Positions 1 through 64,000 of a stretch of 64,000 bases of DNA are shown one piece after another. Source of the stretch: Pseudomonadota bacterium (lineage in GTDB: Bacteria; Myxococcota_A; UBA9160; SZUA-336); NCBI GenBank assembly GCA_003247575.1, contig QJZC01000019.1, positions 62,001-126,000 on the forward strand. Direction: 5' to 3'. The position numbers were made by a program, and so were the translations under genes. The notes beneath the pieces are model-generated. The model saw nothing but the letters and a program-made list of their open reading frames with translations, made no database searches and was not told the origin of the DNA. Position 1 is the first letter of the stretch; each line of letters starts with the position of its first letter.

Positions 1-143
1 CCCAGCTGGCGCGCCATGAGGAAGATGCCGCCGAGGATCCCCATCCCGACGACAGCGAGGTGAGCTCGAGCCTCACGCAGCCAAGTCATGGCGAAGTAGA
101 CGAGCACAGCCACGAGGGCGATATCGATGGCGTCTCCGAGCAC
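1..143 (-). CDS. cdaA: Diadenylate cyclase (CdaA/DacA-like), N-terminal fragment cut by window edge
   Basis: Reading the minus strand from a GTG at 143 gives LGDAIDIALVAVLVYF, then a short R..RA segment and a second hydrophobic stretch ending near MARQLG. This matches the N-terminal membrane region of CdaA-type diadenylate cyclases, which have a conserved D-x-x-DI-x-LVA-x-L-x-Y helix followed by RGTRA. CdaA makes cyclic di-AMP from two ATP at the inner membrane. Only about 47 residues are present, so the catalytic DisA_N domain with DGA and RHR motifs is not visible. An in-frame stop lies at 164-162, and a weak AGGA is about 15 nt upstream of the GTG. It is too short for the ORF track. It is divergent from tamA. 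Identification rests on the membrane segment only. Confidence 0.6.
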   Translation of the reverse strand, partial: MLGDAIDIALVAVLVYFAMTWLREARAHLAVVGMGILGGIFLMARQL

Positions 144-217
144 GATGCATCCAGTATATCCTCATGCTTGGACGCGGATGTGCCCGTCGTACTAGACCCG
201 TTACCCTAGTCTGGAGA

Positions 218-2338
218 ATGCAGATCCCACGTCCCGGCCGTACTCCCTCGAGGCTTCGCGTCGCGCTCTGGACCTGCTTGCTCGCGTCGTTGCAGGGATG
301 CGCCTACGTTCCCTTCGTGGCGGGACGCGCCGACGGCGTTCTCGAGCAGACAGGAGTGGAGTCGCATTCCCCAGCTTCGTCCAATGCCTCGCGGCCGAGT
401 TCGACACGCGCGCCAGCGGGCCCGCGCGTGACGTCCCTCGAGCTCGCGGGCCACGAGGCCCTCGACGCGGACACGCTGGCGCCCTTCCTCCCCTTTCCAA
501 TGCCGAGTCGCGCGCGCGCAGTCTGGAGCGAACCGCCACTCTACGACGCAGTCGCACTCGACGACGCGGTAGACCAGCTCCTGAATCTCTATCGCCGACG
601 CGGTTACTTCGATGCGCACATCGAACCGCGTCTCGAGTGGAGCGAAGATCGATCCCAGGTTCGCATCCGGCTCGAGATCCGGGAGGGCGCACCCGTGCGC
701 GTCACCGATCGCGGCCTGGAGTTCGCGCAGGGTGCGCGGGCCAGCCGGCTCCCGCTCGCCGCGCTGACGGAGGGGCTACCGCTCGCGACCGGCGACATCT
801 TCGAGATCGGTCGCTACGACGCGAGCAAGCAGCAGATCCTGAGCCGCCTACGCGAAGCTGGGCATCTCGAAGCGCGGCTCGAAGGGGGCGCAGAGATCGA
901 CGTCGTAACCCGCTCAGCCGTAGTTCGTTGGTCGCTGGACCCTGGGCCGCTGGTCCTGCTCGGACCGGTGCAGATCGAGGGCCTGACACGCCTCGATCCG
1001 AAGGTGATCGGCAAGGAGCTCGAGGGCCGGCCGGGCGCCCCCCTCGCGGCCAGCTGGCTCGAGGATGCTCAGCGACGACTGTCCGAGCTCGGCTGGTTTC
1101 GTTCGGTCACCGTAGCGGCCGCACGCGAAGCAACGCCCCCGCTCGCGGAAGGGCTAGCAACGGCCACGGACATCGCCGCAACGACGGAGTCGGTGAGCGA
1201 GGCACCCCCGCGAGTGCAGTTGGAGCTGCAACCAACCGCGCTCCCCGCCGTGGGAGATGCGAGCGAAGGCCCATCTGCACCCCTGCTCTCGACAGCCGAG
1301 ACATGGCCGGTGCTGATCCGCGTCGAGGAGCGTCCACCCCGCAGCGTGCGCGCATCCGTGGGCTACGGCACCGAGGATCGCGCTCGCGTAGAGCTCGGTT
1401 GGCAGCATCGACACCTGCTCGGAAGCGGGCGGGCGCTGCGCGTTCGCGCGCGTCACTCCAGCTTGCTGACCGGCCTGGAGTTCGACGTGCGCTTCCCGCG
1501 CTTCGCGGGAACCCGCATGCTGGCTGATCTGACCTTGGACGGCCGGCAGGAGACGCTGGGCGCTTACGATGCGCGCCGCCTCGAAGCACGGCTCGAATTC
1601 GCTCGCAGCCTCCAAGGCGGTGCACATCTGCGCTTCGGACATCGCGTGAGTGCCACTCGGATCGACGACGTGTCACCAGCCGCGTTCGCAGTCCTCGATG
1701 ATCCGGAGGAGTCGTCGATCCAGAGCGCGACGTTCGCGCAACTCGACCTCGGTCGCATCGACGACGCCACCGCACCGCGACACGGTCAGAGCATGCGACT
1801 CTTCTCGTCGCTCGCCACGCAGGCACTCGGGTCGGACGACTCGTACATCAAGAGCGAGCTGGATCTGCGTGCCTTTCGGCCACTGGCCGAGCTGGGCCTG
1901 TCCGCTCGCGGAGTCGTTGCGGGAAGGGTCCGGGTAGCTACCACGCTCCCACTCGGAACGACCCAGGCCGAGGATGTGCCCCTGCCGGAACGGCTCTTCG
2001 CGGGTGGTGGCGACTCAGTGCGCGGCTTCGAATTCCAACAGCTCGGCCCGCTCGATGCGACGAACGAGCCGCTCGGGGGCACGAGTCTGCTGGTGGCCAA
2101 TCTCGAATGGCGCGTGCCCCTGACCGAGCGCTTCGGGGGCGTGCTGTTCCTGGACGCGGGACAGGTAGACCTCGAGCCCCTGAATTTTCGTCCCTCGAAT
2201 CTCCAGTACGCAGTGGGTGCCGGTTTGAGAATCTCGACTCCGGTCGGGCCACTTCGCCTCGACCTCGCCTCGCTGCTCAATCCACATCGCGATCTCGATC
2301 GCTTTCGGATTCACTTTTCCGTTGGCCACACCTTCTGA
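218..2338 (+). CDS. tamA: TamA-like Omp85 outer-membrane protein, predicted lipoprotein
   Basis: From the ATG at 218 the protein is 706 aa. It has an N-terminal hydrophobic segment ending in LQGC (Cys28), a plausible lipobox. POTRA-like repeats occupy about residues 65-340 (for example VLLGPVQIEGL followed by a helix and GWFRSVTV). A low-complexity Ala/Glu/Pro insert follows, then an Omp85 beta-barrel from about residue 370 with the diagnostic VRGF motif (GGGDSVRGFEF) near the C-terminus, ending in VGHTF. TamA works with TamB in outer-membrane biogenesis and transport between membranes. tamB follows directly, which favours TamA over BamA. The ORF track starts at 164, but the 218 start gives a normal signal sequence. 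Lipidation is unusual for proteobacterial TamA and recalls TamL of Bacteroidetes. Confidence 0.88.
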   Translation: MQIPRPGRTPSRLRVALWTCLLASLQGCAYVPFVAGRADGVLEQTGVESHSPASSNASRPSSTRAPAGPRVTSLELAGHEALDADTLAPFLPFPMPSRARAVWSEPPLYDAVALDDAVDQLLNLYRRRGYFDAHIEPRLEWSEDRSQVRIRLEIREGAPVRVTDRGLEFAQGARASRLPLAALTEGLPLATGDIFEIGRYDASKQQILSRLREAGHLEARLEGGAEIDVVTRSAVVRWSLDPGPLVLLGPVQIEGLTRLDPKVIGKELEGRPGAPLAASWLEDAQRRLSELGWFRSVTVAAAREATPPLAEGLATATDIAATTESVSEAPPRVQLELQPTALPAVGDASEGPSAPLLSTAETWPVLIRVEERPPRSVRASVGYGTEDRARVELGWQHRHLLGSGRALRVRARHSSLLTGLEFDVRFPRFAGTRMLADLTLDGRQETLGAYDARRLEARLEFARSLQGGAHLRFGHRVSATRIDDVSPAAFAVLDDPEESSIQSATFAQLDLGRIDDATAPRHGQSMRLFSSLATQALGSDDSYIKSELDLRAFRPLAELGLSARGVVAGRVRVATTLPLGTTQAEDVPLPERLFAGGGDSVRGFEFQQLGPLDATNEPLGGTSLLVANLEWRVPLTERFGGVLFLDAGQVDLEPLNFRPSNLQYAVGAGLRISTPVGPLRLDLASLLNPHRDLDRFRIHFSVGHTF

Positions 2339-2396
2339 GGAAACGCGCGGCTGCGCAGTCAGCGACAAGCACCGCCGCGGGCGGGGGGCACACGCC

Positions 2397-5300
2397 GTGC
2401 GCGCGGCGTTGCTGCTGATCGGAGCGTCGGCTCTCGCTGCCATCGCCGCGCTGCTACTCGTACTCTGGGTCGGAGGTCCCCCTCCGAGCTGGGTCCGAGG
2501 CGCGCTCGAATCCGTGCTCGCACAACAGCTCGATGCCGAGGTCGAGATCGCATCGATCGCGCGCCCGGTCTATCCGGAGCTACGCCTGCGGAATCTCTCG
2601 CTGCGCTGGCCCGGCGGCGGCCGCTTCGAGGTACGCGAGCTGCGGATCGACTACGCCGTCTCACTCGCGGGTTTCCTCGCGGGTGAGCCGGCAGAGATTC
2701 GGATCGACGAGATTCGGCTGATCCATCCGACCCTCAGCTGGGATGGGGCACTGCCGGGCACGCAGGACCCGGATTCTGGGCTGCCCGAACCCGAGGACAG
2801 CGCTGGCGCTGCCGGCTTTCCGCAGATCCGATTCCAGCTGGACCGCGTGTCGATCTCCGAAGGGCAGCTCGCCTGGGACCCCGCTCCTCAGCCCCCGGTC
2901 CGAGGCCCTGCACTGTCCGCACCCGAGGCGACCCATCGCATCTCCCTGTCGATCAGCGGACGCGCCTCGGAGTTCGATCTGGATCAGCCGCTGCCCCTCC
3001 CGACAGAAGCAGAAGCCAAGCTGGACTGGGCGGCATTCAGCTTCCAGGGCCGCCAGATCGCCCCTGGCGCTGCGAACCTGAGCTGGAGCGGTCGGCAGCT
3101 GGAAATCGACGACTTCCGAGGGACGCTCGAAGCCGCTCGCCTGGCCGGAGAGGCCAGCATCGCATTCTCGACACAGCCGTCCGAGCTCTCTCCGCAAACC
3201 GCCCGAATCGCGCTCGCAGTCAGCGGAGTAGATCTCGCACGCCTCTCACCGCTGGAACAGCTCAGATCCGACCTGCAGGGTGAGATCTCTGCAGAGATTT
3301 CCTTCACCGACACGGCTGCGCCGCAGGGGCAGATCCGTGCAGAGCTACGAGGACCCGCCGCGGGGCTTGCGATCGACGAGATCGCGCTCGATCTGCGCTT
3401 CTCCGACCGGGGCTTCACGCTCGAGTCCGCCATCATCGACGGCCTCGCGGCCCGCCTACGCGCGCGATCGGCGAGCGAACTCCCTGACGCCTTCCGCTTC
3501 GACCTCGAGGTGCCCGACCTGTCTCGCCTCGAACTTCCAGGGGTGAGTCCCCTGGGTCTCTCCGGTCGGCTCTCCGGGGAGGGCGTCCTGGGCCTGGTAG
3601 ACGGACGCCCCGAAGGCTGGGCGGAACTCACCGCGAACCCGATCGCGTGGTCGGGCTTTCACGCGGACCAGCTCACCCTGCGCCTCGAGCCGGCTGCAGA
3701 CCAGCTCCGCGGAACCGTCTCGTTCACAAACCTGGGCGGCGTATCGGGACGCACCGACGCCACCTTGCCCGCGGCCATGTATGCGGAGCTTCGAGAGGGC
3801 ACAATCACATGGACGCACCTCCGCGACCTCTCGCTCGAATGGACCCTACGCAGCGACGACATCGGCCCACTGCTGGGCAAGACCAGGCCCGACTGGCCGC
3901 GGGTCCACAGCCAGCTCGAGAGCAGCGGGCGGCTTCGCGGGCTGGAGCCGATGCGCGAGCTCGAGGCGAGCCTCGCCCTGCGCGCGCTCTCGCTCACCCG
4001 CGACGACGCGACTCGCCTCGACACGCTCACGGTCCGTGAGCCGATCTCGCTCGACCTGCAGCTGGCTCTCGCAGGGCCGCTCGAGCACTCCCGCCGATCC
4101 GAGGTTCCGCGCGGCCAGCTTCCGCGGGGCAGTGTTCCAGTGGGCGAGCCCGCAACGCGTTCGCTTTCGACCAAACTGAGCGCGAAGGGGCCACTGGGCC
4201 TCGAGCTTCTCGCCGAGCTCGGCATTCCCTTCGCTGCGGACGGTCAGCTCCCCTCGGGTGATGTCGATCTGCGCAAGCTCGAGCTGACCCGCCGATCCCC
4301 GCAGGGCGCTGGTGGAGTCCTGACGGCCTCTGGATCCGTCGGCCACACCGGGGAGTTGGACTTGGGAATCGAGCTACGCGACCTCGCGCTCGGCTCGGTG
4401 CCCTGGTCCGAGTGGCTCGCAGAGCCTCCCCAGCTCGGTGGTGATCTGCGCGCAGACCTCAGGCTCCGAGGTCCATGGACTCGCCCAGAGCTCGATGGGA
4501 AGCTGGTCTGGAGCGATCCACGGGTCGAAGAGACGAGGGCCGACCAGCTCGAGTTCCGCATCGCTTCATCGAACTCTGCGCTCGATGTCGTCGGCGAGTT
4601 GGACGCGCTCGGGATCCGGGTCGCTACCGTGCAGGCAAGGATCCCCCGACAGGCAAACGGCGGCCTGAGCGACGAGGCCCCGCTCGGACTCTCGTGGCGG
4701 TCTACCAGTGCCGAGATCGAGACGCAGGATCTCGACGTTGCGCTGCTGGATCCCTTGTTGCCTCGCGCCGTGGATGCGCCCAGCGGCAAGCTCCGGATGC
4801 GACTCGAAGCGATCGCCTCCGGGACTGGAGCGGGAGGCTCGGTAGAGGCTGGCGCCGGCTGGCGTCCCGAAGTTCGCGGCCGGGTCGACCTACGCGAGGG
4901 CAGCCTGTCGATCCCCGCGCTGCGACGCACCTTCGCTCCCATCTCGGGAACCCTGCACTTCTCACCCAAGCGCTTGTCCCTGGAAGCTCTGGAGATCGCG
5001 AACGCGGGCGCAGAAGGGCGGGCGACTCTCACGGGCTACGTCGAGCTCGAGCAGGGTTTGCCGGGTGCTGCGCGCCTCGACGCTCGTTTCGAGACTCTTC
5101 AGCTCGCCGATTCCAGGAGACTTCGCTTCGCGCTGGACGGTCAGACTACGCTTCGCGGTCCGCTCGAGGCGCTCGAGTTCTCCGGCAAGCTCAGCTTGCG
5201 AGACGCACGTCTGGGGGCGCCGGAGGAGTCCGATCCCATCTGGCGCGAGGTGCGCGTCCTTCGCGAGCGCTCGGTCGGCACCCAGGTCCGCGAGACCCCG

Positions 5301-6050
5301 GACGAGCTCGCGCGTGCATTCACGAACATGCGAGGGTCACTCGCCCTCAACGTTCCCGCGCAGACGTGGGTACGGGCACAGGGCGCCGAGCTCGAGCTCG
5401 TGGGGCAGGTCGAGTTACGCAAACGCCCCGGCGACGTGGCGCGCTTCTTCGGGAACCTCGACGTACGCCGAGGGCGCTATCAGTTCGGTCCCAGACTGCT
5501 GGTGTTCGAGCGCGGAAGCGCGACCCTGACCGGGGCAGCGGAGCTCGACCCACTCATCGACGTGCTCACCACGACGCGCATCCAAGAGTACGACGTCAGC
5601 GTCGGATTGAACGGGCGCCTCTCGAACCTGCAGCTCAGCACGAGCAGCTCGCCCAGCCTGGAGCGAGACGACGTGCTCTCGCTGTTGCTCTTCGGGCGGC
5701 GCCGAGGTGATCTCGAAGCTTCCCGGGCAAAGGCACTGCAGCTCGCCCTCACCCAGCTCGGCTCGGAGCTCGGGGGGAGCCAGCTCCAGGAACGACTACG
5801 CAGCTATCTACCTTTCGACACCTTCGCCTTCGAGGTCGGCCCTGGAGCGTCCGGAAGTCGTTTCGAAGTCGGTCGCTACATACGAGATGACATCTTCGTA
5901 CGCTACGGGAAGAGCCTCGCGACCGATCGCGAGCTAGAGAGCGACCAGGTCTCCGTCGAGTGGGAGGTCACGCCTTCGGTGAGCATAAAAAGCGAGACCT
6001 CGACGGACGGCTCGACCGGCGCGGACATCATTTGGCAGAAGGACTACTGA
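2397..6050 (+). CDS. tamB: Translocation and assembly module protein TamB (AsmA-like bridge protein)
   Basis: About 1,217 aa. One N-terminal membrane helix (AALLLIGASALAAIAALLLV) is followed by a very long periplasmic region of repeated beta-rich segments typical of AsmA/TamB/YhdP lipid-transfer bridges. The DUF490/TamB C-terminal domain is at the end (VGLNGRLSNLQLS, SPSLERDDVLSLLLFG, QVSVEWEVTPSVSIKSETS). TamB spans from the inner membrane to TamA and is thought to carry phospholipid to the outer membrane. The track begins at a TTG at 2322, overlapping tamA, with no ribosome-binding site. The GTG at 2397 has GGGGGG about 9 nt upstream and leaves a normal short N-terminus, so I prefer it. The 3' end overlaps the convergent rimB-like gene by 23 bp. 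Confidence 0.9.
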   Translation: MRAALLLIGASALAAIAALLLVLWVGGPPPSWVRGALESVLAQQLDAEVEIASIARPVYPELRLRNLSLRWPGGGRFEVRELRIDYAVSLAGFLAGEPAEIRIDEIRLIHPTLSWDGALPGTQDPDSGLPEPEDSAGAAGFPQIRFQLDRVSISEGQLAWDPAPQPPVRGPALSAPEATHRISLSISGRASEFDLDQPLPLPTEAEAKLDWAAFSFQGRQIAPGAANLSWSGRQLEIDDFRGTLEAARLAGEASIAFSTQPSELSPQTARIALAVSGVDLARLSPLEQLRSDLQGEISAEISFTDTAAPQGQIRAELRGPAAGLAIDEIALDLRFSDRGFTLESAIIDGLAARLRARSASELPDAFRFDLEVPDLSRLELPGVSPLGLSGRLSGEGVLGLVDGRPEGWAELTANPIAWSGFHADQLTLRLEPAADQLRGTVSFTNLGGVSGRTDATLPAAMYAELREGTITWTHLRDLSLEWTLRSDDIGPLLGKTRPDWPRVHSQLESSGRLRGLEPMRELEASLALRALSLTRDDATRLDTLTVREPISLDLQLALAGPLEHSRRSEVPRGQLPRGSVPVGEPATRSLSTKLSAKGPLGLELLAELGIPFAADGQLPSGDVDLRKLELTRRSPQGAGGVLTASGSVGHTGELDLGIELRDLALGSVPWSEWLAEPPQLGGDLRADLRLRGPWTRPELDGKLVWSDPRVEETRADQLEFRIASSNSALDVVGELDALGIRVATVQARIPRQANGGLSDEAPLGLSWRSTSAEIETQDLDVALLDPLLPRAVDAPSGKLRMRLEAIASGTGAGGSVEAGAGWRPEVRGRVDLREGSLSIPALRRTFAPISGTLHFSPKRLSLEALEIANAGAEGRATLTGYVELEQGLPGAARLDARFETLQLADSRRLRFALDGQTTLRGPLEALEFSGKLSLRDARLGAPEESDPIWREVRVLRERSVGTQVRETPDELARAFTNMRGSLALNVPAQTWVRAQGAELELVGQVELRKRPGDVARFFGNLDVRRGRYQFGPRLLVFERGSATLTGAAELDPLIDVLTTTRIQEYDVSVGLNGRLSNLQLSTSSSPSLERDDVLSLLLFGRRRGDLEASRAKALQLALTQLGSELGGSQLQERLRSYLPFDTFAFEVGPGASGSRFEVGRYIRDDIFVRYGKSLATDRELESDQVSVEWEVTPSVSIKSETSTDGSTGADIIWQKDY

Positions 6051-6570
6051 CCCGACGGCGCTTCACGCGCTTGACTTGCTTCTTCCGGGGATTGGGACGC
6101 ACTCCGAGGAGATCCTTGTGTCCGACGTCGATCAGCACTCCATGCAGCGCAGAACGTCCGAGCAGCATGCGGTAGATCATCTTCTCCCGATCCACCAGAC
6201 TGATCTCGACCTCACGCTCGATGGGACCGATGCGCAGTACGGTGGTGACGAAGATCCGCGTCGTATAATGCCCGTTGCTCGACCGGACGCGTCCGCGCCG
6301 CGAGATCGGCGCGACGACCCTCACTCGTCGATGCTGCTTCCGACGATGGAGCACGACCTCGAAGCGCACGTCGCGCCCCCTATTCACCTCCTCGATGGCA
6401 TCCACGTGGAGCGCACTCGTGCGCGCGCCCGTATCGGTCTTGGCCCGCAGCCCGCTGATCCCCCACTCGGGTAGCGCCACGTACTCGCTCCAACCGAGCA
6501 CCGGCCGCTCCTCGCTCCGCTTGCGCGTCACCGTCTTGGCTCCCGATTCGCTCCGCCCCAAATCCACCAT
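6028..6570 (-). CDS. rimB: RimB-like retropepsin-type protease (ATP-dependent zinc protease family, COG4067)
   Basis: 180 aa, the size of COG4067/Zn_protease (PF05618) proteins. The signature KTDTGARTSALH starts at residue 44; the DTGA resembles the catalytic D-T-G of retropepsins, and later GRSAL and LIDVG segments complete the fold. Family members cluster with rimK. In Pseudomonas the homologue RimB acts on the poly-glutamate tails RimK adds to ribosomal protein S6. Here it is divergent from rimK across about 170 bp. The basic C-terminal tail (RKKQVKRVKRRR) is unusual and could contact RNA or acidic tails, which is inference. The 3' end overlaps the end of tamB on the opposite strand. Confidence 0.8.
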   Translation of the reverse strand: MVDLGRSESGAKTVTRKRSEERPVLGWSEYVALPEWGISGLRAKTDTGARTSALHVDAIEEVNRGRDVRFEVVLHRRKQHRRVRVVAPISRRGRVRSSNGHYTTRIFVTTVLRIGPIEREVEISLVDREKMIYRMLLGRSALHGVLIDVGHKDLLGVRPNPRKKQVKRVKRRRVSSPSAK

Positions 6571-6742
6571 CCTGTCCTTGAATTCTCGAATGCTTGATAC
6601 CCGTCTCGCGTGCGCTCGCCCGCCTGCGATGGACGCTCCACGGGGCTATCATGGCGCCTAGGAAGGGTCTGCCGTCGCGCCAATGGACCGCGCGTCGCAG
6701 ACTCCCCGACCCCAACCTCAAGGCCCGAGAGGATTCCTCCGC

Positions 6743-7945
6743 ATGGCGACAGAGTCTCTGAAGATTGCAATCTTGTCGACTGGCCCCAAGCTCTATAGCA
6801 CGCGGCGACTACGCGAGGCCTGTGAGCAGCGAGGTCACAGCGCAAAGGTTCTGAATACGCTTCGCTTCTCGATGCTGGTGCGCGAGAACGAGCCCAAGCT
6901 GCTGTTTCGCGGAAAGGAGCTGTCGAGCTACGATGCGGTCATTCCCCGCATCGGCGCCTCGATCACTCACTATGGATGCGCCGTCGTGCGCCAGTTCGAG
7001 CAGATGGGCGTCTTCTGCGTCAGCACGGCAAACGCGATCTCGGTCTCTCGGGACAAGCTGCGCTCGATCCAGGTTCTGAGCCGACACGAAATCGGGCTGG
7101 CGACCACGGCCTTCGTGAGGCAGCCCGCCGACGTGCTGCCTGCAGTCCAATGGGTGGGTGGAGCCCCAGTCGTCATCAAGGTGCTCGAGGGTACCCAGGG
7201 GATCGGCGTCATCTTGGCAGACTCCCCGAAGATCGCTCAGGCCATCATCGAGACCCTACAGAGCGCAAAGCAGAACGTGCTGATTCAGTCGTTCGTGAAG
7301 GAAAGCCGTGGAACGGACATCCGCGCATTCGTGGTCGGCAACCGTGTCGTAGCCGCGATGCGGAGACGCGCCCAGGGGGACGAGTTCCGCAGCAACGTTC
7401 ACCGCGGCGGACGCACCGAGGCCGTACAGCTCGACCCGGACTACGAGCGCACCGCGATCCACGCCGCACAGGTGCTGGGCCTTCGCGTCGCCGGCGTAGA
7501 CATGCTCGACAGCGACTCGGGGCCCAAGATCATGGAGGTGAACTCATCGCCTGGACTCCAAGGAATCGAGGAGGCAACCAAGATCGATGTCGCGGGAGCG
7601 ATCGTGGAGCTCATCGAAGAAGAGGTCCTCTTCCCAGAAATCGACATCCGGCAGCGCCTCACACTCTCGGCGGGGTACGCCGTCACCGAGGTCCCGATCG
7701 AGGCCAACTCCGAACTGGCGCATCAGACGATTCGCGACTCGAAGCTGCGCGAGCGCGATATCGTCATTCTGAGCATCCGCCGCGGCGGACTCGTGATCCC
7801 TAACCCTCGAGGTGATCGCGAGCTGCTCCCCGGCGACCTACTGCTCTGCTACGGAAAATCTTTGGCGCTCAAGTCGATGGCCCCGAAGCGTATCCGTGCC
7901 AAAACTCCGACGGTCACCGAACGTAACCCGGATTCGAGCGCGTGA
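6743..7945 (+). CDS. rimK: RimK-type ATP-grasp glutamate ligase with C-terminal TrkA-C (RCK_C) domain
   Basis: 400 aa from the ATG at 6743, with GAGAGGA about 9 nt upstream. Residues 1-95 form the RimK N-terminal domain (KIAILSTGPKLYSTRRL). Residues ~100-295 are the ATP-grasp domain, with VVIKVLEGTQGIGV, the DIRAFVVG segment and the metal-binding IMEVNSSPGLQGIE. RimK adds glutamates to the C-terminus of ribosomal protein S6. E. coli RimK ends near residue 300. Here about 90 more residues match an RCK_C/TrkA-C ligand domain (EVPIEANSELAHQTI, ILSIRRGGLVIPNPRG, LLPGDLLLCYG), known from K+ channels and transporters and able in some proteins to bind cyclic di-AMP or other small ligands. The 3' end overlaps the next gene by 4 bp. 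Confidence 0.88.
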   Translation: MATESLKIAILSTGPKLYSTRRLREACEQRGHSAKVLNTLRFSMLVRENEPKLLFRGKELSSYDAVIPRIGASITHYGCAVVRQFEQMGVFCVSTANAISVSRDKLRSIQVLSRHEIGLATTAFVRQPADVLPAVQWVGGAPVVIKVLEGTQGIGVILADSPKIAQAIIETLQSAKQNVLIQSFVKESRGTDIRAFVVGNRVVAAMRRRAQGDEFRSNVHRGGRTEAVQLDPDYERTAIHAAQVLGLRVAGVDMLDSDSGPKIMEVNSSPGLQGIEEATKIDVAGAIVELIEEEVLFPEIDIRQRLTLSAGYAVTEVPIEANSELAHQTIRDSKLRERDIVILSIRRGGLVIPNPRGDRELLPGDLLLCYGKSLALKSMAPKRIRAKTPTVTERNPDSSA

Positions 7946-9003
7946 ACGACATCCGTCAGCACGATCCCATCGAACTCGCAGGAGTCGTGGTCAAGTGCGG
8001 CGAGCACCGGCGCATCGACATTCCGATCACCTCGGCGTATGGCCACGCCCAGGTCTCACTACCAGCCGTGGTGATCCACGGCAGGCGTCCCGGCCCGCGC
8101 CTATTCGTAAGCGCCGCCATTCATGGGGACGAGCTGAACGGCGTCGAGATCATTCGTCGCTTGCGTCATCTAGCCTCGATGCGCAAGCTGTCTGGCACGC
8201 TGATCCTCGTACCGGTCGTCAATGTGTACGGCTTCATCACGCAGAGTCGCTATCTCCCAGATCGTCGCGATCTCAACCGCTCCTTCCCTGGATCCAGTCG
8301 GGGCTCCGTGGCTTCGCGACTCGCCAACGTGTTCATGCAAGCCATCACAAGCCTCTGCACGCACGGAATCGATCTTCACACGGGCTCGAATCATCGGACC
8401 AACCTTCCTCAGATTCGAGCTTGGCTGGATGATCCCGAGACCGAGCGCCTCGCGCGCGCGTTCGGCGTGCCGGTCATTCTGAATTCGAATCTACGCGATG
8501 GCTCCCTGCGCCAAGCCGTGCTCGAGGACAACACTCCAATGCTGCTCTACGAAGCAGGCGAAGCGTTACGCTTCGATGAAATTGCGATTCGAGCGGGCGT
8601 GCGGGGCATCCTGGGCGTGATGCGCGCACTCGAGATGCTCCCGCCGTCGCGCAAGCGCTCGTCACGCGTAGAACCCATGGTTGCGCGCTCCACCGTGTGG
8701 CTACGCGCACCAGAGTCCGGGGTCTTCCGCTTTCTCGTAGGACTCGGCAAGCGCGTACGCGAAGGAGACCTGGTCGGCATCATCTCCGACCCGCTGGGGG
8801 ACGAGGAGATCCCGGTCACCGCATCCAGCAGCGGACTCATCATCGGTCGCACGCAGCTCCCGCTGGTGAATGCCGGGGATGCGCTGATTCACATCGCGAC
8901 CATGGGCCGGCCCGGCGCCGCCGCCGCTGGCGTAGAGACCTTCCACGAAGAGCTCCATCCCGATCTAGCGGAGTCGGAATCTGGGGAGCCTCCGATCCTC
9001 TAG
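7942..9003 (+). CDS. Succinylglutamate desuccinylase/aspartoacylase family zinc hydrolase (M14-like)
   Basis: 353 aa. Zinc ligands are visible as HGDE at residues 61-64 (IHGDELNGVEIIRRL) and His146 in GIDLHTGSN. The family motif DLNRSFPG is at 110-117. The C-terminal third is a beta-rich barrel-like domain (GVFRFLVGLGKRVREGDLVG) seen in AstE/ASPA relatives. These enzymes cleave N-acyl amino acids or related amides. Its ATG lies within the rimK stop region (4-bp overlap), so the two are translationally coupled. RimK, a RimB-like protease and this family recur together, and a role in processing glutamylated products or a ligand of the RimK system is plausible but not shown by sequence. Confidence 0.85.
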   Translation: MNDIRQHDPIELAGVVVKCGEHRRIDIPITSAYGHAQVSLPAVVIHGRRPGPRLFVSAAIHGDELNGVEIIRRLRHLASMRKLSGTLILVPVVNVYGFITQSRYLPDRRDLNRSFPGSSRGSVASRLANVFMQAITSLCTHGIDLHTGSNHRTNLPQIRAWLDDPETERLARAFGVPVILNSNLRDGSLRQAVLEDNTPMLLYEAGEALRFDEIAIRAGVRGILGVMRALEMLPPSRKRSSRVEPMVARSTVWLRAPESGVFRFLVGLGKRVREGDLVGIISDPLGDEEIPVTASSSGLIIGRTQLPLVNAGDALIHIATMGRPGAAAAGVETFHEELHPDLAESESGEPPIL

Positions 9004-9097
9004 CCTATCCCATGCTGTTCAGGGATACGTCCTGGCGTGTCGCTGAGCTTCACTGGCACGTTGGTCAAAAATCGTGGTCCGCAAGCACGGAATTCAT

Positions 9098-9126
9098 TTA
9101 TTCCCGCCGAGTCTGAGGAATATAAT
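9098..9126 (+). promoter_or_regulatory. Candidate promoter with perfect -10 TATAAT just before the 84-aa ORF
   Basis: TATAAT at 9121-9126 is a consensus -10 box in otherwise GC-rich sequence, with a weak TTATTC at 17-bp spacing. The ATG of the small ORF is at 9135, so initiation at the usual distance would give an mRNA with almost no leader. The nearest purine-rich GAGGA (9115-9119) would then be upstream of the transcript start. Confidence 0.45.
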
Positions 9127-9134
9127 CCGCTGCT

Positions 9135-9389
9135 ATGAGCAGAACCCCAAATGCAGTCAAGAAGACGGTCACTTCCCTCAGGCGGGAAGAAGCGGAGATC
9201 TCACGGCGAATCGGCCAAGTTCAGGACACGATCGATCGTCTCGAGCAACTCACTACTTCCGGAAGTGTACGTGCCCGCAAGACGGCCAAGCGAAAGCGTA
9301 GGCTCAGTGCGAAGGGCCGCGAGGCCATTTCTCGTGCCGCAAAGAAGCGCTGGGCCGCGTATCGGAAGGAACAGCGCCGCGCGCGATAG
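9135..9389 (+). CDS. Small basic coiled-coil protein, unknown function
   Basis: 84 aa and strongly basic. Residues 1-45 look like an amphipathic helix or coiled coil (SLRREEAEISRRIGQVQDTI). The second half is Lys/Arg-rich and ends with LSAKGREAISRAAKKRWA. This [LI]S-x-x-[GA]R-x-x-I-x-x-A-x-x-x-RWA pattern occurs at the end of small bacterial proteins of unknown function and looks suited to nucleic-acid binding. It has its own promoter-like TATAAT box and no good Shine-Dalgarno. It is convergent with the secreted peptidase gene across a terminator-like hairpin. I cannot assign a function. Confidence 0.7.
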   Translation: MSRTPNAVKKTVTSLRREEAEISRRIGQVQDTIDRLEQLTTSGSVRARKTAKRKRRLSAKGREAISRAAKKRWAAYRKEQRRAR

Positions 9390-9423
9390 GAGTAACACGC
9401 TCGTGTACTGCGCTGGAAACTGC

Positions 9424-9445
9424 GGGCGCGAGGTCGCTCGCGCCC
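9424..9445. terminator. Hairpin between convergent genes, probable bidirectional terminator
   Basis: GGGCGCGAG-GTCG-CTCGCGCCC is a perfect 9-bp stem with a 4-nt loop, between the ends of the 84-aa gene and the M15-like gene. The flanking tail is not a clean T-run (TCTTCC on the plus strand), so efficiency is uncertain. Confidence 0.55.
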
Positions 9446-9519
9446 TCTTCCAGCGAGCAGTGTTCAACCACTCCGCTCATCGTTGCAGAATCCTGCAAGC
9501 CGTCGCCGCGACTGTCGCG

Positions 9520-10686
9520 CTAGTCGGCGCGGGCGTCGTCCCAATGCGGATAGTCCGAGCGCAACTTGCGAAGCTCGAAGTTCTTCTCCACCCACTCGAT
9601 CAACCTGGGCGTCAGCGATAGATCGCGAGTTTCACGAGGCGCGGAAAGATCGAAGCTCTGCTTCACTCCACCCGGCGATCGTAGCTCGAGACTCGCAGGC
9701 AGCCCAACCGCAACGAGATCCACCGCGACTCCGTCGTAATGATTGGACCTACGCGCACCCTCCTCGGTTGCGTACACCACCTCGTACGTATCGGCCATCG
9801 TCCTCGCTGCTTCGCGCGTCGCCGCCCATCCGTCGGGATGCTGCCAGGAGATCGCGACACCCATCCCCCACTCGCGATTCCTCCGCTCCAGCTTTTCGAG
9901 AACGCGACGGCCCTCTGCGGCGCTCGCTGCGCGGCTCAAGAGGAACGCTCCCCACATCAGGTACCCGCGTTCGCGCCTACGCAACGTAGAGGTGAGTGCG
10001 ACCTGTGCACCCTGCTCTCGAAGCTGCTGGATCAAGCTCTGGATACGGGCACTCAGGCCGCTATTCGGTCGTATCGTACGCAGAGCCTGCAACATTTCGG
10101 CTTCATCGGATGGGTTTCGAAAGCGCGTGGTCCAACGCGGCCCCAATGGATCGCCATCGGCGGCCGGTTCGTAGTCCTTCTGGGGCGCGGGTCGATCGAT
10201 CGCGAGCTCTGCTCGCGTTCCGTAGCGGCGCGGACGCTCCCCGAAGACTTCTTGTGGATGTACGAGGATCCCAGCCGAGCGTGCGCGACCCGAGGGAACG
10301 ACGACATCGCGCCCACGCAGCCCTTGCACCCCCGCGACCAATACGTCGTCGAGGAAGTAGCAGAAATCTTCCAGATCGAGCGGGCGACGGAACTGCACGC
10401 GCAGCGCGCGCAGGAGCTCCTTGTCTGTGGCATCGGTGACGGCGAGCAACGACGCACCATCCACCACAACCCCACTCACTTCGAGCCGCCACGCACCGAG
10501 CTGACGCCCAGCCTCGCGCAAGGTCGGTCTCCAGTCGTCAGCGACAGGGGCGGGCAACCGTTCGAAGCGACGATCGGTCGAGAGGATCGCCTCCTGCGCG
10601 CTCGCACTACTCCACGGCAGCAGCAGAGCACACAAGGCACCGAGAGCACGCACCAAGCCGTCGCGCAGGTGCGCTCTCACCCTCAA
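9520..10686 (-). CDS. Secreted M15-like (DD-peptidase fold) protein
   Basis: 388 aa with a signal peptide (ALGALCALLLPWSSASA, cleavage about residue 30). The C-terminal domain carries SNHYDGVAVDL (314-324), which fits the SxHxxGxAxD zinc motif of M15 DD-carboxypeptidases and hedgehog-like peptidases. A terminal HW (His381) could be the third zinc ligand. The N-terminal 150 residues are of unknown type. Expected location is the periplasm, acting on peptidoglycan or a peptide. The ATG overlaps the stop of the upstream DsbA-fold gene by 4 bp, so they form an operon. The overall similarity is weak apart from the motif, so substrate and activity are open. Confidence 0.65.
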   Translation of the reverse strand: MRVRAHLRDGLVRALGALCALLLPWSSASAQEAILSTDRRFERLPAPVADDWRPTLREAGRQLGAWRLEVSGVVVDGASLLAVTDATDKELLRALRVQFRRPLDLEDFCYFLDDVLVAGVQGLRGRDVVVPSGRARSAGILVHPQEVFGERPRRYGTRAELAIDRPAPQKDYEPAADGDPLGPRWTTRFRNPSDEAEMLQALRTIRPNSGLSARIQSLIQQLREQGAQVALTSTLRRRERGYLMWGAFLLSRAASAAEGRRVLEKLERRNREWGMGVAISWQHPDGWAATREAARTMADTYEVVYATEEGARRSNHYDGVAVDLVAVGLPASLELRSPGGVKQSFDLSAPRETRDLSLTPRLIEWVEKNFELRKLRSDYPHWDDARAD

Positions 10687-11294
10687 GCAAGCGCCTTCTG
10701 TAGGTAGTGCCGCGCGACCTCGAAGCGATCGTTTCCCCAGAACATCTCCTTCGCGACGAATAGAGTCGGAGCGCCGAAGACTCCACGCTCGATCGCCTCG
10801 CGGGAGCAGGCATCGATGCGATCGGAGAGGTCCTGCGACGTCGCACGGGCGATCGCATCTGCGCCATCCAGACCGGCACCTTCCAGTAGCTCACGGACCA
10901 CAGTCGGATCCGACACATCGCGCGCTTGTGCCCAGCGGGCCCGGAACGCCGGATAGTGAAACTCTCGAAAGACACCAGCATCGCGAGCGACCAGCGCGGC
11001 CTGTGCGAGCAGCCGAGTGCTCGGACGAGAGCGACGTGCGTCCGGAGAGAAGTCCGCCCCGCAGACCTCGGCCCAATGCGCGATGTCTTGCGCGGCGTGT
11101 GCACGCTTGCGCGGTCCCATTCCGGGCGCACTCACCCCCTGTGGCAGCGGATTCGGTGCCGGCTCGCGGACGATCGACAACAGCATCGGATGAAAGTCGA
11201 TCTCTACCCCCAGATCGCCAAAGTACGCCTCTACCCGGCAGTTCCCCAGATACGCCCAAGGACACGCATAGTCGTAGTAGAACGGAACCTGCAT
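10683..11294 (-). CDS. DsbA-fold 2-hydroxychromene-2-carboxylate isomerase family protein
   Basis: 203 aa from the ATG at 11294, with GAGGAGGGG about 8 nt upstream; the longer track start is unlikely. It starts QVPFYYDYACPWAYLG, the typical beginning of the HCCA isomerase/GST-kappa/FrnE DsbA-fold group, with a CPW active-site variant. The C-terminal GVFGAPTLFVAKEMFWGNDR supplies the cis-Pro thioredoxin-fold element and the FWGxDR motif. No signal peptide is seen, so it is cytoplasmic. Members catalyse glutathione-dependent isomerisation or thiol-disulfide exchange. It is coupled to the secreted M15-like gene by a 4-bp overlap. Confidence 0.85.
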   Translation of the reverse strand: MQVPFYYDYACPWAYLGNCRVEAYFGDLGVEIDFHPMLLSIVREPAPNPLPQGVSAPGMGPRKRAHAAQDIAHWAEVCGADFSPDARRSRPSTRLLAQAALVARDAGVFREFHYPAFRARWAQARDVSDPTVVRELLEGAGLDGADAIARATSQDLSDRIDACSREAIERGVFGAPTLFVAKEMFWGNDRFEVARHYLQKALA

Positions 11295-11427
11295 CTCGTC
11301 GCCCCTCCTCGTGAAAACCCGTCGATGAGGCATCTCCGGGCGCCAGACGTCTCGAGCGGACCACGCCCGGAAGCACACGGCGTATCAGTCTACGGACGGC
11401 CGCTGCGCCTGCAAAGCCCCCGTCTCG

Positions 11428-11457
11428 AGTTGGAGCATCGGAAGTTGGAGCATCGGA
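11428..11457. repeat. Perfect 15-bp tandem duplication
   Basis: AGTTGGAGCATCGGA occurs twice back to back in the roughly 230-bp stretch between the HCCA-isomerase-like gene and the zinc-ribbon gene. I see no other gene or clear signal in that stretch. Confidence 0.8.
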
Positions 11458-11522
11458 GGCTCCTGGCAGCACCTCACAGACACCGCGCCGGAGCGCCGCG
11501 GCACGCTTGCTACACTGAGCGA

Positions 11523-11882
11523 ATGGATGCCCGAGACCTAGAGGTACGCTGCGAATCTTGCGACGCCGGCTTCGCGGCCGGCACGCCGGAGTGCATTCAC
11601 TGCGGCCGGCGGCTCCCCAAGAAGCGCCGCTCGGCCGATCCCGACCTCCGGCTGCAGTCGAGCTCGCGCGATCTCGGCAATCCGGCGGACTTCCCGCACG
11701 AGCCCGAGCTGGAGCGTACTCCCGAGGCCCGCGCTCGGCGTCCACGCGAGGGGCCTGGACCGGCGCAGCCGGAAGAGGACGATATCCCTGTGGGCGGGCT
11801 GATCAACAACCTCTTTCCCGGAATGCTCGCCTTGGGCTTCCTGGCTGTCAGCTACGTGCTGCGCGCCTGCGGGAACTCCTAG
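11523..11882 (+). CDS. Small zinc-ribbon membrane protein, unknown function
   Basis: 119 aa from the ATG at 11523; the longer ORF in the track is antisense to the previous gene. Two CxxC pairs at the N-terminus (CESC, CIHC, residues ~10-26) form a zinc ribbon. A charged Pro/Arg/Glu-rich linker follows, then one C-terminal hydrophobic segment (LFPGMLALGFLAVSYVL). The ribbon is probably cytoplasmic, with the protein tail-anchored in the inner membrane. It is convergent with the next gene, with only 4 bp between them. Function unknown. Confidence 0.7.
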   Translation: MDARDLEVRCESCDAGFAAGTPECIHCGRRLPKKRRSADPDLRLQSSSRDLGNPADFPHEPELERTPEARARRPREGPGPAQPEEDDIPVGGLINNLFPGMLALGFLAVSYVLRACGNS

Positions 11883-11886
11883 CGCG

Positions 11887-12861
11887 CTAATCCTGCTCGG
11901 CAGGATCGAGCACTGCTTCGACGCGGCGGTCGTTCCACCAGAGTGTCATCGGGCTCTCCAGCTGGAACGGCTCGGGCAGCACGAGATAGCCCAGGCTCAG
12001 GAGGCCGGCGGCCATCGGGCCCTCGCGTCCGAGCAGCCACCCCTGTTCGCTGACGCGCTCCGCCAACGGCTGAAACGTGCGCCCCGCCTGTGCCACGAAG
12101 AAGCGAGGATAGAACTCGCTGTCGACGTCGGTGCGCACGGCGAACACCACGACTTTCGACTCGGGCTTTGCTCCGAGCTCGGTCAGCGCGCTGCGGACGG
12201 TCTGCTCCAAGGCTGGAGAGTACGCAAACTGAAGCGAGAGCTGGGGAGCTCCGCGGACATCCTCGACGGCGATCGTCGCGGGTGCGAGCTGCTGACGCAA
12301 CGAGAGCAGCTCGACGAGATCGCGTAGCTCATCGGGTGCCAGGCTGAGCAGCTGCGACTCGGGTAGTTGACCCTGAGGCTCGACCTCACCCACTGCGCCA
12401 GTGCGAGCGACCTCCGACTCGCGGTTCGAAGAGCGGCTCGAAGAGCGAAGGCTCGGTGCTTCGTCGCTCGATTCGCGGCTACTACGCGCATTCTGGCGTC
12501 GCAGCGAGCGGATCTGCTGCGCCTTGTCCACCAGGTTGTAGGGGTTGTTGGGATCCTGCTCCTCCTGGTCCACATACCAGGTGTACGGACGCGGCAGATA
12601 TTCCGGGCGGATCGGCGGTAGCTCGGACGCCGGTACGAACTTGGGATCCTTGCACGGTGCCGCCGCCCTGGAGCTGACCACGAAGAAGCTTCCGTCCGGG
12701 CACACCCCGGTGATCGAGTCGTCCGCCTGGGCCGCAGACCAGGTGACCAGCGAGGCAGCCAACAACGACAGAGTCCCGGACAGGACGGGCAGGGATGCCG
12801 ACCGACCGCGACGAGGCAGACTGGGAACCTGGGAGTTCGTGAGATTTGGGGAGTCTTTCAC
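11887..12861 (-). CDS. Secreted/periplasmic hypothetical protein
   Basis: 324 aa. The N-terminus has a long basic n-region and a hydrophobic core (LSLLAASLVTWSAAQA) typical of a signal peptide. The mature protein starts with a two-cysteine segment (ITGVCPDGSFFVV, APCKDPK), then a Pro-rich PYTWYVDQEEQDPNNPYNLV segment, a Ser/Arg-rich disordered linker (~120-155) and a C-terminal domain with QLSLQFAYSPALEQTV and TDVDSEFYPRFFV. I do not recognise the family. It is preceded by an unusually AT-rich, hairpin-forming stretch that may carry its promoter. Confidence 0.75.
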   Translation of the reverse strand: MKDSPNLTNSQVPSLPRRGRSASLPVLSGTLSLLAASLVTWSAAQADDSITGVCPDGSFFVVSSRAAAPCKDPKFVPASELPPIRPEYLPRPYTWYVDQEEQDPNNPYNLVDKAQQIRSLRRQNARSSRESSDEAPSLRSSSRSSNRESEVARTGAVGEVEPQGQLPESQLLSLAPDELRDLVELLSLRQQLAPATIAVEDVRGAPQLSLQFAYSPALEQTVRSALTELGAKPESKVVVFAVRTDVDSEFYPRFFVAQAGRTFQPLAERVSEQGWLLGREGPMAAGLLSLGYLVLPEPFQLESPMTLWWNDRRVEAVLDPAEQD

Positions 12862-12873
12862 CCCCCCAGTTTA

Positions 12874-12950
12874 TTCAAGTGAAAATATAATGGAGGATCG
12901 AAACCTACTGATTTTACTATCAGATACAGTTTCATAAGGTATCACTTGAA
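12874..12950. repeat. AT-rich nested inverted repeats between rluB and the secreted-protein gene
   Basis: TTCAAGTGA (12874-12882) is repeated in inverted orientation as TCACTTGAA (12942-12950). Inside lies CTGAT-TTTACT-ATCAG (12908-12923), flanked by AAAC and GTTT. The stretch is strikingly AT-rich against GC-rich surroundings. One arm contains the rluB stop codon. It could act as an rluB terminator or processing element, as a promoter region, or as a protein-binding site for the downstream gene. Confidence 0.6.
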
Positions 12951-13733
12951 GTTTTGACGCGCGCTTCCGGAAGGCTGCACCCGGCGTCCCGCACCCCGCC
13001 TGCGCACCAGCTGCTCCAGCGCAGCGCGTTCGTCCCGCTGGAGCGGCCTGCACTCCCCGGGCGCCAATCCCCGCAGGCTCAGCGGGCCGAAGCCCACCCG
13101 AATCAGCCGGCGCACGGGATGCCCTATGGAATCGAACATCCTGCGGATCTGATGCCGGCGCCCCTCGATGAGAACGACCTCCACGACGCTCGCGGAGTCG
13201 CTCGCCCTGACCAGGCGTACATCCTCGGCCGCAGCCAGACACTCGTCCAGCTGCACCCCCTGCCGTAGTGCGCGCAGGGCGTCAGCCCCCACCTTTCCCG
13301 TGGCTGTAACCCGGTAGGTGCGGGGAACTCGAAAGGATGGATGCAACATATGCTGCGCGAGCTCGCCATCGTTGGTCAGCAGCAACAACCCTTCGCTCGC
13401 GGAGTCGAGCCGCCCCACCGGGAACAGGCGCCGCGAGCTCGAAGTCAGATCGACGACGGTGCGGCGCGCGTGCGGGTCACGCGTCGTCGAGACCACTCCA
13501 CGGGGCTTGTGCAGCAGGTAATACCGCCGCGGCTCGCGACCGGCGAGCATGCGCCCATCGACGCGCACTCGATCTCGCGTACGATCGACTCGCACACCGA
13601 GCTCGCGGATGATCCGACCATTGACACTCACGCGCCCAGCGCGGATCAGCTCCTCGCAGGCGCGCCGAGACGCCACCCCGGCTGCGGCCAACACCTTCTG
13701 CAGGCGTTCCCTACGATCTGCCTGTTGACTCAT
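12942..13733 (-). CDS. rluB: Pseudouridine synthase of the RsuA/RluB family
   Basis: 263 aa from the ATG at 13733. An S4 RNA-binding domain at residues ~9-55 (LQKVLAAAGVASRRACEELI) is followed by the catalytic domain with GRLDSASEGLLLLTNDGEL (catalytic Asp110) and GRRHQIRRMFDSIGHPV. It isomerises uridine in rRNA, with 23S U2605 the usual RluB target. Position after scpA-scpB matches the widespread scpA-scpB-rluB order and favours RluB. The start overlaps the scpB 3' end by 23 bp. The track ORF is longer because it is open through scpB in another frame. Confidence 0.9.
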   Translation of the reverse strand: MSQQADRRERLQKVLAAAGVASRRACEELIRAGRVSVNGRIIRELGVRVDRTRDRVRVDGRMLAGREPRRYYLLHKPRGVVSTTRDPHARRTVVDLTSSSRRLFPVGRLDSASEGLLLLTNDGELAQHMLHPSFRVPRTYRVTATGKVGADALRALRQGVQLDECLAAAEDVRLVRASDSASVVEVVLIEGRRHQIRRMFDSIGHPVRRLIRVGFGPLSLRGLAPGECRPLQRDERAALEQLVRRRGAGRRVQPSGSARQNFK

Positions 13734-14682
13734 CACTGTCCTCGAGCTCGCCGCCCGCGACATCGTACACTTCTGACGCTTCTGACGCACTCGAATCGCC
13801 GGGGCCCGCGGCGGGCTCGGCCTCGGACGCGCTCTCGCCACTCGCAGCGAACTCAGCGCGCACAGCCGGCTCTGCACCGGCGGCAGACTCGGCGCACGCT
13901 TCGCTCTCGACCTTCTCAGCGGACAGTTCCGACGTCCCAGGCGGCTCGCGGGACTCCCCGTCCCGCGGCGAGCCTGCATCCCCCGGGGAATGTGCGTCCC
14001 CCGAAGACAGGACTTCCTCCGCTTCAGGCTCGCCCGAGGAGACGTCGGCAGAGTCGGACGCGGGTATGTTTCCCGCGGCGGGCTCCACCTCTGACTCCTC
14101 CGACGAGGATGCGACCCGCTGCTCTGCGATTGCGGCTTCGATCGGGGTCGCCTCCACCTCGCCGGGAGCGACCAGATCGCGGAGATCGGGCAAATCTCGC
14201 AGCGAGCCCAACCCGAAGACCTCGAGGAACTGAGCCGTCGTCCCATAGAGAGCGGGACGGCCGGGCGCGTCGCGCCGGCCGACGATGCGCACCAGGCCGC
14301 GCTCCAGCAAAGCTCGCACCACGGCGCCGCTATCCACACTGCGGATCTCCTCGACCTCAGGCCGCGAGATCGGCTGTCGATAGGCGATTACTGCGAGCGT
14401 ATCCAGCGAGGCTCGGCTGAGCTTTATGCGTCGCTCCGGCTGGATCGAGGCAAGCATCTCGCCGAACTCGGGTCGGGTGCGAAAGCGGTATCCACCCGAT
14501 ACCTCGACGATCTCGTACGGGCGCCCGCTGACCTCGAGCTGCTTGTTGATGTCTTGAACGCCCGCGGCAATCTGGCCTGGAGTCCAACCGAGCACCCGCT
14601 TGAGCGCCGTCGGGCCCACAGAGCCACTCCCTGCAAAGATCAGTGCCTCGAGGACCGCGAGCGGCGAGTCAGGTCCCGCCAT
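13711..14682 (-). CDS. scpB: Segregation and condensation protein ScpB with long acidic C-terminal tail
   Basis: 323 aa. Residues 1-170 hold the two winged-helix domains of ScpB (ALIFAGSGSVGPTALKRVLG, RASLDTLAVIAYRQPISRPEVEEIRSVDSGAVV, GRPALYGTTAQFLEVFGL). ScpB dimers bind ScpA and the SMC ATPase to form the chromosome-condensing complex. Typical ScpB is about 180-250 aa; here residues ~190-323 are a Ser/Glu/Ala/Gly-rich acidic tail of low complexity. It overlaps scpA by 14 bp and rluB by 23 bp. Confidence 0.92.
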   Translation of the reverse strand: MAGPDSPLAVLEALIFAGSGSVGPTALKRVLGWTPGQIAAGVQDINKQLEVSGRPYEIVEVSGGYRFRTRPEFGEMLASIQPERRIKLSRASLDTLAVIAYRQPISRPEVEEIRSVDSGAVVRALLERGLVRIVGRRDAPGRPALYGTTAQFLEVFGLGSLRDLPDLRDLVAPGEVEATPIEAAIAEQRVASSSEESEVEPAAGNIPASDSADVSSGEPEAEEVLSSGDAHSPGDAGSPRDGESREPPGTSELSAEKVESEACAESAAGAEPAVRAEFAASGESASEAEPAAGPGDSSASEASEVYDVAGGELEDSDESTGRS

Positions 14683-15520
14683 CGGATTCCTCCACTCTCA
14701 ATCGGATCCGCAGGCCTCCATGCGGCACTCCGGTCTCGTCCACGTTCTGATAGATCCGAATCACCTGGATGCGAGTGAGCTCCAGGACCGCCAAGAATGT
14801 GATCACCACACGCGCGCGACTCGGCTCACCATCGCGCAGCACGGCTTCGAACTCGAGCATCTCGTCCGGCTTGGCCTGCAGCCTGTCCATCACTGCAAGC
14901 ATCTGGTCCTGCAGGGTGAACCTCTCGCGCACGACCTTGTGCACGGCGCTCTCCTGCGGCAGCGACTCGAGCACCCGGCGCATGGCGAGGACCAGGGCCT
15001 CGAGCTCGACCCGCAGGACCGGCTCTCGCTCCGGAATCTGAGACAGATCGGGATCCACCTGGAAGACATCACGCCCGAGCAACGGACGCTCGGAGAGCTG
15101 ATCGGCCGCTTCCCGGAACGCCGCGAAAGCGGCCAAGCGACGCGCGAGCTCGGCGCGGGGATCCTCGCCCTCCTCCTCCTCCTCGCCCTCCTCGGGCGGC
15201 AGGAGCGCGCGAGACTTGATGTGGGCCAGGGTCGCGGCCATCAGCAGATAGTCGGCTGCTGCGTCGATATCGAGGCGACGCATGAAATCGAGGTACTCGA
15301 GGTACTGCGCCGAGATCAGCGCAATCGGGATATCCGAGACGTCGACCTCGTTGGCCCGGCACAGGTGGAGCAGCAAGTCCAAGGGCCCTTCGAAGGTGGG
15401 GAGCTTCACGGCTCCCATGGCCTGCGTACCCTCGCCGGCACCGGCCTCCGCGGCTTCCACCGAAACCGGTCCAGCAGCCGAGGACGCGGCCTCGGGCGGA
15501 TTCGACTCCACCGGGATCAT
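14669..15520 (-). CDS. scpA: Segregation and condensation protein ScpA (kleisin)
   Basis: 283 aa. After about 35 Ala/Glu-rich residues comes the kleisin N-terminus VKLPTFEGPLDLLLHLCRAN, then EYLDFMRRLDIDAAADYLLM and AHIKSRALLP, followed by a Glu-run linker. The C-terminal winged helix is RARVVITFLAVLELTRIQVI. ScpA bridges SMC heads and ScpB. It overlaps xerD by 4 bp upstream and scpB by 14 bp downstream, so the genes form one transcription unit. Confidence 0.95.
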   Translation of the reverse strand: MIPVESNPPEAASSAAGPVSVEAAEAGAGEGTQAMGAVKLPTFEGPLDLLLHLCRANEVDVSDIPIALISAQYLEYLDFMRRLDIDAAADYLLMAATLAHIKSRALLPPEEGEEEEEGEDPRAELARRLAAFAAFREAADQLSERPLLGRDVFQVDPDLSQIPEREPVLRVELEALVLAMRRVLESLPQESAVHKVVRERFTLQDQMLAVMDRLQAKPDEMLEFEAVLRDGEPSRARVVITFLAVLELTRIQVIRIYQNVDETGVPHGGLRIRLRVEESDGGT

Positions 15521-16407
15521 ACGGAGCCGCCCCGCGGATGTGCGCGGTCGATCAACGAGCGCAGGCGCTCTCGACTCACGTGTGTGTAGATCTCGGTCGT
15601 GCCGATGTCCGCATGACCGAGTAGCTCTTGAACCGAACGCAGATCCGCTCCCCCCTCGAGCAAGTGCGTCGCGAACGAGTGCCTGAGCCCATGCGGACTG
15701 AGCCTCGCGCGAATCCCCGCAAGCCGCGCATGATAACGCACGCGGTACCAGACGGCCTGGCGCGTGATCCGAGCCCCGCGCGCCGAGAGGAAGACGGCCG
15801 CCTCGGACCGGCTCCGATCCCAGCGGGGACGCACCTCGCGGAGATACCGCTCCAAGGCGGCGATACAGGCTTCTCCGAGCGGAGCAATGCGCTGGCGACG
15901 GCCCTTCCCCTCGACCCAGCAGAGCGCCGAGTCGAGCTCTAGCGCCGAACCGTCGAGCCCCACCAGCTCGCTCACTCGCAGCCCTCCTGCATACAAGGTC
16001 TCCAACATGGCGCGATCGCGAATGCCGAGCGGCGATTCGTCGGGCGAACGCAGCAGGGCGTCAACCTCCCGAGCGCTCAGAACCTCGGGCGTACGTCGTC
16101 GCACGCGCGGCCTGGCGATCCCTTCGAGCGGATCGCCCGCCAGAGCCCCTTCTGCACGCAAATAGCGGAACCACTGAGACAAGGCCGACAACGCTCGCCC
16201 ACGCGAGCGCGGGGCGAGCCCCTCGGATTGCAGACGCTCGAGATGTCTTCGCACGACCGGAGCATCGACGCTCGACAGGGATCGCTCGCCAGCCGTCGCG
16301 CGGAACGAAGCCAGATCCCGCCCATAGCACTCGATCGTATTCGCTGAGAGTCCCCGCTCGACGGACAGATGCTGCAAAAAGGCGTCGATTGCGGTGTCGA
16401 GATCCAC
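15517..16407 (-). CDS. xerD: Tyrosine recombinase XerC/XerD
   Basis: 296 aa, standard Xer length. The N-terminal SAM-like core-binding domain (LQHLSVERGLSANTIECYGRDL) is followed by the catalytic domain. Active-site elements visible are Arg in YAGGLRVSELVGL, Lys in EGKGRRQR, HGLRHSFATHLLEGG, LLGHADIGTTEIYTHV and the nucleophilic Tyr in that last motif. It resolves chromosome dimers at dif with a partner Xer. It lies upstream of scpA with a 4-bp overlap, joining resolution and condensation genes in one operon. XerC versus XerD cannot be settled by eye. Confidence 0.92.
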   Translation of the reverse strand: MDLDTAIDAFLQHLSVERGLSANTIECYGRDLASFRATAGERSLSSVDAPVVRRHLERLQSEGLAPRSRGRALSALSQWFRYLRAEGALAGDPLEGIARPRVRRRTPEVLSAREVDALLRSPDESPLGIRDRAMLETLYAGGLRVSELVGLDGSALELDSALCWVEGKGRRQRIAPLGEACIAALERYLREVRPRWDRSRSEAAVFLSARGARITRQAVWYRVRYHARLAGIRARLSPHGLRHSFATHLLEGGADLRSVQELLGHADIGTTEIYTHVSRERLRSLIDRAHPRGGSV

Positions 16408-16419
16408 GGATGTCTCGAC

Positions 16420-19125
16420 TCAGCTACTCGGCGGTTCGATTGCCCGCAGAATCGAGTTGGCAATCTGCTTCCGGCGGGCGGAGTCTGTAATCTGGGATCC
16501 GTCCTCAGTGATGTAGAACACGTCGACCACGCGGTGTGCGCGCGTCGACGCGAGGGACATAACGACATCGAGTCCCTCGGCAGTCAGGCTCCGCGTGATG
16601 TCGTAGAGCAAGCCGGGCCGATCATCCGCAACCACATCGATGATCGTATAGAAGTCCGAGTCCTCGTTTGCCAGGTGCACGCCCGGGGGACGCGCGCGTC
16701 CGACGCGCCGCTCCGCTCCCCAGCGTGGCTTGGGTGTGATGAGCTCCTTGCCCTCTTCGAGGACGCTTCGCAGGCGATCCTCGATGCGACCACGCTCGTG
16801 CTCCTCCTCGACGGTACCGCCGCGCATCGGAGTCAGCTGGAAGATATCGACCGCCAGACCGTTGCGAGAAGTGTAGGCCTGCGCGCCGAGAACGTCGTGT
16901 CCGAGCGCCGCGATCACGCCGGCCGTCGTCGAGAACAGTCCGCGCTGATCTCGCGCAAACAGCACCAGACCGCAGAAGGGCGAGAGCCCGCCCGCGGCAG
17001 AGCGGAAGATGTATGCCCCTAGCTTCTTGCCGGAATCGACGAACTCGAGCCCAAAACGCATCTGCGAGGCGATCTCGCTGGCATTGTGCGAGATGAGATA
17101 GCGGCGCGGCATCGCATCGAGGAATCCCTCTGCACGCGTACGGTCGCCTCCCATCCGCACCAGCTGCTCGAGTGCATCGTGCTGGCGCTCGGAGACGAGC
17201 TTGCTGGTGCGCTCGAGAAAGTACTCGTCGGCAGCCGCCTCCTTGCCTCCCGCCTCGAGCCACTCGGCCGCATTGCGGTAGAACGCGTCGAGGATTCCCG
17301 CCTTCCAGCTGGTCCACGCCTCGCGCGAGACGCTGCGAATGTCGGCCACCGTCGCGAGGTACAGAATGCGGAGCTGTTCTCGCGAGCGGGCGAGATTTGC
17401 AAGACGCAAGATGACGCGCGGATCGTGCACATTTCGCCGCTCGGCCATCGCGTTCATGGTGAGGTGGTGGCGCACGATGAACTGCACGTACTGCGCCTCG
17501 CGTGGCGCGAGATGCAAGCGGCGCGCAAGCGTCGGGATGAGCTGTGCACCCTTCTCGGAGTGCCCGCCACCGCGCCCCTTTCCGATGTCGTGCAGCAGAC
17601 AGCCGAGGAACAGCACCCATGGCTGCTGCACCTCGCGAATCAGCTTGGTTGCGAGGGGGAGCTTTTCGCGGTAGCGCCCCCTCTGGACCCGACGCAGCTC
17701 CTCGATCAAGAAGAGCGAGTGCACATCGACCGTGTACGTGTGGTAGAGATCCTGGAGCCAGAGCCCCACCACGCCCGAGAACTCCGGGATATAGGCGCCG
17801 AGCACACCGAGCTCGGCCATGAGCTTGAGAGACCGGTAGACGCGTGTTGGCGCAGCCAGTATCTGCTTGAACAGATCCGCCGCAGCGGGATCCTCTCGAA
17901 ACTCGTCGTCGATCAGATCGAGATGATGGCGCAGCATTCGCTGCGTGCGCACCGAGATATCCACGTCGTGATGCTGGGCAATCGCGAATGCGGCAAGCAT
18001 CCGGATGGGCCGGTCTACGAGCAGCGAGTCACGAGGGATCTCGAGCTGTGCACCAGCTACGGCGAAGCCCTCGGCTACTGCGTAGGTCGGCGGTGCGCGG
18101 CGCTGCTTGCGACGATCCAGCAACCCGAGGGCGTGCACGATCACGTGCCGCGAGACGCGCTCGACGACGCGAGCCTGCACGTAGTACTCGCGCATCAGCC
18201 GCTCGACCGCCAGCAGGTTCTCGGAGTGCTCGAACCCGAGGAAGTCTGCTAGCTGCTCTTGCGCCACGTAGTGCAACCGATCATCCTTGCGGCCCTTTCG
18301 ATGCAGCTGGTTGCGCACACGCCAGAGGAAGTCGAGCGCACGGCTCAGATCCTCGAGATCCTGATCGTCGATGAACCCATGCACGCGCAGGTCCCGCACC
18401 TTGCGCACGTCCCACTGGACGGCGCGCGCCACCCAGAGCGCGGTGTGGTAATCGCGCAGTCCCCCCACGCTCTCGCGTAGGTTCGGCTGGAGAAGATAGA
18501 GAGACTCCCCGAATTCCTCGTGACGTCTCCGCTGTTCGTCGAGTTTCCCCAGCACGAAGGGCTCTGCGTCCTCGCGCATGAGGCTGCGCACCTCATCGTG
18601 TAGCTCCGCATAGAGCTCCGGATCCCCAACGAGAAACCTCATGTCCATATAGGAGGTCAGCGTAGGCAGATCCTCGCGTCCCACACGCAGACACTCGGTC
18701 AGGTTTCGCGCAGCGCCTCCCACCACGAAGCGAGCGTCCCAGAGACGCTGAGTGAGGGACTCGGCGATGGTCTCGACGTAGGGGTTGAGCTTGCCGCGGT
18801 AGAGGAACAACAGGTCGATATCCGAACCGAGCGACAGCTCCGAGCGCCCATAACCACCGACGGCCACGATCGCCAGACGAAAGTTCAGACGCGGGAAGTC
18901 CTGGAAGTAGCGATCTTCGGCCAGCCGGAACAAGCGACGAATCAGCCGGTCGATCAGCTCGGTGTGCTCGTTCATGACCACGAGAGCAGGTGACCCAGCA
19001 TCGTGTTGGGTCAGGAGATAATCACGAACCGCCGCAGCATAGGCGCGCACGCTCTCATTGAGCTCTCGCACCGAGGGACTGGCCTCGGACTCCCCGAAAT
19101 ATTCTTCGCAAAGTGGCTGGATCAT
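16420..19125 (-). CDS. glnD: PII uridylyltransferase/uridylyl-removing enzyme GlnD
   Basis: 901 aa, as expected for GlnD. The nucleotidyltransferase motif GGYGRSELSLGSDIDLLF is at about residues 94-111. The HD phosphohydrolase motif LLHDIGKGRGGGHSEKG lies mid-protein, and two C-terminal ACT domains (GLFSTTAGVIAALGHDVLGA, GLLYDITRSLTAEGLDVVMS) sense glutamine. It uridylylates PII when nitrogen is short and reverses this when glutamine is high. It is 12 bp upstream of xerD on the same strand. Confidence 0.95.
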   Translation of the reverse strand: MIQPLCEEYFGESEASPSVRELNESVRAYAAAVRDYLLTQHDAGSPALVVMNEHTELIDRLIRRLFRLAEDRYFQDFPRLNFRLAIVAVGGYGRSELSLGSDIDLLFLYRGKLNPYVETIAESLTQRLWDARFVVGGAARNLTECLRVGREDLPTLTSYMDMRFLVGDPELYAELHDEVRSLMREDAEPFVLGKLDEQRRRHEEFGESLYLLQPNLRESVGGLRDYHTALWVARAVQWDVRKVRDLRVHGFIDDQDLEDLSRALDFLWRVRNQLHRKGRKDDRLHYVAQEQLADFLGFEHSENLLAVERLMREYYVQARVVERVSRHVIVHALGLLDRRKQRRAPPTYAVAEGFAVAGAQLEIPRDSLLVDRPIRMLAAFAIAQHHDVDISVRTQRMLRHHLDLIDDEFREDPAAADLFKQILAAPTRVYRSLKLMAELGVLGAYIPEFSGVVGLWLQDLYHTYTVDVHSLFLIEELRRVQRGRYREKLPLATKLIREVQQPWVLFLGCLLHDIGKGRGGGHSEKGAQLIPTLARRLHLAPREAQYVQFIVRHHLTMNAMAERRNVHDPRVILRLANLARSREQLRILYLATVADIRSVSREAWTSWKAGILDAFYRNAAEWLEAGGKEAAADEYFLERTSKLVSERQHDALEQLVRMGGDRTRAEGFLDAMPRRYLISHNASEIASQMRFGLEFVDSGKKLGAYIFRSAAGGLSPFCGLVLFARDQRGLFSTTAGVIAALGHDVLGAQAYTSRNGLAVDIFQLTPMRGGTVEEEHERGRIEDRLRSVLEEGKELITPKPRWGAERRVGRARPPGVHLANEDSDFYTIIDVVADDRPGLLYDITRSLTAEGLDVVMSLASTRAHRVVDVFYITEDGSQITDSARRKQIANSILRAIEPPSS

Positions 19126-19429
19126 CTACGGCCCTGCTGAGTGGCAAGTCTACTGGCATGTGGCATAGCGCAAGGTTCCATCTGCAATTCCAGTGGCCGC
19201 GGCATCGATGCGTCCGCGGATGCTGGCTGCGTGCATCCCCGCCGGAGCGGACCCTGCACATTTGCTGCCGGTCGCGCGATCCGAGCCGCTCTGCGTGTCG
19301 CGCATGGCGAGCTGCGACGCGATCAGTGTAGCCCACCCGAGAGACACCAGAATCTGCTCTAGCATATCGAGTTCGGCTAGCGAGGTGCCATGCTCACCCG
19401 CTGCGGCGCGGACACACCCTGATCTGGAG
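19126..19429. other. Intergenic stretch between glnD and the ORF downstream of mutS
   Basis: About 300 bp with only short, compositionally unconvincing ORFs (for example 19150..19365 minus). It probably holds the glnD promoter, but I find no clear -35/-10 pair, hairpin or RNA. Confidence 0.4.
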
Positions 19430-19720
19430 TCAGATCTCGGAGGAGCGCCTCAGCCCCGCCGCAGCAGAATAGGGGGGCGGAACTGGCGCCAACGCCCTGC
19501 CCAGACGCCGCCTGAGCATGGCCAGGCCACCCCCCGCCGGATTCGCGTCGATCCCCCCTCGATCGGCAATCAACTCGACCGATCGGACGGGCAGGAATGC
19601 GGGCGCGGTTGCCGAGAGCCAGCCAGCGCGCTGCGAGTCGAGCTCGGGATCGAGATCGGCGTGGCTGCACCGGGAGCCTTCGGGCGTGGGAGGCGATCCT
19701 CCCGGCCGCCCGCTCCTCAC
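19430..19720 (-). CDS. Possible small protein coupled to mutS, unknown
   Basis: 96-aa ORF whose GTG overlaps the mutS stop by 4 bp (GTGA), the same coupling used elsewhere in this window. The middle part (DLDPELDSQRAGWLSATAPA, then FLPVRSVELIADRGGID) shows the high-GC third positions expected of coding sequence, but the first 15 and last 20 residues look weak. No family recognised. It may be real, a decayed remnant or chance. Confidence 0.3.
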   Translation of the reverse strand: MRSGRPGGSPPTPEGSRCSHADLDPELDSQRAGWLSATAPAFLPVRSVELIADRGGIDANPAGGGLAMLRRRLGRALAPVPPPYSAAAGLRRSSEI

Positions 19721-22302
19721 CCAGCGCCGTCAACCTGCCGCTTCAACCGAACCAGCTCGAGAAGTGCGTCGATCGGGGTCATGCGATCGGGATCCAGCTC
19801 GCGCAGCGCCTCGCGCAGCGGATCCCGGGCGGACTCGAACAAACCGAGCTGCGCTGGCGCAGGTCGGCGGGCTGGTGCCGCCTTGCGCGCCAGTCGAGGC
19901 CGACCTCCCTCGTCGAACTCGCCGCCTTCCAGGTTTTGGAGCACGTCCCGAGCCCGCTGCACGACCGCGGGCGGCAGCCCAGCGTACTTCGCAACCTCGA
20001 TCCCGTAGCTACGGCTTGCCGCACCGGGCTCCATGCGACGCAGGAACAGGATGTCTCCGTCGCGCTCCGCGCAGGCAAAGTGAAAGTTGCGTACGCCAGC
20101 CCGCGTCTGAGCCAGATCCGCCAGCTCATGGTAGTGGGTCGCGAAGAGCGCTCGCGGACGCAGTCCCGGCGTGTCGTGCAGGTATTCGCTGACCGCCCAT
20201 GCGATCGACAGCCCATCGAAGGTCGAGGTTCCGCGCCCGATCTCATCGAGCAGCACCAAGCTCCGCTCGGTCGCCTCCGACAGAATGCTCGCTGTCTCGC
20301 GCATCTCGACCATGAACGTACTCTCGCCGGTCGTGAGGGAGTCGCTCGCTCCGACACGCGTGAAGATGCGGTCCACGATCCCCACGTGCGCGGCCTCCGC
20401 GGGCACCCACGACCCCATCTGAGCGAGCAGCGCGATCAGGGCCAGCTGTCGTAGCAGGGTCGACTTTCCGGCCATGTTCGGCCCGGTCAGGATCAAGAAG
20501 TGCACGCCCGCCCCGTCCACGTGGACGTCGTTCGGGATGAATCCATCGGGCGTGAACCGCTCTGCGACAGGATGCCGCCCGGCCACGATACGAAGCTCGC
20601 GAGAATGATCGAGCGTGGGACGCACGTAGTCGTGGGTACGCGCGACCTCTGCCAAGCACTGCGCGACGTCGAGTGCGGCGATCGAGCGCGACACCTGGCG
20701 CAGCGAGCTCGCGCGCTCCGCCACGTCGTCTCGCAATGCCCCCAACACTCGGGCTTCCGCCTCGGCGGCCGCCTCGCGCGAGCGCAGCACCACCCCTTCC
20801 CAGTGGAGCAACTCCTCGGTCGTGTACCGCTCCGCGTTGGCCGTGGTCTGCTTGCGACGGTAGCTCTCCGGGACCTTGCTCGTGTGCGCCTTCGATACCT
20901 CGATCGAGTAGCCGAACACGCGGTTGTAGCGAACGCGCAATCCCTTGATCCCGAGTCGCTCACGCTCCCGAATCTCGAGCTCAGCGAGATAGGCATCTCC
21001 CTGCTCCGCTTCGCTGCGGATGCGATCCACGCCCGGATCCGCGCCATCGCAGATGTAGCCGATGTAGGGCTCACCGCGCGGAGGAGTCGGTGGCTCGTCG
21101 ACCAGGGTCCGCCGCAGACACTCCACCAAAGCGCGCACGACCGTAACCTGATCTTCGGGTACAGGCGCGTGCTCGTGGACGCCGAGCACGCCCGCGAGCG
21201 ACGAACGCAGAGCCGCCAGGTCGCGTGGGGACACCGCAGGCAGCAAGACTCGCGTCACGCTGCGCTCCAGATCTCCGACGCGGCGGAGCGCATCCCGCAG
21301 GTGACGCCGCTCCATGTCGGAGCCGATCCAGCGCTCGACCTCCTCCTGGCGCGCCTGGATGGCATCCGGATCCAGCAGCGGCTCACCCATTCGACTCACC
21401 AAGAGGCGTCGCCCCATGGGCGTGCGGGTCTGGTCGAGGGTCTCGAGCAACGTGCCGCGCTCGCCTCCGTCCCGGGTGTTCCGTAGTAGCTCGAGATGCG
21501 AGCGCGTCGATGGATCCAGCAGCATGTGATCAGCCGCACGGTACTGGCGCAGCTCGTCCACCGACTCGAGGGCGGCAGGCTGGAAGGTGCTCACTGTCGC
21601 CCATACCGCAGCCGCGGCGCAATGCTGTGGAGAGTCCTGCCGCGCCTCGAAGCCATGCGGAGTGCGCCCCACGCGCTCGAGCACCGACCTGGGCTCGAAG
21701 TCGGCAGCGGGCACGAAGCGCGCGACGATCTTGCTCGGAAGCCGTTCAGTGAGATCCTTGTCGACCTCACGCAGCAGGAGCTCGCGCGGAGCGACCCGCG
21801 CCAGCTCCGCTTGCAGCACCCCAGCGGCCTCGGTCCGCATCGCGGCAAACTCCCCCGTCGAGGCGTCGAGATAGGCGAAGCCGAGCTCCGTGCCAGCGCG
21901 CAGCGCAGCAGCCACGTAGTTGGCTTCCGAGCCCGACAGGCGCGCCGCATCAGCGACGATCCCCGGCGAGATCACCTCTACGATCTCGCGACGGACGAGC
22001 CCCTTCGCAAGCTTGGGATCCTCGACCTGCTCGCCGATGGCCACCCGGTGACCGGCCTCGAGCAGGCGCCGGATGTATCCTTCTGCCGCATGGAATGGAA
22101 TGCCGCACATCGGGATCGGGTTCTCGGCATCCTTGTCGCGCGAGGTGAGGACCAGATCCAGCAGAGGGGCAGCGACCTCGGCGTCATTCAAGAACAGCTC
22201 ATAGAAGTCGCCCATGCGAAAGAAGAGCAGAGCGTCCGGAACCTGCGCCTTGAGCGCGAGGAACTGGCGCATCATCGGAGTCTGCGCGCTGCGCGAGGTC
22301 AT
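19717..22302 (-). CDS. mutS: DNA mismatch repair protein MutS
   Basis: 861 aa from the ATG at 22302; the track start 84 codons earlier adds an Arg-rich, non-conserved segment. The mismatch-binding domain has [13 protein letters not shown] (the FYE motif). The ATPase domain has Walker [26 protein letters not shown] and [10 protein letters not shown]. MutS recognises mispairs and loop-outs and recruits MutL. mutL is not in the window. It is divergent from the VOC-family gene across about 190 bp. Confidence 0.95.
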
Positions 22303-22492
22303 CTCGGCCCCCATATGTTCGAGCCGCGGCAGTCTAATCCACCCGCGCTCCCGCCCGCGAGCGTTTCGGCCAACGGACGACGAGAGCGTCTTCGAGTCAC
22401 CGCCCGCGAAGCAGCGGAGCAGGCGCGGCCAGGGTTGGCGCGCGGCGCCCAGCGGCTGGCCAGCCGCAGCAGCGACGTCTATCCTAGCGGCC

Positions 22493-22987
22493 GTGAGTGA
22501 ACGACCGTTTCGAATTCTGGGCTTGCAACAGGTGGCAATCGGCGCAGCTGACAAGAGCGCGCTGCGCCGGCTCTGGGTGGATCTGCTGGGCCTCTCGGTG
22601 CACGGAACCTACCGCAGCGAGTCCGAGAACGTGGACGAAGACATCGTGGAGCTCGGCTCGGGCCCCGGCCGTATCGAGCTCGATCTGATGGTCCCGCTGG
22701 ATCCAGACAAGCGCCCCCGCGTAGACCAACCGCCACTGAATCACATCGGGCTCTGGGTCGACGACATCCACCTTGCCGAGCGATGGCTCCGCGAGCAGGG
22801 CGTTCGCTTTACACCGGGTGGGATCCGCAAAGGAGCTGCGGGCCACGAAGTCTGCTTCATCCATCCGAAGGGAAGCGCGGACCAGCCTCGCAGCGGCGAG
22901 GGAGTCCTCATCGAGCTCGTCCAAGCGCCACCCGAGGTCCTCCGGCTATCCGAGCCAGCGGGGGGGGCCGAGGACGCGACGGGCTGA
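22493..22987 (+). CDS. mce: VOC-family protein, probable methylmalonyl-CoA epimerase
   Basis: 164 aa from a GTG at 22493. Two VOC half-domains are seen: [20 protein letters not shown] with LLGL, and [20 protein letters not shown]. The C-terminal VCFIHPKG and GVLIELVQ motif is characteristic of methylmalonyl-CoA epimerase, which interconverts the D and L isomers in propionyl-CoA metabolism ahead of B12-dependent mutase. It is 27 bp upstream of the permease gene. Other VOC enzymes (glyoxalase-like) cannot be excluded. Confidence 0.75.
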
Positions 22988-23014
22988 CCGGACGAGCATC
23001 CGTCGGGGGAAGTC

Positions 23015-24046
23015 GTGGAGCGTAGCATTCAGACGGGTGCGCTCCTGACTCTCGCGATCATTGCAGTTGCGGCAGCTTTGTACTGGCTGCGGCCCGTGAT
23101 GCTTCCCTTCATTCTGGCTCTCTTCATCGCGATGGGCCTCTCCCGCCTGGTGTCGTGGCTGATGCGGCGGCTTCGCTTACCACACCTGCTGGCCGTAGCC
23201 TGCACACTCCTTCTCGCCGGCGTGGGACTGTCGGGTGTCGCAGCGATCACGTGGGCCTCCGTCGCTCAGCTGAGCCGGAATGCCCAAGCGTATCAGGCGC
23301 AGTCTCGCGCCCTGTTCGATCGTGCGGTAGCTCTGATACCCGCAGAGAGCCTGTCGCAGCTCGCGGCCGGTTTGAGCGAGAATGCCGCGGGATCGCTGGG
23401 CCAGATCCTGCTCGGAACCACGAACACCGTGCTCGCCCTGCTCTCACAATCCGTGCTCGTCATGATCTTCGTGCTGTTCCTGCTGCTCGGTGGACAGCAG
23501 AACGGGAAGCGCGCCGACGGGAGCGTGCTCGCCGAAGTAGAAGACCGGGTGCAGCGTTACCTGATCACGAAGGCCGCCATCTCTGGGGCGACCGGGCTCC
23601 TCGTGGGGTTGGTGCTCGGCATTCTAGGTGTCGATCTGGCGCTGGCCTTCGGGCTATTCGCATTCCTGCTCAACTTCGTGCCAAGCGTCGGCTCGATCAT
23701 CGCAACCCTGCTCCCACTGCCCATCGTGCTGCTGAGTCCCGACGTCTCCCCCACGACGGCCGTGCTGGCGATGGCGCTGCCGGGCACGGTCCAGATCACG
23801 CTCGGAAACGTCGTCGAGCCCAAGATCATGGGCGAGTCGCTGGATCTGCATCCGGTCGCCATCCTGCTAGCGCTGATCTTCTGGGGGATGCTCTGGGGGA
23901 TCGCTGGCGCCCTCCTGGCATGTCCCCTCACGGCGATCATGAAGATCCTGTTCGCCCGGCTCGAACCTACGCAGGACCTAGCAGAGCTGATGGCAGGGCG
24001 CCTGCCCTCTGGCTGGCAGAGGTCGCCTCCTGGGGACACCCCCTAG
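23015..24046 (+). CDS. AI-2E family permease (PerM/YdiK-like)
   Basis: 343 aa, GTG start with GGGGGAAG upstream. Paired N-terminal membrane helices (LLTLAIIAVAAALYWLRPVM, FILALFIAMGL) are followed by a soluble helical segment (~75-140) and five or so further helices, with the conserved LNFVPSVGSIIATLLPLPIV and NVVEPKIMGESLDLHPVAIL motifs of PF01594. Members export varied small molecules or act as Na+/H+ antiporters; the autoinducer-2 role is not general. Its stop overlaps convergent aroB by 4 bp. Confidence 0.88.
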   Translation: MERSIQTGALLTLAIIAVAAALYWLRPVMLPFILALFIAMGLSRLVSWLMRRLRLPHLLAVACTLLLAGVGLSGVAAITWASVAQLSRNAQAYQAQSRALFDRAVALIPAESLSQLAAGLSENAAGSLGQILLGTTNTVLALLSQSVLVMIFVLFLLLGGQQNGKRADGSVLAEVEDRVQRYLITKAAISGATGLLVGLVLGILGVDLALAFGLFAFLLNFVPSVGSIIATLLPLPIVLLSPDVSPTTAVLAMALPGTVQITLGNVVEPKIMGESLDLHPVAILLALIFWGMLWGIAGALLACPLTAIMKILFARLEPTQDLAELMAGRLPSGWQRSPPGDTP

Positions 24047-25158
24047 CTGCGAATCGAGTCCCAGGCGGCATCGATCTGGGCTTCACTCACGTCGTCGCGG
24101 ATCTCTGCGGAACCGATACGCGGGACGAGCACGAACCGGATGCGCGAGCCGACCACCTTCTTGTCGAGCGCCATCGCCGCCCGCAGCGACTCACAGCCAG
24201 CCAGCTCGGCTCGCACAGGCAAGCCGGCCGCGGCGACCATCTCCTCGAGCCGTCTCCGGACCTCGACGTCTGCCATTCCCAGGTCGGCGGCCAGCTGCGC
24301 AGCTGCCAACATTCCGAGGCCGACCGCCTCGCCGTGTAGATGGACCCCGTAACCGCTCGTCGCTTCGATCGCGTGCGCAAACGTATGCCCGAAATTCAGA
24401 TGCGCGCGCACACCCGCCTCGCGCTCGTCTTCGCGCACGACCGCCGCCTTGATCGCGACGTTGCGCTCGACCAGCTCCATCACCGCCACAGCGTCCAGGC
24501 TACGAATCGCGTGCATCGCATCGGACATCCACGCGAAGAGCTCGGGATCCCGAATCGTCCCGTGCTTGATGCATTCGGCGAGACCTGCGGATAGCTCCCG
24601 CGAGGGCAATGTTCGCAGCACCTCCGGATCCATCACGACCGCTCGAGGTTGATAGAAGGCGCCGATCAGGTTCTTGCCTTCAGGGACGTTCACCCCGACC
24701 TTGCCTCCTACGCTCGAATCGACCATGGCCAGAAGCGTCGTCGGACACTGGACGAAGGGCACACCGCGCAGATAGGTAGCGGCAGCAAAGCCCGCCGCGT
24801 CCCCTGTGACGCCGCCACCGAGCGCGACCACGGGCGCGCCTCGCTCGAGCCCGTTCTCGAGCCAGCGGTGGTAGAGCGCCTCGACTCGAGCGAGCGACTT
24901 GCTGGACTCTCCCGACGGGAGCTCGGAAACGACCGGCTCGAGACCCGCGTCGCGCAGCGCCGCCTCCGCGCGGCGCCCATGGCCGCCGCGAATCGCAGCA
25001 TCCACCACGAGGGCGCACTTTCCACCGCGCGCGTAGGGATAGACGATGTGTCCCAGCTCCTCGATTCCGCCAGGCTGTAGCGAGATCGTGTAGCCGCGTG
25101 GCTCCGTGTCGAACTGCAACTCGATTCGACGTGCGCTCGCTGCCTCGCTCATATCCAT
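24043..25158 (-). CDS. aroB: 3-dehydroquinate synthase
   Basis: 371 aa. NAD-binding and active-site segments are clear: ELPSGESSKSL, ALGGGVTGDAAGFAAATYLR, PTTLLAMVDSSVGGKVGVN, GLAECIKHG and NFGHTFAHAIE. AroB converts DAHP to 3-dehydroquinate, the second shikimate step, feeding the phe/tyr/trp operons found later in this window. It is divergent from the nucleotidyltransferase gene across about 180 bp. Confidence 0.95.
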   Translation of the reverse strand: MDMSEAASARRIELQFDTEPRGYTISLQPGGIEELGHIVYPYARGGKCALVVDAAIRGGHGRRAEAALRDAGLEPVVSELPSGESSKSLARVEALYHRWLENGLERGAPVVALGGGVTGDAAGFAAATYLRGVPFVQCPTTLLAMVDSSVGGKVGVNVPEGKNLIGAFYQPRAVVMDPEVLRTLPSRELSAGLAECIKHGTIRDPELFAWMSDAMHAIRSLDAVAVMELVERNVAIKAAVVREDEREAGVRAHLNFGHTFAHAIEATSGYGVHLHGEAVGLGMLAAAQLAADLGMADVEVRRRLEEMVAAAGLPVRAELAGCESLRAAMALDKKVVGSRIRFVLVPRIGSAEIRDDVSEAQIDAAWDSIRS

Positions 25159-25340
25159 GCAATCCTCCGCTCCCCCTCAACTCTGTCGGCTCCTTCCCGC
25201 CAAAGAGATGAGCTCCACGGGGCGGGCCCGACCTTCCGATCGGGGGCGAGCCAAGCATAGCCAATCCACCTCGCCAGCGAGGCCGCATCTGCCCACACGC
25301 AGCCCCGTGCGTTATGGTTCGCGGCCGAGGAGGAAGCCCA

Positions 25341-25859
25341 GTGACCCAGCGGACACCATCCTATGCCCAGATCGTCGATTTCGACGAGATCGAGCGTCGG
25401 CGTGACGAGCTCGGCACGATCGTCTGCACTTCGGGCGGCTTCGACCCACTTCACCCCGGCCACGCGACCTGCATCGTCGAGTCCCAGAAGTTCGGCGACA
25501 CGGTCATCGTCCTCGTCAATGGCGACCGCTTCCTCACGGACAAGAAGGGGCGTCCATTTCAGGATCTGGAGACGCGCTGCAACATCGTCGCATGCCTGCG
25601 AGGGGTGGACTTCGTGATCCCCTTCGAGATCGAGGACGACCCAACCGTGTGCGTGGCGCTGCGCCGCCTTCGCCCGCACGTCTTCACCAAGGGTGGCGAC
25701 CGAACCGACCTGCACAACATTCCCGAGTGGGAGGTCTGTCAGGAGTTCGGCATCCGGATCGAGGCCGGCGTCGGCCTCGACAAGCAGTGGTCGAGCTCCG
25801 ACTTCCTGCGCGACTGGGGAGAGTACTGGTCGTCCAGGCGATCCGGCGGCCTGCGCTAG
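25341..25859 (+). CDS. Cytidylyltransferase-like nucleotidyltransferase (TagD/RfaE-C fold)
   Basis: 172 aa from the GTG at 25341, preceded by GAGGAGGA at ideal spacing; the track start 27 bp upstream is less likely. The HxGH nucleotidyltransferase motif appears as GGFDPLHPGHATCIVESQ, with a later VLVNGDRFLTDKKGRP and WSSSDFLRDW. It should transfer AMP or CMP to a phosphorylated sugar, alcohol or cofactor. The best fold matches are glycerol-3-phosphate cytidylyltransferase and heptose adenylyltransferase. Isolated position gives no substrate. Its end overlaps the convergent radical SAM gene by 4 bp. Confidence 0.75.
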   Translation: MTQRTPSYAQIVDFDEIERRRDELGTIVCTSGGFDPLHPGHATCIVESQKFGDTVIVLVNGDRFLTDKKGRPFQDLETRCNIVACLRGVDFVIPFEIEDDPTVCVALRRLRPHVFTKGGDRTDLHNIPEWEVCQEFGIRIEAGVGLDKQWSSSDFLRDWGEYWSSRRSGGLR

Positions 25860-27427
25860 CTCGAATTCCAGCGCCTCAAGCGCCCGGCGGTAGCCTCGCG
25901 AATGAACTTGTAGAAGTGCCAGTGGGTGACGCAGCGATTCATGAACTGCGCAAACCCGATCACGTCTCCACGGTGACGCAGATTGCGCGGGAAGAAGCGC
26001 AGGTAGACCCCGCCCACGTCCTTCAGTGCGCCTTCGCGACGCAGCTCGAAGAAGAGATTCCAGAGCAGGATCAGGCCGTAAGCAAGCGTAGGAAAGAGCT
26101 TTCCCTCGCTCGCCCGGCGCGAGATCTCAGCGCGCTTCCGAAGATACTCGGGCAGCTCGTAGGACTTGAAGTAGCGTTCGAGGAAGTTGGCAGGCGTATA
26201 GAGCCGCTTCACGAGCTCCCAGTAGCCGGCTTGGAGCTCCGCGGCCGTCATCTGAGCTGGGACGATGTTGCAGTTGGGATTGTCGAGATTCAGGCGACCG
26301 GCTTTCTCCAAGCGCGCATATAGCGGTGTCTTGGGGATCGCGCTCAGCATTCCAACCATGGCGAGCTGAATCCCGTTGTCCTGGATGAAGCGAAACTGCT
26401 CCTCGAACACGGACTTGTCGTCCGCATCGAAACCGACGATGAAGCCGGAGTACACGTCGAGTCCCGCATTCTGCACGCGCTCGAGCTTCGCGGAGAGTGA
26501 GTCGCCGCGCGTGTTCTGAAACTTCTTGGTCTCGTTGAGCGACTCGATACGAGGAGTCTCGATGCCGATGAACACATAGCGGAAGTTGGCTCGATACATG
26601 AGATCGAGTAGCTCGGGATCATCCGCCAGGTTGATGCTCGCTTCGGTCGAGAGCCTGAGGGGATATCCGTTCTGCTCCTGCCAATCTACGAGCAACCGGA
26701 GCAGCTCGCGGGCCAGCTTCTTGTTGCCGATGAAGTTGTCATCCACGATGAAGACGGAGAAGAAGCCCGCAGCCCGCATCTGCTCCAGCTCCGCGATCAC
26801 CTGCTCTGGAGGCTTGTTGCGTGGCTTGCGACCGAAGGTGACGATGATGTCGCAAAACTCGCATTGGAAGGGACAGCCACGCGAGAACTGCAGCGACCCA
26901 GAGGCATATTTGTTGGCCTTGAGGAGGTCGTAGCGCGGCATGGGCACCTTCCCCATGTCCGTTCGCTCGGCCTGCTCATAGACGTCCTGAATGGGACGCC
27001 CCGCTGCGAACTCCGACAGAAACTCGGGCCAGGTCGTGTCCGCCTCTCCGAGGAAGAGGACATCGCAGAGTCCGTCGAAGTAGGCCTCATCCACGGAGGC
27101 GTAGGGGCCACCCACGACGACGAACGTATCGATGTCTCGCAGGCGCAGCAGGATCTCGCGCATCCGATCCTTCTGGACGATCATCCCGGTCAGACCAACA
27201 ATGTCATATTGTGCAAGGGAGTCGAAATCGATCGGCTCGACGTTCTCATCCACCAAAACGATGTCGTGGCCTTCCGCCAGCCCGGCGAGCGCCGGCAGAG
27301 CGCCTGTCATCATCGACGAGCGCCGATTACCGGGATAGAGCGGCAGAGCGTAGTCGAATCCCCAATACGAGGGCTCGAAGCGCGGGTTGATCAGGCAAAT
27401 CGAAAGGCGTGACTTTGGCAGGGACAC
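25856..27427 (-). CDS. B12-binding radical SAM protein (HpnP-like architecture)
   Basis: About 523 aa from a GTG at 27427 with AAAGGA upstream; the longer track start adds an unrelated N-terminus. Residues 1-150 form a cobalamin-binding Rossmann domain (LSICLINPRFEPSYWGFDYA, VLVDENVEPIDF, FVVVGGPYASV). The radical SAM motif is FSRGCPFQCEFCDII near residue 190. A DUF4070-like C-terminal region follows. The N-terminal signature resembles HpnP, the hopanoid C-2 methylase, and related methyltransferases acting on unactivated carbon. No squalene-hopene genes are in the window, so the substrate is open. It lies downstream of lapB on the same strand. Confidence 0.8.
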   Translation of the reverse strand: MSLPKSRLSICLINPRFEPSYWGFDYALPLYPGNRRSSMMTGALPALAGLAEGHDIVLVDENVEPIDFDSLAQYDIVGLTGMIVQKDRMREILLRLRDIDTFVVVGGPYASVDEAYFDGLCDVLFLGEADTTWPEFLSEFAAGRPIQDVYEQAERTDMGKVPMPRYDLLKANKYASGSLQFSRGCPFQCEFCDIIVTFGRKPRNKPPEQVIAELEQMRAAGFFSVFIVDDNFIGNKKLARELLRLLVDWQEQNGYPLRLSTEASINLADDPELLDLMYRANFRYVFIGIETPRIESLNETKKFQNTRGDSLSAKLERVQNAGLDVYSGFIVGFDADDKSVFEEQFRFIQDNGIQLAMVGMLSAIPKTPLYARLEKAGRLNLDNPNCNIVPAQMTAAELQAGYWELVKRLYTPANFLERYFKSYELPEYLRKRAEISRRASEGKLFPTLAYGLILLWNLFFELRREGALKDVGGVYLRFFPRNLRHRGDVIGFAQFMNRCVTHWHFYKFIREATAGRLRRWNSS

Positions 27428-27605
27428 GACGATTGGATTCCTTTGGGTACGACACCACTCGGCGAGCCTGTCATGGATTCGCCCGTACAGCAACTCGAGC
27501 TGGCACGATCCATCCGGGCGGACGTACGCGAGTGCGGACCTCCAAACTCTACCGGAGATCGCTCGCCATATCTCGCAATCGTGGATCGCTGGAGCCTTCG
27601 CACGT

Positions 27606-28685
27606 TCAAGAGAAGGAGTCCCAAGCTCCACACTGCGGGCAACGCCAACGCAACATCGAGTCCTTCCCCCCACAGCTCCTGCAGCCGTAGAGCGGTGTGG
27701 TCGTCGGGAGATGCTCCAACAGGAGCTCGAACGCCTTGACGGCTTCCGGCTCTCTCCCGGCTCGGAGCAGTGCTCTACCGACTTCTGCGTACGCAGGATA
27801 GCAGTCGGGCTCGTCCAACACGAGCTGTCGTAGCTCTGCGATTGCGCGCTCCACGGCTCCCGTGCGGAGCGCGGCGCGCGCCCACCAGAGCCTCACCTCG
27901 GGATCGTCGGGAGCTGCTGCCCTCCGCTCCTGCATGAAGCGCCAGAAACCGTCTGCATCGCTCACCACTTCGAATGCGCGTGACAAGCGGATATAGAGCA
28001 CGCCGGCAGCTCGCGACTCGAGCGGAAGGGCGCGTCGCCAGAGATCGATGGCCTTCTTCGGCTTGCCCTCGTCCATTCGAATGTCGCCCATCACCAGATA
28101 CGGTTCCGCACAGCGGCGATCCGCGGCCACCGCGCGTCGGAAGGCCTTGCGCGCCTCACCAATCTGGCCTCGAGCACGGTACTCGCGCATGAGCCCGGCC
28201 CAGAGGTGCGCTCGAATCGTTGGCGTGCGTGGATCCGCCGAGCCAATGCGCTTGCGTACCGCGATCGCCTCGAGCCAATTCCCCCCCTCGACGTAGATGG
28301 ACTCCAACGCCCGCAGCGCCTGCAGCTCTCCCGGAAGCTCCTCGAGGAGCTCGAGAAACGCAGCGGTCGCCCTCTTCAAGAAGCCGCCCGACCTAAAGTC
28401 GAGCGCGAGACCGAGCAGGGCCTCACGGCGCAGCTCGTCGCAAAGCTCCGGCCGAAGAAGAAGATTCTGGTGTACGTGAATCGCGCGCCCAATCTCGCCG
28501 CGTCGCCGATATACGTTCGCCAGCGCGAGATACAGATCCGCTGAGGAGGAGTCTTCCCGCACAGCGGCTGCGAGCACCGCCTCCGCGCTGGCCAGGTCTC
28601 CAGCCAGCACATGCTTCAGGGCGACCCGAAGCGGCGATCCCACGATCGCGCGCACGTCGCGCGAGTGCGACGACCACAGCGCCAC
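27606..28685 (-). CDS. lapB: Lipopolysaccharide assembly protein B, TPR protein with rubredoxin-like metal ribbon
   Basis: 359 aa. Successive TPR helices start at residue ~20 (LKHVLAGDLASAEAVLAAAV, LANVYRRRGEIGRAIHVHQN). The protein ends with a rubredoxin-type ribbon YGCRSCG and RWRCPQCGAWDSF, the LapB hallmark. In E. coli LapB controls LpxC turnover by FtsH and so LPS synthesis. The usual N-terminal membrane helix is absent: the GTG start has GGAGG about 10 nt upstream, and the track offers no earlier start. It follows lapA by 5 bp. Confidence 0.88.
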   Translation of the reverse strand: MALWSSHSRDVRAIVGSPLRVALKHVLAGDLASAEAVLAAAVREDSSSADLYLALANVYRRRGEIGRAIHVHQNLLLRPELCDELRREALLGLALDFRSGGFLKRATAAFLELLEELPGELQALRALESIYVEGGNWLEAIAVRKRIGSADPRTPTIRAHLWAGLMREYRARGQIGEARKAFRRAVAADRRCAEPYLVMGDIRMDEGKPKKAIDLWRRALPLESRAAGVLYIRLSRAFEVVSDADGFWRFMQERRAAAPDDPEVRLWWARAALRTGAVERAIAELRQLVLDEPDCYPAYAEVGRALLRAGREPEAVKAFELLLEHLPTTTPLYGCRSCGGKDSMLRWRCPQCGAWDSFS

Positions 28686-28690
28686 TCGGT

Positions 28691-29011
28691 CTACGCCTCC
28701 GCGGCTCGACTAGCCTCTCTAGCTCCGGCAGCGAGCGGCAGAGTCCGCAGCCCGTGGAGCTCGCGTTCGAGCTCCTCGATGCGTCGCAGGTCGCGCCGGC
28801 GCTGGACGCGCGCCTGCATGACCGGCCAGGCCAACGCGAGACTCGAAACCGAGGCCCCCACACCGACCGCGGCGAGTACCGCAAGTGCCATGGGCATCGG
28901 TCCCAGCTCCGCGAAGACCAAGTCGAGACTCACTGGCTCGAGATTCGCCAAAGCGAAAACGGTCGCATACACCACCGCCGCCGCTCCGAGCCCGAGACGA
29001 ACGAAGCTCAT
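28691..29011 (-). CDS. lapA: Lipopolysaccharide assembly protein A domain protein (DUF1049)
   Basis: 106 aa from the ATG at 29011, with AGGAGGGG just upstream; the 12-residue extension in the track is unlikely. Two membrane helices (LGAAAVVYATVFALANLEPV and MPMALAVLAAVGVGASVSSL) are joined by a short loop with the conserved N-x-x-P-V. A basic coiled-coil tail (RRRDLRRIEELERELHGL) follows. LapA partners LapB at the inner membrane. Here it may supply the membrane anchor that this LapB lacks, which is an inference. Confidence 0.85.
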   Translation of the reverse strand: MSFVRLGLGAAAVVYATVFALANLEPVSLDLVFAELGPMPMALAVLAAVGVGASVSSLALAWPVMQARVQRRRDLRRIEELERELHGLRTLPLAAGAREASRAAEA

Positions 29012-29071
29012 ATCTCGTCCCCTCCTGGGAGCGGGTGCATCCCACACGCAGCGTGCGATGCACCCGCTCGA

Positions 29072-29383
29072 TCAGGCTTCTTCGTCGGGCTCTCCGATGC
29101 CGCGCGCTTGGTCGATCCGCTCCTTCAGCTCCTTCCCCACCTTGAAAAACGGGGTTCGCTTGGCCGGAATCTTCACCTCGGCACCCGTCTTTGGATTGCG
29201 GCCCTCACGCGCCTCTCGAATCTTGACCTGGAAGCTTCCGAAGCCCCGGATCTCGATGCGGTCATTGCGACGCAGCGAGTCCGTCATGCTGTCGAAAATG
29301 GTGTTCACCACCAGCTCCGTGTCCTTCTTCGAGATATGCGGCACGCGCTCGGCCACACGCTCGATGAGATCACTCTTGGTCAT
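29072..29383 (-). CDS. ihfB: Integration host factor beta-type / HU-family DNA-bending protein
   Basis: 103 aa from the ATG at 29383. It shows the family core MTKSDLIERVAERVPHISKK, IEIRGFGSFQVKIREAREGRNPKTG and KIPAKRTPFFKVGKELKERI, including the Pro-tipped DNA-binding arm. Its place directly after rpsA is the classic ihfB location, favouring the beta subunit. The acidic tail (GIGEPDEEA) is short. The track start 16 codons upstream overlaps rpsA and is less likely. The ihfA partner is not in the window. Confidence 0.9.
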   Translation of the reverse strand: MTKSDLIERVAERVPHISKKDTELVVNTIFDSMTDSLRRNDRIEIRGFGSFQVKIREAREGRNPKTGAEVKIPAKRTPFFKVGKELKERIDQARGIGEPDEEA

Positions 29384-29417
29384 CCCGAACTTCCCCCACT
29401 CGCTCGGTCGGACCGGA

Positions 29418-31148
29418 TCACCCATTGCCATCCCCGGAGTCGCGTCGCAGGTGCCGCAGCAGATCCTCTAGACCGGAGCTGCGATCTGCGAGAGTCGCAC
29501 TCTGCGTTCGCTCCTGCTGCTTGACACGCTCGATCGCCTCGCGCTGCTCGCGGTCGTCGATCGCGCGAATCGAGAGCGCAATCTTGTGCTCGGCTGCATC
29601 GACACGCACGACCAGCGCTTCGACCTCTTGGCCCTGCTTGATTGCGTCGTGCACGTTCTCGACGTTGCGCCCCACCTCCGAGGCGAACACGAGGCCCTCG
29701 ATGCCGGGCTCGATCTCGACGAAGGCACCGAAGTCGGCCACGCTGGTAACCGTCCCCTGAATCTTCGTCCCGACCGGGTACTTGTTGGGGATCTCCTCCC
29801 AAGGATCGCGGGTCATCTGCTTGATACCGAGGGAGAACTTCTCGTTCTCCATATCGACGCGCAGCACAACCGCCTCCAGTTCGTCTCCCTTCTTGAACAT
29901 CTCCTTCGGGTCTCGGATCTTCTCCGTCCAGGAGATGTCGGAGACGTGGACGAGACCGTCGATGCCTTCTTCGATCCCGACGAAGACACCGAAATTTGTC
30001 ACGTTGCGCACGACGCCGGTGACTCGGGTGCCCGCTGGATACTTCTGCTCGAGCACCGTCCACGGATTCGGCTCGATCTGCTTCATACCGAGGGAGATCT
30101 TGCGCTCGCCTTCATCCACGTCGAGGACGAGGCAGTCCACTTCGTCCCCGATCGCAACGACCTTGGATGGGTGCTTGACCCGCTTGGTCCAGCTCATCTC
30201 CGAGATGTGGATCAGGCCCTCGATTCCAGGCTCCAGCTCCACGAAGGCTCCGTAGTCCGCAAGCGAAACCACCTTGCCTCGCATACGCAGGCCAATCGGA
30301 TAGCGCTGAGCGACATTCTGCCACGGATCTGGCTGCGTCTGCTTGAGTCCCAAGCTGACCCGCTCGCTGTCGCGATCGAAGCGGAGCACGCGAACCTTGA
30401 CGGTGTCGCCGACCTGGAACAGCTCCGAGGGGTGCCCGATTCGCCCCCACGACATGTCCGTGATGTGGAGCAGACCATCAACACCGCCCAGATCCACGAA
30501 GGCGCCGTAGTCGGTGAGGTTCTTGACGATCCCCTCGACGACCGCGCCCTCTTCCAGATCCTTGAGCGTGTCCTCGCGCATCGACTGTCGCTCGTGCTCG
30601 AGCAATGCGCGCCGCGAAAGTACGATGTTCCCTCGGCGCTGGTTGAACTTGATGATCTTGAAGCTGTGGGTCTCACCGATCACGCGCTCGAGGTTGCGCA
30701 CAGGACGAAGATCTACCTGGCTGCCCGGCAAGAATGCATTGACCCCGTTCAGGTTCACCTGCAAGCCGCCCTTGACTCGCCCGGTGATGACCCCCTCGAC
30801 AGGCTGGTCCTTCTCGTGCGCTTCGGCCAGATTGAGCCAGACGCGAACGCGATCGGCCTTCTCCTTGGAGAGCAGCACGACCCCGTCCTCGTTCTCGACC
30901 TCCTCCACCATGACCTCGACCCGTTGGCCAGGCTCGATGTCGGCGATGCCCTTGGAGTTCGCGAACTGCCAGGTGGGTACGAGCCCCTCGGACTTGAAGC
31001 CGATGTCCACGAGGACGTGCTCGGGGTCGGCCCGAAGAATCGTACCGTTCACGACTGCACCGGCTTTGATCTCCGGAACGCTCTGCTCGAAGAGGTCGGC
31101 AAAGCTTTCTTCAGTTTCCGTTTGAGGCTCGTGCGATCCGTCTACCAT
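29418..31148 (-). CDS. rpsA: 30S ribosomal protein S1
   Basis: 576 aa with six S1 RNA-binding repeats; repeats 3-6 are the most regular (GKVVSLADYGAFVELEPGIE, GVVRNVTNFGVFVGIEEGID, GTVTSVADFGAFVEIEPGIE). It binds mRNA on the 30S subunit and helps initiation on structured or weak-SD messages. Upstream on the same strand is tyrA, 92 bp away, with neither cmk nor aroA between. ihfB follows. Confidence 0.95.
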   Translation of the reverse strand: MVDGSHEPQTETEESFADLFEQSVPEIKAGAVVNGTILRADPEHVLVDIGFKSEGLVPTWQFANSKGIADIEPGQRVEVMVEEVENEDGVVLLSKEKADRVRVWLNLAEAHEKDQPVEGVITGRVKGGLQVNLNGVNAFLPGSQVDLRPVRNLERVIGETHSFKIIKFNQRRGNIVLSRRALLEHERQSMREDTLKDLEEGAVVEGIVKNLTDYGAFVDLGGVDGLLHITDMSWGRIGHPSELFQVGDTVKVRVLRFDRDSERVSLGLKQTQPDPWQNVAQRYPIGLRMRGKVVSLADYGAFVELEPGIEGLIHISEMSWTKRVKHPSKVVAIGDEVDCLVLDVDEGERKISLGMKQIEPNPWTVLEQKYPAGTRVTGVVRNVTNFGVFVGIEEGIDGLVHVSDISWTEKIRDPKEMFKKGDELEAVVLRVDMENEKFSLGIKQMTRDPWEEIPNKYPVGTKIQGTVTSVADFGAFVEIEPGIEGLVFASEVGRNVENVHDAIKQGQEVEALVVRVDAAEHKIALSIRAIDDREQREAIERVKQQERTQSATLADRSSGLEDLLRHLRRDSGDGNG

Positions 31149-31240
31149 GTCTTACCCTTATCTAGAAGACGTTCCAATGGACTGTCTCTCCGTAGCGTCG
31201 ATGGCGGTTGTCCTCCACCATCTGGAATGAATTGATCCCT

Positions 31241-32065
31241 TCACAACCGTTCGGCTGCGCCACAGCCGGCCTCGATCGCCTCTAGGAGTCGAGGTCGATC
31301 TGCACGGTGCAACGCACCCACCAACACGTCGAAATTCGCCCGAAAGCGTTCCGCCTCTGCCGCGACCCGTTCCCGGTTCGCCCAGAGGATCTCGCACCAG
31401 AGATCCGGATTCGCGCGCGCAATGCGCAGGAAGTCGCGCAGCCCGGAACCGGCGAGCTCGAGTGCATCCATGTCCGCCAGACCACGTGCAAATGCGAAGG
31501 CCACGAGGTGCGGCGCGTGCGACAGCACGGCGACGATACCATCGTGCTCGTCCGGTGTGTGGCGCGTCGTGCGTGCACCGAGAGCGCGCCAGAAGGCTTC
31601 GACTCGCTGAACGTCGTCCTCGAGCTCGCATCCAGCCAGCGCGAGCAGACAGGGTGCATCCACAAACAAGGTCGAGTCAGCATGCTCGAAGCCACTGCGC
31701 TCTCCGCCCGCCATGGGATGCGCCCCCACGCACTTCTCCGGCCGCTGCAGCCAACGCCGCGCGGCATCCGCCACCGGGCGTTTCACGCTCACCGTGTCCG
31801 TAACGAGCGCGGTGTCGCTCACATGTTTCGAAAGCTCGCAGAAGACCGCGTCGACGGCGCAGACCGGAACGGCCACGACGATACCATCGGCCCAGGCGGC
31901 TGCCTCGGCGAGAGGGAGCTGATCGAACTCACATCCGGGAAGTTCGCTCCGATCCACGACGCGGATCTGGTGCGCCGCTCCGCGTTCACGCGCGGCCAAG
32001 GCGACAGAACCGCCGATCAGCCCCGAGCCGATGATGGCGAGGCGCTCGAAGACCACGCCGCTCAC
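31241..32065 (-). CDS. tyrA: Prephenate dehydrogenase
   Basis: 274 aa. An N-terminal Rossmann fold (LAIIGSGLIGGSVALAARER) is followed by the conserved VTDTVSVKRPVADAA, GAHPMAGGERSGFEHA and VLSHAPHLVAFAFA segments. It oxidises and decarboxylates prephenate to 4-hydroxyphenylpyruvate, the tyrosine branch. No chorismate mutase or ACT domain is fused; chorismate mutase comes from PheA in the same operon. It overlaps hisC by 4 bp. Confidence 0.92.
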   Translation of the reverse strand: MSGVVFERLAIIGSGLIGGSVALAARERGAAHQIRVVDRSELPGCEFDQLPLAEAAAWADGIVVAVPVCAVDAVFCELSKHVSDTALVTDTVSVKRPVADAARRWLQRPEKCVGAHPMAGGERSGFEHADSTLFVDAPCLLALAGCELEDDVQRVEAFWRALGARTTRHTPDEHDGIVAVLSHAPHLVAFAFARGLADMDALELAGSGLRDFLRIARANPDLWCEILWANRERVAAEAERFRANFDVLVGALHRADRPRLLEAIEAGCGAAERL

Positions 32066-33168
32066 GAGCCCCCGAGCTCCTGACGCAGCGCCTCGAGGAA
32101 ACGCGCGTTCTCTTCGGGCAGCCCAGCAGTCACACGCAAGTAGTGGCGAAGTCCGAATGCCGCAAGAGAGCGGGCGATGACGCCACGCCCCTGCAGGCGT
32201 CGATCGAGCGCGGGCCCGTCCTCCTCGACGTCGACGAGCACGAAGTTCGCATCGCTTGGGATGTAGCGAAGGCCGAGGGCATCAAAGCCGGTCTCGAGCT
32301 GCTTCAGGCCCTGCAGGGTCAGCTCGCGCGCTGCCTGCACGTGCTCCTGGTCCTCGATCGCGGCTTCCGCCGCAGCTTGTGCCAGCGAGTTCACATTGAA
32401 GGGATGTCGCGCGCGCTCCAAACAGTGAATGAGCTCCGCATCGGCGACCGCGTATCCGACGCGTAGCGCAGCCAGCCCGTAGATCTTCGAGAAGGTGCGC
32501 ATCACCACGAGGTTGGGATACATCGAGACGGCTTCGAGGGTCCGCGGACGGTCGTCACGTCGCATGTACTCGATGTAGGCTTCGTCGAGCACGAGCACAA
32601 CATCCTGCGGGACGCGTTGGAGCAAAACCTCGAGCTCCGCCTGGCCCAGGCTGGTCCCGGTCGGATTGTTCGGATTCGCGATGAAGACGAGCTTCGTGTT
32701 GGGGCCGATCGCGTCGCACAGGGATTCCGGATCGAGCGCAAAGGGCGATCGGAGCTCGACCGGCCGCACCTTCCCACCCATTCCCGCAGCCACGATCGGA
32801 TACATCGCGAAGCTCGGCCAGAAGTACGCGACCTCGTCTCCTGGGTTCAGGAAGACCTTCGCCAGAATCTCGAGAATCTCGTCCGAGCCTGCACCGAACA
32901 GCAGGTTCTCGGGAGCCACTCCGAGCTGCTTCGACACGGCCGCACGCAGGTGAAAACAGGAGCCGTCGGGATATCGGTGGAGCTCTCCGATCGACTCCGC
33001 CACCGCCTGAATCGCGCGGGGCGAGGGACCGAGTGGAGACTCGTTCGAGCCGAGCTTGATCACGCCCGAAACCCCGAGTTCGCGCTCCAGCTCAGAGATC
33101 GGCTTCCCGGGTGGGTAGGCGCTCAAGTCGCCAATATGCGCCCGAATGCGACCCAGAATCTCGCTCAC
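32062..33168 (-). CDS. hisC: Histidinol-phosphate/aromatic aminotransferase (HisC family)
   Basis: 368 aa PLP fold-type I enzyme: LGSNESPLGPSPRAIQAV, FIANPNNPTGTSLGQ, VLDEAYIEY and the PLP lysine in MRTFSKIYGLAALRVGY. HisC makes histidinol phosphate, but members lying between pheA and tyrA often transaminate phenylpyruvate and hydroxyphenylpyruvate. Here it is coupled to both neighbours by 4-bp overlaps and no his genes are near, so an aromatic role is likely. Confidence 0.9.
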   Translation of the reverse strand: MSEILGRIRAHIGDLSAYPPGKPISELERELGVSGVIKLGSNESPLGPSPRAIQAVAESIGELHRYPDGSCFHLRAAVSKQLGVAPENLLFGAGSDEILEILAKVFLNPGDEVAYFWPSFAMYPIVAAGMGGKVRPVELRSPFALDPESLCDAIGPNTKLVFIANPNNPTGTSLGQAELEVLLQRVPQDVVLVLDEAYIEYMRRDDRPRTLEAVSMYPNLVVMRTFSKIYGLAALRVGYAVADAELIHCLERARHPFNVNSLAQAAAEAAIEDQEHVQAARELTLQGLKQLETGFDALGLRYIPSDANFVLVDVEEDGPALDRRLQGRGVIARSLAAFGLRHYLRVTAGLPEENARFLEALRQELGGS

Positions 33169-34253
33169 GACGGATCCGCCCGAGGATAGCTACCGACCAC
33201 TTTCAGGAACTGGCATCGGGCCTGCAGCATCGCGATCGCGGCGGCCACCGGCTCGTCGTCGACGTGCCCCTCGAAGTCACAGAAGAAGACGTAGTCCCAT
33301 GCGCGCACCTTCGTCGGGCGCGACTCGATCCGGGTCAGATTGACCCCGTGTTGCGCGAACGGCTCGAGCGCGCGGTACAACGTGCCCGATTCGTCGCGGC
33401 GGGTCGAAAACAGAATCGACGTGATGTCGCGCGCGCTTCGCGGGGGCGGACGTTTGCTCAACACGAGGAAGCGCGTCGTGTTCCCACGATAATCCTCGAT
33501 GCCCGAGCTGATGACCTCGAGACCGTAGAGACCAGCGGTCACCGAACTCGCGATCGCTGCAACGCTCTCGTCGCGGCTGGCCCGCTCGGCGGCCTGCGCG
33601 GTGGACGGAGTCGGGAGGAGCGGCACACCCGGCAGATTCAGCTCGAGCCACTGCCTGCACTGCGCGAGCCCCTGCGGGTGCGAACAGACCGCCTTGACAT
33701 CGGCTAACAATCCAGTCCGCGACAAGAGCTCGTGACGAATCGGGAGCAGGATCTCCGCCGAGATGCAGAGAGGCGAGTCCACCAGGAGATCGAGCGTATT
33801 CGTGACCACCCCTTCGCTCGAGTTCTCGACGGGCACCACACCGAACTCACACCCCGAAGCCTCGACCTCCGAGAAGATGTCGCCGATCGACGCGGTCGGC
33901 ACGAACTCGGACATGCGACCAAATTGCTGGAGTGCAGCTTGATGGGTATACGTCCCTTGCGGACCGAGATAGGCGACGCGTACCCCCTTTTGCAGGGCCC
34001 GCGAGGCCGACAAGATCTCCCTAAATACGTTGCGGATCGCAGCGGTCGGGAAGTCTCCAGAGTTCTGACGTTCGAGACGCTCGAAGATCTCGAGTTCGCG
34101 ACTCGCCACGAAGACGGATGCGTTGCTATCGGCCTTGAGTGCACCGATCGCAGCATTCCGCGTCGCACGCTCGCCGAGCAACTCCAAGATGCGATCGTCG
34201 ATCGCATCGATCTCCGCGCGGAGCTTCTGGATCTCCTGCGTGGGGTCGCTCAA
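33165..34253 (-). CDS. pheA: Bifunctional chorismate mutase/prephenate dehydratase
   Basis: 362 aa. Residues 1-85 are an AroQ chorismate mutase (LRAEIDAIDDRILELLGERA). The dehydratase domain follows (VAYLGPQGTYTHQAALQQFG, GVVPVENSSEGVVTNTLDLL), then a C-terminal ACT domain with NLTRIESRPTK that binds phenylalanine for feedback inhibition. It is the first gene of the pheA-hisC-tyrA unit. Confidence 0.95.
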   Translation of the reverse strand: MSDPTQEIQKLRAEIDAIDDRILELLGERATRNAAIGALKADSNASVFVASRELEIFERLERQNSGDFPTAAIRNVFREILSASRALQKGVRVAYLGPQGTYTHQAALQQFGRMSEFVPTASIGDIFSEVEASGCEFGVVPVENSSEGVVTNTLDLLVDSPLCISAEILLPIRHELLSRTGLLADVKAVCSHPQGLAQCRQWLELNLPGVPLLPTPSTAQAAERASRDESVAAIASSVTAGLYGLEVISSGIEDYRGNTTRFLVLSKRPPPRSARDITSILFSTRRDESGTLYRALEPFAQHGVNLTRIESRPTKVRAWDYVFFCDFEGHVDDEPVAAAIAMLQARCQFLKVVGSYPRADPS

Positions 34254-34860
34254 ACGAATTCGGGGCTACGGCGAATTGGGAAACTCATGGAAGAATTGCC
34301 ACGCATTCCTTGGGCCAGCTGAGCTGGCAGCCGTGTCGGCAGACGCTCATGTCCAGTCGAACCATCAACCTGCGATTCTGCAATCGTGCAATACGCATCG
34401 GGCTTGGCGCACGAAGCAGCTCGATGTTCTAGTTTCGACATGAGCAAGCTATCCGCGTCCGGCGGCGTCCGACCCTCGGACGTCCCGATCTCCCTGCCGA
34501 GCCAACGACGATCGTTCCAGCACGACGCGCGCCGCTGAAGTACGAGCAGCCCAGTCGGCCAGTGGGCGTTCGACCAAGCCATTGGCCGTTCGACCACTTT
34601 CGCCTCTTCGCGCCCGCTCCGCCAGCCAGCTCGCGGGAATCCGCGCGCCCTCTGCGCCTCGCCGGCAGGATCCGGCCAAGGCCATGAAATCGGAACGACC
34701 TTCGTGGCCGCGGGTACCGCGGCTCCTCACAAAGTGCGCCGACTATACCCCAGGCAACTGCGCTTGCCAACACACCGGAATCCAATTCCCGAGCTCTGGC
34801 CAGGACTTCCAAGAGGTACTCTCGCACGCGGCTATACTTTCGGCCGGAGGGGCACACTGC
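34254..34860. other. 607-bp divergent intergenic region between pheA and coaE
   Basis: No convincing gene. It holds a 15-bp palindrome near pheA and an approximate tandem of a GGC(C/G)(A/G)TT-like unit ending TTCGACCA around 34555-34600. A TATACT box at 34833-34838 could serve coaE. No tRNA or recognisable leader peptide is seen. The short ORFs here are Arg/Pro-rich with no family features. Confidence 0.5.
34314..34328. promoter_or_regulatory. 15-bp perfect palindrome upstream of pheA
   Basis: GCCAGCT-G-AGCTGGC lies about 60 bp upstream of the pheA start codon, a position suited to an operator or a small leader hairpin. No regulator is known for it here. Confidence 0.35.
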
Positions 34861-35499
34861 ATGAGTCTCGGGAATTCATGGGTCATCGGACTGACGGGCG
34901 GGATCGGTACCGGCAAGACATGCGTAGCTAATCTGCTACGCCGCCTCGGTGCAGCGGTAGAATGCGCCGACGAGATCGTGCACGAGCTCCAAGCTCCGGG
35001 AGGACGGGCCCTCGAAAGGATCGCTGAAACCTTCGGAGCCGAGTATCTCGACCCTGCGGGCGCACTGGATCGGGCGCGCCTGGGCGAGCTCGTCTTCCGG
35101 GACGCCAGCGCGCGCCAACGTCTCAATCAGATCATCCATCCCATGGTCCTCGAGGAGTTACGCGCTCGGCTCCAGGCAGATGCAGAGGCCGGGTATGAGG
35201 TGATCGTGCTCGACATCCCGCTACTCATCGAAGGTCGATTGGCTGGGCGTGGGGCTGGCGCAACGTTGCCGTTCGACCACATCGTGCTGGTCTACGCGCC
35301 GCGAGAACTGCAGCTCGAGCGCGTCGCGGCGCGCGATGGGCTCGAGCCTGATGCGGTCGAGAACCGGCTGCGCTCTCAGCTCGGGATCGACGAGAAGTGT
35401 GAACACGCCGACGTCATCATCGACAACTCGGGCCCCTGGGAGAAGACCGAGCAAACCGTGCGCGAGCTCTACGCTGACTGGCTGCGCGAACGCCCCTGA
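34861..35499 (+). CDS. coaE: Dephospho-CoA kinase
   Basis: 212 aa from the ATG at 34861, with GGAGGGG 8-9 nt upstream; the extended ORF is not conserved. P-loop GLTGGIGTGKT at residues ~10-20, then ADEIVHELQAPGG, the CoaE helix LNQIIHPMVLEELRAR, LDIPLLIEG and ADVIIDNSG. It phosphorylates dephospho-CoA in the last step of CoA synthesis. It is convergent with trpF, overlapping its 3' end by 31 bp. Confidence 0.95.
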   Translation: MSLGNSWVIGLTGGIGTGKTCVANLLRRLGAAVECADEIVHELQAPGGRALERIAETFGAEYLDPAGALDRARLGELVFRDASARQRLNQIIHPMVLEELRARLQADAEAGYEVIVLDIPLLIEGRLAGRGAGATLPFDHIVLVYAPRELQLERVAARDGLEPDAVENRLRSQLGIDEKCEHADVIIDNSGPWEKTEQTVRELYADWLRERP

Positions 35500-36113
35500 T
35501 CCACGCCGGCCTCCACGGCTCGCGCCGCACTCACGAATCGCTCCAGCTTCTCGCGGGATTTGACCCCGGGCGCGCTCTCTAGACCAGAGCACGCATCGAC
35601 GCCGAAGGGCCAGACGGAGCGAATCGCGCTGGCAACGTTGTCCGGCCCAAGCCCTCCGGCGATCCACACCTGGCGTCCGGCTTCGACGAGCTTTAGGGCC
35701 AGTTCCAGCTTCCACGAACGACCGCTCCCCCCTCCTGACGGGTGATCGATGAGCAGCTCCGCACGTGGATAGAGATCGGCGCCCTCGATGCCTTGCGGGT
35801 CTCCCGCCAGAACCTTGATGACGGGCCACCCGATCGCGCTCGCGTACTCGGGAGGCTCGGCCCCATGCAGCTGCACACAATCGAGCCCGAGTCGCTCCGC
35901 CTGCTCGAGGAGCTGCCCGAGTGGTGCATCCTGGAACACACCGACACAGCGAGCCCGACCGCGCGCCAGCTCGCACAGCTGCTGCGCGAGCTCGAACTCG
36001 AGCGCACGCGGAGTGCCGGGAACGAAGTTGAACCCCAGCGCATCGACCTCGAGCGCGAGACACGCCTCTACGTCCTCTGGGCGGGTCAGGCCACAGACCT
36101 TGAGCTGCGTCAT
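35469..36113 (-). CDS. trpF: Phosphoribosylanthranilate isomerase
   Basis: 214 aa TIM barrel: catalytic Cys7 in LKVCGLTRPEDV, GFNFVPGTPR, CVQLHGAE, ILIAGGL-type segment VWIAGGLGPDNV and GVDACSGLESAPGVKS (usually D-x-x-SGVE-x-x-PG-x-K). It is the third tryptophan step. It is last in trpEGDCF; trpB and trpA are absent from the window. It overlaps trpC by 4 bp. Confidence 0.93.
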   Translation of the reverse strand: MTQLKVCGLTRPEDVEACLALEVDALGFNFVPGTPRALEFELAQQLCELARGRARCVGVFQDAPLGQLLEQAERLGLDCVQLHGAEPPEYASAIGWPVIKVLAGDPQGIEGADLYPRAELLIDHPSGGGSGRSWKLELALKLVEAGRQVWIAGGLGPDNVASAIRSVWPFGVDACSGLESAPGVKSREKLERFVSAARAVEAGVDQGRSRSQSA

Positions 36114-36889
36114 GGGGCGCCCCGCATTCGCCGCAGCTCGGCCCCGGGATCGGGGGCACGCATGAGCGCCTCGCCGATCAGAAAGCCGCGTACGCCCTCC
36201 CGCGACAGCTCCGCGACCACGGCAGGCTCGTCGAGCCCGCTCTCGCTGATCAAGGTGAGGCCGGTCGCGTGAGGCAACAGCTGCCGGGTGACGCCGACGT
36301 CCGTCACGAAGGTGCGTAGGTCGCGGTTGTTGACGCCGACGAGCTCCGCACCCAGAGCGCGCGCCCGCTCGAGCTCCTCGAGCGAGTGTACCTCGACCAA
36401 CACGTCGAGCCCATGAGCCGCGGCAGCCGCCGAAAGATCGGCCAGCTGGCCGTCACCGAGCGCCGCCACGATGAGCAGGATCGCGTCGGCACCGTGCGCC
36501 CGAGCCTCGACCACCTGAAGCTCGTCGATCATGAAGTCCTTCCGTAGGAGGGGCAGCTCGACCGCCGCACGGACGCGTTCGAGATCATCGAGTCCCCCCT
36601 GAAAGAAGTCACGATCCGTGAGAACCGACATCGCGGCCGCACCCGACTCCGCATACGCCTTGGCGATCTCCTCGGGGGTGGCGCCGGCGCGAATCATCCC
36701 CTTCGAGGGAGACGCCCGCTTGAACTCGGCAATCACTACCGGCGCGCTGCCCACCTGGATCGCCCGCAGGAACCCCCGCGCGGAAACAGCCTCGCGAGCG
36801 CGAGCAGCGAGCTCCTTGGCCCGCAGCGACCCCCGCAGGGCTGCCACCTCGTCGCGCTTTCGCTCGAGAATCCGATCGAGCACGGTCAT
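36110..36889 (-). CDS. trpC: Indole-3-glycerol phosphate synthase
   Basis: 259 aa from the ATG at 36889. Typical motifs are LDRILERKRDEVAALRG, VVIAEFKRASPSKGMIRAGA, SVLTDRDFFQGGLDDLERVR, LLRKDFMIDELQVVEARAHG, LVGVNNRDLRTF and LISESGL. It closes the indole ring to give indole-3-glycerol phosphate. The track extends upstream into trpD; the 36889 start gives the ATGA overlap seen at every junction of this operon. Confidence 0.95.
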   Translation of the reverse strand: MTVLDRILERKRDEVAALRGSLRAKELAARAREAVSARGFLRAIQVGSAPVVIAEFKRASPSKGMIRAGATPEEIAKAYAESGAAAMSVLTDRDFFQGGLDDLERVRAAVELPLLRKDFMIDELQVVEARAHGADAILLIVAALGDGQLADLSAAAAAHGLDVLVEVHSLEELERARALGAELVGVNNRDLRTFVTDVGVTRQLLPHATGLTLISESGLDEPAVVAELSREGVRGFLIGEALMRAPDPGAELRRMRGAP

Positions 36890-37926
36890 GCGGGCCCTCC
36901 GGCGCCGGCGCGCTCCGTGCGGCACCACCCGACCCACTGCTCGAGCTTGGCCTGGGCCCCGCCGGAGTCGAGCATGCGTTGGGCCAGCGCAACGCCCGCC
37001 GCCAGATCGTCCGCGGCGGGATTCCCTGCGACGTACAGGGCAGCGCCCGCATTGAGCACGACCACGTCGCGCGCCGGTCCAGGAGCGCCAGCCAGAACCT
37101 GGCGAATGATTTCGGCGTTCGCGGCCGCATCCCCTCCTGCGAGGTCGTCCAGATGGGCACCGGCGACAAACTTCTCGGGATCGATCGTGAAGCTCTCTCT
37201 GCGACCCTCTACCTGAGCATGGACATGCGTGGGTGCGCAGCTGGAGATCTCATCGAGCCCGTCCTCGCTGTGAACTACCCACGCTCGCTCGCTACCGAGT
37301 CTGACGAGCGCCTCCAGCGCCAGCTCCGCCTGCTCGGCCGATCCGACACCGAGCAGCTGCCGGCGCACGCGCATCGGATTCACCAGTGGACCCAGTCGGT
37401 TGAACAGGGTCGGAATCGGCAGCGCGGCGCGTAGGGGAGCGATCGCTCCGAAGGCGGGATGACAGACGCGCGCAAACAAGAACCCGATCCCGTTCACCTC
37501 TACGGAGACCGCCATGCGTTCGGGTGCCAGATCGAGCGGCACGCCGAGCGCCTCGAGCACTTCTGCACTGCCACACAGGCTGGTGGCGCGTCGATTGCCG
37601 TGCTTGGCGACGGGCGTCCCCGCAGCGGCGACCACGAGCGCCGCTGCGGTCGAAATGTTGAAGGTGTTGGGGCCATCGCCGCCGGTACCGCACGTATCGA
37701 TCGCACCCGCCGGTGCCTTCGGTAGGGGCAGAGCGAGCCGGCGAGTCGCCTCCGCAGCTCCAACCAGCTCGTCGAGGGTCTCTCCGCGCATGCGCAGAGC
37801 TGCGAGCAGCGCCGCACAGACGCGCGCATCAACGTCTTCGGTCATCATCGAAACGATCACCTGCCCCATCCTCTCGGATGAGAGCTGCGCTCCACCAATT
37901 ACGTCCCGCAGCGCTTGCTCGATCAT
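36886..37926 (-). CDS. trpD: Anthranilate phosphoribosyltransferase
   Basis: 346 aa from the ATG at 37926. It carries [20 protein letters not shown] (PRPP site), [44 protein letters not shown]-like [20 protein letters not shown] and [10 protein letters not shown]. It transfers phosphoribose to anthranilate. It overlaps both neighbours by 4 bp. The larger track ORF extends into trpG in another frame and is not meaningful. Confidence 0.95.
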
Positions 37927-38513
37927 GCGGCGGACGCGAACCGATCGGCCCGAAGGAGGAAGTTCCGCAGCAAGGGCTTGCCCTGCGTCGTCAGGATGGA
38001 CTCCGGATGGAACTGCACTCCGTACACCGGGTGCTCTCTGTGAACCAGCCCCATGATCTCCCCGTCCTCTGTACACGCCGTCTCGACGAGGACCTCGGGA
38101 AGCGAGCTCTTCTCGACCGACAGCGAGTGATAGCGCGTCGCCACGAACGGATTCGGGAGGCCCTCGAAGATCCCTTCTCCGCAGTGGGAAACCTGGGAGG
38201 TCTTGCCGTGCATCAGCCGCTGTGCAGACACGACACGTGCCCCGAAGGCGGCGCCAATCGACTGATGGCCGAGACAAACCCCGAGGATCGGGATCACCCC
38301 TGCGTAGCGCTGGATCGCGGCCACGCTGATCCCAGCCTCTCGCGGGGTGCACGGCCCCGGTGAAACGACCAATCCCTGGCAGGATCTCTCCCCGATGGCC
38401 TCGACCGAGATCGCATCATTGCGCACGACGTCGCAGGTTGCTCCCAGTTCCCCGAGGTACTGCACCAAGTTGAAGGTGAACGAGTCGTAGTTGTCGATGA
38501 TCAGAATCTTCAT
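37923..38513 (-). CDS. trpG: Anthranilate synthase component II (glutamine amidotransferase)
   Basis: 196 aa class I amidotransferase: [20 protein letters not shown], the nucleophile elbow [10 protein letters not shown] with catalytic Cys, ARYHSL-like [12 protein letters not shown] and [15 protein letters not shown] with the catalytic His/Glu. It supplies ammonia to TrpE, and may also serve PabB, as TrpG/PabA proteins often do. Overlaps trpE and trpD by 4 bp each. Confidence 0.94.
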
Positions 38514-40036
38514 GCGCTCTCATCCTCCGCGAGCGAGACCGCACGGATCAACGCACCTGCCTTGTGCAATGTCTCTTCATATTCGAGCTCGGGATCGGAA
38601 TCGGCAACGATCCCGGCTCCGGCTTGAATATAGATCTTGTCGTCCTGGATCAACATCGTGCGGATCGCGATGCACATGTCCATGCGCCCGTAGTAGTCGA
38701 TGTAGCCGACCGCTCCCCCGTAGAGCCCGCGTCGCTCCGGTTCGAGCTCGTCGATGATCTCCATGGCGCGAATCTTGGGCGCGCCGGACAAGGTGCCCGC
38801 CGGAAACGTCGCTCGCAGGACGTCCACTGCGTCACAGCCCTCGCGCAGGCGCGCGCGCACGTTCGACACGATGTGCATCACGTGCGAATAGCGCTCGATC
38901 ACCTGCAGCTGGTCCACGCGCACGGATCCAGTCTCGGCCACGCGACCCAAATCGTTGCGCCCCAGATCGACAAGCATGATGTGTTCCGCGAGCTCCTTAG
39001 GGTCGGCCAGCAGCTCACGCTCGAAAGCTGAATCCTCCTCGGCCGTCTCTCCACGTGGCCGAGTTCCAGCGATCGGGCGCAGTGCGATGTCGCGGGCGTC
39101 CCCCTCTTCGCCCTCGAGGCGCGCGAGAACCTCGGGCGAGGAGCCGAGGATGACCCGCTCCTCGCAGCGCATGAAGAAGAGGTAGGGCGAGGGATTGACG
39201 ATGCGTAACCAGCGATAGATCGAGACGGGGTCACAACGCAGGGGCAACGTAAGTCGCTGGGACGGGACGACCTGAAAGATGTCGCCCGCTTGGATGTAGC
39301 TGCGCGCTCGCTCGACCGCCGCACAGAAGTCCTCACGCGAGAAGTTGGACTGAAACTCGGGCGTGCGGGTCGTGTGCGGAGGGCTGCTCATACACACTGA
39401 CTTCGTCTGGGACCGAAGCGGGCCCGCGAGCTGCCGACCGAAGTCGTCGAGCTCCCGGATCGCCTTGTCATACAGACGATCTGCCGATGCGGGGTCATCG
39501 ATCTCGGCAATCTGGATCAGAGTCAGGCGATCGCGAAGTCGATCATGAACCAGCAAGCGCTCGGGAAACCGGAAGAACACATCTGGGCAGGCGAGCGTGT
39601 CCGGGTTCGCATCGGGCAGCCGCTCGATGTACCGCACCCAGTCGTAGCTCACGTAGCCGACAGCCCCGCCAGCGAAGGGCGGGAGATCAGGCAGCTCCGC
39701 AGGCTTGAGCTCGCGGAGTAGCTGGCGCACGAACTCAAGTGGGTCCTGGGATCGGTCGCGCGGAAGCTCCACGCTCTCATGGCTTTCGCCGCGTTGGATG
39801 GCCAAGTCACTTCCGCGACTGGTCAGGGTCGCCCGGGCTCCAACCCCGACGATGCTGTATCGCCCCCAGCGCCCTTCATCCTCGACGGACTCGAACAGGA
39901 AGGCAGTCTTGCCGTCGTCGAGCTTGAGGAAGCACGCTAGTGGAGTTACGAGGTCGGCGAGAACCTCGCGGACGACGGGCACGGCAAGGTGCCGCTGCGC
40001 AAGTTGCGCGAATTCTTCCCGACTCGGACGCACCAT
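38510..40036 (-). CDS. trpE: Anthranilate synthase component I
   Basis: 508 aa from the ATG at 40036 (AAGGTAGGT upstream); a GTG 11 codons earlier is an alternative. Chorismate-binding core: [65 protein letters not shown] and [19 protein letters not shown]. The N-terminal feedback domain includes [19 protein letters not shown], containing the Trp-sensing ES-like segment. It heads trpEGDCF. No Trp-rich leader peptide is visible upstream. Confidence 0.95.
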
Positions 40037-40165
40037 GGACCTACCTTCATCGTCGTCCGAGCTTTCCACAGCGGCTCGACTCAGTCAACGTCGACACCTT
40101 ACACCGTGCAGGAACACAGGAGGAGGGGGATTCAACCCGGAATGACGGATGCGGCACTCTCGCCC

Positions 40166-42682
40166 TCAGCGAAAGAACTGAGGCGCCAACGACTGAGTGC
40201 CAGTCTCGCGTCCGAGACCCGACAAACGGATCTCGAACATCAAGCGCGTCTCGTCGGGCCGAAGACGTTTCTGGACCATACCGATGAACTGCCAACAATC
40301 GCACGCCGAGTAGAAGCGGAAGCCGAGCGAACCGTTCCGAGTAGAGGTCTCCTCGAAGGAGAGGAAGCCTCCCAGGAACAGATCCAGCCGGTTGGCCACC
40401 GCCCAGTTGCCTGCGATGTTCACCTGATTGATCCGCTCGAGATTGCGCTCGAAGCGCTCGAAGGCATCGTCGTCGCGCAGGAAGTTCTCGAACACGGATG
40501 CGCGATCTCGCACATAGTTATATGAGACCACCGCACTGGTCTGACGAGACGAGGAGCCGAGATCCCCGGCAACGAACAGCGACACCAGCGCCTCCTCCAC
40601 CCGGGTCTCCTTGGGATCGTACCCGAGGTCCGCGCTGACGCGAACATTGGGGTTCGGAGTCAGAGCCGCGTCCAGGAACACGTTGGAAGGACGCTTGTCG
40701 AGGAAGTCGTAGCCTCCACCTACACGGAACTCCGCGAGCTCGCGCGGTGCCGCTCCAGGAAGCAGCGCCGAGCCGAAGATGCGATTGCTGATTGCGAAAT
40801 TGAGGAAGCGCGCGTCATCCACACGATCGGTCGGATTGCGCAAGAGCAGCCGTGGATCTGCGTCGATCAAACGCTCGGCGCGGATGGAGGCTGCGGGAAC
40901 GAAGAGCGGATTTCCCGTCTGGTCCTGCGCGTTTAGATACGTGAAGCCGATGCGAGGCTCGATCTGGTGCCGCAGGCCGACGTCGCCCAGCTGAAAATCG
41001 CGGCTGACCCGCATCCGCGCATCGATGCGTCCGGTGACGATGCCTCTGTGGTCGGAGCCCGCCTCTTCGGCGAAGTACAACGTATCGCGATAGCCCACCT
41101 CGGACAGAGTCTCGATCCCGCCCCACTGAAAGGGCAATGCTAGGCGCGGATACACGTCTACTCGGTGCCCGCGATCCGCCAGCAGCTCTCCCGGTTGGAA
41201 GATCCCGTCGCCTTCGCCACCGCGCGGGCGATTGCCATTGTCGGCACTGTTGTCGGCACCATTGAAGATCCCGGCCCGATTCGGTTCGTCCTGATCGAAC
41301 AGGCCATCCGGTCCGGTATCGAAGAACTGCCCGTTCACGGGCCTGTTGCCTCGTAGTTCGTCGAGCTCGTCCTTCTGATAGTAGTAGGTGTATCGGAAGT
41401 CGAGCGCGCCTCGCAGGACCGTCTCCCCGAATGAGAGGGTTCGAGGCATGAGGTTCACGTTGACGTCGGGCAGGCGCTGAAGGAACGCATCGTCGCGGTC
41501 CAGATCGTTGGGGCTCTGAAGGTCGTCGAGCAAGGTTGCCTCGATCCCCGTGTACATGCCCTCGCGGAAGCGGGTGAGCCAAGCCGAGGACTCCAGGAAA
41601 CGCGCGCTCTCGAGACGTTGACCGAAGTTGTCGAAGTCGAGGAGGAACTGGTTGTCACTGATGCGGCGCAGGTCGGCTCCGAAGCGGGTGCCGGCTCCCA
41701 GCGGCTGCTCGTGGCGCAGCCAGAACGCGTATCGGTCGTCCGAGAAGCGCTCTGTGGGATCGCCCTCGTCGATCTCATCGTCTCCGGGAAGCACGGCGAA
41801 GCCGCCCTCGCCGTAACCCTCTTCGCCGAAGACGTACTCGAGGTCGGCATCGAGCTTCACACCCCGCTTCGCCATATAGATCGGGGTCAAGGTCAGGTTG
41901 ACGTCATCGCGAACCGCCCAGAAGAATGGAGTGCGGATGTCCGTGCCGCCACGTGAGCTGGTCCCGACCGAAGGAATCAGGAAGCCACTCTGACGCTCCG
42001 TCTTCACTGGAAAAATGAAATAGGGGGTATACAGGATCGGGACCCCCAGGGTCCGGAAGGTGACGTTTTTGGCCACCGCGTAGCCGCCCATGGTCAGGTT
42101 CGTGGACGACGCGGTGATCTCCCAGGGCCTGCGGCCCTTGCCAGGCGGGCAGCGACACGTCGTGAACATGCCCCGATCGATGCGGTAGGCGTCGGGACCG
42201 AGCTTCTCGATCTCATCGCTCGTGATGAAGAATCCAGGCGCCGCGGCGTCCACCGTGGCCTGCTCCGCCAGGATACGGACCTCGATCAGGTCGACCCAGG
42301 CGAACTCGGCCCGAATCACGTCGGAGCCATCTCGGATGACCACGTCTCCGGAGGCGACGCCCACGTTCGTCTGTGCGCTGAAGATCAGCCAGTTCGCTGT
42401 CAGGACGCGTCCTTGCTGCGAAACCCGCACATTGCCATCGAGCTCGTACAGATCGCGTTCCTGCTCGTACACGACCTGATCTGCGGAGATGTTGTAGGGC
42501 ACGCCGGGAACCGGCTGAAAGCGGTCGTCCTGCGCCCACGCGACCTGGGCCGCCAAGCTGACGGTCAGGCCGAGGAGCAGCGCCGACAGACCGGCAAACC
42601 AAGCGGGACAGCGACGAGACGGAGGGGATCCCGGCAGCGATTGGGCCAACGACGGCGACGAGGAGGAACGAGGTGCTTGCAT
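40166..42682 (-). CDS. lptD: LPS-assembly protein LptD
   Basis: 838 aa. A signal peptide ends near AWAQ (residue ~51). Residues ~60-160 form the OstA/LptA-like jellyroll (YNISADQVVYEQERDLYELDG). The rest is the large beta-barrel, with conserved GVPILYTPYFIFPVKTERQSGFLIP and RFYSACDCWQFIGMV. LptD with LptE inserts LPS into the outer leaflet. Cysteines are arranged as CRC (176/178) and CDC (794/796), suggesting two disulfides between N-domain and barrel as in E. coli, but with CxC pairs. lptE is not adjacent. Confidence 0.93.
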   Translation of the reverse strand: MQAPRSSSSPSLAQSLPGSPPSRRCPAWFAGLSALLLGLTVSLAAQVAWAQDDRFQPVPGVPYNISADQVVYEQERDLYELDGNVRVSQQGRVLTANWLIFSAQTNVGVASGDVVIRDGSDVIRAEFAWVDLIEVRILAEQATVDAAAPGFFITSDEIEKLGPDAYRIDRGMFTTCRCPPGKGRRPWEITASSTNLTMGGYAVAKNVTFRTLGVPILYTPYFIFPVKTERQSGFLIPSVGTSSRGGTDIRTPFFWAVRDDVNLTLTPIYMAKRGVKLDADLEYVFGEEGYGEGGFAVLPGDDEIDEGDPTERFSDDRYAFWLRHEQPLGAGTRFGADLRRISDNQFLLDFDNFGQRLESARFLESSAWLTRFREGMYTGIEATLLDDLQSPNDLDRDDAFLQRLPDVNVNLMPRTLSFGETVLRGALDFRYTYYYQKDELDELRGNRPVNGQFFDTGPDGLFDQDEPNRAGIFNGADNSADNGNRPRGGEGDGIFQPGELLADRGHRVDVYPRLALPFQWGGIETLSEVGYRDTLYFAEEAGSDHRGIVTGRIDARMRVSRDFQLGDVGLRHQIEPRIGFTYLNAQDQTGNPLFVPAASIRAERLIDADPRLLLRNPTDRVDDARFLNFAISNRIFGSALLPGAAPRELAEFRVGGGYDFLDKRPSNVFLDAALTPNPNVRVSADLGYDPKETRVEEALVSLFVAGDLGSSSRQTSAVVSYNYVRDRASVFENFLRDDDAFERFERNLERINQVNIAGNWAVANRLDLFLGGFLSFEETSTRNGSLGFRFYSACDCWQFIGMVQKRLRPDETRLMFEIRLSGLGRETGTQSLAPQFFR

Positions 42683-42770
42683 CGGGGACTAGTTCACCCC
42701 AAATCCTCCGTGACAGCAAGCGCTTCGCCGTTTCGCCCCACGCTCGGCGGAAGCCTCGGGTGCGCGCAGA

Positions 42771-43343
42771 TCAGCTGATCAGCGCTTCGAGCGACTCGGG
42801 CGACACGACGGTCAGCTGATCCTCGGTCAGCTGTACCCAGCCGCGATCGAGCAGTTCGTGCAGCGCTCGATACGCTACGACCATGGGCAGCCGCGCCTCG
42901 GCTGCGAGCTCCGCAAGACAGTCGGCCACGGGACCCGATCCCTGCGAGACCTGCCGCCGCAGGAGCACGCCAGCGAGCGTCGCCGTATCGCCGCCGGACT
43001 CTCCGCTCCCGTCGATCTCCCGCATCCACTCCGACGCGAGGTGACGGATCATGCGCATCGAGAACTCCGCGCTCTCTCGACACATGCGATTCAGGAGCGG
43101 CAGGTCGAGCACGAGAACGACGGCGTCATCGTCGGCAATCGCGCAATACGGACTCGCCTGGCCGAGAATCGCAGAGATCTCGCCGAAGACGGCCCCCCCG
43201 GCGAGCCGGCGCGCCACGCGCCCATCGCGCGCCTCGATTCGCACGGTCCCCGACCGAACGATGTAGAGTTCGCGTACGCTCGCACCGTGTTCGAGAATGC
43301 ATTGGTCGGCGGAGAAGCTCCGCTCGACTTCCTCGGGCTTCAT
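42771..43343 (-). CDS. Crp/Fnr-like cyclic-nucleotide-binding protein
   Basis: 190 aa from the ATG at 43343 with GGAGAGG upstream. Residues ~5-110 are a cNMP-binding barrel (ILEHGASVRELYIVRSGTVR, GGAVFGEISAILG with PYCAIADDDAVV). The C-terminus (LAAEARLPMVVAYRALHELLDRGWVQLTEDQLTVVS) resembles a winged helix but is short and without a strong Crp helix-turn-helix signature. It may be a transcription regulator sensing a nucleotide or other ligand. Ligand and targets unknown. Confidence 0.7.
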   Translation of the reverse strand: MKPEEVERSFSADQCILEHGASVRELYIVRSGTVRIEARDGRVARRLAGGAVFGEISAILGQASPYCAIADDDAVVLVLDLPLLNRMCRESAEFSMRMIRHLASEWMREIDGSGESGGDTATLAGVLLRRQVSQGSGPVADCLAELAAEARLPMVVAYRALHELLDRGWVQLTEDQLTVVSPESLEALIS

Positions 43344-43450
43344 CGCCTCTCCGTGGGAGTCGCGGCGAGGCGTTCCAGCTGCACCTGCTCCCAGCACGCC
43401 TTCGCACTCCCAGAATCGACCCTGCGTGTCGAGCTCTTGAGTGCGCGGCG

Positions 43451-44023
43451 CTAGTTCAGGTGGCGGTTGATCAGTTCGTCCAGCTCCTCGCGTGTGTGTA
43501 CACCCGGCTGGAGCTGTTCGAGGATCTTGCCATCGCGCGACACCAGAACATGCTGAGGGAACTCGAAGGCCCCATACGCCTCAGCCAGACCGCTGTCGGA
43601 ACGCACGACCGGGTACTCGATCCCCTTGTCTGCGACCCAGACGGCGAGCTCGTCGGCTTCGAGATCCTCGACGGCAATCCCCACGACCTCGACTCCCTCT
43701 TCTCGGCGCGCAGCGTAGACCGCGTTCAGCTCGGGGATCGCCTTGACGCACGGAACGCACCAGGTTGCCCAGAAGTCCAAGAGGACCAGCTTTCCCTGGA
43801 GCTCGGTGAGCGAGAGCTGACCACCGCCGATGCGCTCGAGCGCGAAGTCTGGTGCGGGCAATCCATCCGACTCGGAACGCTCGCCGCATCCACCCGAGAG
43901 ACCGAAGGCAACCACCGCCAGCAGCACGCGCCCGATTCGACGGAGCGTTCTATACCGACCGGGCGCTCGATACGCGCGGGGAAAGGCTCGGGGAGCGCCG
44001 CCGCCCTCAGTACGGGTAGGCAT
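43451..44023 (-). CDS. TlpA/ResA-type thioredoxin lipoprotein
   Basis: 190 aa from the ATG at 44023. A basic N-terminus and hydrophobic core end in LSGGC, a lipobox. The thioredoxin domain follows (LVLLDFWATWCVPCVKAIPE with WCVPC active site, GVEVVGIAVED, FPQHVLVSRDGKI with cis-Pro). Expected to be membrane-anchored on the periplasmic side, reducing disulfides for example in cytochrome c maturation. Its start overlaps the upstream hypothetical gene by 17 bp, implying co-expression. Confidence 0.88.
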   Translation of the reverse strand: MPTRTEGGGAPRAFPRAYRAPGRYRTLRRIGRVLLAVVAFGLSGGCGERSESDGLPAPDFALERIGGGQLSLTELQGKLVLLDFWATWCVPCVKAIPELNAVYAARREEGVEVVGIAVEDLEADELAVWVADKGIEYPVVRSDSGLAEAYGAFEFPQHVLVSRDGKILEQLQPGVHTREELDELINRHLN

Positions 44024-44462
44024 CGGACGGTTGAGAATCGAGCGGGGGATCCAGGGCGGGGTCTCGCCCGACGAAGACGAGAGGTCGCTCTCCCCCCAGA
44101 TGCTCTGATGTGACCAAGTAGTCCCCACGCAGAGAGCGCGCCAACAGCACCTGCGCGAGCTCCGGCTGGCCCCCGCTCAGGGCATAGGCGAAGCCCGCGG
44201 TGAGCGCGCCAGCGCCCGCGTAGAGCACCTTGACCGGTCCGTACACCGCGGACGCAAGCACCGACAGGAACCCGATCCCGGCCTCCCCCCAGACGGTGCG
44301 CTGAGCCGCGTGCGCCGGACCCGCGGCCACGAGCACGAGAGCCAGAGCCAGACCGCAGACACGCGCACGGCGCGGGAGATCGACCGAGATCGACCGAAGC
44401 CGGGAGTGCGCGACGAATACTGGAGAACCCTGAGACCCGATTGGGGATGACTGAGTGTTCAT
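44007..44462 (-). CDS. Exported/membrane hypothetical protein coupled to tlpA
   Basis: 151 aa. A long N-terminal extension precedes a hydrophobic core ending AHAA (signal-like). A second hydrophobic segment is VLASAVYGPVKVLYAGAGAL, then GFAYALSGGQPELAQVLL, and the protein ends with LRGDYLVTSEHLGGERPLVFVG. I recall similar short proteins (Y-x-P-x-K-x-x-Y-A with a terminal G-x-Y-x-[VL]T-x-x-x-L-x-G segment) in acidobacteria and deltaproteobacteria, but with no known function. It overlaps the TlpA gene, so a redox or envelope role is possible. Confidence 0.7.
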   Translation of the reverse strand: MNTQSSPIGSQGSPVFVAHSRLRSISVDLPRRARVCGLALALVLVAAGPAHAAQRTVWGEAGIGFLSVLASAVYGPVKVLYAGAGALTAGFAYALSGGQPELAQVLLARSLRGDYLVTSEHLGGERPLVFVGRDPALDPPLDSQPSDAYPY

Positions 44463-44475
44463 GTCCGGAAATAAA

Positions 44476-44925
44476 CTAAAATTCCCCGCACGTGTCGAGA
44501 AGCAAGGTGACCGGCCCGTCGTTCACGAGTTCTACCCTCATTTGTTCCCTGAATCGCCCTGTCGCCACTCGAACGCCCTTCCGCTGCACCAGGTCGACCA
44601 ACACGTCGATCCACTTGCGCGCGACCTCTGGAGCGGCCGCTGCGTTGTAGCTCGGGCGGCGTCCCTTGCGACAATCTCCAAGCAAGGTGAACTGTGACAC
44701 GATGACCAGCTCCCCTCCGACATCGAGCAGAGAGTGGTTCATTCGTCCCTCTGCGTCCGAGAAGATGCGCAGATGCACCAGCTTGTCGGCCATGCGCTCG
44801 ACGTCTTTCGCGACGTCTCCGTCCGCGACTCCCACGAGTGCCAACACGCCGTGCTCGATGCTTCCGACGCACTCTTCGCCAACGTCCACACGCGCGCGCG
44901 TCACTCGCTGAACGACTGCCCTCAC
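44476..44925 (-). CDS. dtd: D-aminoacyl-tRNA deacylase
   Basis: 149 aa, full length. MRAVVQRVTRARVDVG start, catalytic SQFTLLGDCRKGRRP and C-terminal NDGPVTLLLDT (NxGP motif with the Gly-cisPro element). It removes D-amino acids (and glycine from tRNA-Ala) from tRNAs. Its ATG overlaps dcd by 4 bp. Confidence 0.94.
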   Translation of the reverse strand: MRAVVQRVTRARVDVGEECVGSIEHGVLALVGVADGDVAKDVERMADKLVHLRIFSDAEGRMNHSLLDVGGELVIVSQFTLLGDCRKGRRPSYNAAAAPEVARKWIDVLVDLVQRKGVRVATGRFREQMRVELVNDGPVTLLLDTCGEF

Positions 44926-45437
44926 GGACGCGTCTGGGTCGCAAAGCGGCCGTCGTAGATCGCCTCTCCCTCGGTCCGCTCGAGCACGATCTGACAGATT
45001 CGGATACCCGGATGCAAGGCGAGCGCGACATTGGAAACGTTCGTCATCTCCAGCACCTGTCGGTTTCGCACGCCTGGGTGCACGAAGCCCGATGTGGCGT
45101 GCACAGTCAGCCCGAAGCGGGCAGTCCGGCTACGTCCCTCCAGCCAACCGCAGAGGTCGGGCGGAAGCTCGATGCGCTCGGTCGTAACCCCGTGGATCGT
45201 CTGACCCGGCTCGAGCACGAAGCAATCGTGGATCTTCAGCAGCTCGGTCTGTTCGTGGGGATCGGAGTCATCGGTGAGCGCCAGCGGACCCGCGACGTTC
45301 GCGAGCGGCACTCGGATCTCCTCCGCCAGGTGCAAATCGATCGAAGCCGCTCCCACCTGCGTGGGGCAGAACGGATCGATCCGTACGCGGCCGGCTTCGA
45401 TCTCTCTCAGAATGACCTCTCGCGTCAGCACACACAT
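44922..45437 (-). CDS. dcd: dCTP deaminase
   Basis: 171 aa from the ATG at 45437, with GAGAGG about 8 nt upstream; the track start 31 codons earlier is unlikely. Family motifs: MCVLTREVILREIEAGRVRI, QVGAASIDLHL, LEPGQTIHGVTTERIELP, LEGRSRTARFGLTVHATSGFV. It deaminates dCTP to dUTP (or to dUMP in bifunctional forms). Divergent from the glycerophosphodiesterase gene across 83 bp. Confidence 0.9.
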   Translation of the reverse strand: MCVLTREVILREIEAGRVRIDPFCPTQVGAASIDLHLAEEIRVPLANVAGPLALTDDSDPHEQTELLKIHDCFVLEPGQTIHGVTTERIELPPDLCGWLEGRSRTARFGLTVHATSGFVHPGVRNRQVLEMTNVSNVALALHPGIRICQIVLERTEGEAIYDGRFATQTRP

Positions 45438-45520
45438 CCGTGGAACCTCTCGAAGGGAAGTCGATGCTCGCGCTCTGGCTGCAGTTGTCAAGCACCCCAG
45501 GCGGCGCTTACCGTAGCCGG

Positions 45521-46309
45521 ATGCATCCATACTTCGACGTCACACGACCTCACCTCTTTGCGCACCGCGGCGCCTCGGGGCTCGCACCGGAGAACACGCT
45601 GGTCGCGTTCGAGCGAGCACGGGCCGCAGGACTCGTCTACCTGGAAATGGACTGTCACGCGACGGCCGATGGCGAGATCGTCATTTGCCACGACCCGACC
45701 CTGGAGCGCACGACGAATGGCAGGGGTCTGATCCGAGAGCACCGCTTCGCAGAGCTCGAACAGCTCGACGCCGGCTACCGGTTCTCTTCCGACGGCATCC
45801 GCTTCCCGTTCCGGGACACCGGCGTCCGCATCCCCCGGTTGTCCGAGGTGCTTACTCAGCTCCCGAACGTCCGCATCAATCTGGAGATCAAACAGGCAGA
45901 CCCCCCGGTCGTAGACCTCGTAGTCGACCTGCTCCGAAGACACGATGCGTGCCAGAGAACACTGCTGGCCGCCGAGGAGGACTCGATCCTGGACGAGATC
46001 CGCTCCTCTGCGGCGGGCACGGCACTCGGCTCTTCGCGCGAAGACGTGATGCTCTTCTACGCCGCACTCGACGCGGGCAAGATAGACGCATTCGAGCCCC
46101 GGGGACACGCCTTGCAGATCCCGCCCCGCGCGCTGGGCCGCGAATTGATCACACCGGAGATGCTCGAGGCAGCGAGACAGCTGGGGCTCTTCGTGCACGT
46201 CTGGACGATCAATGATCCCCGCGAGATCCGAGCGCTGCTCGCGAGCGGCGTCGATGGCGTCATGTCGGACTTCCCGCAGTATCTCCTAGAGGCGACGCGA
46301 GCCTCCTGA
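45521..46309 (+). CDS. Glycerophosphodiester phosphodiesterase family protein
   Basis: 262 aa from the ATG at 45521. PLC-like TIM barrel: [20 protein letters not shown] (catalytic His, Arg, Glu, Asn), [30 protein letters not shown]-type INLEIKQ and [28 protein letters not shown]. It hydrolyses glycerophosphodiesters to glycerol-3-phosphate. No signal peptide, so probably cytoplasmic. Its 3' end overlaps the convergent queG by 50 bp. Confidence 0.92.
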
Positions 46310-47345
46310 GGGCATAGCGCGCTGCCGCAGCCACTCCCGGATCCGCATCGTGTTGGTACGGGCGAATCAAGGGAACGAGCTCGCGACGACCCAGGTTCGC
46401 AGCCGCGATGAGCGCATTGCGTCGCACGCCGGCGGGCTTGCTGCGCCGGATTGCAGAACCTCGCAGACGCTCCCGAAGCGCAGCCTCGTCGAGCTCGAGC
46501 AGTTCGCGTAGGTCGGGCGCGTACCACCCCGGGCGCGGATCGAAGGCCGGCTCCCCCGAGAGCGGACGCTTGCGCCTGCGATTCCATGGACACACCTCCT
46601 GGCACAGGTCGCAGCCGGCGACATGCGCGCCCGTCGCCGCAGCCTCCGCCTCCGTGAGCTCGCCGCGCTTCTCCACCGTCCAGTACGCAATGCAGAGCCG
46701 CGCATCCAGCACCCGAGGCTGTGGGAAGGCTCCTGTCGGACACACGTCGAGACAGGCACTGCAGGTCCCGCAGCGATCGGGAACGGGCTCGTCCGGGGGG
46801 AGCGCCAAGTCGGTGAGCAACACTCCCAAGAACAGGTAGGAGCCGAGGGCCGTGTCGATGATGCACGTGTTCTTGCCAACGAATCCGATGCCCGCCTTCT
46901 CGGCCAGCAGACGCTCCGGAATCGGCCCCGTGTCGACGTAGCTCTTGAAGCTCGCTTCCGGGAACCGTTCGAGCAACGCGGAGCGCAGTCGCTCGAGGCG
47001 CTCCAGGAGCAGCTCGTGATAGTCCGCGCCCCAGGCGTAGCGCGACACCCAGCCGGTGCCTGCGGGGCGGTCGCTCGACGAGTCCGGCTGACCTCGGTCG
47101 TATGCCATCCCGACGACAATCACACTGCGCGCACCCGGGAGTACGCGCGTGAGATCTTCGCGCTCCTCGAGCCGCCGCTCGATGTAGCGCATTTCGGCTG
47201 CATAGCCGCGCGCGACCCAGTCACGGACTCGCGTCAGCTCGGGATAGGACTCCACACGCGCAACGCCAGAGCGATCGAATCCAACGCGGCGCGCCAGCTC
47301 GCGGATTCGTGGGCCATCCATCTCGTCGAAGTTCCCCGTCGGCAC
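46260..47345 (-). CDS. queG: Epoxyqueuosine reductase
   Basis: 361 aa. N-terminal cobalamin-binding domain ([31 protein letters not shown]), then [16 protein letters not shown]. Two 4Fe-4S motifs follow ([16 protein letters not shown] and [11 protein letters not shown]), and HEAT-like C-terminal helices. QueG reduces epoxyqueuosine to queuosine in tRNA with B12, one of three B12 users in this window. An internal ATG at 47321 is an alternative start. It is divergent from the lipoprotein gene across 36 bp. Confidence 0.93.
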
Positions 47346-47381
47346 TGCTATTCTGGCCGGGTGCCGAGAGCAAGGTCATCC

Positions 47382-48095
47382 ATGTCTACGCGTCCTCCCG
47401 CGCCTCCTCCCATTCGTCCGGCGCCTCCTTCCAGGCGCTCGGACGCTCAGCAACCCGAGCGATACCCGCGGGTCGCTCGGCGACTGTGGAGCCCCCTTCG
47501 CCCTGCCCTTGCAGCCCTTGCACTGGCTTGTCTGCTCGCGTGTGCACACGATGTCATACCCCTCGACGAAGAGCCCGTGCCTTCGCTGATCCCCCCAGCA
47601 ACCCCGGTTGCGCTGACCCTAGCGGTCGATGTCCAGGCCTTCGAGGCGAAGCGACTCGTCGAGCAGACCTTCATGGACCGATTCGCGCAGGCACTTCGCG
47701 ACGCTCAGCTATTCGTGGGCATCATCTATCCGATTCCCGATGGCTTCGATCCGCGCTGGGAGCTACGCCTCTCCGTACGCGACGAGCTGTACGATCCGAA
47801 CAGCAATTTCTGGAAAGCGTTTCTCGCCAATGCCTTCCTGCCGTTTCGGTTCGTGTTCTATCAGCAAGAGGACTACACGCTCTATGTCGAAGCACGGATC
47901 ACACGCAAGGACGATGTGGTGGGAAGCTACAGCTCGAAGGCCTCCGTCCGGCACCTCTTTCAGACCTACGATCCTCGCAAGGAGCTCGCGGCTGCCGAGC
48001 TCCTGGTAAATCGCACCACGGCCGAGCTACTCGCCGCACTCTCGCGAGATGCTGCCCGAATCGACGAAGAGGACCGCCGCCGCGCGGGCCAGTAG
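47382..48095 (+). CDS. Predicted lipoprotein, unknown function
   Basis: 237 aa from the ATG at 47382. A Pro/Arg-rich n-region of about 40 residues precedes a hydrophobic core and the lipobox LLAC (Cys54). The mature domain has IPPATPVALTLAVDVQ, IIYPIPDGFDPRWELRLSV, SNFWKAFLANAFLPFRFVFY and SVRHLFQTYDPRKELAAAEL. The alternating pattern and length resemble LptE/DUF-type outer-membrane lipoproteins, but I cannot match it to one. The larger track ORF overlapping queG is a shadow upstream of this start. Confidence 0.75.
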   Translation: MSTRPPAPPPIRPAPPSRRSDAQQPERYPRVARRLWSPLRPALAALALACLLACAHDVIPLDEEPVPSLIPPATPVALTLAVDVQAFEAKRLVEQTFMDRFAQALRDAQLFVGIIYPIPDGFDPRWELRLSVRDELYDPNSNFWKAFLANAFLPFRFVFYQQEDYTLYVEARITRKDDVVGSYSSKASVRHLFQTYDPRKELAAAELLVNRTTAELLAALSRDAARIDEEDRRRAGQ

Positions 48096-48136
48096 ACGTT
48101 CGAGCCGCACACCGTACACACGAAACAGGGCGCTCG

Positions 48137-51100
48137 TCACTCCGACGCGTCCGGATCGTATCCCAGATTCGGACGCAGCCAGCGTTCGACTTCGCCGATT
48201 TCCACTTCCTTGCGGCGCGCGTAGTCAACGACCTGGTCGCGACCGATGCGACCCACATTGAAGTAGCGCGCGTCGGGTGAGGACAAATACAGACCGCTCA
48301 CACTGGCCGCAGGCCACATCGCATAGCTCGAGGTCAGCTCCATCCCCAGGGAACGCGCTCCCAACAGCTCGAACAGCGCCTCCTTCGAACTATGGTCTGG
48401 ACACGCGGGATAGCCGAACGCCGGACGGATCCCAGCAAAGCTCTCGGCACGTAGCTCGTCCTGCGAATACTCTGCCTCACGTTCGTAACCCCAGTCGAGC
48501 CGCGCGCGCGCGTGCAGGTACTCTGCAAAGGCTTCCGCCAGACGGTCCGCCAATGCCTTCACCAGGATCGCCCGGTAGTCGTCATGCTCTGCTTCGAAGC
48601 GCCGCGCCAGCTCTTCGGCCCCCAAGCCGGCGGTCACGGCGAAAGCTCCCACGTAGTCTGGGACGGCGCTCTCCACCGGCGCCACGAAGTCGACGAGCGA
48701 GCGCGACGCGCGTGCCGCCTCCCGCCGCTCCTGCTGTCGGAGCATGGGGAAGCGCACGATCTCGACCTCGCGAGACTCGTCGCGATAGAGCACGAGATCC
48801 TCCCCTTCGGCATTCGCCGGCCAGAACCCGTAGACTCCCTTCGCCTGGATCCACGCATGCTCGATGATCTGGTCGAGTAGCTCCTGGCCGTTGTCGAAGA
48901 GCTCCCGAGCTGCGGCGCCGTGCTCGGGATGATCGAAGATCTTCGGAAACCGCCCCTTGAGCTCCCACGCGCTGAAGAAGAAGGTCCAGTCGATGTAGTC
49001 GCGCAACTCGAGGAGAGGCGGCTCCACTTCTCGCAGCCCCAGGAAGCTCGGAACTGGCGGGCGGTTCGCAGCGAAATCGAGGCGGAGCCGGCCCGCGATC
49101 GCCTCCTCGAGGCTCTGCAGCGGCTTCGCCTGCTTCTTTCCGTGGACCGCACGCAACCGTTCCTGACTGGCCAGGTTCTCGCGCGCGAAGTCTTCGCGCT
49201 TCTTTGGGTCGAGCAGCGCCGCCATCACGCCGACCGCACGGGACGCGTCGGAGACGTGCACGGTCTGGGCCCCGTAGCCTGGAGCGACCTTCACCGCAGT
49301 ATGCTGCTTACTCGTCGTCGCGCCGCCAATCAAGAGAGGTCGATCGAGACCTCGCCGCTCCATCTCCTGCGCAACGTGAACCATCTCGTCGAGCGATGGG
49401 GTGATGAGTCCGGACAATCCGATCACGTCGGCCCCAACCTCCGCCGCCGTATCCAGGATCTTGTCACAGGGCACCATGACCCCGAGATCGATCACCTCGT
49501 AGCTGTTGCAGCGCAACACGACCCCGACGATGTTCTTGCCGATATCGTGGACGTCTCCCTTCACGGTGGCGATCACGAGCTTCCCCTGGCTGCTTCCCGC
49601 GAGGCGCGTCTCTTCCATGAACGGCTCGAGATAGGCCACCGCACGCTTCATCACGCGTGCGCTCTTCACTACCTGGGGTAGAAACATCTTACCGGCACCG
49701 AAGAGGTCCCCGACGACGCGCATGCCGTCCATCATGGGTCTCTCGATGACCTCGAGCGGGCTTCCGAGTTTGAGTCGCGCTTCCTCAGCATCCGCCTCGA
49801 TGAAATCGACGATGCCGTGGACCAGAGCATGCGAGATTCGCTCTTCGACACTGCCTTCGCGCCACGCAAGATCGACCTCGGCCTTCTTCCCCGAGCCGCG
49901 TACCCGTTCGGCCAGCTCGACCATACGCTCCGTCGCATCCGGCCGCCGATCGAAGATGAGATCCTCGACGTGCTCGCGCAGCTCGGCCGGAATGTCCTCG
50001 TAGACCGCCAGCTGGCCGGCGTTCACGATTCCCATGTCGAGGCCAGCCCGTATCGCGTGATAGAGAAACGCGGAGTGGATCGCTTCGCGTACGGCGTCGT
50101 TCCCGCGAAACGAGAAGCTGAGATTGCTCACACCACCGCTGATGCGCGCGCCGGGGCAAGCTCGCTTGATGAGCGGAATCGCTTCGATGAAGTTCTTGGC
50201 AAACGCGGCATGCTCTTCGATCCCGGTCCCGATGGCGAGGATGTTCGGGTCGAAGATGATGTCCTCTCCGGCGAAGCCCGCCTTCTCCGTAAGCAGCCGA
50301 TAGGCTCTCTTACAGATCTCGAGCTTGCGCTCCACCGTCTCCGCTTGTCCGACCTCGTCGAAGGCCATCACCACGACCGCAGCACCGTAGAGGCGTGCGC
50401 GCTTCGCCTTCTCCAGGAAGTCGGCTTCGCCCTCCTTCAGACTGATCGAGTTGACCACAGGACGGCCCTGTACACACTTGAGACCGGCCTCGATCACCGA
50501 CCACTTGGAGCTGTCCACGACGATCGGCACACGCGCGACCTCGGGGTCTGCTCCGATCTGATTCAGGAAGCGGGTGATCGCCGCTTCGGAGTCGAGCATC
50601 CCCTCGTCCATGTTGACGTCGATCAGATTGGCCCCGTTGCGCACCTGACTGAGCGCGACCTCGGCGGCCACGTCGAACTGGTCGCGCTTGATCAGGTTGG
50701 CGAATCGCTTGCTTCCCGTGACGTTTGTCCTCTCGCCAATCATCACGAAGTTGGATTCGGGTGTGATCTCGAAGGACTCGAGCCCCGCATAGCGGGCGCG
50801 GGCCTCGACCTTGGGTACCGTGCGTGGCCTTTTCTCTGCCACGGCCTGCGCGATCGCTCGAATATGGTCCGGGTTCGATCCGCAGCAGCCGCCGACGACG
50901 TTCACGAAGCCCGCGTCAGCAAATCCCGCGATGAGGGATGCCATCTCGGAAGGCGTCTGATCATACTCGCCCAGAGCGTTCGGCAACCCAGCGTTCGGGT
51001 AGCAAATGATTCGCGTATCCGCGATCGACGACAGCTCGCGCAGATATGGTCGCACCTCCGCAGCTCCCAGCCCGCAGTTGAGGCCGATGCAAACAGGCGA

Positions 51101-51829
51101 CACGTGTTTGACGGTGAGCCAGAAGGCGTCGATCGTCTGGCCCGACAAATTGCGCCCGCTCTTGTCTGCGAAGGTCACCGAAACGAAAACGGGCAGGCGA
51201 GCTCCTCGCTCCTCGAATGTGTCCAGAATCGCAACGATCGCAGCCTTCGCGTTCAGTGAGTCGAATACGGTCTCGACGAGTAGGATGTCCGCACCCCCGT
51301 CCCATAGGCCGCGAACCTGCTCGGCGTAGGCGTCGCGCACCTGGTCGAAGGTGTGCGTGCGATGCGCCGGGTCATCTACATCCGTTCCTACTGCGAGGGT
51401 GATCGGGAGCGGCCCGATGGAGCCCGCTACGAAGCGGGGGCGCTCAGGCGTGCGCCCGGTAAATTCATCACAGACGCGGCGCGCGAGCTCTGCGCTGGTC
51501 CGGTTCATCTCGTATGCGTGGTCCTGGAGTCCGAACTCGCCCTGAGCGATCGAGGTCGCCCCGAACGTATCGGTCTCGATCAAATCGGCGCCCGCGTCGA
51601 GGTAGCGCCGATGGATCTCCTCGATGACGTCTGGACGCGTCAGCACGAGCACTTCGGAGTCCCCCTTGAGCTCCTTGGGATGCTGGGCGAAGCGCGCGCC
51701 GCGATAGTCGGTCTCGACCAGCCCAAACCCCTGGATCAGGCTCCCCATCGCCCCATCGATCACCAGGATGCGCTCCCGCAGGGCTGCCTCGAGACGCTCG
51801 GCCCGCTCGTCGTCACGTAGATCGGTCAT
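48137..51829 (-). CDS. metH: Cobalamin-dependent methionine synthase
   Basis: 1,230 aa from the ATG at 51829. Domains in order: homocysteine-binding barrel ([17 protein letters not shown]; zinc site [12 protein letters not shown]); pterin-binding barrel ([18 protein letters not shown]); B12 cap and binding domain with [19 protein letters not shown]; and the SAM-dependent reactivation domain ([24 protein letters not shown]). It methylates homocysteine from methyl-THF, recycling the homocysteine left after SAM-dependent reactions such as that of EgtD nearby. The roughly 160-nt leader shows no riboswitch I recognise. Confidence 0.96.
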
Positions 51830-51988
51830 CTGCACCTTCGTCGCTGGTCCGCGCACACGCGGGTGGTCTAAGACGGGCCAGCCGGAGGAGCTGGTGCGGC
51901 CCTGCCGCCGACTCTCCTACTCGCCACCAGGCTGAAGGATCTCAAAATGTGACGCTGAGCTCTAGTGCGCGAGGGCAATTTACCCCAA

Positions 51989-52756
51989 CTAGAAGCCGGC
52001 CAGTGTCGAGGAGCGATGGGAGCCTCGGCAGGCGGCGCGACACACGCCGAGCTCCACCAGCTGCGCATTCACCTGCTCCGCCCAGCCACGATTGGCGCGC
52101 GGGTTGGCCGGGCTCGGGTGCAGAATCTGCCCCACCTGCGCGACCTCCGCAGGAAGGACGGAGCGGGCCCGCTGCGCTGCGAACTGACCCACACCGACGA
52201 CCCACTCGGGCTGCAAGATCGCGACCGCGCGCTGGAGGTGGCGATCACAGGCAGCAAACAGCGGGGCAGCTTCGGACTTCCGGACGCGGTCAGGCGTCAG
52301 ATTCCGACCACTGGTCTCGACGAAGAGCAGCGGACAGTAGTTGAGAACGATCGCCTGCGCGAAGAAGTGCTCCGGTGTGCCGTACTTCGCCGAGATCGCG
52401 CCCCAGAGCCTCGCGCCACTGACCTCGCTACGTGTACAGCTGAAGCCCTGGATCGGGCGCTTCGGATGTTCCCGTGCGGGCCTGTCGATCTTTGCCTCGA
52501 TCCCGAGCCAATCGCGCACGGAAGCAACTTCTCCGAAGGGCACCCCCGTCTGCGCCATCCCGAACGGGCCGGGATTCATCCCCAGATAGACGATTCGCTT
52601 GGGCGCATCGCCTGCCCGCTCGAGATAGGCTGCGTGGGCCCGCCAGGCGTAGGCGAGTGGATTGTACACATGCGAGACGGGTGCTCCGAACTCCAGCGGA
52701 TCGACTGCGCGCGCAAGCTCCCGTGCAGCTCGTCGCAGAGCAACCGCACGGCTCAT
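51989..52756 (-). CDS. SMUG1-type uracil-DNA glycosylase
   Basis: 255 aa. The diagnostic SMUG1 motif YLGMNPGPFGMAQTGVPFGE lies at residues ~57-76, with HPSPANPRANRGW as the C-terminal motif and LNYCPLLFVE in between. It excises uracil and oxidised pyrimidines such as 5-hydroxymethyluracil from DNA. SMUG1 is best known from animals and is found in a scattered set of bacteria. Lies between metH (159 bp downstream) and egtD (30 bp upstream) on the same strand. Confidence 0.9.
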   Translation of the reverse strand: MSRAVALRRAARELARAVDPLEFGAPVSHVYNPLAYAWRAHAAYLERAGDAPKRIVYLGMNPGPFGMAQTGVPFGEVASVRDWLGIEAKIDRPAREHPKRPIQGFSCTRSEVSGARLWGAISAKYGTPEHFFAQAIVLNYCPLLFVETSGRNLTPDRVRKSEAAPLFAACDRHLQRAVAILQPEWVVGVGQFAAQRARSVLPAEVAQVGQILHPSPANPRANRGWAEQVNAQLVELGVCRAACRGSHRSSTLAGF

Positions 52757-52786
52757 GAGGATCCCAGACTCATGAAGTCTCGAGCC

Positions 52787-53749
52787 TCACGCAGGCTCGA
52801 GATAGTGCAGGCTGAACTGATCCGCGGTGTCCGTCCATACCTTGGAGACCTGAAGCCCGGCAGCCTCGCTGAGCGCGCTGAAGCTCGCGAGCGTGAACTT
52901 CTGGGATACCTCGGTCAGGATGCGCTCACCAGCCTCGAAACAGAACTGCTTGGACCCGATCTCCACACACTGATTCACTGCGCTGCGAACGTACATCTCG
53001 ATCCGTTGCCGCTCCGTATCGTACTCGGCTTCATACGACCAAGCACGCATGTCGAAGTCTGCACCCAGCTCACGATTCATGCGCTCAAGTAGGTTGAGTT
53101 CGAACGCTGCCGTCACGCCTCGCCGATCGTCATAGGCTGCGACCAGCGTCTCGGAGTCCTTGTGAAGGTCGACTCCGACCAGAATGCCACCCTCGTCACC
53201 GGATACCTGGCCCAACTGGCGCAGCATGTCGATCGAGTCCTTCAAATTCATGTTGCCAATCGTGGAGCCGGAGAAATACGTCACACAGCGACGCGGTGAG
53301 ATCGCCCAATCGGGCAGATCGAATGCACGTGTATAGTCTGCGCATACCGGTAGAATCTCGAGATCGGGATAGCGTTCTACGAGCGACCGGGCTGTCGTCT
53401 GCAGGTGGTCGCGAGAAATATCGACCGGCACGTACGCTACCGCATCGTGCAGTCGATCCAGGAGAACACGAGTCTTCAAACTGCTGCCGCTGCCGAACTC
53501 GATCAGCGCACAGGCGGGGCCGAGCGTGGCGCAGATCTCCTCGCCAGCCCTGCGCAGAATCTCGAGCTCTGCGCGAGTGAGGTAGTACTCGTCCAGCTCG
53601 CAGATCTCATCGAACAGCTCCGAGCCTCGTTCGTCATACAGATACTGACTCGGTAACCTTCGCGGAGATTCTTTGAGAGCCGCGCAGACGTCGCTCAGGA
53701 ACTCCTCGTTCTCTGGGCCGAAATCCCCGACCAGATCTACGCGATCCAC
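52787..53749 (-). CDS. egtD: L-histidine N(alpha)-methyltransferase EgtD
   Basis: 320 aa from a GTG at 53749 behind GAGGAGGT, matching the ~321 aa of mycobacterial EgtD. Family elements: YLYDERGSELFDEICELDEY, LIEFGSGSSLKTRVLLDRL (SAM site), TYFSGSTIGNMN, AAYDDRRGVTAAFELNLLER and RIEMYVRS. EgtD trimethylates histidine to hercynine, the first ergothioneine step. EgtB (C-S bond formation) is not in the window. Upstream on the same strand is an Opu/EgtUV-type importer. Confidence 0.9.
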   Translation of the reverse strand: MDRVDLVGDFGPENEEFLSDVCAALKESPRRLPSQYLYDERGSELFDEICELDEYYLTRAELEILRRAGEEICATLGPACALIEFGSGSSLKTRVLLDRLHDAVAYVPVDISRDHLQTTARSLVERYPDLEILPVCADYTRAFDLPDWAISPRRCVTYFSGSTIGNMNLKDSIDMLRQLGQVSGDEGGILVGVDLHKDSETLVAAYDDRRGVTAAFELNLLERMNRELGADFDMRAWSYEAEYDTERQRIEMYVRSAVNQCVEIGSKQFCFEAGERILTEVSQKFTLASFSALSEAAGLQVSKVWTDTADQFSLHYLEPA

Positions 53750-53777
53750 GCTCACCTCCTCGCGCACGATACACCGC

Positions 53778-55304
53778 TCATGCTTGTCGTTCGATTCGCA
53801 ATCCTCGAGGTACGACGACCCGCTCCAACGCATCGAAGCCAGTCTGCGCCAGCAGCGCTAGAAGTGCCGCAGGGACGGCACCTTGGAGGATCAGACCCAG
53901 GTCGTCAAGTCGGATCCCGGTCAGGATGGGTTGCCCCAAGCCCCCTGCTCCGATCAAGGCCCCGAGTGTCGCCGTGCCGATGTTGATCACCGCACTCGTC
54001 TTGATCCCTGCGAGGATCGAACGAGATGCGAGCGGGAGCTCGATCCACCACAGCCTCCGCCACTCCGGCAGCCCCAGAGCTGCGGCCGATTCCCGTAGCT
54101 CCGCAGGGGTTTCGCAAAGCCCCGTGTAGGTATTTCGCACGATCGGCAACAGGCTATAGAGGAAGAGTGCCGCGATCGCCGGCGGCGCACCTATTCCGAG
54201 AAGTGGAATCATGAACACGAGCAGGGCCAGAGAAGGGATCGTCTGGACCACACCGGTCATCCCGAGCGCCACACGAGCCGCGCTCGGAACGCGCGCGCTG
54301 AGAATGCCGAGCGGGAGCGCCAAAGCGATCGCGAGCAGCAACGACACCGAAACCAATGCGAGGTGGGCCAGCGTGTGTGCCCACACCTGTCCGAGCACTC
54401 CCGGTTCCTCCAGGTTCACCTCGAGACCGAAGCTCTCCCGCACGAACTCCGCCGCCACTGCCGTCTCGGAGCGTCCTGCTAGCTTGACACCGGCATTCAT
54501 GGCAATCATCTGCGACTCGGAGATCTGACCCGAGAGCTCCTGCAGCAGCTCCGCGACACCGGGCGCGCTCTGTTCGAGAGCGATCCGATAGAGCAGGACG
54601 GCACGGTACTCCGGAAAGAAGCCACGGTCGTCTTCGAGCACACGCAGCGCATAGGTCTGAATCTCGGCGTCGGTCGAGTACAAATCCGTAGCCGCCAGAG
54701 CACCGCTCTGTAGACCTCGGTACGCAAGATCGTGATCCATACCGCGCACATCTTTGTGACGAAATCCATACGTTTGCTTGAGTCCGGGCCAGCCGTCCGT
54801 ACGATCCATGAACTCGTTCGTGAAGCCGAGTGGGAGCTCCGGGCGCGCAGCGAGGTCGGACAGGCTCGAAACCTCGAGTTCTGCGGCACGTTGCTCCAGC
54901 ATTCCGATGGCATACGTGTTCTCGAAGCCGAGGGGATCGGTCATTCCGATACCACGCTCGAGCAATACCTGCCGCAGCTGCTCGAACGACAGATCCGTGC
55001 GTCCCCCCAGTAGCTCCTGACGAATCGTCCCGGTGTACTCCGGATACGCATCGAGCTCGCCCGAGCGCAGCGCGTTCCAGAGGACGCGAGTCCCTCCGAG
55101 CTCGCGCACGTGCACACTGCGGATCGATGCTTGGCGAGAGTCGACCAGGATGCGCACGACCTCCGCCAAGACGACCGACTCTGTGAATTTCTTGGATCCG
55201 ACCGTGAATTCGGGCGCGGCCAGGCCGGCTCGTGGCCCCGTCATCCCGAACACGAGCCCCGATAACCAGAGAGTCATCAGGAGTCGCGCGCTACGGGTCT
55301 TCAC
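53778..55304 (-). CDS. Fused substrate-binding/permease subunit of Opu/EgtU-type ABC importer
   Basis: 508 aa. Signal peptide, then a periplasmic binding domain at ~30-295 (FTVGSKKFTESVVLAEVVRI, GELDAYPEYTGTIRQELLG, LGFTNEFMDRTDGWPGLKQT) of the OpuAC/ProX type for quaternary amines. A membrane permease follows at ~310-500 (LGILSARVPSAARVALGMTG, EAA-like loop LRESAAALGLPEWRRLWWIELP). Ligands of this family are glycine betaine, choline and, for EgtU, ergothioneine. Binding-domain-first order is opposite to pneumococcal EgtU. It is 28 bp upstream of egtD and overlaps the ATPase by 4 bp. Confidence 0.85.
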   Translation of the reverse strand: MKTRSARLLMTLWLSGLVFGMTGPRAGLAAPEFTVGSKKFTESVVLAEVVRILVDSRQASIRSVHVRELGGTRVLWNALRSGELDAYPEYTGTIRQELLGGRTDLSFEQLRQVLLERGIGMTDPLGFENTYAIGMLEQRAAELEVSSLSDLAARPELPLGFTNEFMDRTDGWPGLKQTYGFRHKDVRGMDHDLAYRGLQSGALAATDLYSTDAEIQTYALRVLEDDRGFFPEYRAVLLYRIALEQSAPGVAELLQELSGQISESQMIAMNAGVKLAGRSETAVAAEFVRESFGLEVNLEEPGVLGQVWAHTLAHLALVSVSLLLAIALALPLGILSARVPSAARVALGMTGVVQTIPSLALLVFMIPLLGIGAPPAIAALFLYSLLPIVRNTYTGLCETPAELRESAAALGLPEWRRLWWIELPLASRSILAGIKTSAVINIGTATLGALIGAGGLGQPILTGIRLDDLGLILQGAVPAALLALLAQTGFDALERVVVPRGLRIERQA

Positions 55305-56050
55305 GAATCCAGTCCGAATTGGTCGAGCGGCCCACTCTGTGCCTGGATGAAGCGGCTCACGAAGGGATCCGCCGGCTCGGAAACCAGCTGGCCGAAGGAG
55401 CCGTCCTGTACCACCTCTCCGCCCCGGAGCAGGATCAATCGGTCTCCGAAGAAGGCCGCCTCGCGCACGTCGTGCGTCACCAACACGACAGTCTTCTCCA
55501 GCGAGCGGAAGATCTCTCGCAGCTCAAACTGAAGCTCCGCCCGCGTAATCGGATCGAGCGCGCCGAGCGGCTCGTCGAGCAGGAGGATCGGGGGATCGAG
55601 CAACAGTGCGCGCATCAGACTCACGCGTTGACGTTGGCCACCCGAGAGCTCGCATGGGTAGCGGTCGAGCAGCTCGGGCGACATCCGCGCAAGCTCCGCC
55701 AGCTCGGCCACGCGAGCTCGCCGGCGAGCGTCCTCGTAGGCCAGATATCGTCCCATCAGCTCGACGTTCGCGCGTGCGGTGAGGTGAGGAAACAGGCCGC
55801 CAGTCTGGACCACGTACCCGATCTGCAGACGCAATCGCTGCACGTTCTGCGCGGTGAGCCTCTCGCCCGCGACCCGAACCTCTCCAGTGTCAGGGCGGAG
55901 CAGCCCGACGATAAGCTGCAACACGGTAGATTTGCCGGACCCGCTCGATCCGAGTAAGACGCTCGTACGCGCCGCTTCGAACACCAGACTGAGGCGCCGG
56001 AGCGCTTCCACGTCGCCGTAGCGTTTCGAAGCCTCGGCCAGCTCGATCAA
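55301..56050 (-). CDS. ABC importer ATPase (OpuCA/ProV/EgtV type)
   Basis: 249 aa. Walker A GSSGSGKST, Q-loop YVVQTGGLFPHLTARANVEL, signature LSGGQRQRVSLMRALLLDPP, Walker B ILLLDEPLGALDP and the H-loop VTHDVREA. It lacks the C-terminal CBS domains found in many OpuA ATPases, as in minimal ProV/EgtV forms. Coupled to the fused permease gene by a 4-bp overlap; egtD is third in the unit. Confidence 0.9.
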   Translation of the reverse strand: MIELAEASKRYGDVEALRRLSLVFEAARTSVLLGSSGSGKSTVLQLIVGLLRPDTGEVRVAGERLTAQNVQRLRLQIGYVVQTGGLFPHLTARANVELMGRYLAYEDARRRARVAELAELARMSPELLDRYPCELSGGQRQRVSLMRALLLDPPILLLDEPLGALDPITRAELQFELREIFRSLEKTVVLVTHDVREAAFFGDRLILLRGGEVVQDGSFGQLVSEPADPFVSRFIQAQSGPLDQFGLDS

Positions 56051-56082
56051 CGGGCCGGCTCCGGCACCCCACAGCTCACGGC

Positions 56083-57654
56083 TCAGATCTTGCGATCACG
56101 ACCCTGCCAGTACCGATCGCGCACCGCGCGTCGATAGATCTTTCCCGTATCGTAGCGCGGCAGATCATTCGCGAAGTCGACCGACCGTGGGCACTTGTAG
56201 TGCGCCAGGTGGCTGCGACAGTGCTCCAAGAGATCGGCGACGAGCTCGGTACTCGGTGAATGCTCTGGCTGGAGGACCACCACAGCTCGAACTTCCTCGC
56301 CCCAGTCATCGTTCGGAATCCCGATCGTTGCGACGTCGGCTACCGCAGGGTGCGTCAACAACACCGCGTCGACCTCGGCCGGATAGATGTTGACACCGCC
56401 GCTGATGATCAGATCGGCCGAACGATCTGCCAGGAACAGGTAACCGTCCTCGTCGAGATATCCCATGTCCCCCAGAGTGAAGTACGCCGAGTCCTCGTGG
56501 TACGCCTCACGCGTCTTGGCCGCATCTCCGTAGTACTCGAAGCGCGCCTGCTCCGGAGCCTTGAGGAACACGCGCCCGACCTGTCCAGGCAGCGCGCCTT
56601 CGCCCGCATCGTCCAGGATTCGCACCTGCCCTGGGTCTGGCCTTCCAACCGTGCCCGGGCGCTCGAGCCAGAGTTCGGGTGAGACGAACGAGCCGAAGCC
56701 CTCCGTGGCAGCGTAGTACTCATAGACGATCGGCCCCAGCCAGTCCATCAGAGCCTGCTTCACCGGCACAGGACACGGAGCCGCTCCATGAAGGATCACG
56801 CGCAGGCTCGAGAGGTCGTACTTGTCGCGCACATCATCCGGGAGGCTCAGCCAGCGATGGAACATGGTCGGGACCATGTGTGTGTGCGTGACACCGTGGC
56901 GCTCGATGAGCTGCAACGCAGCTTCCGAGTCCCAGCCGTCCATCATCACCACGTGTGCTCCCGCGCTGAGCGGACCGAGCAGGGAGAAGGCCAGCGGAGC
57001 CGCGTGGTACAGAGGGCCCGTACACAAATGCGCGTCCTTCCCGGCCTGGTAGCTCAGCACGGAACCGATTGCGCGCGCGGTCGCCCCATTGCCTCGCGTG
57101 GAGCCGCCTGCCCGCCGGTACACACCCTTGGGCTTGCCCGTGGTCCCCGACGTATAGAGCATCTGTGTCCCGAGCTCGGGATCTGGGATGTCGCCTGCGG
57201 GCTCTTTCGCCACAGCCTGCTCGTACAGCTCGAAGCCCGGGATCGCACCTCCGATGGCGAAGCGCGCACGCACCGCATCGAGACCACTGGCAGCCGGACC
57301 CACGCTCGCTTCGAAACGGGCATCGGCGATGACCGCTCTCGCTTCGCAGTTCTCGAGAATGTACTGGATCTCGTGCTGCTGAAGGTGCCAGTTGATCGGT
57401 GTCAGCCGCAGGCCACTGCGCTGCACCGCGGCTTGCGTCTCGGCAAACTCACGCCGGTTCGCACAGATGAGGGCGACAGCCTCACCGCTCTTCACGCCAC
57501 GACTGCGGAGAGCGCGAGCCAGCTGATTCGCGCGCGCGTTCAGCTGCGCAAAGGTGTGTGTTCCGTCTTCGGCCGTCAGCGCCGGCGCATCCGGTTGCTG
57601 GCGTGCATGCAGGGCAAGCAACATTCCAGATCGTACTGCCGTCAACGCATCCAT
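56083..57654 (-). CDS. AMP-dependent acyl-CoA synthetase/ligase
   Basis: 523 aa from the ATG at 57654. ANL-superfamily motifs are complete: P-loop-like MLYTSGTTGKPKGVYR, YEYYAATEGFGSFVSPE, TLGDMGYLDEDGYLFLADRS and LPRYDTGKIYRR with the catalytic Lys. It activates a carboxylic acid (fatty or aryl) to the CoA thioester. HMVPTMFHRWL matches FadD3/FadD13-like enzymes. It lies 32 bp upstream of the ABC ATPase gene; whether they share a transcript is unclear. Confidence 0.9.
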   Translation of the reverse strand: MDALTAVRSGMLLALHARQQPDAPALTAEDGTHTFAQLNARANQLARALRSRGVKSGEAVALICANRREFAETQAAVQRSGLRLTPINWHLQQHEIQYILENCEARAVIADARFEASVGPAASGLDAVRARFAIGGAIPGFELYEQAVAKEPAGDIPDPELGTQMLYTSGTTGKPKGVYRRAGGSTRGNGATARAIGSVLSYQAGKDAHLCTGPLYHAAPLAFSLLGPLSAGAHVVMMDGWDSEAALQLIERHGVTHTHMVPTMFHRWLSLPDDVRDKYDLSSLRVILHGAAPCPVPVKQALMDWLGPIVYEYYAATEGFGSFVSPELWLERPGTVGRPDPGQVRILDDAGEGALPGQVGRVFLKAPEQARFEYYGDAAKTREAYHEDSAYFTLGDMGYLDEDGYLFLADRSADLIISGGVNIYPAEVDAVLLTHPAVADVATIGIPNDDWGEEVRAVVVLQPEHSPSTELVADLLEHCRSHLAHYKCPRSVDFANDLPRYDTGKIYRRAVRDRYWQGRDRKI

Positions 57655-57686
57655 CGGCTCTCCCGTCGAGTCGCCCGCGCCCTGCG

Positions 57687-58316
57687 TCATTTCTTGCACT
57701 CGCTGTCGATCTTCTCCAGCGCCTTCGAGGTTCCGGAGAGTGAGTAGGTATCCGTCGTCTTGGTGCCTCGCGACGAGACTCCCTTGACCACCATCTTGGA
57801 CCCCTTCTCGATCTCTTCACGGAGACGAGCATCGGTCTTGGAGTCCTTCGCCCATGCCGATTCGCCCTCGACGAAGAGCCGGAAGCGCTTCGCACCGTCG
57901 ATGACCACCTCGACCTCGCTGTCCGGCTTGAGTGGGTAGCCGGCGCTGAAGCTGATCTCATCGCGCACATCTGCCTTGGGACGGTGCGAGATACTCACGG
58001 ACACGGGATCCCGCTTGCTGTAGTCACCCTTCATATCGGTGGGCTCGCTGTACACGAAGCAGTGCTTGCCCTCCTGGGTCTCGACCACGTACGCGCCCCA
58101 CTTCTCGAACTGCCCGAGCTGCTTCGGGGGTGCCGCTCGAACCTCTCCTGCGAAGCCGAGCAGCAACACGCCCAATACACCGATGAGAGGCGCAAACGAC
58201 GCGACTCGCACACGCGACCAGGCCGTGCTCCCAACGAGCGGAGCGCGCAGCAGCGCTCTGCCTCTCTCCTCTCGCGACGCGGTTGGCGATGAAATGTGTC
58301 GAGAATCCACTTGCAA
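57687..58316 (-). CDS. Invasion-associated locus B (IalB) family periplasmic protein
   Basis: 209 aa from a TTG (a GTG two codons on is an alternative), with GGGGGA upstream. A long n-region and hydrophobic core (FAPLIGVLGVLLLGFAGEVRAA) form the signal peptide. The mature part matches IalB: FEKWGAYVVE, KHCFVYSEP, YSKRDPVSVSISHRP, FSAGYPLKPDSEVEVVID, ESAWAKDSKTD and KGVSSRGTKTTDTYSLSG. Named from Bartonella, but the family is widespread in non-pathogens; its biochemical role is unknown. Confidence 0.85.
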   Translation of the reverse strand: MQVDSRHISSPTASREERGRALLRAPLVGSTAWSRVRVASFAPLIGVLGVLLLGFAGEVRAAPPKQLGQFEKWGAYVVETQEGKHCFVYSEPTDMKGDYSKRDPVSVSISHRPKADVRDEISFSAGYPLKPDSEVEVVIDGAKRFRLFVEGESAWAKDSKTDARLREEIEKGSKMVVKGVSSRGTKTTDTYSLSGTSKALEKIDSECKK

Positions 58317-58670
58317 GATATCCCCCTTTCCAGGCTCACGCGAAGCGCGCCAGCTTCCCCCGCGTTACCACTCGATTGCAATCCCGAACGTCATCCCGTT
58401 CCACTCAAGATTTAATGGATGCAACGACCTCGATCCTAGCAGCTTGGAATGTCACTTCTGCGGCTCTCGGCGTAAAGTAGACTCTGAGAGGACGAGAGAT
58501 TAGGCGCGATGGCTGCATCAGAAAATTGTAGGCGGTCCCCATCAAGAACGGCCATCATAGGGACGCAGGCGTGAGGAAATCCAGTTCAGCGACACGAGAA
58601 GTTCCGCCACTCCTCGGCACTGGCCAGCCACTCTCCCGGGAGAGAATGGCAGCAGAGCAAGGGGGACGTC
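58317..58670. other. 354-bp divergent intergenic region
   Basis: Less GC-rich than its neighbours around 58400-58560. It must carry promoters for the IalB gene (minus) and for the four-gene cluster that follows (plus). I find no ORF, RNA or convincing operator; a TTTAAT and a TAAAGT are weak -10 candidates. Confidence 0.45.
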
Positions 58671-59432
58671 GTGCAGCCTGATCGAGAGAAAGCACCGACT
58701 CGGCGGGGAGAGTCCGGCGGGACGTGGTCCGTCGCCGTGGGCACCTCACATGGGCGCGTGCTCCCTCTCCTGACCACCACCTTCCTGATCACGGCGGGAA
58801 GCCTCGGCGCGGCCCGGAGCGTGATGGGACAGGCGTCCTGTGCAAGCTGGCCCGGCGAACCGGACCCACTTCCGACCGTGGGGAGCAGCAACTCCTTCTC
58901 GTCTCTCTGGGCCGAGACACGTGCAGCCCAGCTGATCGAACTCGCCCGACGCGTCGAGGTCGCCGATCCGGCCGCTGCACGCAGCCTGCTCGATCACGCG
59001 CTGTGCCTCGATGCCCAGAGCCCCGACGCGAGCGCGATGCTGGGCACCCTGCTGCCGCTCCAGACGGTCAATCCTCGGCCCAGCCTGCGGAGCTTCTCGC
59101 AGTCCACACTCGATGAGATCGATCGCGACTTGGCCGAGGCGCGCGCGGCGCTCGAAGACGCGCGCTTCCGCGCCGCCTTGGACCTCGCGCGCGCCCTCAT
59201 GGAACGGCTCGACGGCGACGTGGACATTCCCGCAGTGCGCGCCCGCCTGGCGCGCACTGCAATCTTGGCGGCAACCGTTCACACGGCGCTCGGAGAGCTC
59301 GATCTCGCGGAATCCGCACTCCGCCAGGTGCGCGACCTGATGCCGGACTACGCGCTGGCGGACTCGGCCCCGCCCAAGCTGCGCAGAATCTGGGAGCAGC
59401 TCTCCAATGCGCAGGTCGGGGCCGGCCGGTGA
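58671..59432 (+). CDS. Secreted helical-repeat (TPR-like) protein, first gene of PEGA-ATPase cluster
   Basis: 253 aa, GTG start with GGGGGAC upstream. A signal-like segment (VLPLLTTTFLITAGSLGAA) is followed by alpha-helical repeats (AARSLLDHALCLDAQSPDAS, FRAALDLARALMERLDG, LGELDLAESALRQVRDLMPD) and a PPKLRRIWEQL end. Tails of the form SPK(L/I)R-x-x-[FW]E occur in periplasmic TPR proteins that travel with PEGA-domain proteins in myxobacteria and relatives. Function unknown. It overlaps the next gene by 4 bp. Confidence 0.75.
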   Translation: MQPDREKAPTRRGESGGTWSVAVGTSHGRVLPLLTTTFLITAGSLGAARSVMGQASCASWPGEPDPLPTVGSSNSFSSLWAETRAAQLIELARRVEVADPAAARSLLDHALCLDAQSPDASAMLGTLLPLQTVNPRPSLRSFSQSTLDEIDRDLAEARAALEDARFRAALDLARALMERLDGDVDIPAVRARLARTAILAATVHTALGELDLAESALRQVRDLMPDYALADSAPPKLRRIWEQLSNAQVGAGR

Positions 59433-60418
59433 GGGCTCGGGGCCGGACCGTCGAGACCGGGTGCTCTGGGGGCATCGGGCGCTCGCCCGCAGGGCGTCAC
59501 ACGCTGGTTGGGGTGCTATCCGGGTTGATCGCCGCATGTGCGGTACCCGCGCCCGGTCCAGATCCGGCACTGGCCCAGCTCCGCATCGTACAGATGCCGG
59601 ACGTAGACGCAGCCCAGCTCTCCCTCCCTTCCCTTACCGTGCTCGTGGAGGTGTCTGCCGCGATCGCGAACCCGTCGCTCACCGCGCCGAGCGATATCGC
59701 GAAGTACGCGCAGCACGCCTGCGCCACGGCCCAGAGCTTCGTGTCGCGCCTGAAGCGTGGCACGCCCATCCGCATCCAACCCTTCACGACTCGCCGATCC
59801 AACACATCTTCGTGTGCGATCGAGATCGGTCGACGCCCGGCAACGAGGCTCGCCCCCGATGTGTGGCAAGTAGACTCGCCGGCACGAGCGGTCCGGCGCT
59901 GGGCCGACGATCCCGAGCGCAGTGGGAGCCGCATCCAGCTGATCGCGAACCTCGATTCCGGCTCCGCTCAGGAGCTCTGTCAGCTGGCAGCCGAGCGCGC
60001 ATCGGAAGGACTCTGGGTCGAATCGATCCGGCTGGATGGAGGGCCGCCCGTCGCGGGTTGCCTGGAAGGCCCCCCCGAAGCCCCGCTGTCGCACCTCCAG
60101 GAGTTGCTCCAGAGCGCGGGCGAAAGCCGCGGGCCGCTGCGCATCCTGCGTCCAGGCCCCAGCGGCGAGCGGTCCGTTCTGTTTCGCGGAGAAGCCGGCG
60201 GCGAGATCATCGAACTGAGCCCAGGACTAGTGATCGTCGTGCTCGAGGGAAGTGGTGGCGAGGATGAGGAGCTCGGGCCGTTCGTTCTCCGGCCGGGAAC
60301 GCTGACGACGGTTCGTACCGTGCCCGTCGCTTCCGACGTCGGCAGGGCCGGCTCCACGGCTGCCGGGCCATTCCACTGGTGGGAGCTCGAACAGACGCGT
60401 GCAAGCCAAAGCCCATAG
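59429..60418 (+). CDS. Predicted lipoprotein with degenerate vWA-like domain
   Basis: 329 aa, GTG start in a GTGA overlap. Hydrophobic LVGVLSGLIAAC gives a lipobox Cys at about residue 37. Residues ~67-200 have the strand-helix order of a von Willebrand A domain (LTVLVEVSAAIANPS, RGTPIRIQPF, SRIQLIANLDSG, SEGLWVESIRLDGG), but the MIDAS DxSxS and TDG signatures are replaced by ExSxA and LDS, so metal binding is doubtful. The C-terminus has a beta-rich GEIIELSPGLVIVVLEG segment. The vWA reading is an inference. Confidence 0.7.
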   Translation: MRARGRTVETGCSGGIGRSPAGRHTLVGVLSGLIAACAVPAPGPDPALAQLRIVQMPDVDAAQLSLPSLTVLVEVSAAIANPSLTAPSDIAKYAQHACATAQSFVSRLKRGTPIRIQPFTTRRSNTSSCAIEIGRRPATRLAPDVWQVDSPARAVRRWADDPERSGSRIQLIANLDSGSAQELCQLAAERASEGLWVESIRLDGGPPVAGCLEGPPEAPLSHLQELLQSAGESRGPLRILRPGPSGERSVLFRGEAGGEIIELSPGLVIVVLEGSGGEDEELGPFVLRPGTLTTVRTVPVASDVGRAGSTAAGPFHWWELEQTRASQSP

Positions 60419-61277
60419 AACCTCCGGCGCGGGGCGCGCGCACTTGCTTCCGTGCATCCTCGGGGCAGCGCTGAGCCTCGGTGCGCCGAGCGTCGCCTCG
60501 ACCCAGTCGCTCGAGGACGCTCGCCAGGGCTCCGCGCACGACCTGCTCGAACGGGCGCTCGAGAATCTCCAGTCGATCTCGATCGCGGCGCGGGTGAACG
60601 CGCGGAGTCGCGCGGAAGACGACGCGCTGGAAGAGCGCAGCTTCCTGGTGCTCCGCTACCGCGGGGGCGACAGCCTCCACACGCTGCTGGGAGGATTCGG
60701 CTCCGGGTCCAAGCTCCTCGGGGTCCGGATCCTCCAGATCGACGGGCCGGATCCCGGCAACTCCCGGGCCTATATCCACTCGCCCGAGATCGGGATCATC
60801 CCCCAGCCGACCCCTTACCGGCTGGTAGATCCCTTTCTGGGGCGTGCGATTTTGCAAGGGAATTCCCTCGCCAGCCCGGCCGTTCGTGGCCTAGACTTCG
60901 AGATCATCGGTCGCACACCCGCGGTCATCGCTGGCGAGCCGGTCGAGCGGATCCGGGCACGCCCGTTCCGGTCGGCAGACTACGACACGGCCGAGTTCTT
61001 CGTGGCCCCGTCGGACGCGGCAATTCTAGAATCCAGGTACTATAGGAGCGGAGAGCTCGAGCCTTCACGCACAGTGGAAACCCCGCGCGCACGTATGCGG
61101 CTACTGAGCAATCACCTGCTACCCGAGATGATGATCTACACCGAAGACGGCAAGAAGACCTCATTGGAGCTGCGCTACGTGGAACTTTCCACGCCGCCTC
61201 CGGGACTGTTCGAGCCCACACGGTTCCACCTGCAGGCGATCGAGGACATCGTGCCGGCAGAGTCCGAGGGGCCCTAG
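60399..61277 (+). CDS. LolA-like outer-membrane lipoprotein-sorting family protein
   Basis: 292 aa. Signal peptide (LLPCILGAALSLGAPSVAST), then helix DLLERALENLQSISIAARVN, strands FLVLRYRGG and GVRILQIDGPDPGNSRAYIH, IGIIPQPTPYRLVDPFLGRA, and a second half with PVERIRARPF, TAEFFVAPSDAAILESRYYR and SLELRYVELSTPPPGLFEPT. This pattern fits the periplasmic LolA_like family (PF17131-type) that binds lipids or lipoproteins. It starts 20 bp inside the previous gene and ends exactly where the ATPase begins. Confidence 0.72.
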   Translation: MQAKAHRTSGAGRAHLLPCILGAALSLGAPSVASTQSLEDARQGSAHDLLERALENLQSISIAARVNARSRAEDDALEERSFLVLRYRGGDSLHTLLGGFGSGSKLLGVRILQIDGPDPGNSRAYIHSPEIGIIPQPTPYRLVDPFLGRAILQGNSLASPAVRGLDFEIIGRTPAVIAGEPVERIRARPFRSADYDTAEFFVAPSDAAILESRYYRSGELEPSRTVETPRARMRLLSNHLLPEMMIYTEDGKKTSLELRYVELSTPPPGLFEPTRFHLQAIEDIVPAESEGP

Positions 61278-64000
61278 ATGTTGCGGGACCCCTTCTCCGC
61301 CGAGGACGAGGCCTCTCTCTACGTCGCTCGACCCGCCAGCGAGGCTGCGCTCACCGCTCTGGAGACCGCTCTCGCGGGGGCTCCGGGTGTGGCCGCTCTG
61401 CTCGGCCCGGTCGGGATCGGCAAGTCGCTGCTCCTCAAGGTCCTCGAGGCCAAGCTCGCCTCGACACACTGCTGCGTACGCCTCGACTACGACGGACTGA
61501 GCATCGGGGAGTTCTGTCAGTGGGTCCTGCGCGAGCTCGACGCTCGGGAAACGCTCGAGAGCGAGCGTATGCTCAGCCACAAGCCGACCCTCGCAAAATT
61601 TCGCGAGTGGGTGCAGCGAGAGCGCTCGTTCGCGGACACGGATGATCCCGAGTCCGGCTTGATCCAGCTCGCCGTCGAGTTCCAGGGCCGCGGCTTCCCG
61701 GTTGCCCTACTCATCGATGCAGCCGACGCGCTCAAGCCCGACTCGACTCGGCGGCTCGTCGAGCTCGTGCAGCGCGCCACGGGAGCACTCCGCTTCGTCG
61801 TGGCCATCACGCAGGGCCTCCCCGAGGGACACGCGATCCTCGAGGCTCTCGGGCCCGACGCCGTGCGCGTGCAGTACGACCAGCCGATGTCGCTCGATGA
61901 GACGATTTTCTACATCCAGGAGCGGCTCACCAAGTCGGGTGCCTCGGAGGAGCTCCGCGCATGCCTCGACGAATCGAGGGTCAGACGACTGTTCAAATAC
62001 AGCCAGGGCAACCCTCGTCGCCTTCACGGCGAGATCGGACTGATTCACCTCGAACTCTCGCGCGTTCGCGCCGGGATCCCAGCGATGGGCCCAGCCACCT
62101 ACGCGCCGTCATCCTCGACTCCAGACCTCGCTCAGCGGCCCTGGCAACGGGAGCCGAAGCCTCGACACGCATCGGCGCCGCCGACGCCCGGAACTAGCAA
62201 TGCGGTGCCCGAGACGCCTCAGCCCGTCGTGGAAGGCGAGACGCCCGCCGCCTCCGTGGTCGTGCCGGAGAGCTCTGCCGCTGCACCTGAGTTGACCTCC
62301 GAGACCGAGCTCGCGCCGCCGAACTCGCAGGACCGTCCGAGCCTACCCGCGCCTCAAGACGAGTCGCCGGCCGAGGTGTCGTCCGAGTCGAGCTCGCAGA
62401 CGTCGCCAACCGCCGACACGTGCGACAACGCACCCACAGCATCGTCGTCCTCGCCTCCATCGGACACAGAGGTCCGGGCCGCAGAGATGCAGCAGGACCC
62501 GACCTCCGCTGCGCCTGTGCTCGACGCAGAGGACGACCCCGAGATCGAAGCAGCACTGGCAGCAGTCGCTCCGCAACCCACCGCTGTAGAGCCGAAGGAG
62601 GCGCAGCCAACGCGCAAGGCGCCGGAGACGCGTTCGAACGCGGGCGTGCGCCGTTCCCGACGCGCAAAGCAGAGGATCACACGGCTCTTCGATCGCGGAG
62701 CAAAGGACTCCAAGCCAGCCGCTGCAGCTTCGGAGCCAGCGGAGACCTCCTCGCCCGCTCCGGAAGTAGCAAGCCCGGCCGCAGCAGAGGCATCCCCAGC
62801 GGTACGTAGGGACCGCGCGACGCCACCCCCGCGCCAGGCATCCGGGGCAGTAACCGATACGCCCTCGGACTCCGAGATGAAGTCCCCGATGTCCGAACCT
62901 GCGACCTCTGACCAGACCTCGAGCTCGGCTGCCGAGACTTCGGCGTCCGGAGCCTCGCCGGTCTCGGAGACGCGGGTCGCGAACGCGAAGTCGAAGCCGA
63001 CGGACTCGCAGCCAGCGGATGCGCTGGAGGCAGCCTCGGATTCCGAGCCGGGACACACCGCCGAGCCAGACACCGAGGGCACCCACACCCCCGAGGAGGA
63101 GATCCTCCTGGATGTCGAGATCGTGGCGGCGGAGGAACCAGCTGCCTCAACTGCAGCCAGCCCGGCGCCGCCCGCTGGTCCTGCGGCCGCGGAGGTCGCT
63201 CACCAGGTTCCAGCCGATCCCGCAGACAGGTCGACCGGGACCTCGACTCTCGTCTCGCCGGACGCACAGTCCGACCCCGATCTCTTCGCCGACGCCAAGC
63301 GCAACTGGGACGCGTTCGCCACCGCGAGCACTCGACTCTCGGATGTGAGTCTCGAGCTGAGCGAACCGTCTTCCGCCGAGACCCGGCCGCCCGAACGACC
63401 AACGGCGGAAGCCACTACCCCTACGGCGGCAGTTCCGCAGCCGTATTCCAGCCGGGGCGCCCAGGCCAAGTCCACCCAGAGTGTGAGCCCCAAGCCAGGC
63501 TCCGACAGCTCGCGGAAGACCTCCTTGATCGCGCCGACCTCGCGCACCGCCGCGCCGGCCCCGACCTCCAGCCCGCGCCGAGCACAGCGCAAGGGAGTCG
63601 TCGCGGCTGTCCTGGGTGTCCTAGGGCTCGGCGCAGTCGCGCTGATCGTCACCAACACCTCGGATGAACCGCTCCCCGATGTCGCCAGCCCACCCGTCGC
63701 AACCGTGCTCCCCATTCCGGCGGACAAGCCCGGCACCGATGTCGCGACCTCTCCACTCCCCGAGCGAGGGGAGTCATCGGCATCCGAACTCCGAGTCAGC
63801 CCACCACCGCCGCAGCGCGAGGAGCCGAAAGCCCCTCCGATTCTGACCAACGTGAATGCGAAACCATGGGCAACGATCGAGATCGACGGTCGCCTGGTGG
63901 GAGAGACTCCTCTGGGTGAACTTCCTCTCTCGCCGGGCCCTCACGCCTTCCGAGCCACTCTCCCCAGTGGACGTGTGATCGAACGCACAGAAGTGATCTC
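61278..64000 (+). CDS. ExeA/GspA-like ATPase with disordered linker, membrane helix and PEGA domain (3' end beyond window)
   Basis: One open frame from the ATG at 61278 to the window end, at least 907 codons; it is missing from the ORF track because it has no stop. Walker A GPVGIGKS at residues 43-50; Walker B LLIDAAD at 144-150; the AAA lid SQGNPRRL near residue 248 resembles ExeA/GspA. Residues ~280-770 are an Ala/Ser/Pro/Glu-rich low-complexity linker. A membrane helix (VVAAVLGVLGLGAVALIV) is near 775-795, then a PEGA domain (WATIEIDGRLVGETPLGELP). The layout is cytoplasmic ATPase, then helix, then periplasmic PEGA. The ATG follows the previous stop directly. The catalytic Glu after Walker B Asp is Ala. 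Confidence 0.85.
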   Translation, partial: MLRDPFSAEDEASLYVARPASEAALTALETALAGAPGVAALLGPVGIGKSLLLKVLEAKLASTHCCVRLDYDGLSIGEFCQWVLRELDARETLESERMLSHKPTLAKFREWVQRERSFADTDDPESGLIQLAVEFQGRGFPVALLIDAADALKPDSTRRLVELVQRATGALRFVVAITQGLPEGHAILEALGPDAVRVQYDQPMSLDETIFYIQERLTKSGASEELRACLDESRVRRLFKYSQGNPRRLHGEIGLIHLELSRVRAGIPAMGPATYAPSSSTPDLAQRPWQREPKPRHASAPPTPGTSNAVPETPQPVVEGETPAASVVVPESSAAAPELTSETELAPPNSQDRPSLPAPQDESPAEVSSESSSQTSPTADTCDNAPTASSSSPPSDTEVRAAEMQQDPTSAAPVLDAEDDPEIEAALAAVAPQPTAVEPKEAQPTRKAPETRSNAGVRRSRRAKQRITRLFDRGAKDSKPAAAASEPAETSSPAPEVASPAAAEASPAVRRDRATPPPRQASGAVTDTPSDSEMKSPMSEPATSDQTSSSAAETSASGASPVSETRVANAKSKPTDSQPADALEAASDSEPGHTAEPDTEGTHTPEEEILLDVEIVAAEEPAASTAASPAPPAGPAAAEVAHQVPADPADRSTGTSTLVSPDAQSDPDLFADAKRNWDAFATASTRLSDVSLELSEPSSAETRPPERPTAEATTPTAAVPQPYSSRGAQAKSTQSVSPKPGSDSSRKTSLIAPTSRTAAPAPTSSPRRAQRKGVVAAVLGVLGLGAVALIVTNTSDEPLPDVASPPVATVLPIPADKPGTDVATSPLPERGESSASELRVSPPPPQREEPKAPPILTNVNAKPWATIEIDGRLVGETPLGELPLSPGPHAFRATLPSGRVIERTEVI

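Follow-up and report, generated by a model that had tools for sequence, protein, structure and literature searches.

Locus and domain architecture

The window, by which we mean the whole 64,000-nucleotide stretch that was analysed, carries a gene for a RimK-type ligase with a C-terminal TrkA_C (RCK_C) domain, situated between the genes for a RimB protease and an AstE/AspA-type deacylase (Table 1). About 170 bp separate the starts of the divergent rimB and rimK genes; on the other side, the start of the deacylase gene overlaps the rimK stop as GTGA, and these two genes are likely translationally coupled. Further upstream, an Omp85/TamA-like gene (164-2338) lies divergent from the diadenylate cyclase (DAC) frame at the window's left end, with TamB (2322-6050) next to it.

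Table 1. Features of the RimK-RCK_C locus, in window coordinates
Feature	Position	Strand	Evidence
DAC open frame	1-161, on to contig C31:60935	-	PF02457; 409 aa stop to stop
RimB retropepsin-like protease	6028..6570	-	PF05618 7e-25; NCBIfam RimB 4.9e-29 but under cut-off; DTGA motif intact
RimK-RCK_C gene	6743..7945	+	intact 400-aa ORF; Pfam Rimk_N, RimK ATP-grasp, TrkA_C
RimK ATP-grasp domain, residues 103-291	7049..7615	+	Pfam PF08443 1e-56
TrkA_C / RCK_C domain, residues 314-375	7682..7867	+	Pfam PF02080 1.1e-12; Foldseek to MthK, KtrA, KhtT
AstE/AspA-type zinc deacylase	7942..9003	+	PF24827 8.3e-40; HGDE and DLHT motifs intact

The N-terminal Rimk_N domain was detected at residues 6-99 (Pfam, 5e-39), and the protein scored 240 bits against TIGR00768 (RimK family alpha-L-glutamate ligase), above the curated cut-off of 143.4. 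It did not reach the equivalog cut-off of NF007764 (30S ribosomal protein S6--L-glutamate ligase), scoring 319.9 bits against the 331 set for that model. The original prediction of a RimK fused to an RCK_C domain, which an HMM search without an RCK_C match was to refute, is upheld by a TrkA_C match of 48.1 bits (gathering cut-off, 27 bits). While the domain is thus present, its extent is nearer 75 residues (about 306-381) than the roughly 90 that had been proposed. As the window genome holds four further TrkA_C matches besides the RimK fusion, the domain genuinely belongs to a common family and is not a chance match.

Structure prediction pointed the same way. The full-length AlphaFold2 model had a mean pLDDT of 86, with about 90 in the C-terminal domain and disorder at residues 385-400. 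When the C-terminal 90 residues were modelled alone (pLDDT 82), Foldseek returned the solved RCK_C domains of PH0236, MthK, TM1088A/B, KtrC, KtrA and KhtT at a probability of 1.00 and a TM-score of about 0.7. At the level of the model, the RCK_C fold of the RimK C-terminal domain is confirmed.

The fused proteins form a widespread subfamily

Scanning 84,980 species genomes, we obtained at least 560 stretches encoding relatives, of which 80 were kept; these come from Planctomycetota, Verrucomicrobiota, Actinomycetota, Acidobacteriota, Pseudomonadota, Chloroflexota and unplaced bacteria. The TrkA_C domain is present in all 90 aligned relatives of the window RimK, covering at least six phyla. In hundreds of genomes, RimK and TrkA_C both pass the Pfam cut-offs, and since the architecture is that widespread with both domains detected, it is visible to any Pfam scan. 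Nevertheless, a literature search, which covered a minority of subscription papers, returned no paper on RimK with TrkA-C, nor on RCK_C with ATP-grasp. The domain architecture is real and conserved, and apparently undescribed. A survey from 2009 reportedly dealt with the gene contexts of amidoligases.

The share of fused proteins differs between lineages. All close RimK homologues in the Actinomycetes sample were fused (4 of 79 genomes, seed included), the Gammaproteobacteria sample had a fusion in one of 43 RimK carriers (the seed), and among Planctomycetota 13 of 32 RimK carriers were fused, several of them with an unfused copy as well. Within the class to which the window belongs, the fusion occurs in about 10 of 60 genomes. 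When a tree was built from the ATP-grasp columns of 54 fused and 29 unfused proteins, a branch supported at 100/100 separated the fused RimKs from the unfused ones, and a second such tree (47 fused and 41 unfused proteins, including paralogues from the same genomes) gave the same split, again at 100/100. By these sequence comparisons, the fused RimKs are an ancient paralogous subfamily that is widespread in bacteria. With the root left unplaced, the trees are compatible with one gain of RCK_C as well as with one loss. Besides, the two groups show fixed differences, among them position 256, which is Glu in 89 of the 90 fused proteins (Asp in the window protein) versus Arg in 38 of 39 unfused ones. 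They also differ at their C-terminus: unfused proteins extend 11-14 residues past the ATP-grasp match, mostly as a basic TRTRGKG-like tail, where the fused ones run on into RCK_C.

Two side observations concern individual carriers. On contig C107 of one genome (L145-L147), two complete RimK-RCK_C genes and a further, partial match lie within 50 kb, and RimK frames at three loci in Gammaproteobacteria genomes (L173, L182, L186) contain one to several internal stops, i.e. they are pseudogenes, carry sequence errors, or reflect a match overrunning the true stop.

Ligase chemistry and the acceptor

The ATP-grasp residues K105, K146, E265 and N267 are intact in the window protein, and the catalytic and ATP-grasp residues are invariant. 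In Pseudomonas aeruginosa RimK, seven side chains touch polyglutamate (S7, R8, S14, R64, S68, R189 and N262; PMC10092738). Six of these contacts are retained in the window protein (S12, S19, R69, S73, R194 and N267), and all six positions are invariant or nearly so across the fused clade. The exception is the equivalent of R8, which is Thr13 in the window protein and Arg, Cys or Thr in 51, 21 and 12 of the 90 fused relatives, respectively. Given that catalytic and polyglutamate-contact residues are kept, glutamate polymerisation is the likely chemistry of fused RimK.

As for the acceptor, the enzyme had been described as ribosome-modifying, a label carried over from E. coli and Pseudomonas, which would make it a standard S6 ligase with an additional regulatory part, acting on ribosomal protein S6 in the window organism. 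Its nearest solved relatives are Pseudomonas RimK proteins, and the S6 of the window genome (L124) ends in DDDDDDEEED, an acidic tail that makes S6 possible as a substrate there; for comparison, S6 ends in GDSEE in E. coli and in DNADE in P. fluorescens (PMC11957791). Against this stand the score below the S6-ligase equivalog cut-off, the side-by-side occurrence of fused and unfused RimK in several genomes and the acidic S6 tails in genomes of the same class that lack the fusion. Besides, S6 lacks an acidic tail in 15 actinobacterial fusion carriers, ending either after the core or in a Lys/Ala-rich stretch, which makes S6 doubtful as a substrate in Actinomycetota and most unlikely as the general substrate of the fused subfamily. 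On balance, we regard modification of S6 in the window organism as rather doubtful. The acceptor of fused RimK might instead be free polyglutamate, the tail of another protein or a small molecule.

Within the window's class, long Ala/Glu/Asp-rich S6 tails were seen irrespective of whether the genome has a RimK-RCK_C gene. A missing terminal Glu of S6 was rejected as a sign of another substrate, in that Ala, Gly or Val is also a frequent last residue of S6 among gammaproteobacterial carriers of unfused RimK; the argument was restricted to the complete absence of an acidic tail in Actinomycetota.

Gene neighbourhood

Near fused RimK, RimB was found in 56 and AspA in 46 of the 80 relatives, and the AstE/AspA deacylase adjoins the fusion at nine of ten other loci of the window's class. 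Among the flanking genes scanned, there was no EAL match that would indicate rimA (EAL phosphodiesterase), a gene that is missing in some Pseudomonas too (PMC10092738). MgtE, CorA, CNNM, Usp and DAC neighbours of fused RimK were confirmed with Pfam. MscS lay within 5 kb of eight of the 80 fused loci versus 0.9 expected at 132 per 121 Mb (P about 5e-6, with loci taken as independent although some are related).

A control set of 40 unfused RimK loci, however, gave the same or higher rates: RimB was present in 35, AspA in 29, MscS in four (versus 0.45 expected within 5 kb) and any ion family in 13. We thus rejected the RimB, AspA and ion-channel neighbours as a clue to a sensor role; equally frequent at unfused RimK, the cassette and the channel excess are uninformative on the RCK_C ligand and on the reason for having a sensor. 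Rather, the MscS excess, together with the CorA, MgtE and CNNM neighbours, suggests an osmotic or Mg2+ role of the RimK module in general. An osmotic role fits the enrichment of rimK orthologues (K05844) in brackish over marine genomes (PMC10219603), as well as the phenotype of RloA, whose members are RimB homologues that cleave polyglutamate and are required in hypo-osmotic medium (PMC12239564). The literature search found no paper discussing MscS or CorA adjoining RimK cassettes.

In the unfused set (L248-L287), CorA or MscS occurred within 5 kb at 11 of 40 loci, with MscS above the expectation from channel density. Separately, ion-transport islands with DAC, MscS, CorA, MgtE, CNNM/CorC, Usp and a Na/Ca exchanger were observed at a same-class locus (L158) and at L146, L148 and L149. 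The RimK-RCK_C cassette sits inside some of them, and gene order varies.

Candidate ligands of the RCK_C domain

In the alignment of the 90 fused relatives, R347, P355, D339 and E/D337 of the RCK_C domain are conserved, positions 337 and 339 each being acidic in 86 of them. By profile, KtrC, KtrA and KhtT are among the nearest solved RCK_C domains, and the domain might, as in KtrA, KhtT and BusR, bind c-di-AMP at its dimer interface, here switching polyglutamate synthesis in K+/osmolyte control. The window genome has two DAC genes, one of them 7 kb from rimK, and a DAC lies less than 10 kb from the fusion in four of ten same-class genomes that differ in gene order (chance about 1e-6 if the genomes are independent). 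While c-di-AMP is a plausible ligand in the window organism, no DAC was found in the fusion carriers Seongchinamella, Ectothiorhodospiraceae WFHF3C12 and Microbacterium marinilacus, and within the window's class a DAC also occurs in an ion-transport island that has no RimK (L158). The known c-di-AMP pocket shows poor conservation. In BusR, the c-di-AMP pocket has a polar rim of N157 and H160 (PMC8517857); in fused RimK the hydrophobic I330 and L335 are kept, yet the polar rim is replaced, N157 and H160 aligning with Gly/Lys334 and Glu/Asp337, which together with the conserved Asp339 would not favour phosphates (with an uncertain alignment register at the pocket proline). All in all, we consider a c-di-AMP sensor unlikely.

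A PNP motif shared with KtrA was not counted, in that a gapless profile alignment sets the invariant P355 on the first proline of KtrA and not on the pocket proline. An apparent DAC at one further locus (L036) was likewise dismissed, being an ORF without a Pfam match and antisense to the adjoining frame.

The conserved acids at 337 and 339, combined with an MthK-like fold, could alternatively sense a divalent cation (Mg2+ or Ca2+) or another small ligand such as an amine. MthK, which is gated by Ca2+, occupies most of the top Foldseek ranks, though it is over-represented in the PDB; the Mg2+ transporters MgtE, CorA and CNNM often adjoin the fusion, though they adjoin unfused RimK as well. A sensor of this type also appears improbable to us.

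Finally, the original prediction invoked the modulation of RimK by nucleotide second messengers in Pseudomonas. Such an effect exists, as Pseudomonas RimK is stimulated by c-di-GMP, albeit not by c-di-AMP (PMC10092738). It lends no support to sensing by RCK_C, since Pseudomonas RimK is devoid of this domain.

Discussion

We propose that the fused protein is a poly-alpha-L-glutamate ligase controlled by a dimeric C-terminal RCK_C sensor and operating in osmotic or ionic homeostasis, a model that we hold to be as probable as its negation and whose product, allostery and osmotic role are inferred. The ATP-grasp part would add glutamate at the C-terminal end of its acceptor, be it a protein tail or growing free polyglutamate; RimB would trim the polyglutamate product and the AspA-like deacylase would process a small product. 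RimK assembles as a dimer of dimers, and RCK_C domains also dimerise; the latter may thus pair just past the ATP-grasp domain, in the place of the short basic tail of unfused enzymes, and ligand binding might rotate the pair such that the ATP-grasp clam opens or closes. In Pseudomonas, control of ATPase activity has been tied to the RimK C-terminal region (PMC10092738), the part that is joined to RCK_C in the fusion.

On the other hand, RCK_C might have a structural role only, stabilising the RimK oligomer and sensing nothing. RCK_C domains can dimerise without ligand, as in BusR (PMC8517857), and RimK is itself oligomeric (PMC10092738), but the conservation of R347, P355, D339 and E/D337 seems to go beyond what a bare dimer interface needs. 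To us, a purely structural role has little probability. The idea of a built-in sensor, in turn, is reasonable and testable as judged from the fusion, its cross-phylum conservation and the modelled fold. The evidence on the ribosomal and c-di-AMP parts of the original prediction is mixed, and the prediction as a whole is supported in part.

Should RCK_C gate the ligase, glutamylation would respond directly to K+ or nucleotide signalling, and culturable Microbacterium, Knoellia or Seongchinamella strains would allow a test of what purpose RimK-type modification serves outside E. coli and Pseudomonas. A further-reaching version, to which we assign a small chance, is a c-di-AMP-gated or ion-gated polyglutamate synthase, spread over at least six phyla, whose RCK_C directly controls the synthesis of an acidic polymer or tag on proteins that serves osmotic balance. 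If true, RCK_C signalling would reach past transporters and transcription factors. Either way, the automatic name "ribosomal protein S6 ligase" that is given to close relatives is unsafe for the fused subfamily.

Among known systems, the RimK enzymes of Pseudomonas and E. coli (7QYS, 7QYR, 5ZCT, 4IWX) likewise consist of Rimk_N and ATP-grasp, share six of the seven polyglutamate contacts and have RimB adjoining, but, unlike the fused proteins, lack RCK_C, end in the short basic TRTRGKG-like tail and have Arg in place of Glu/Asp256. Unfused relatives are about 50-55% identical over Rimk_N and ATP-grasp. With the rimABK operon of Pseudomonas, the window locus shares a rimB beside rimK, although on the opposite strand and with no rimA among the neighbours scanned. 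The RloABC system of Pseudomonas aeruginosa similarly links a retropepsin and an ATP-grasp ligase to polyglutamate and osmotic stress; however, its proteases are secreted, RloC is just 24% identical to RimK, and RCK_C goes unmentioned in the RloABC paper. The RCK_C domains of KtrA/KtrC, KhtT and MthK have the same fold as that of the fusion but belong to K+ channels or transporters, whereas fused RimK has neither a membrane partner nor an RCK_N domain. In this respect, it resembles BusR, a c-di-AMP-regulated GntR repressor in osmotic control that carries a C-terminal RCK_C on a non-transporter, yet BusR is a transcription factor rather than a ligase, and its pocket residues are other than those of fused RimK.
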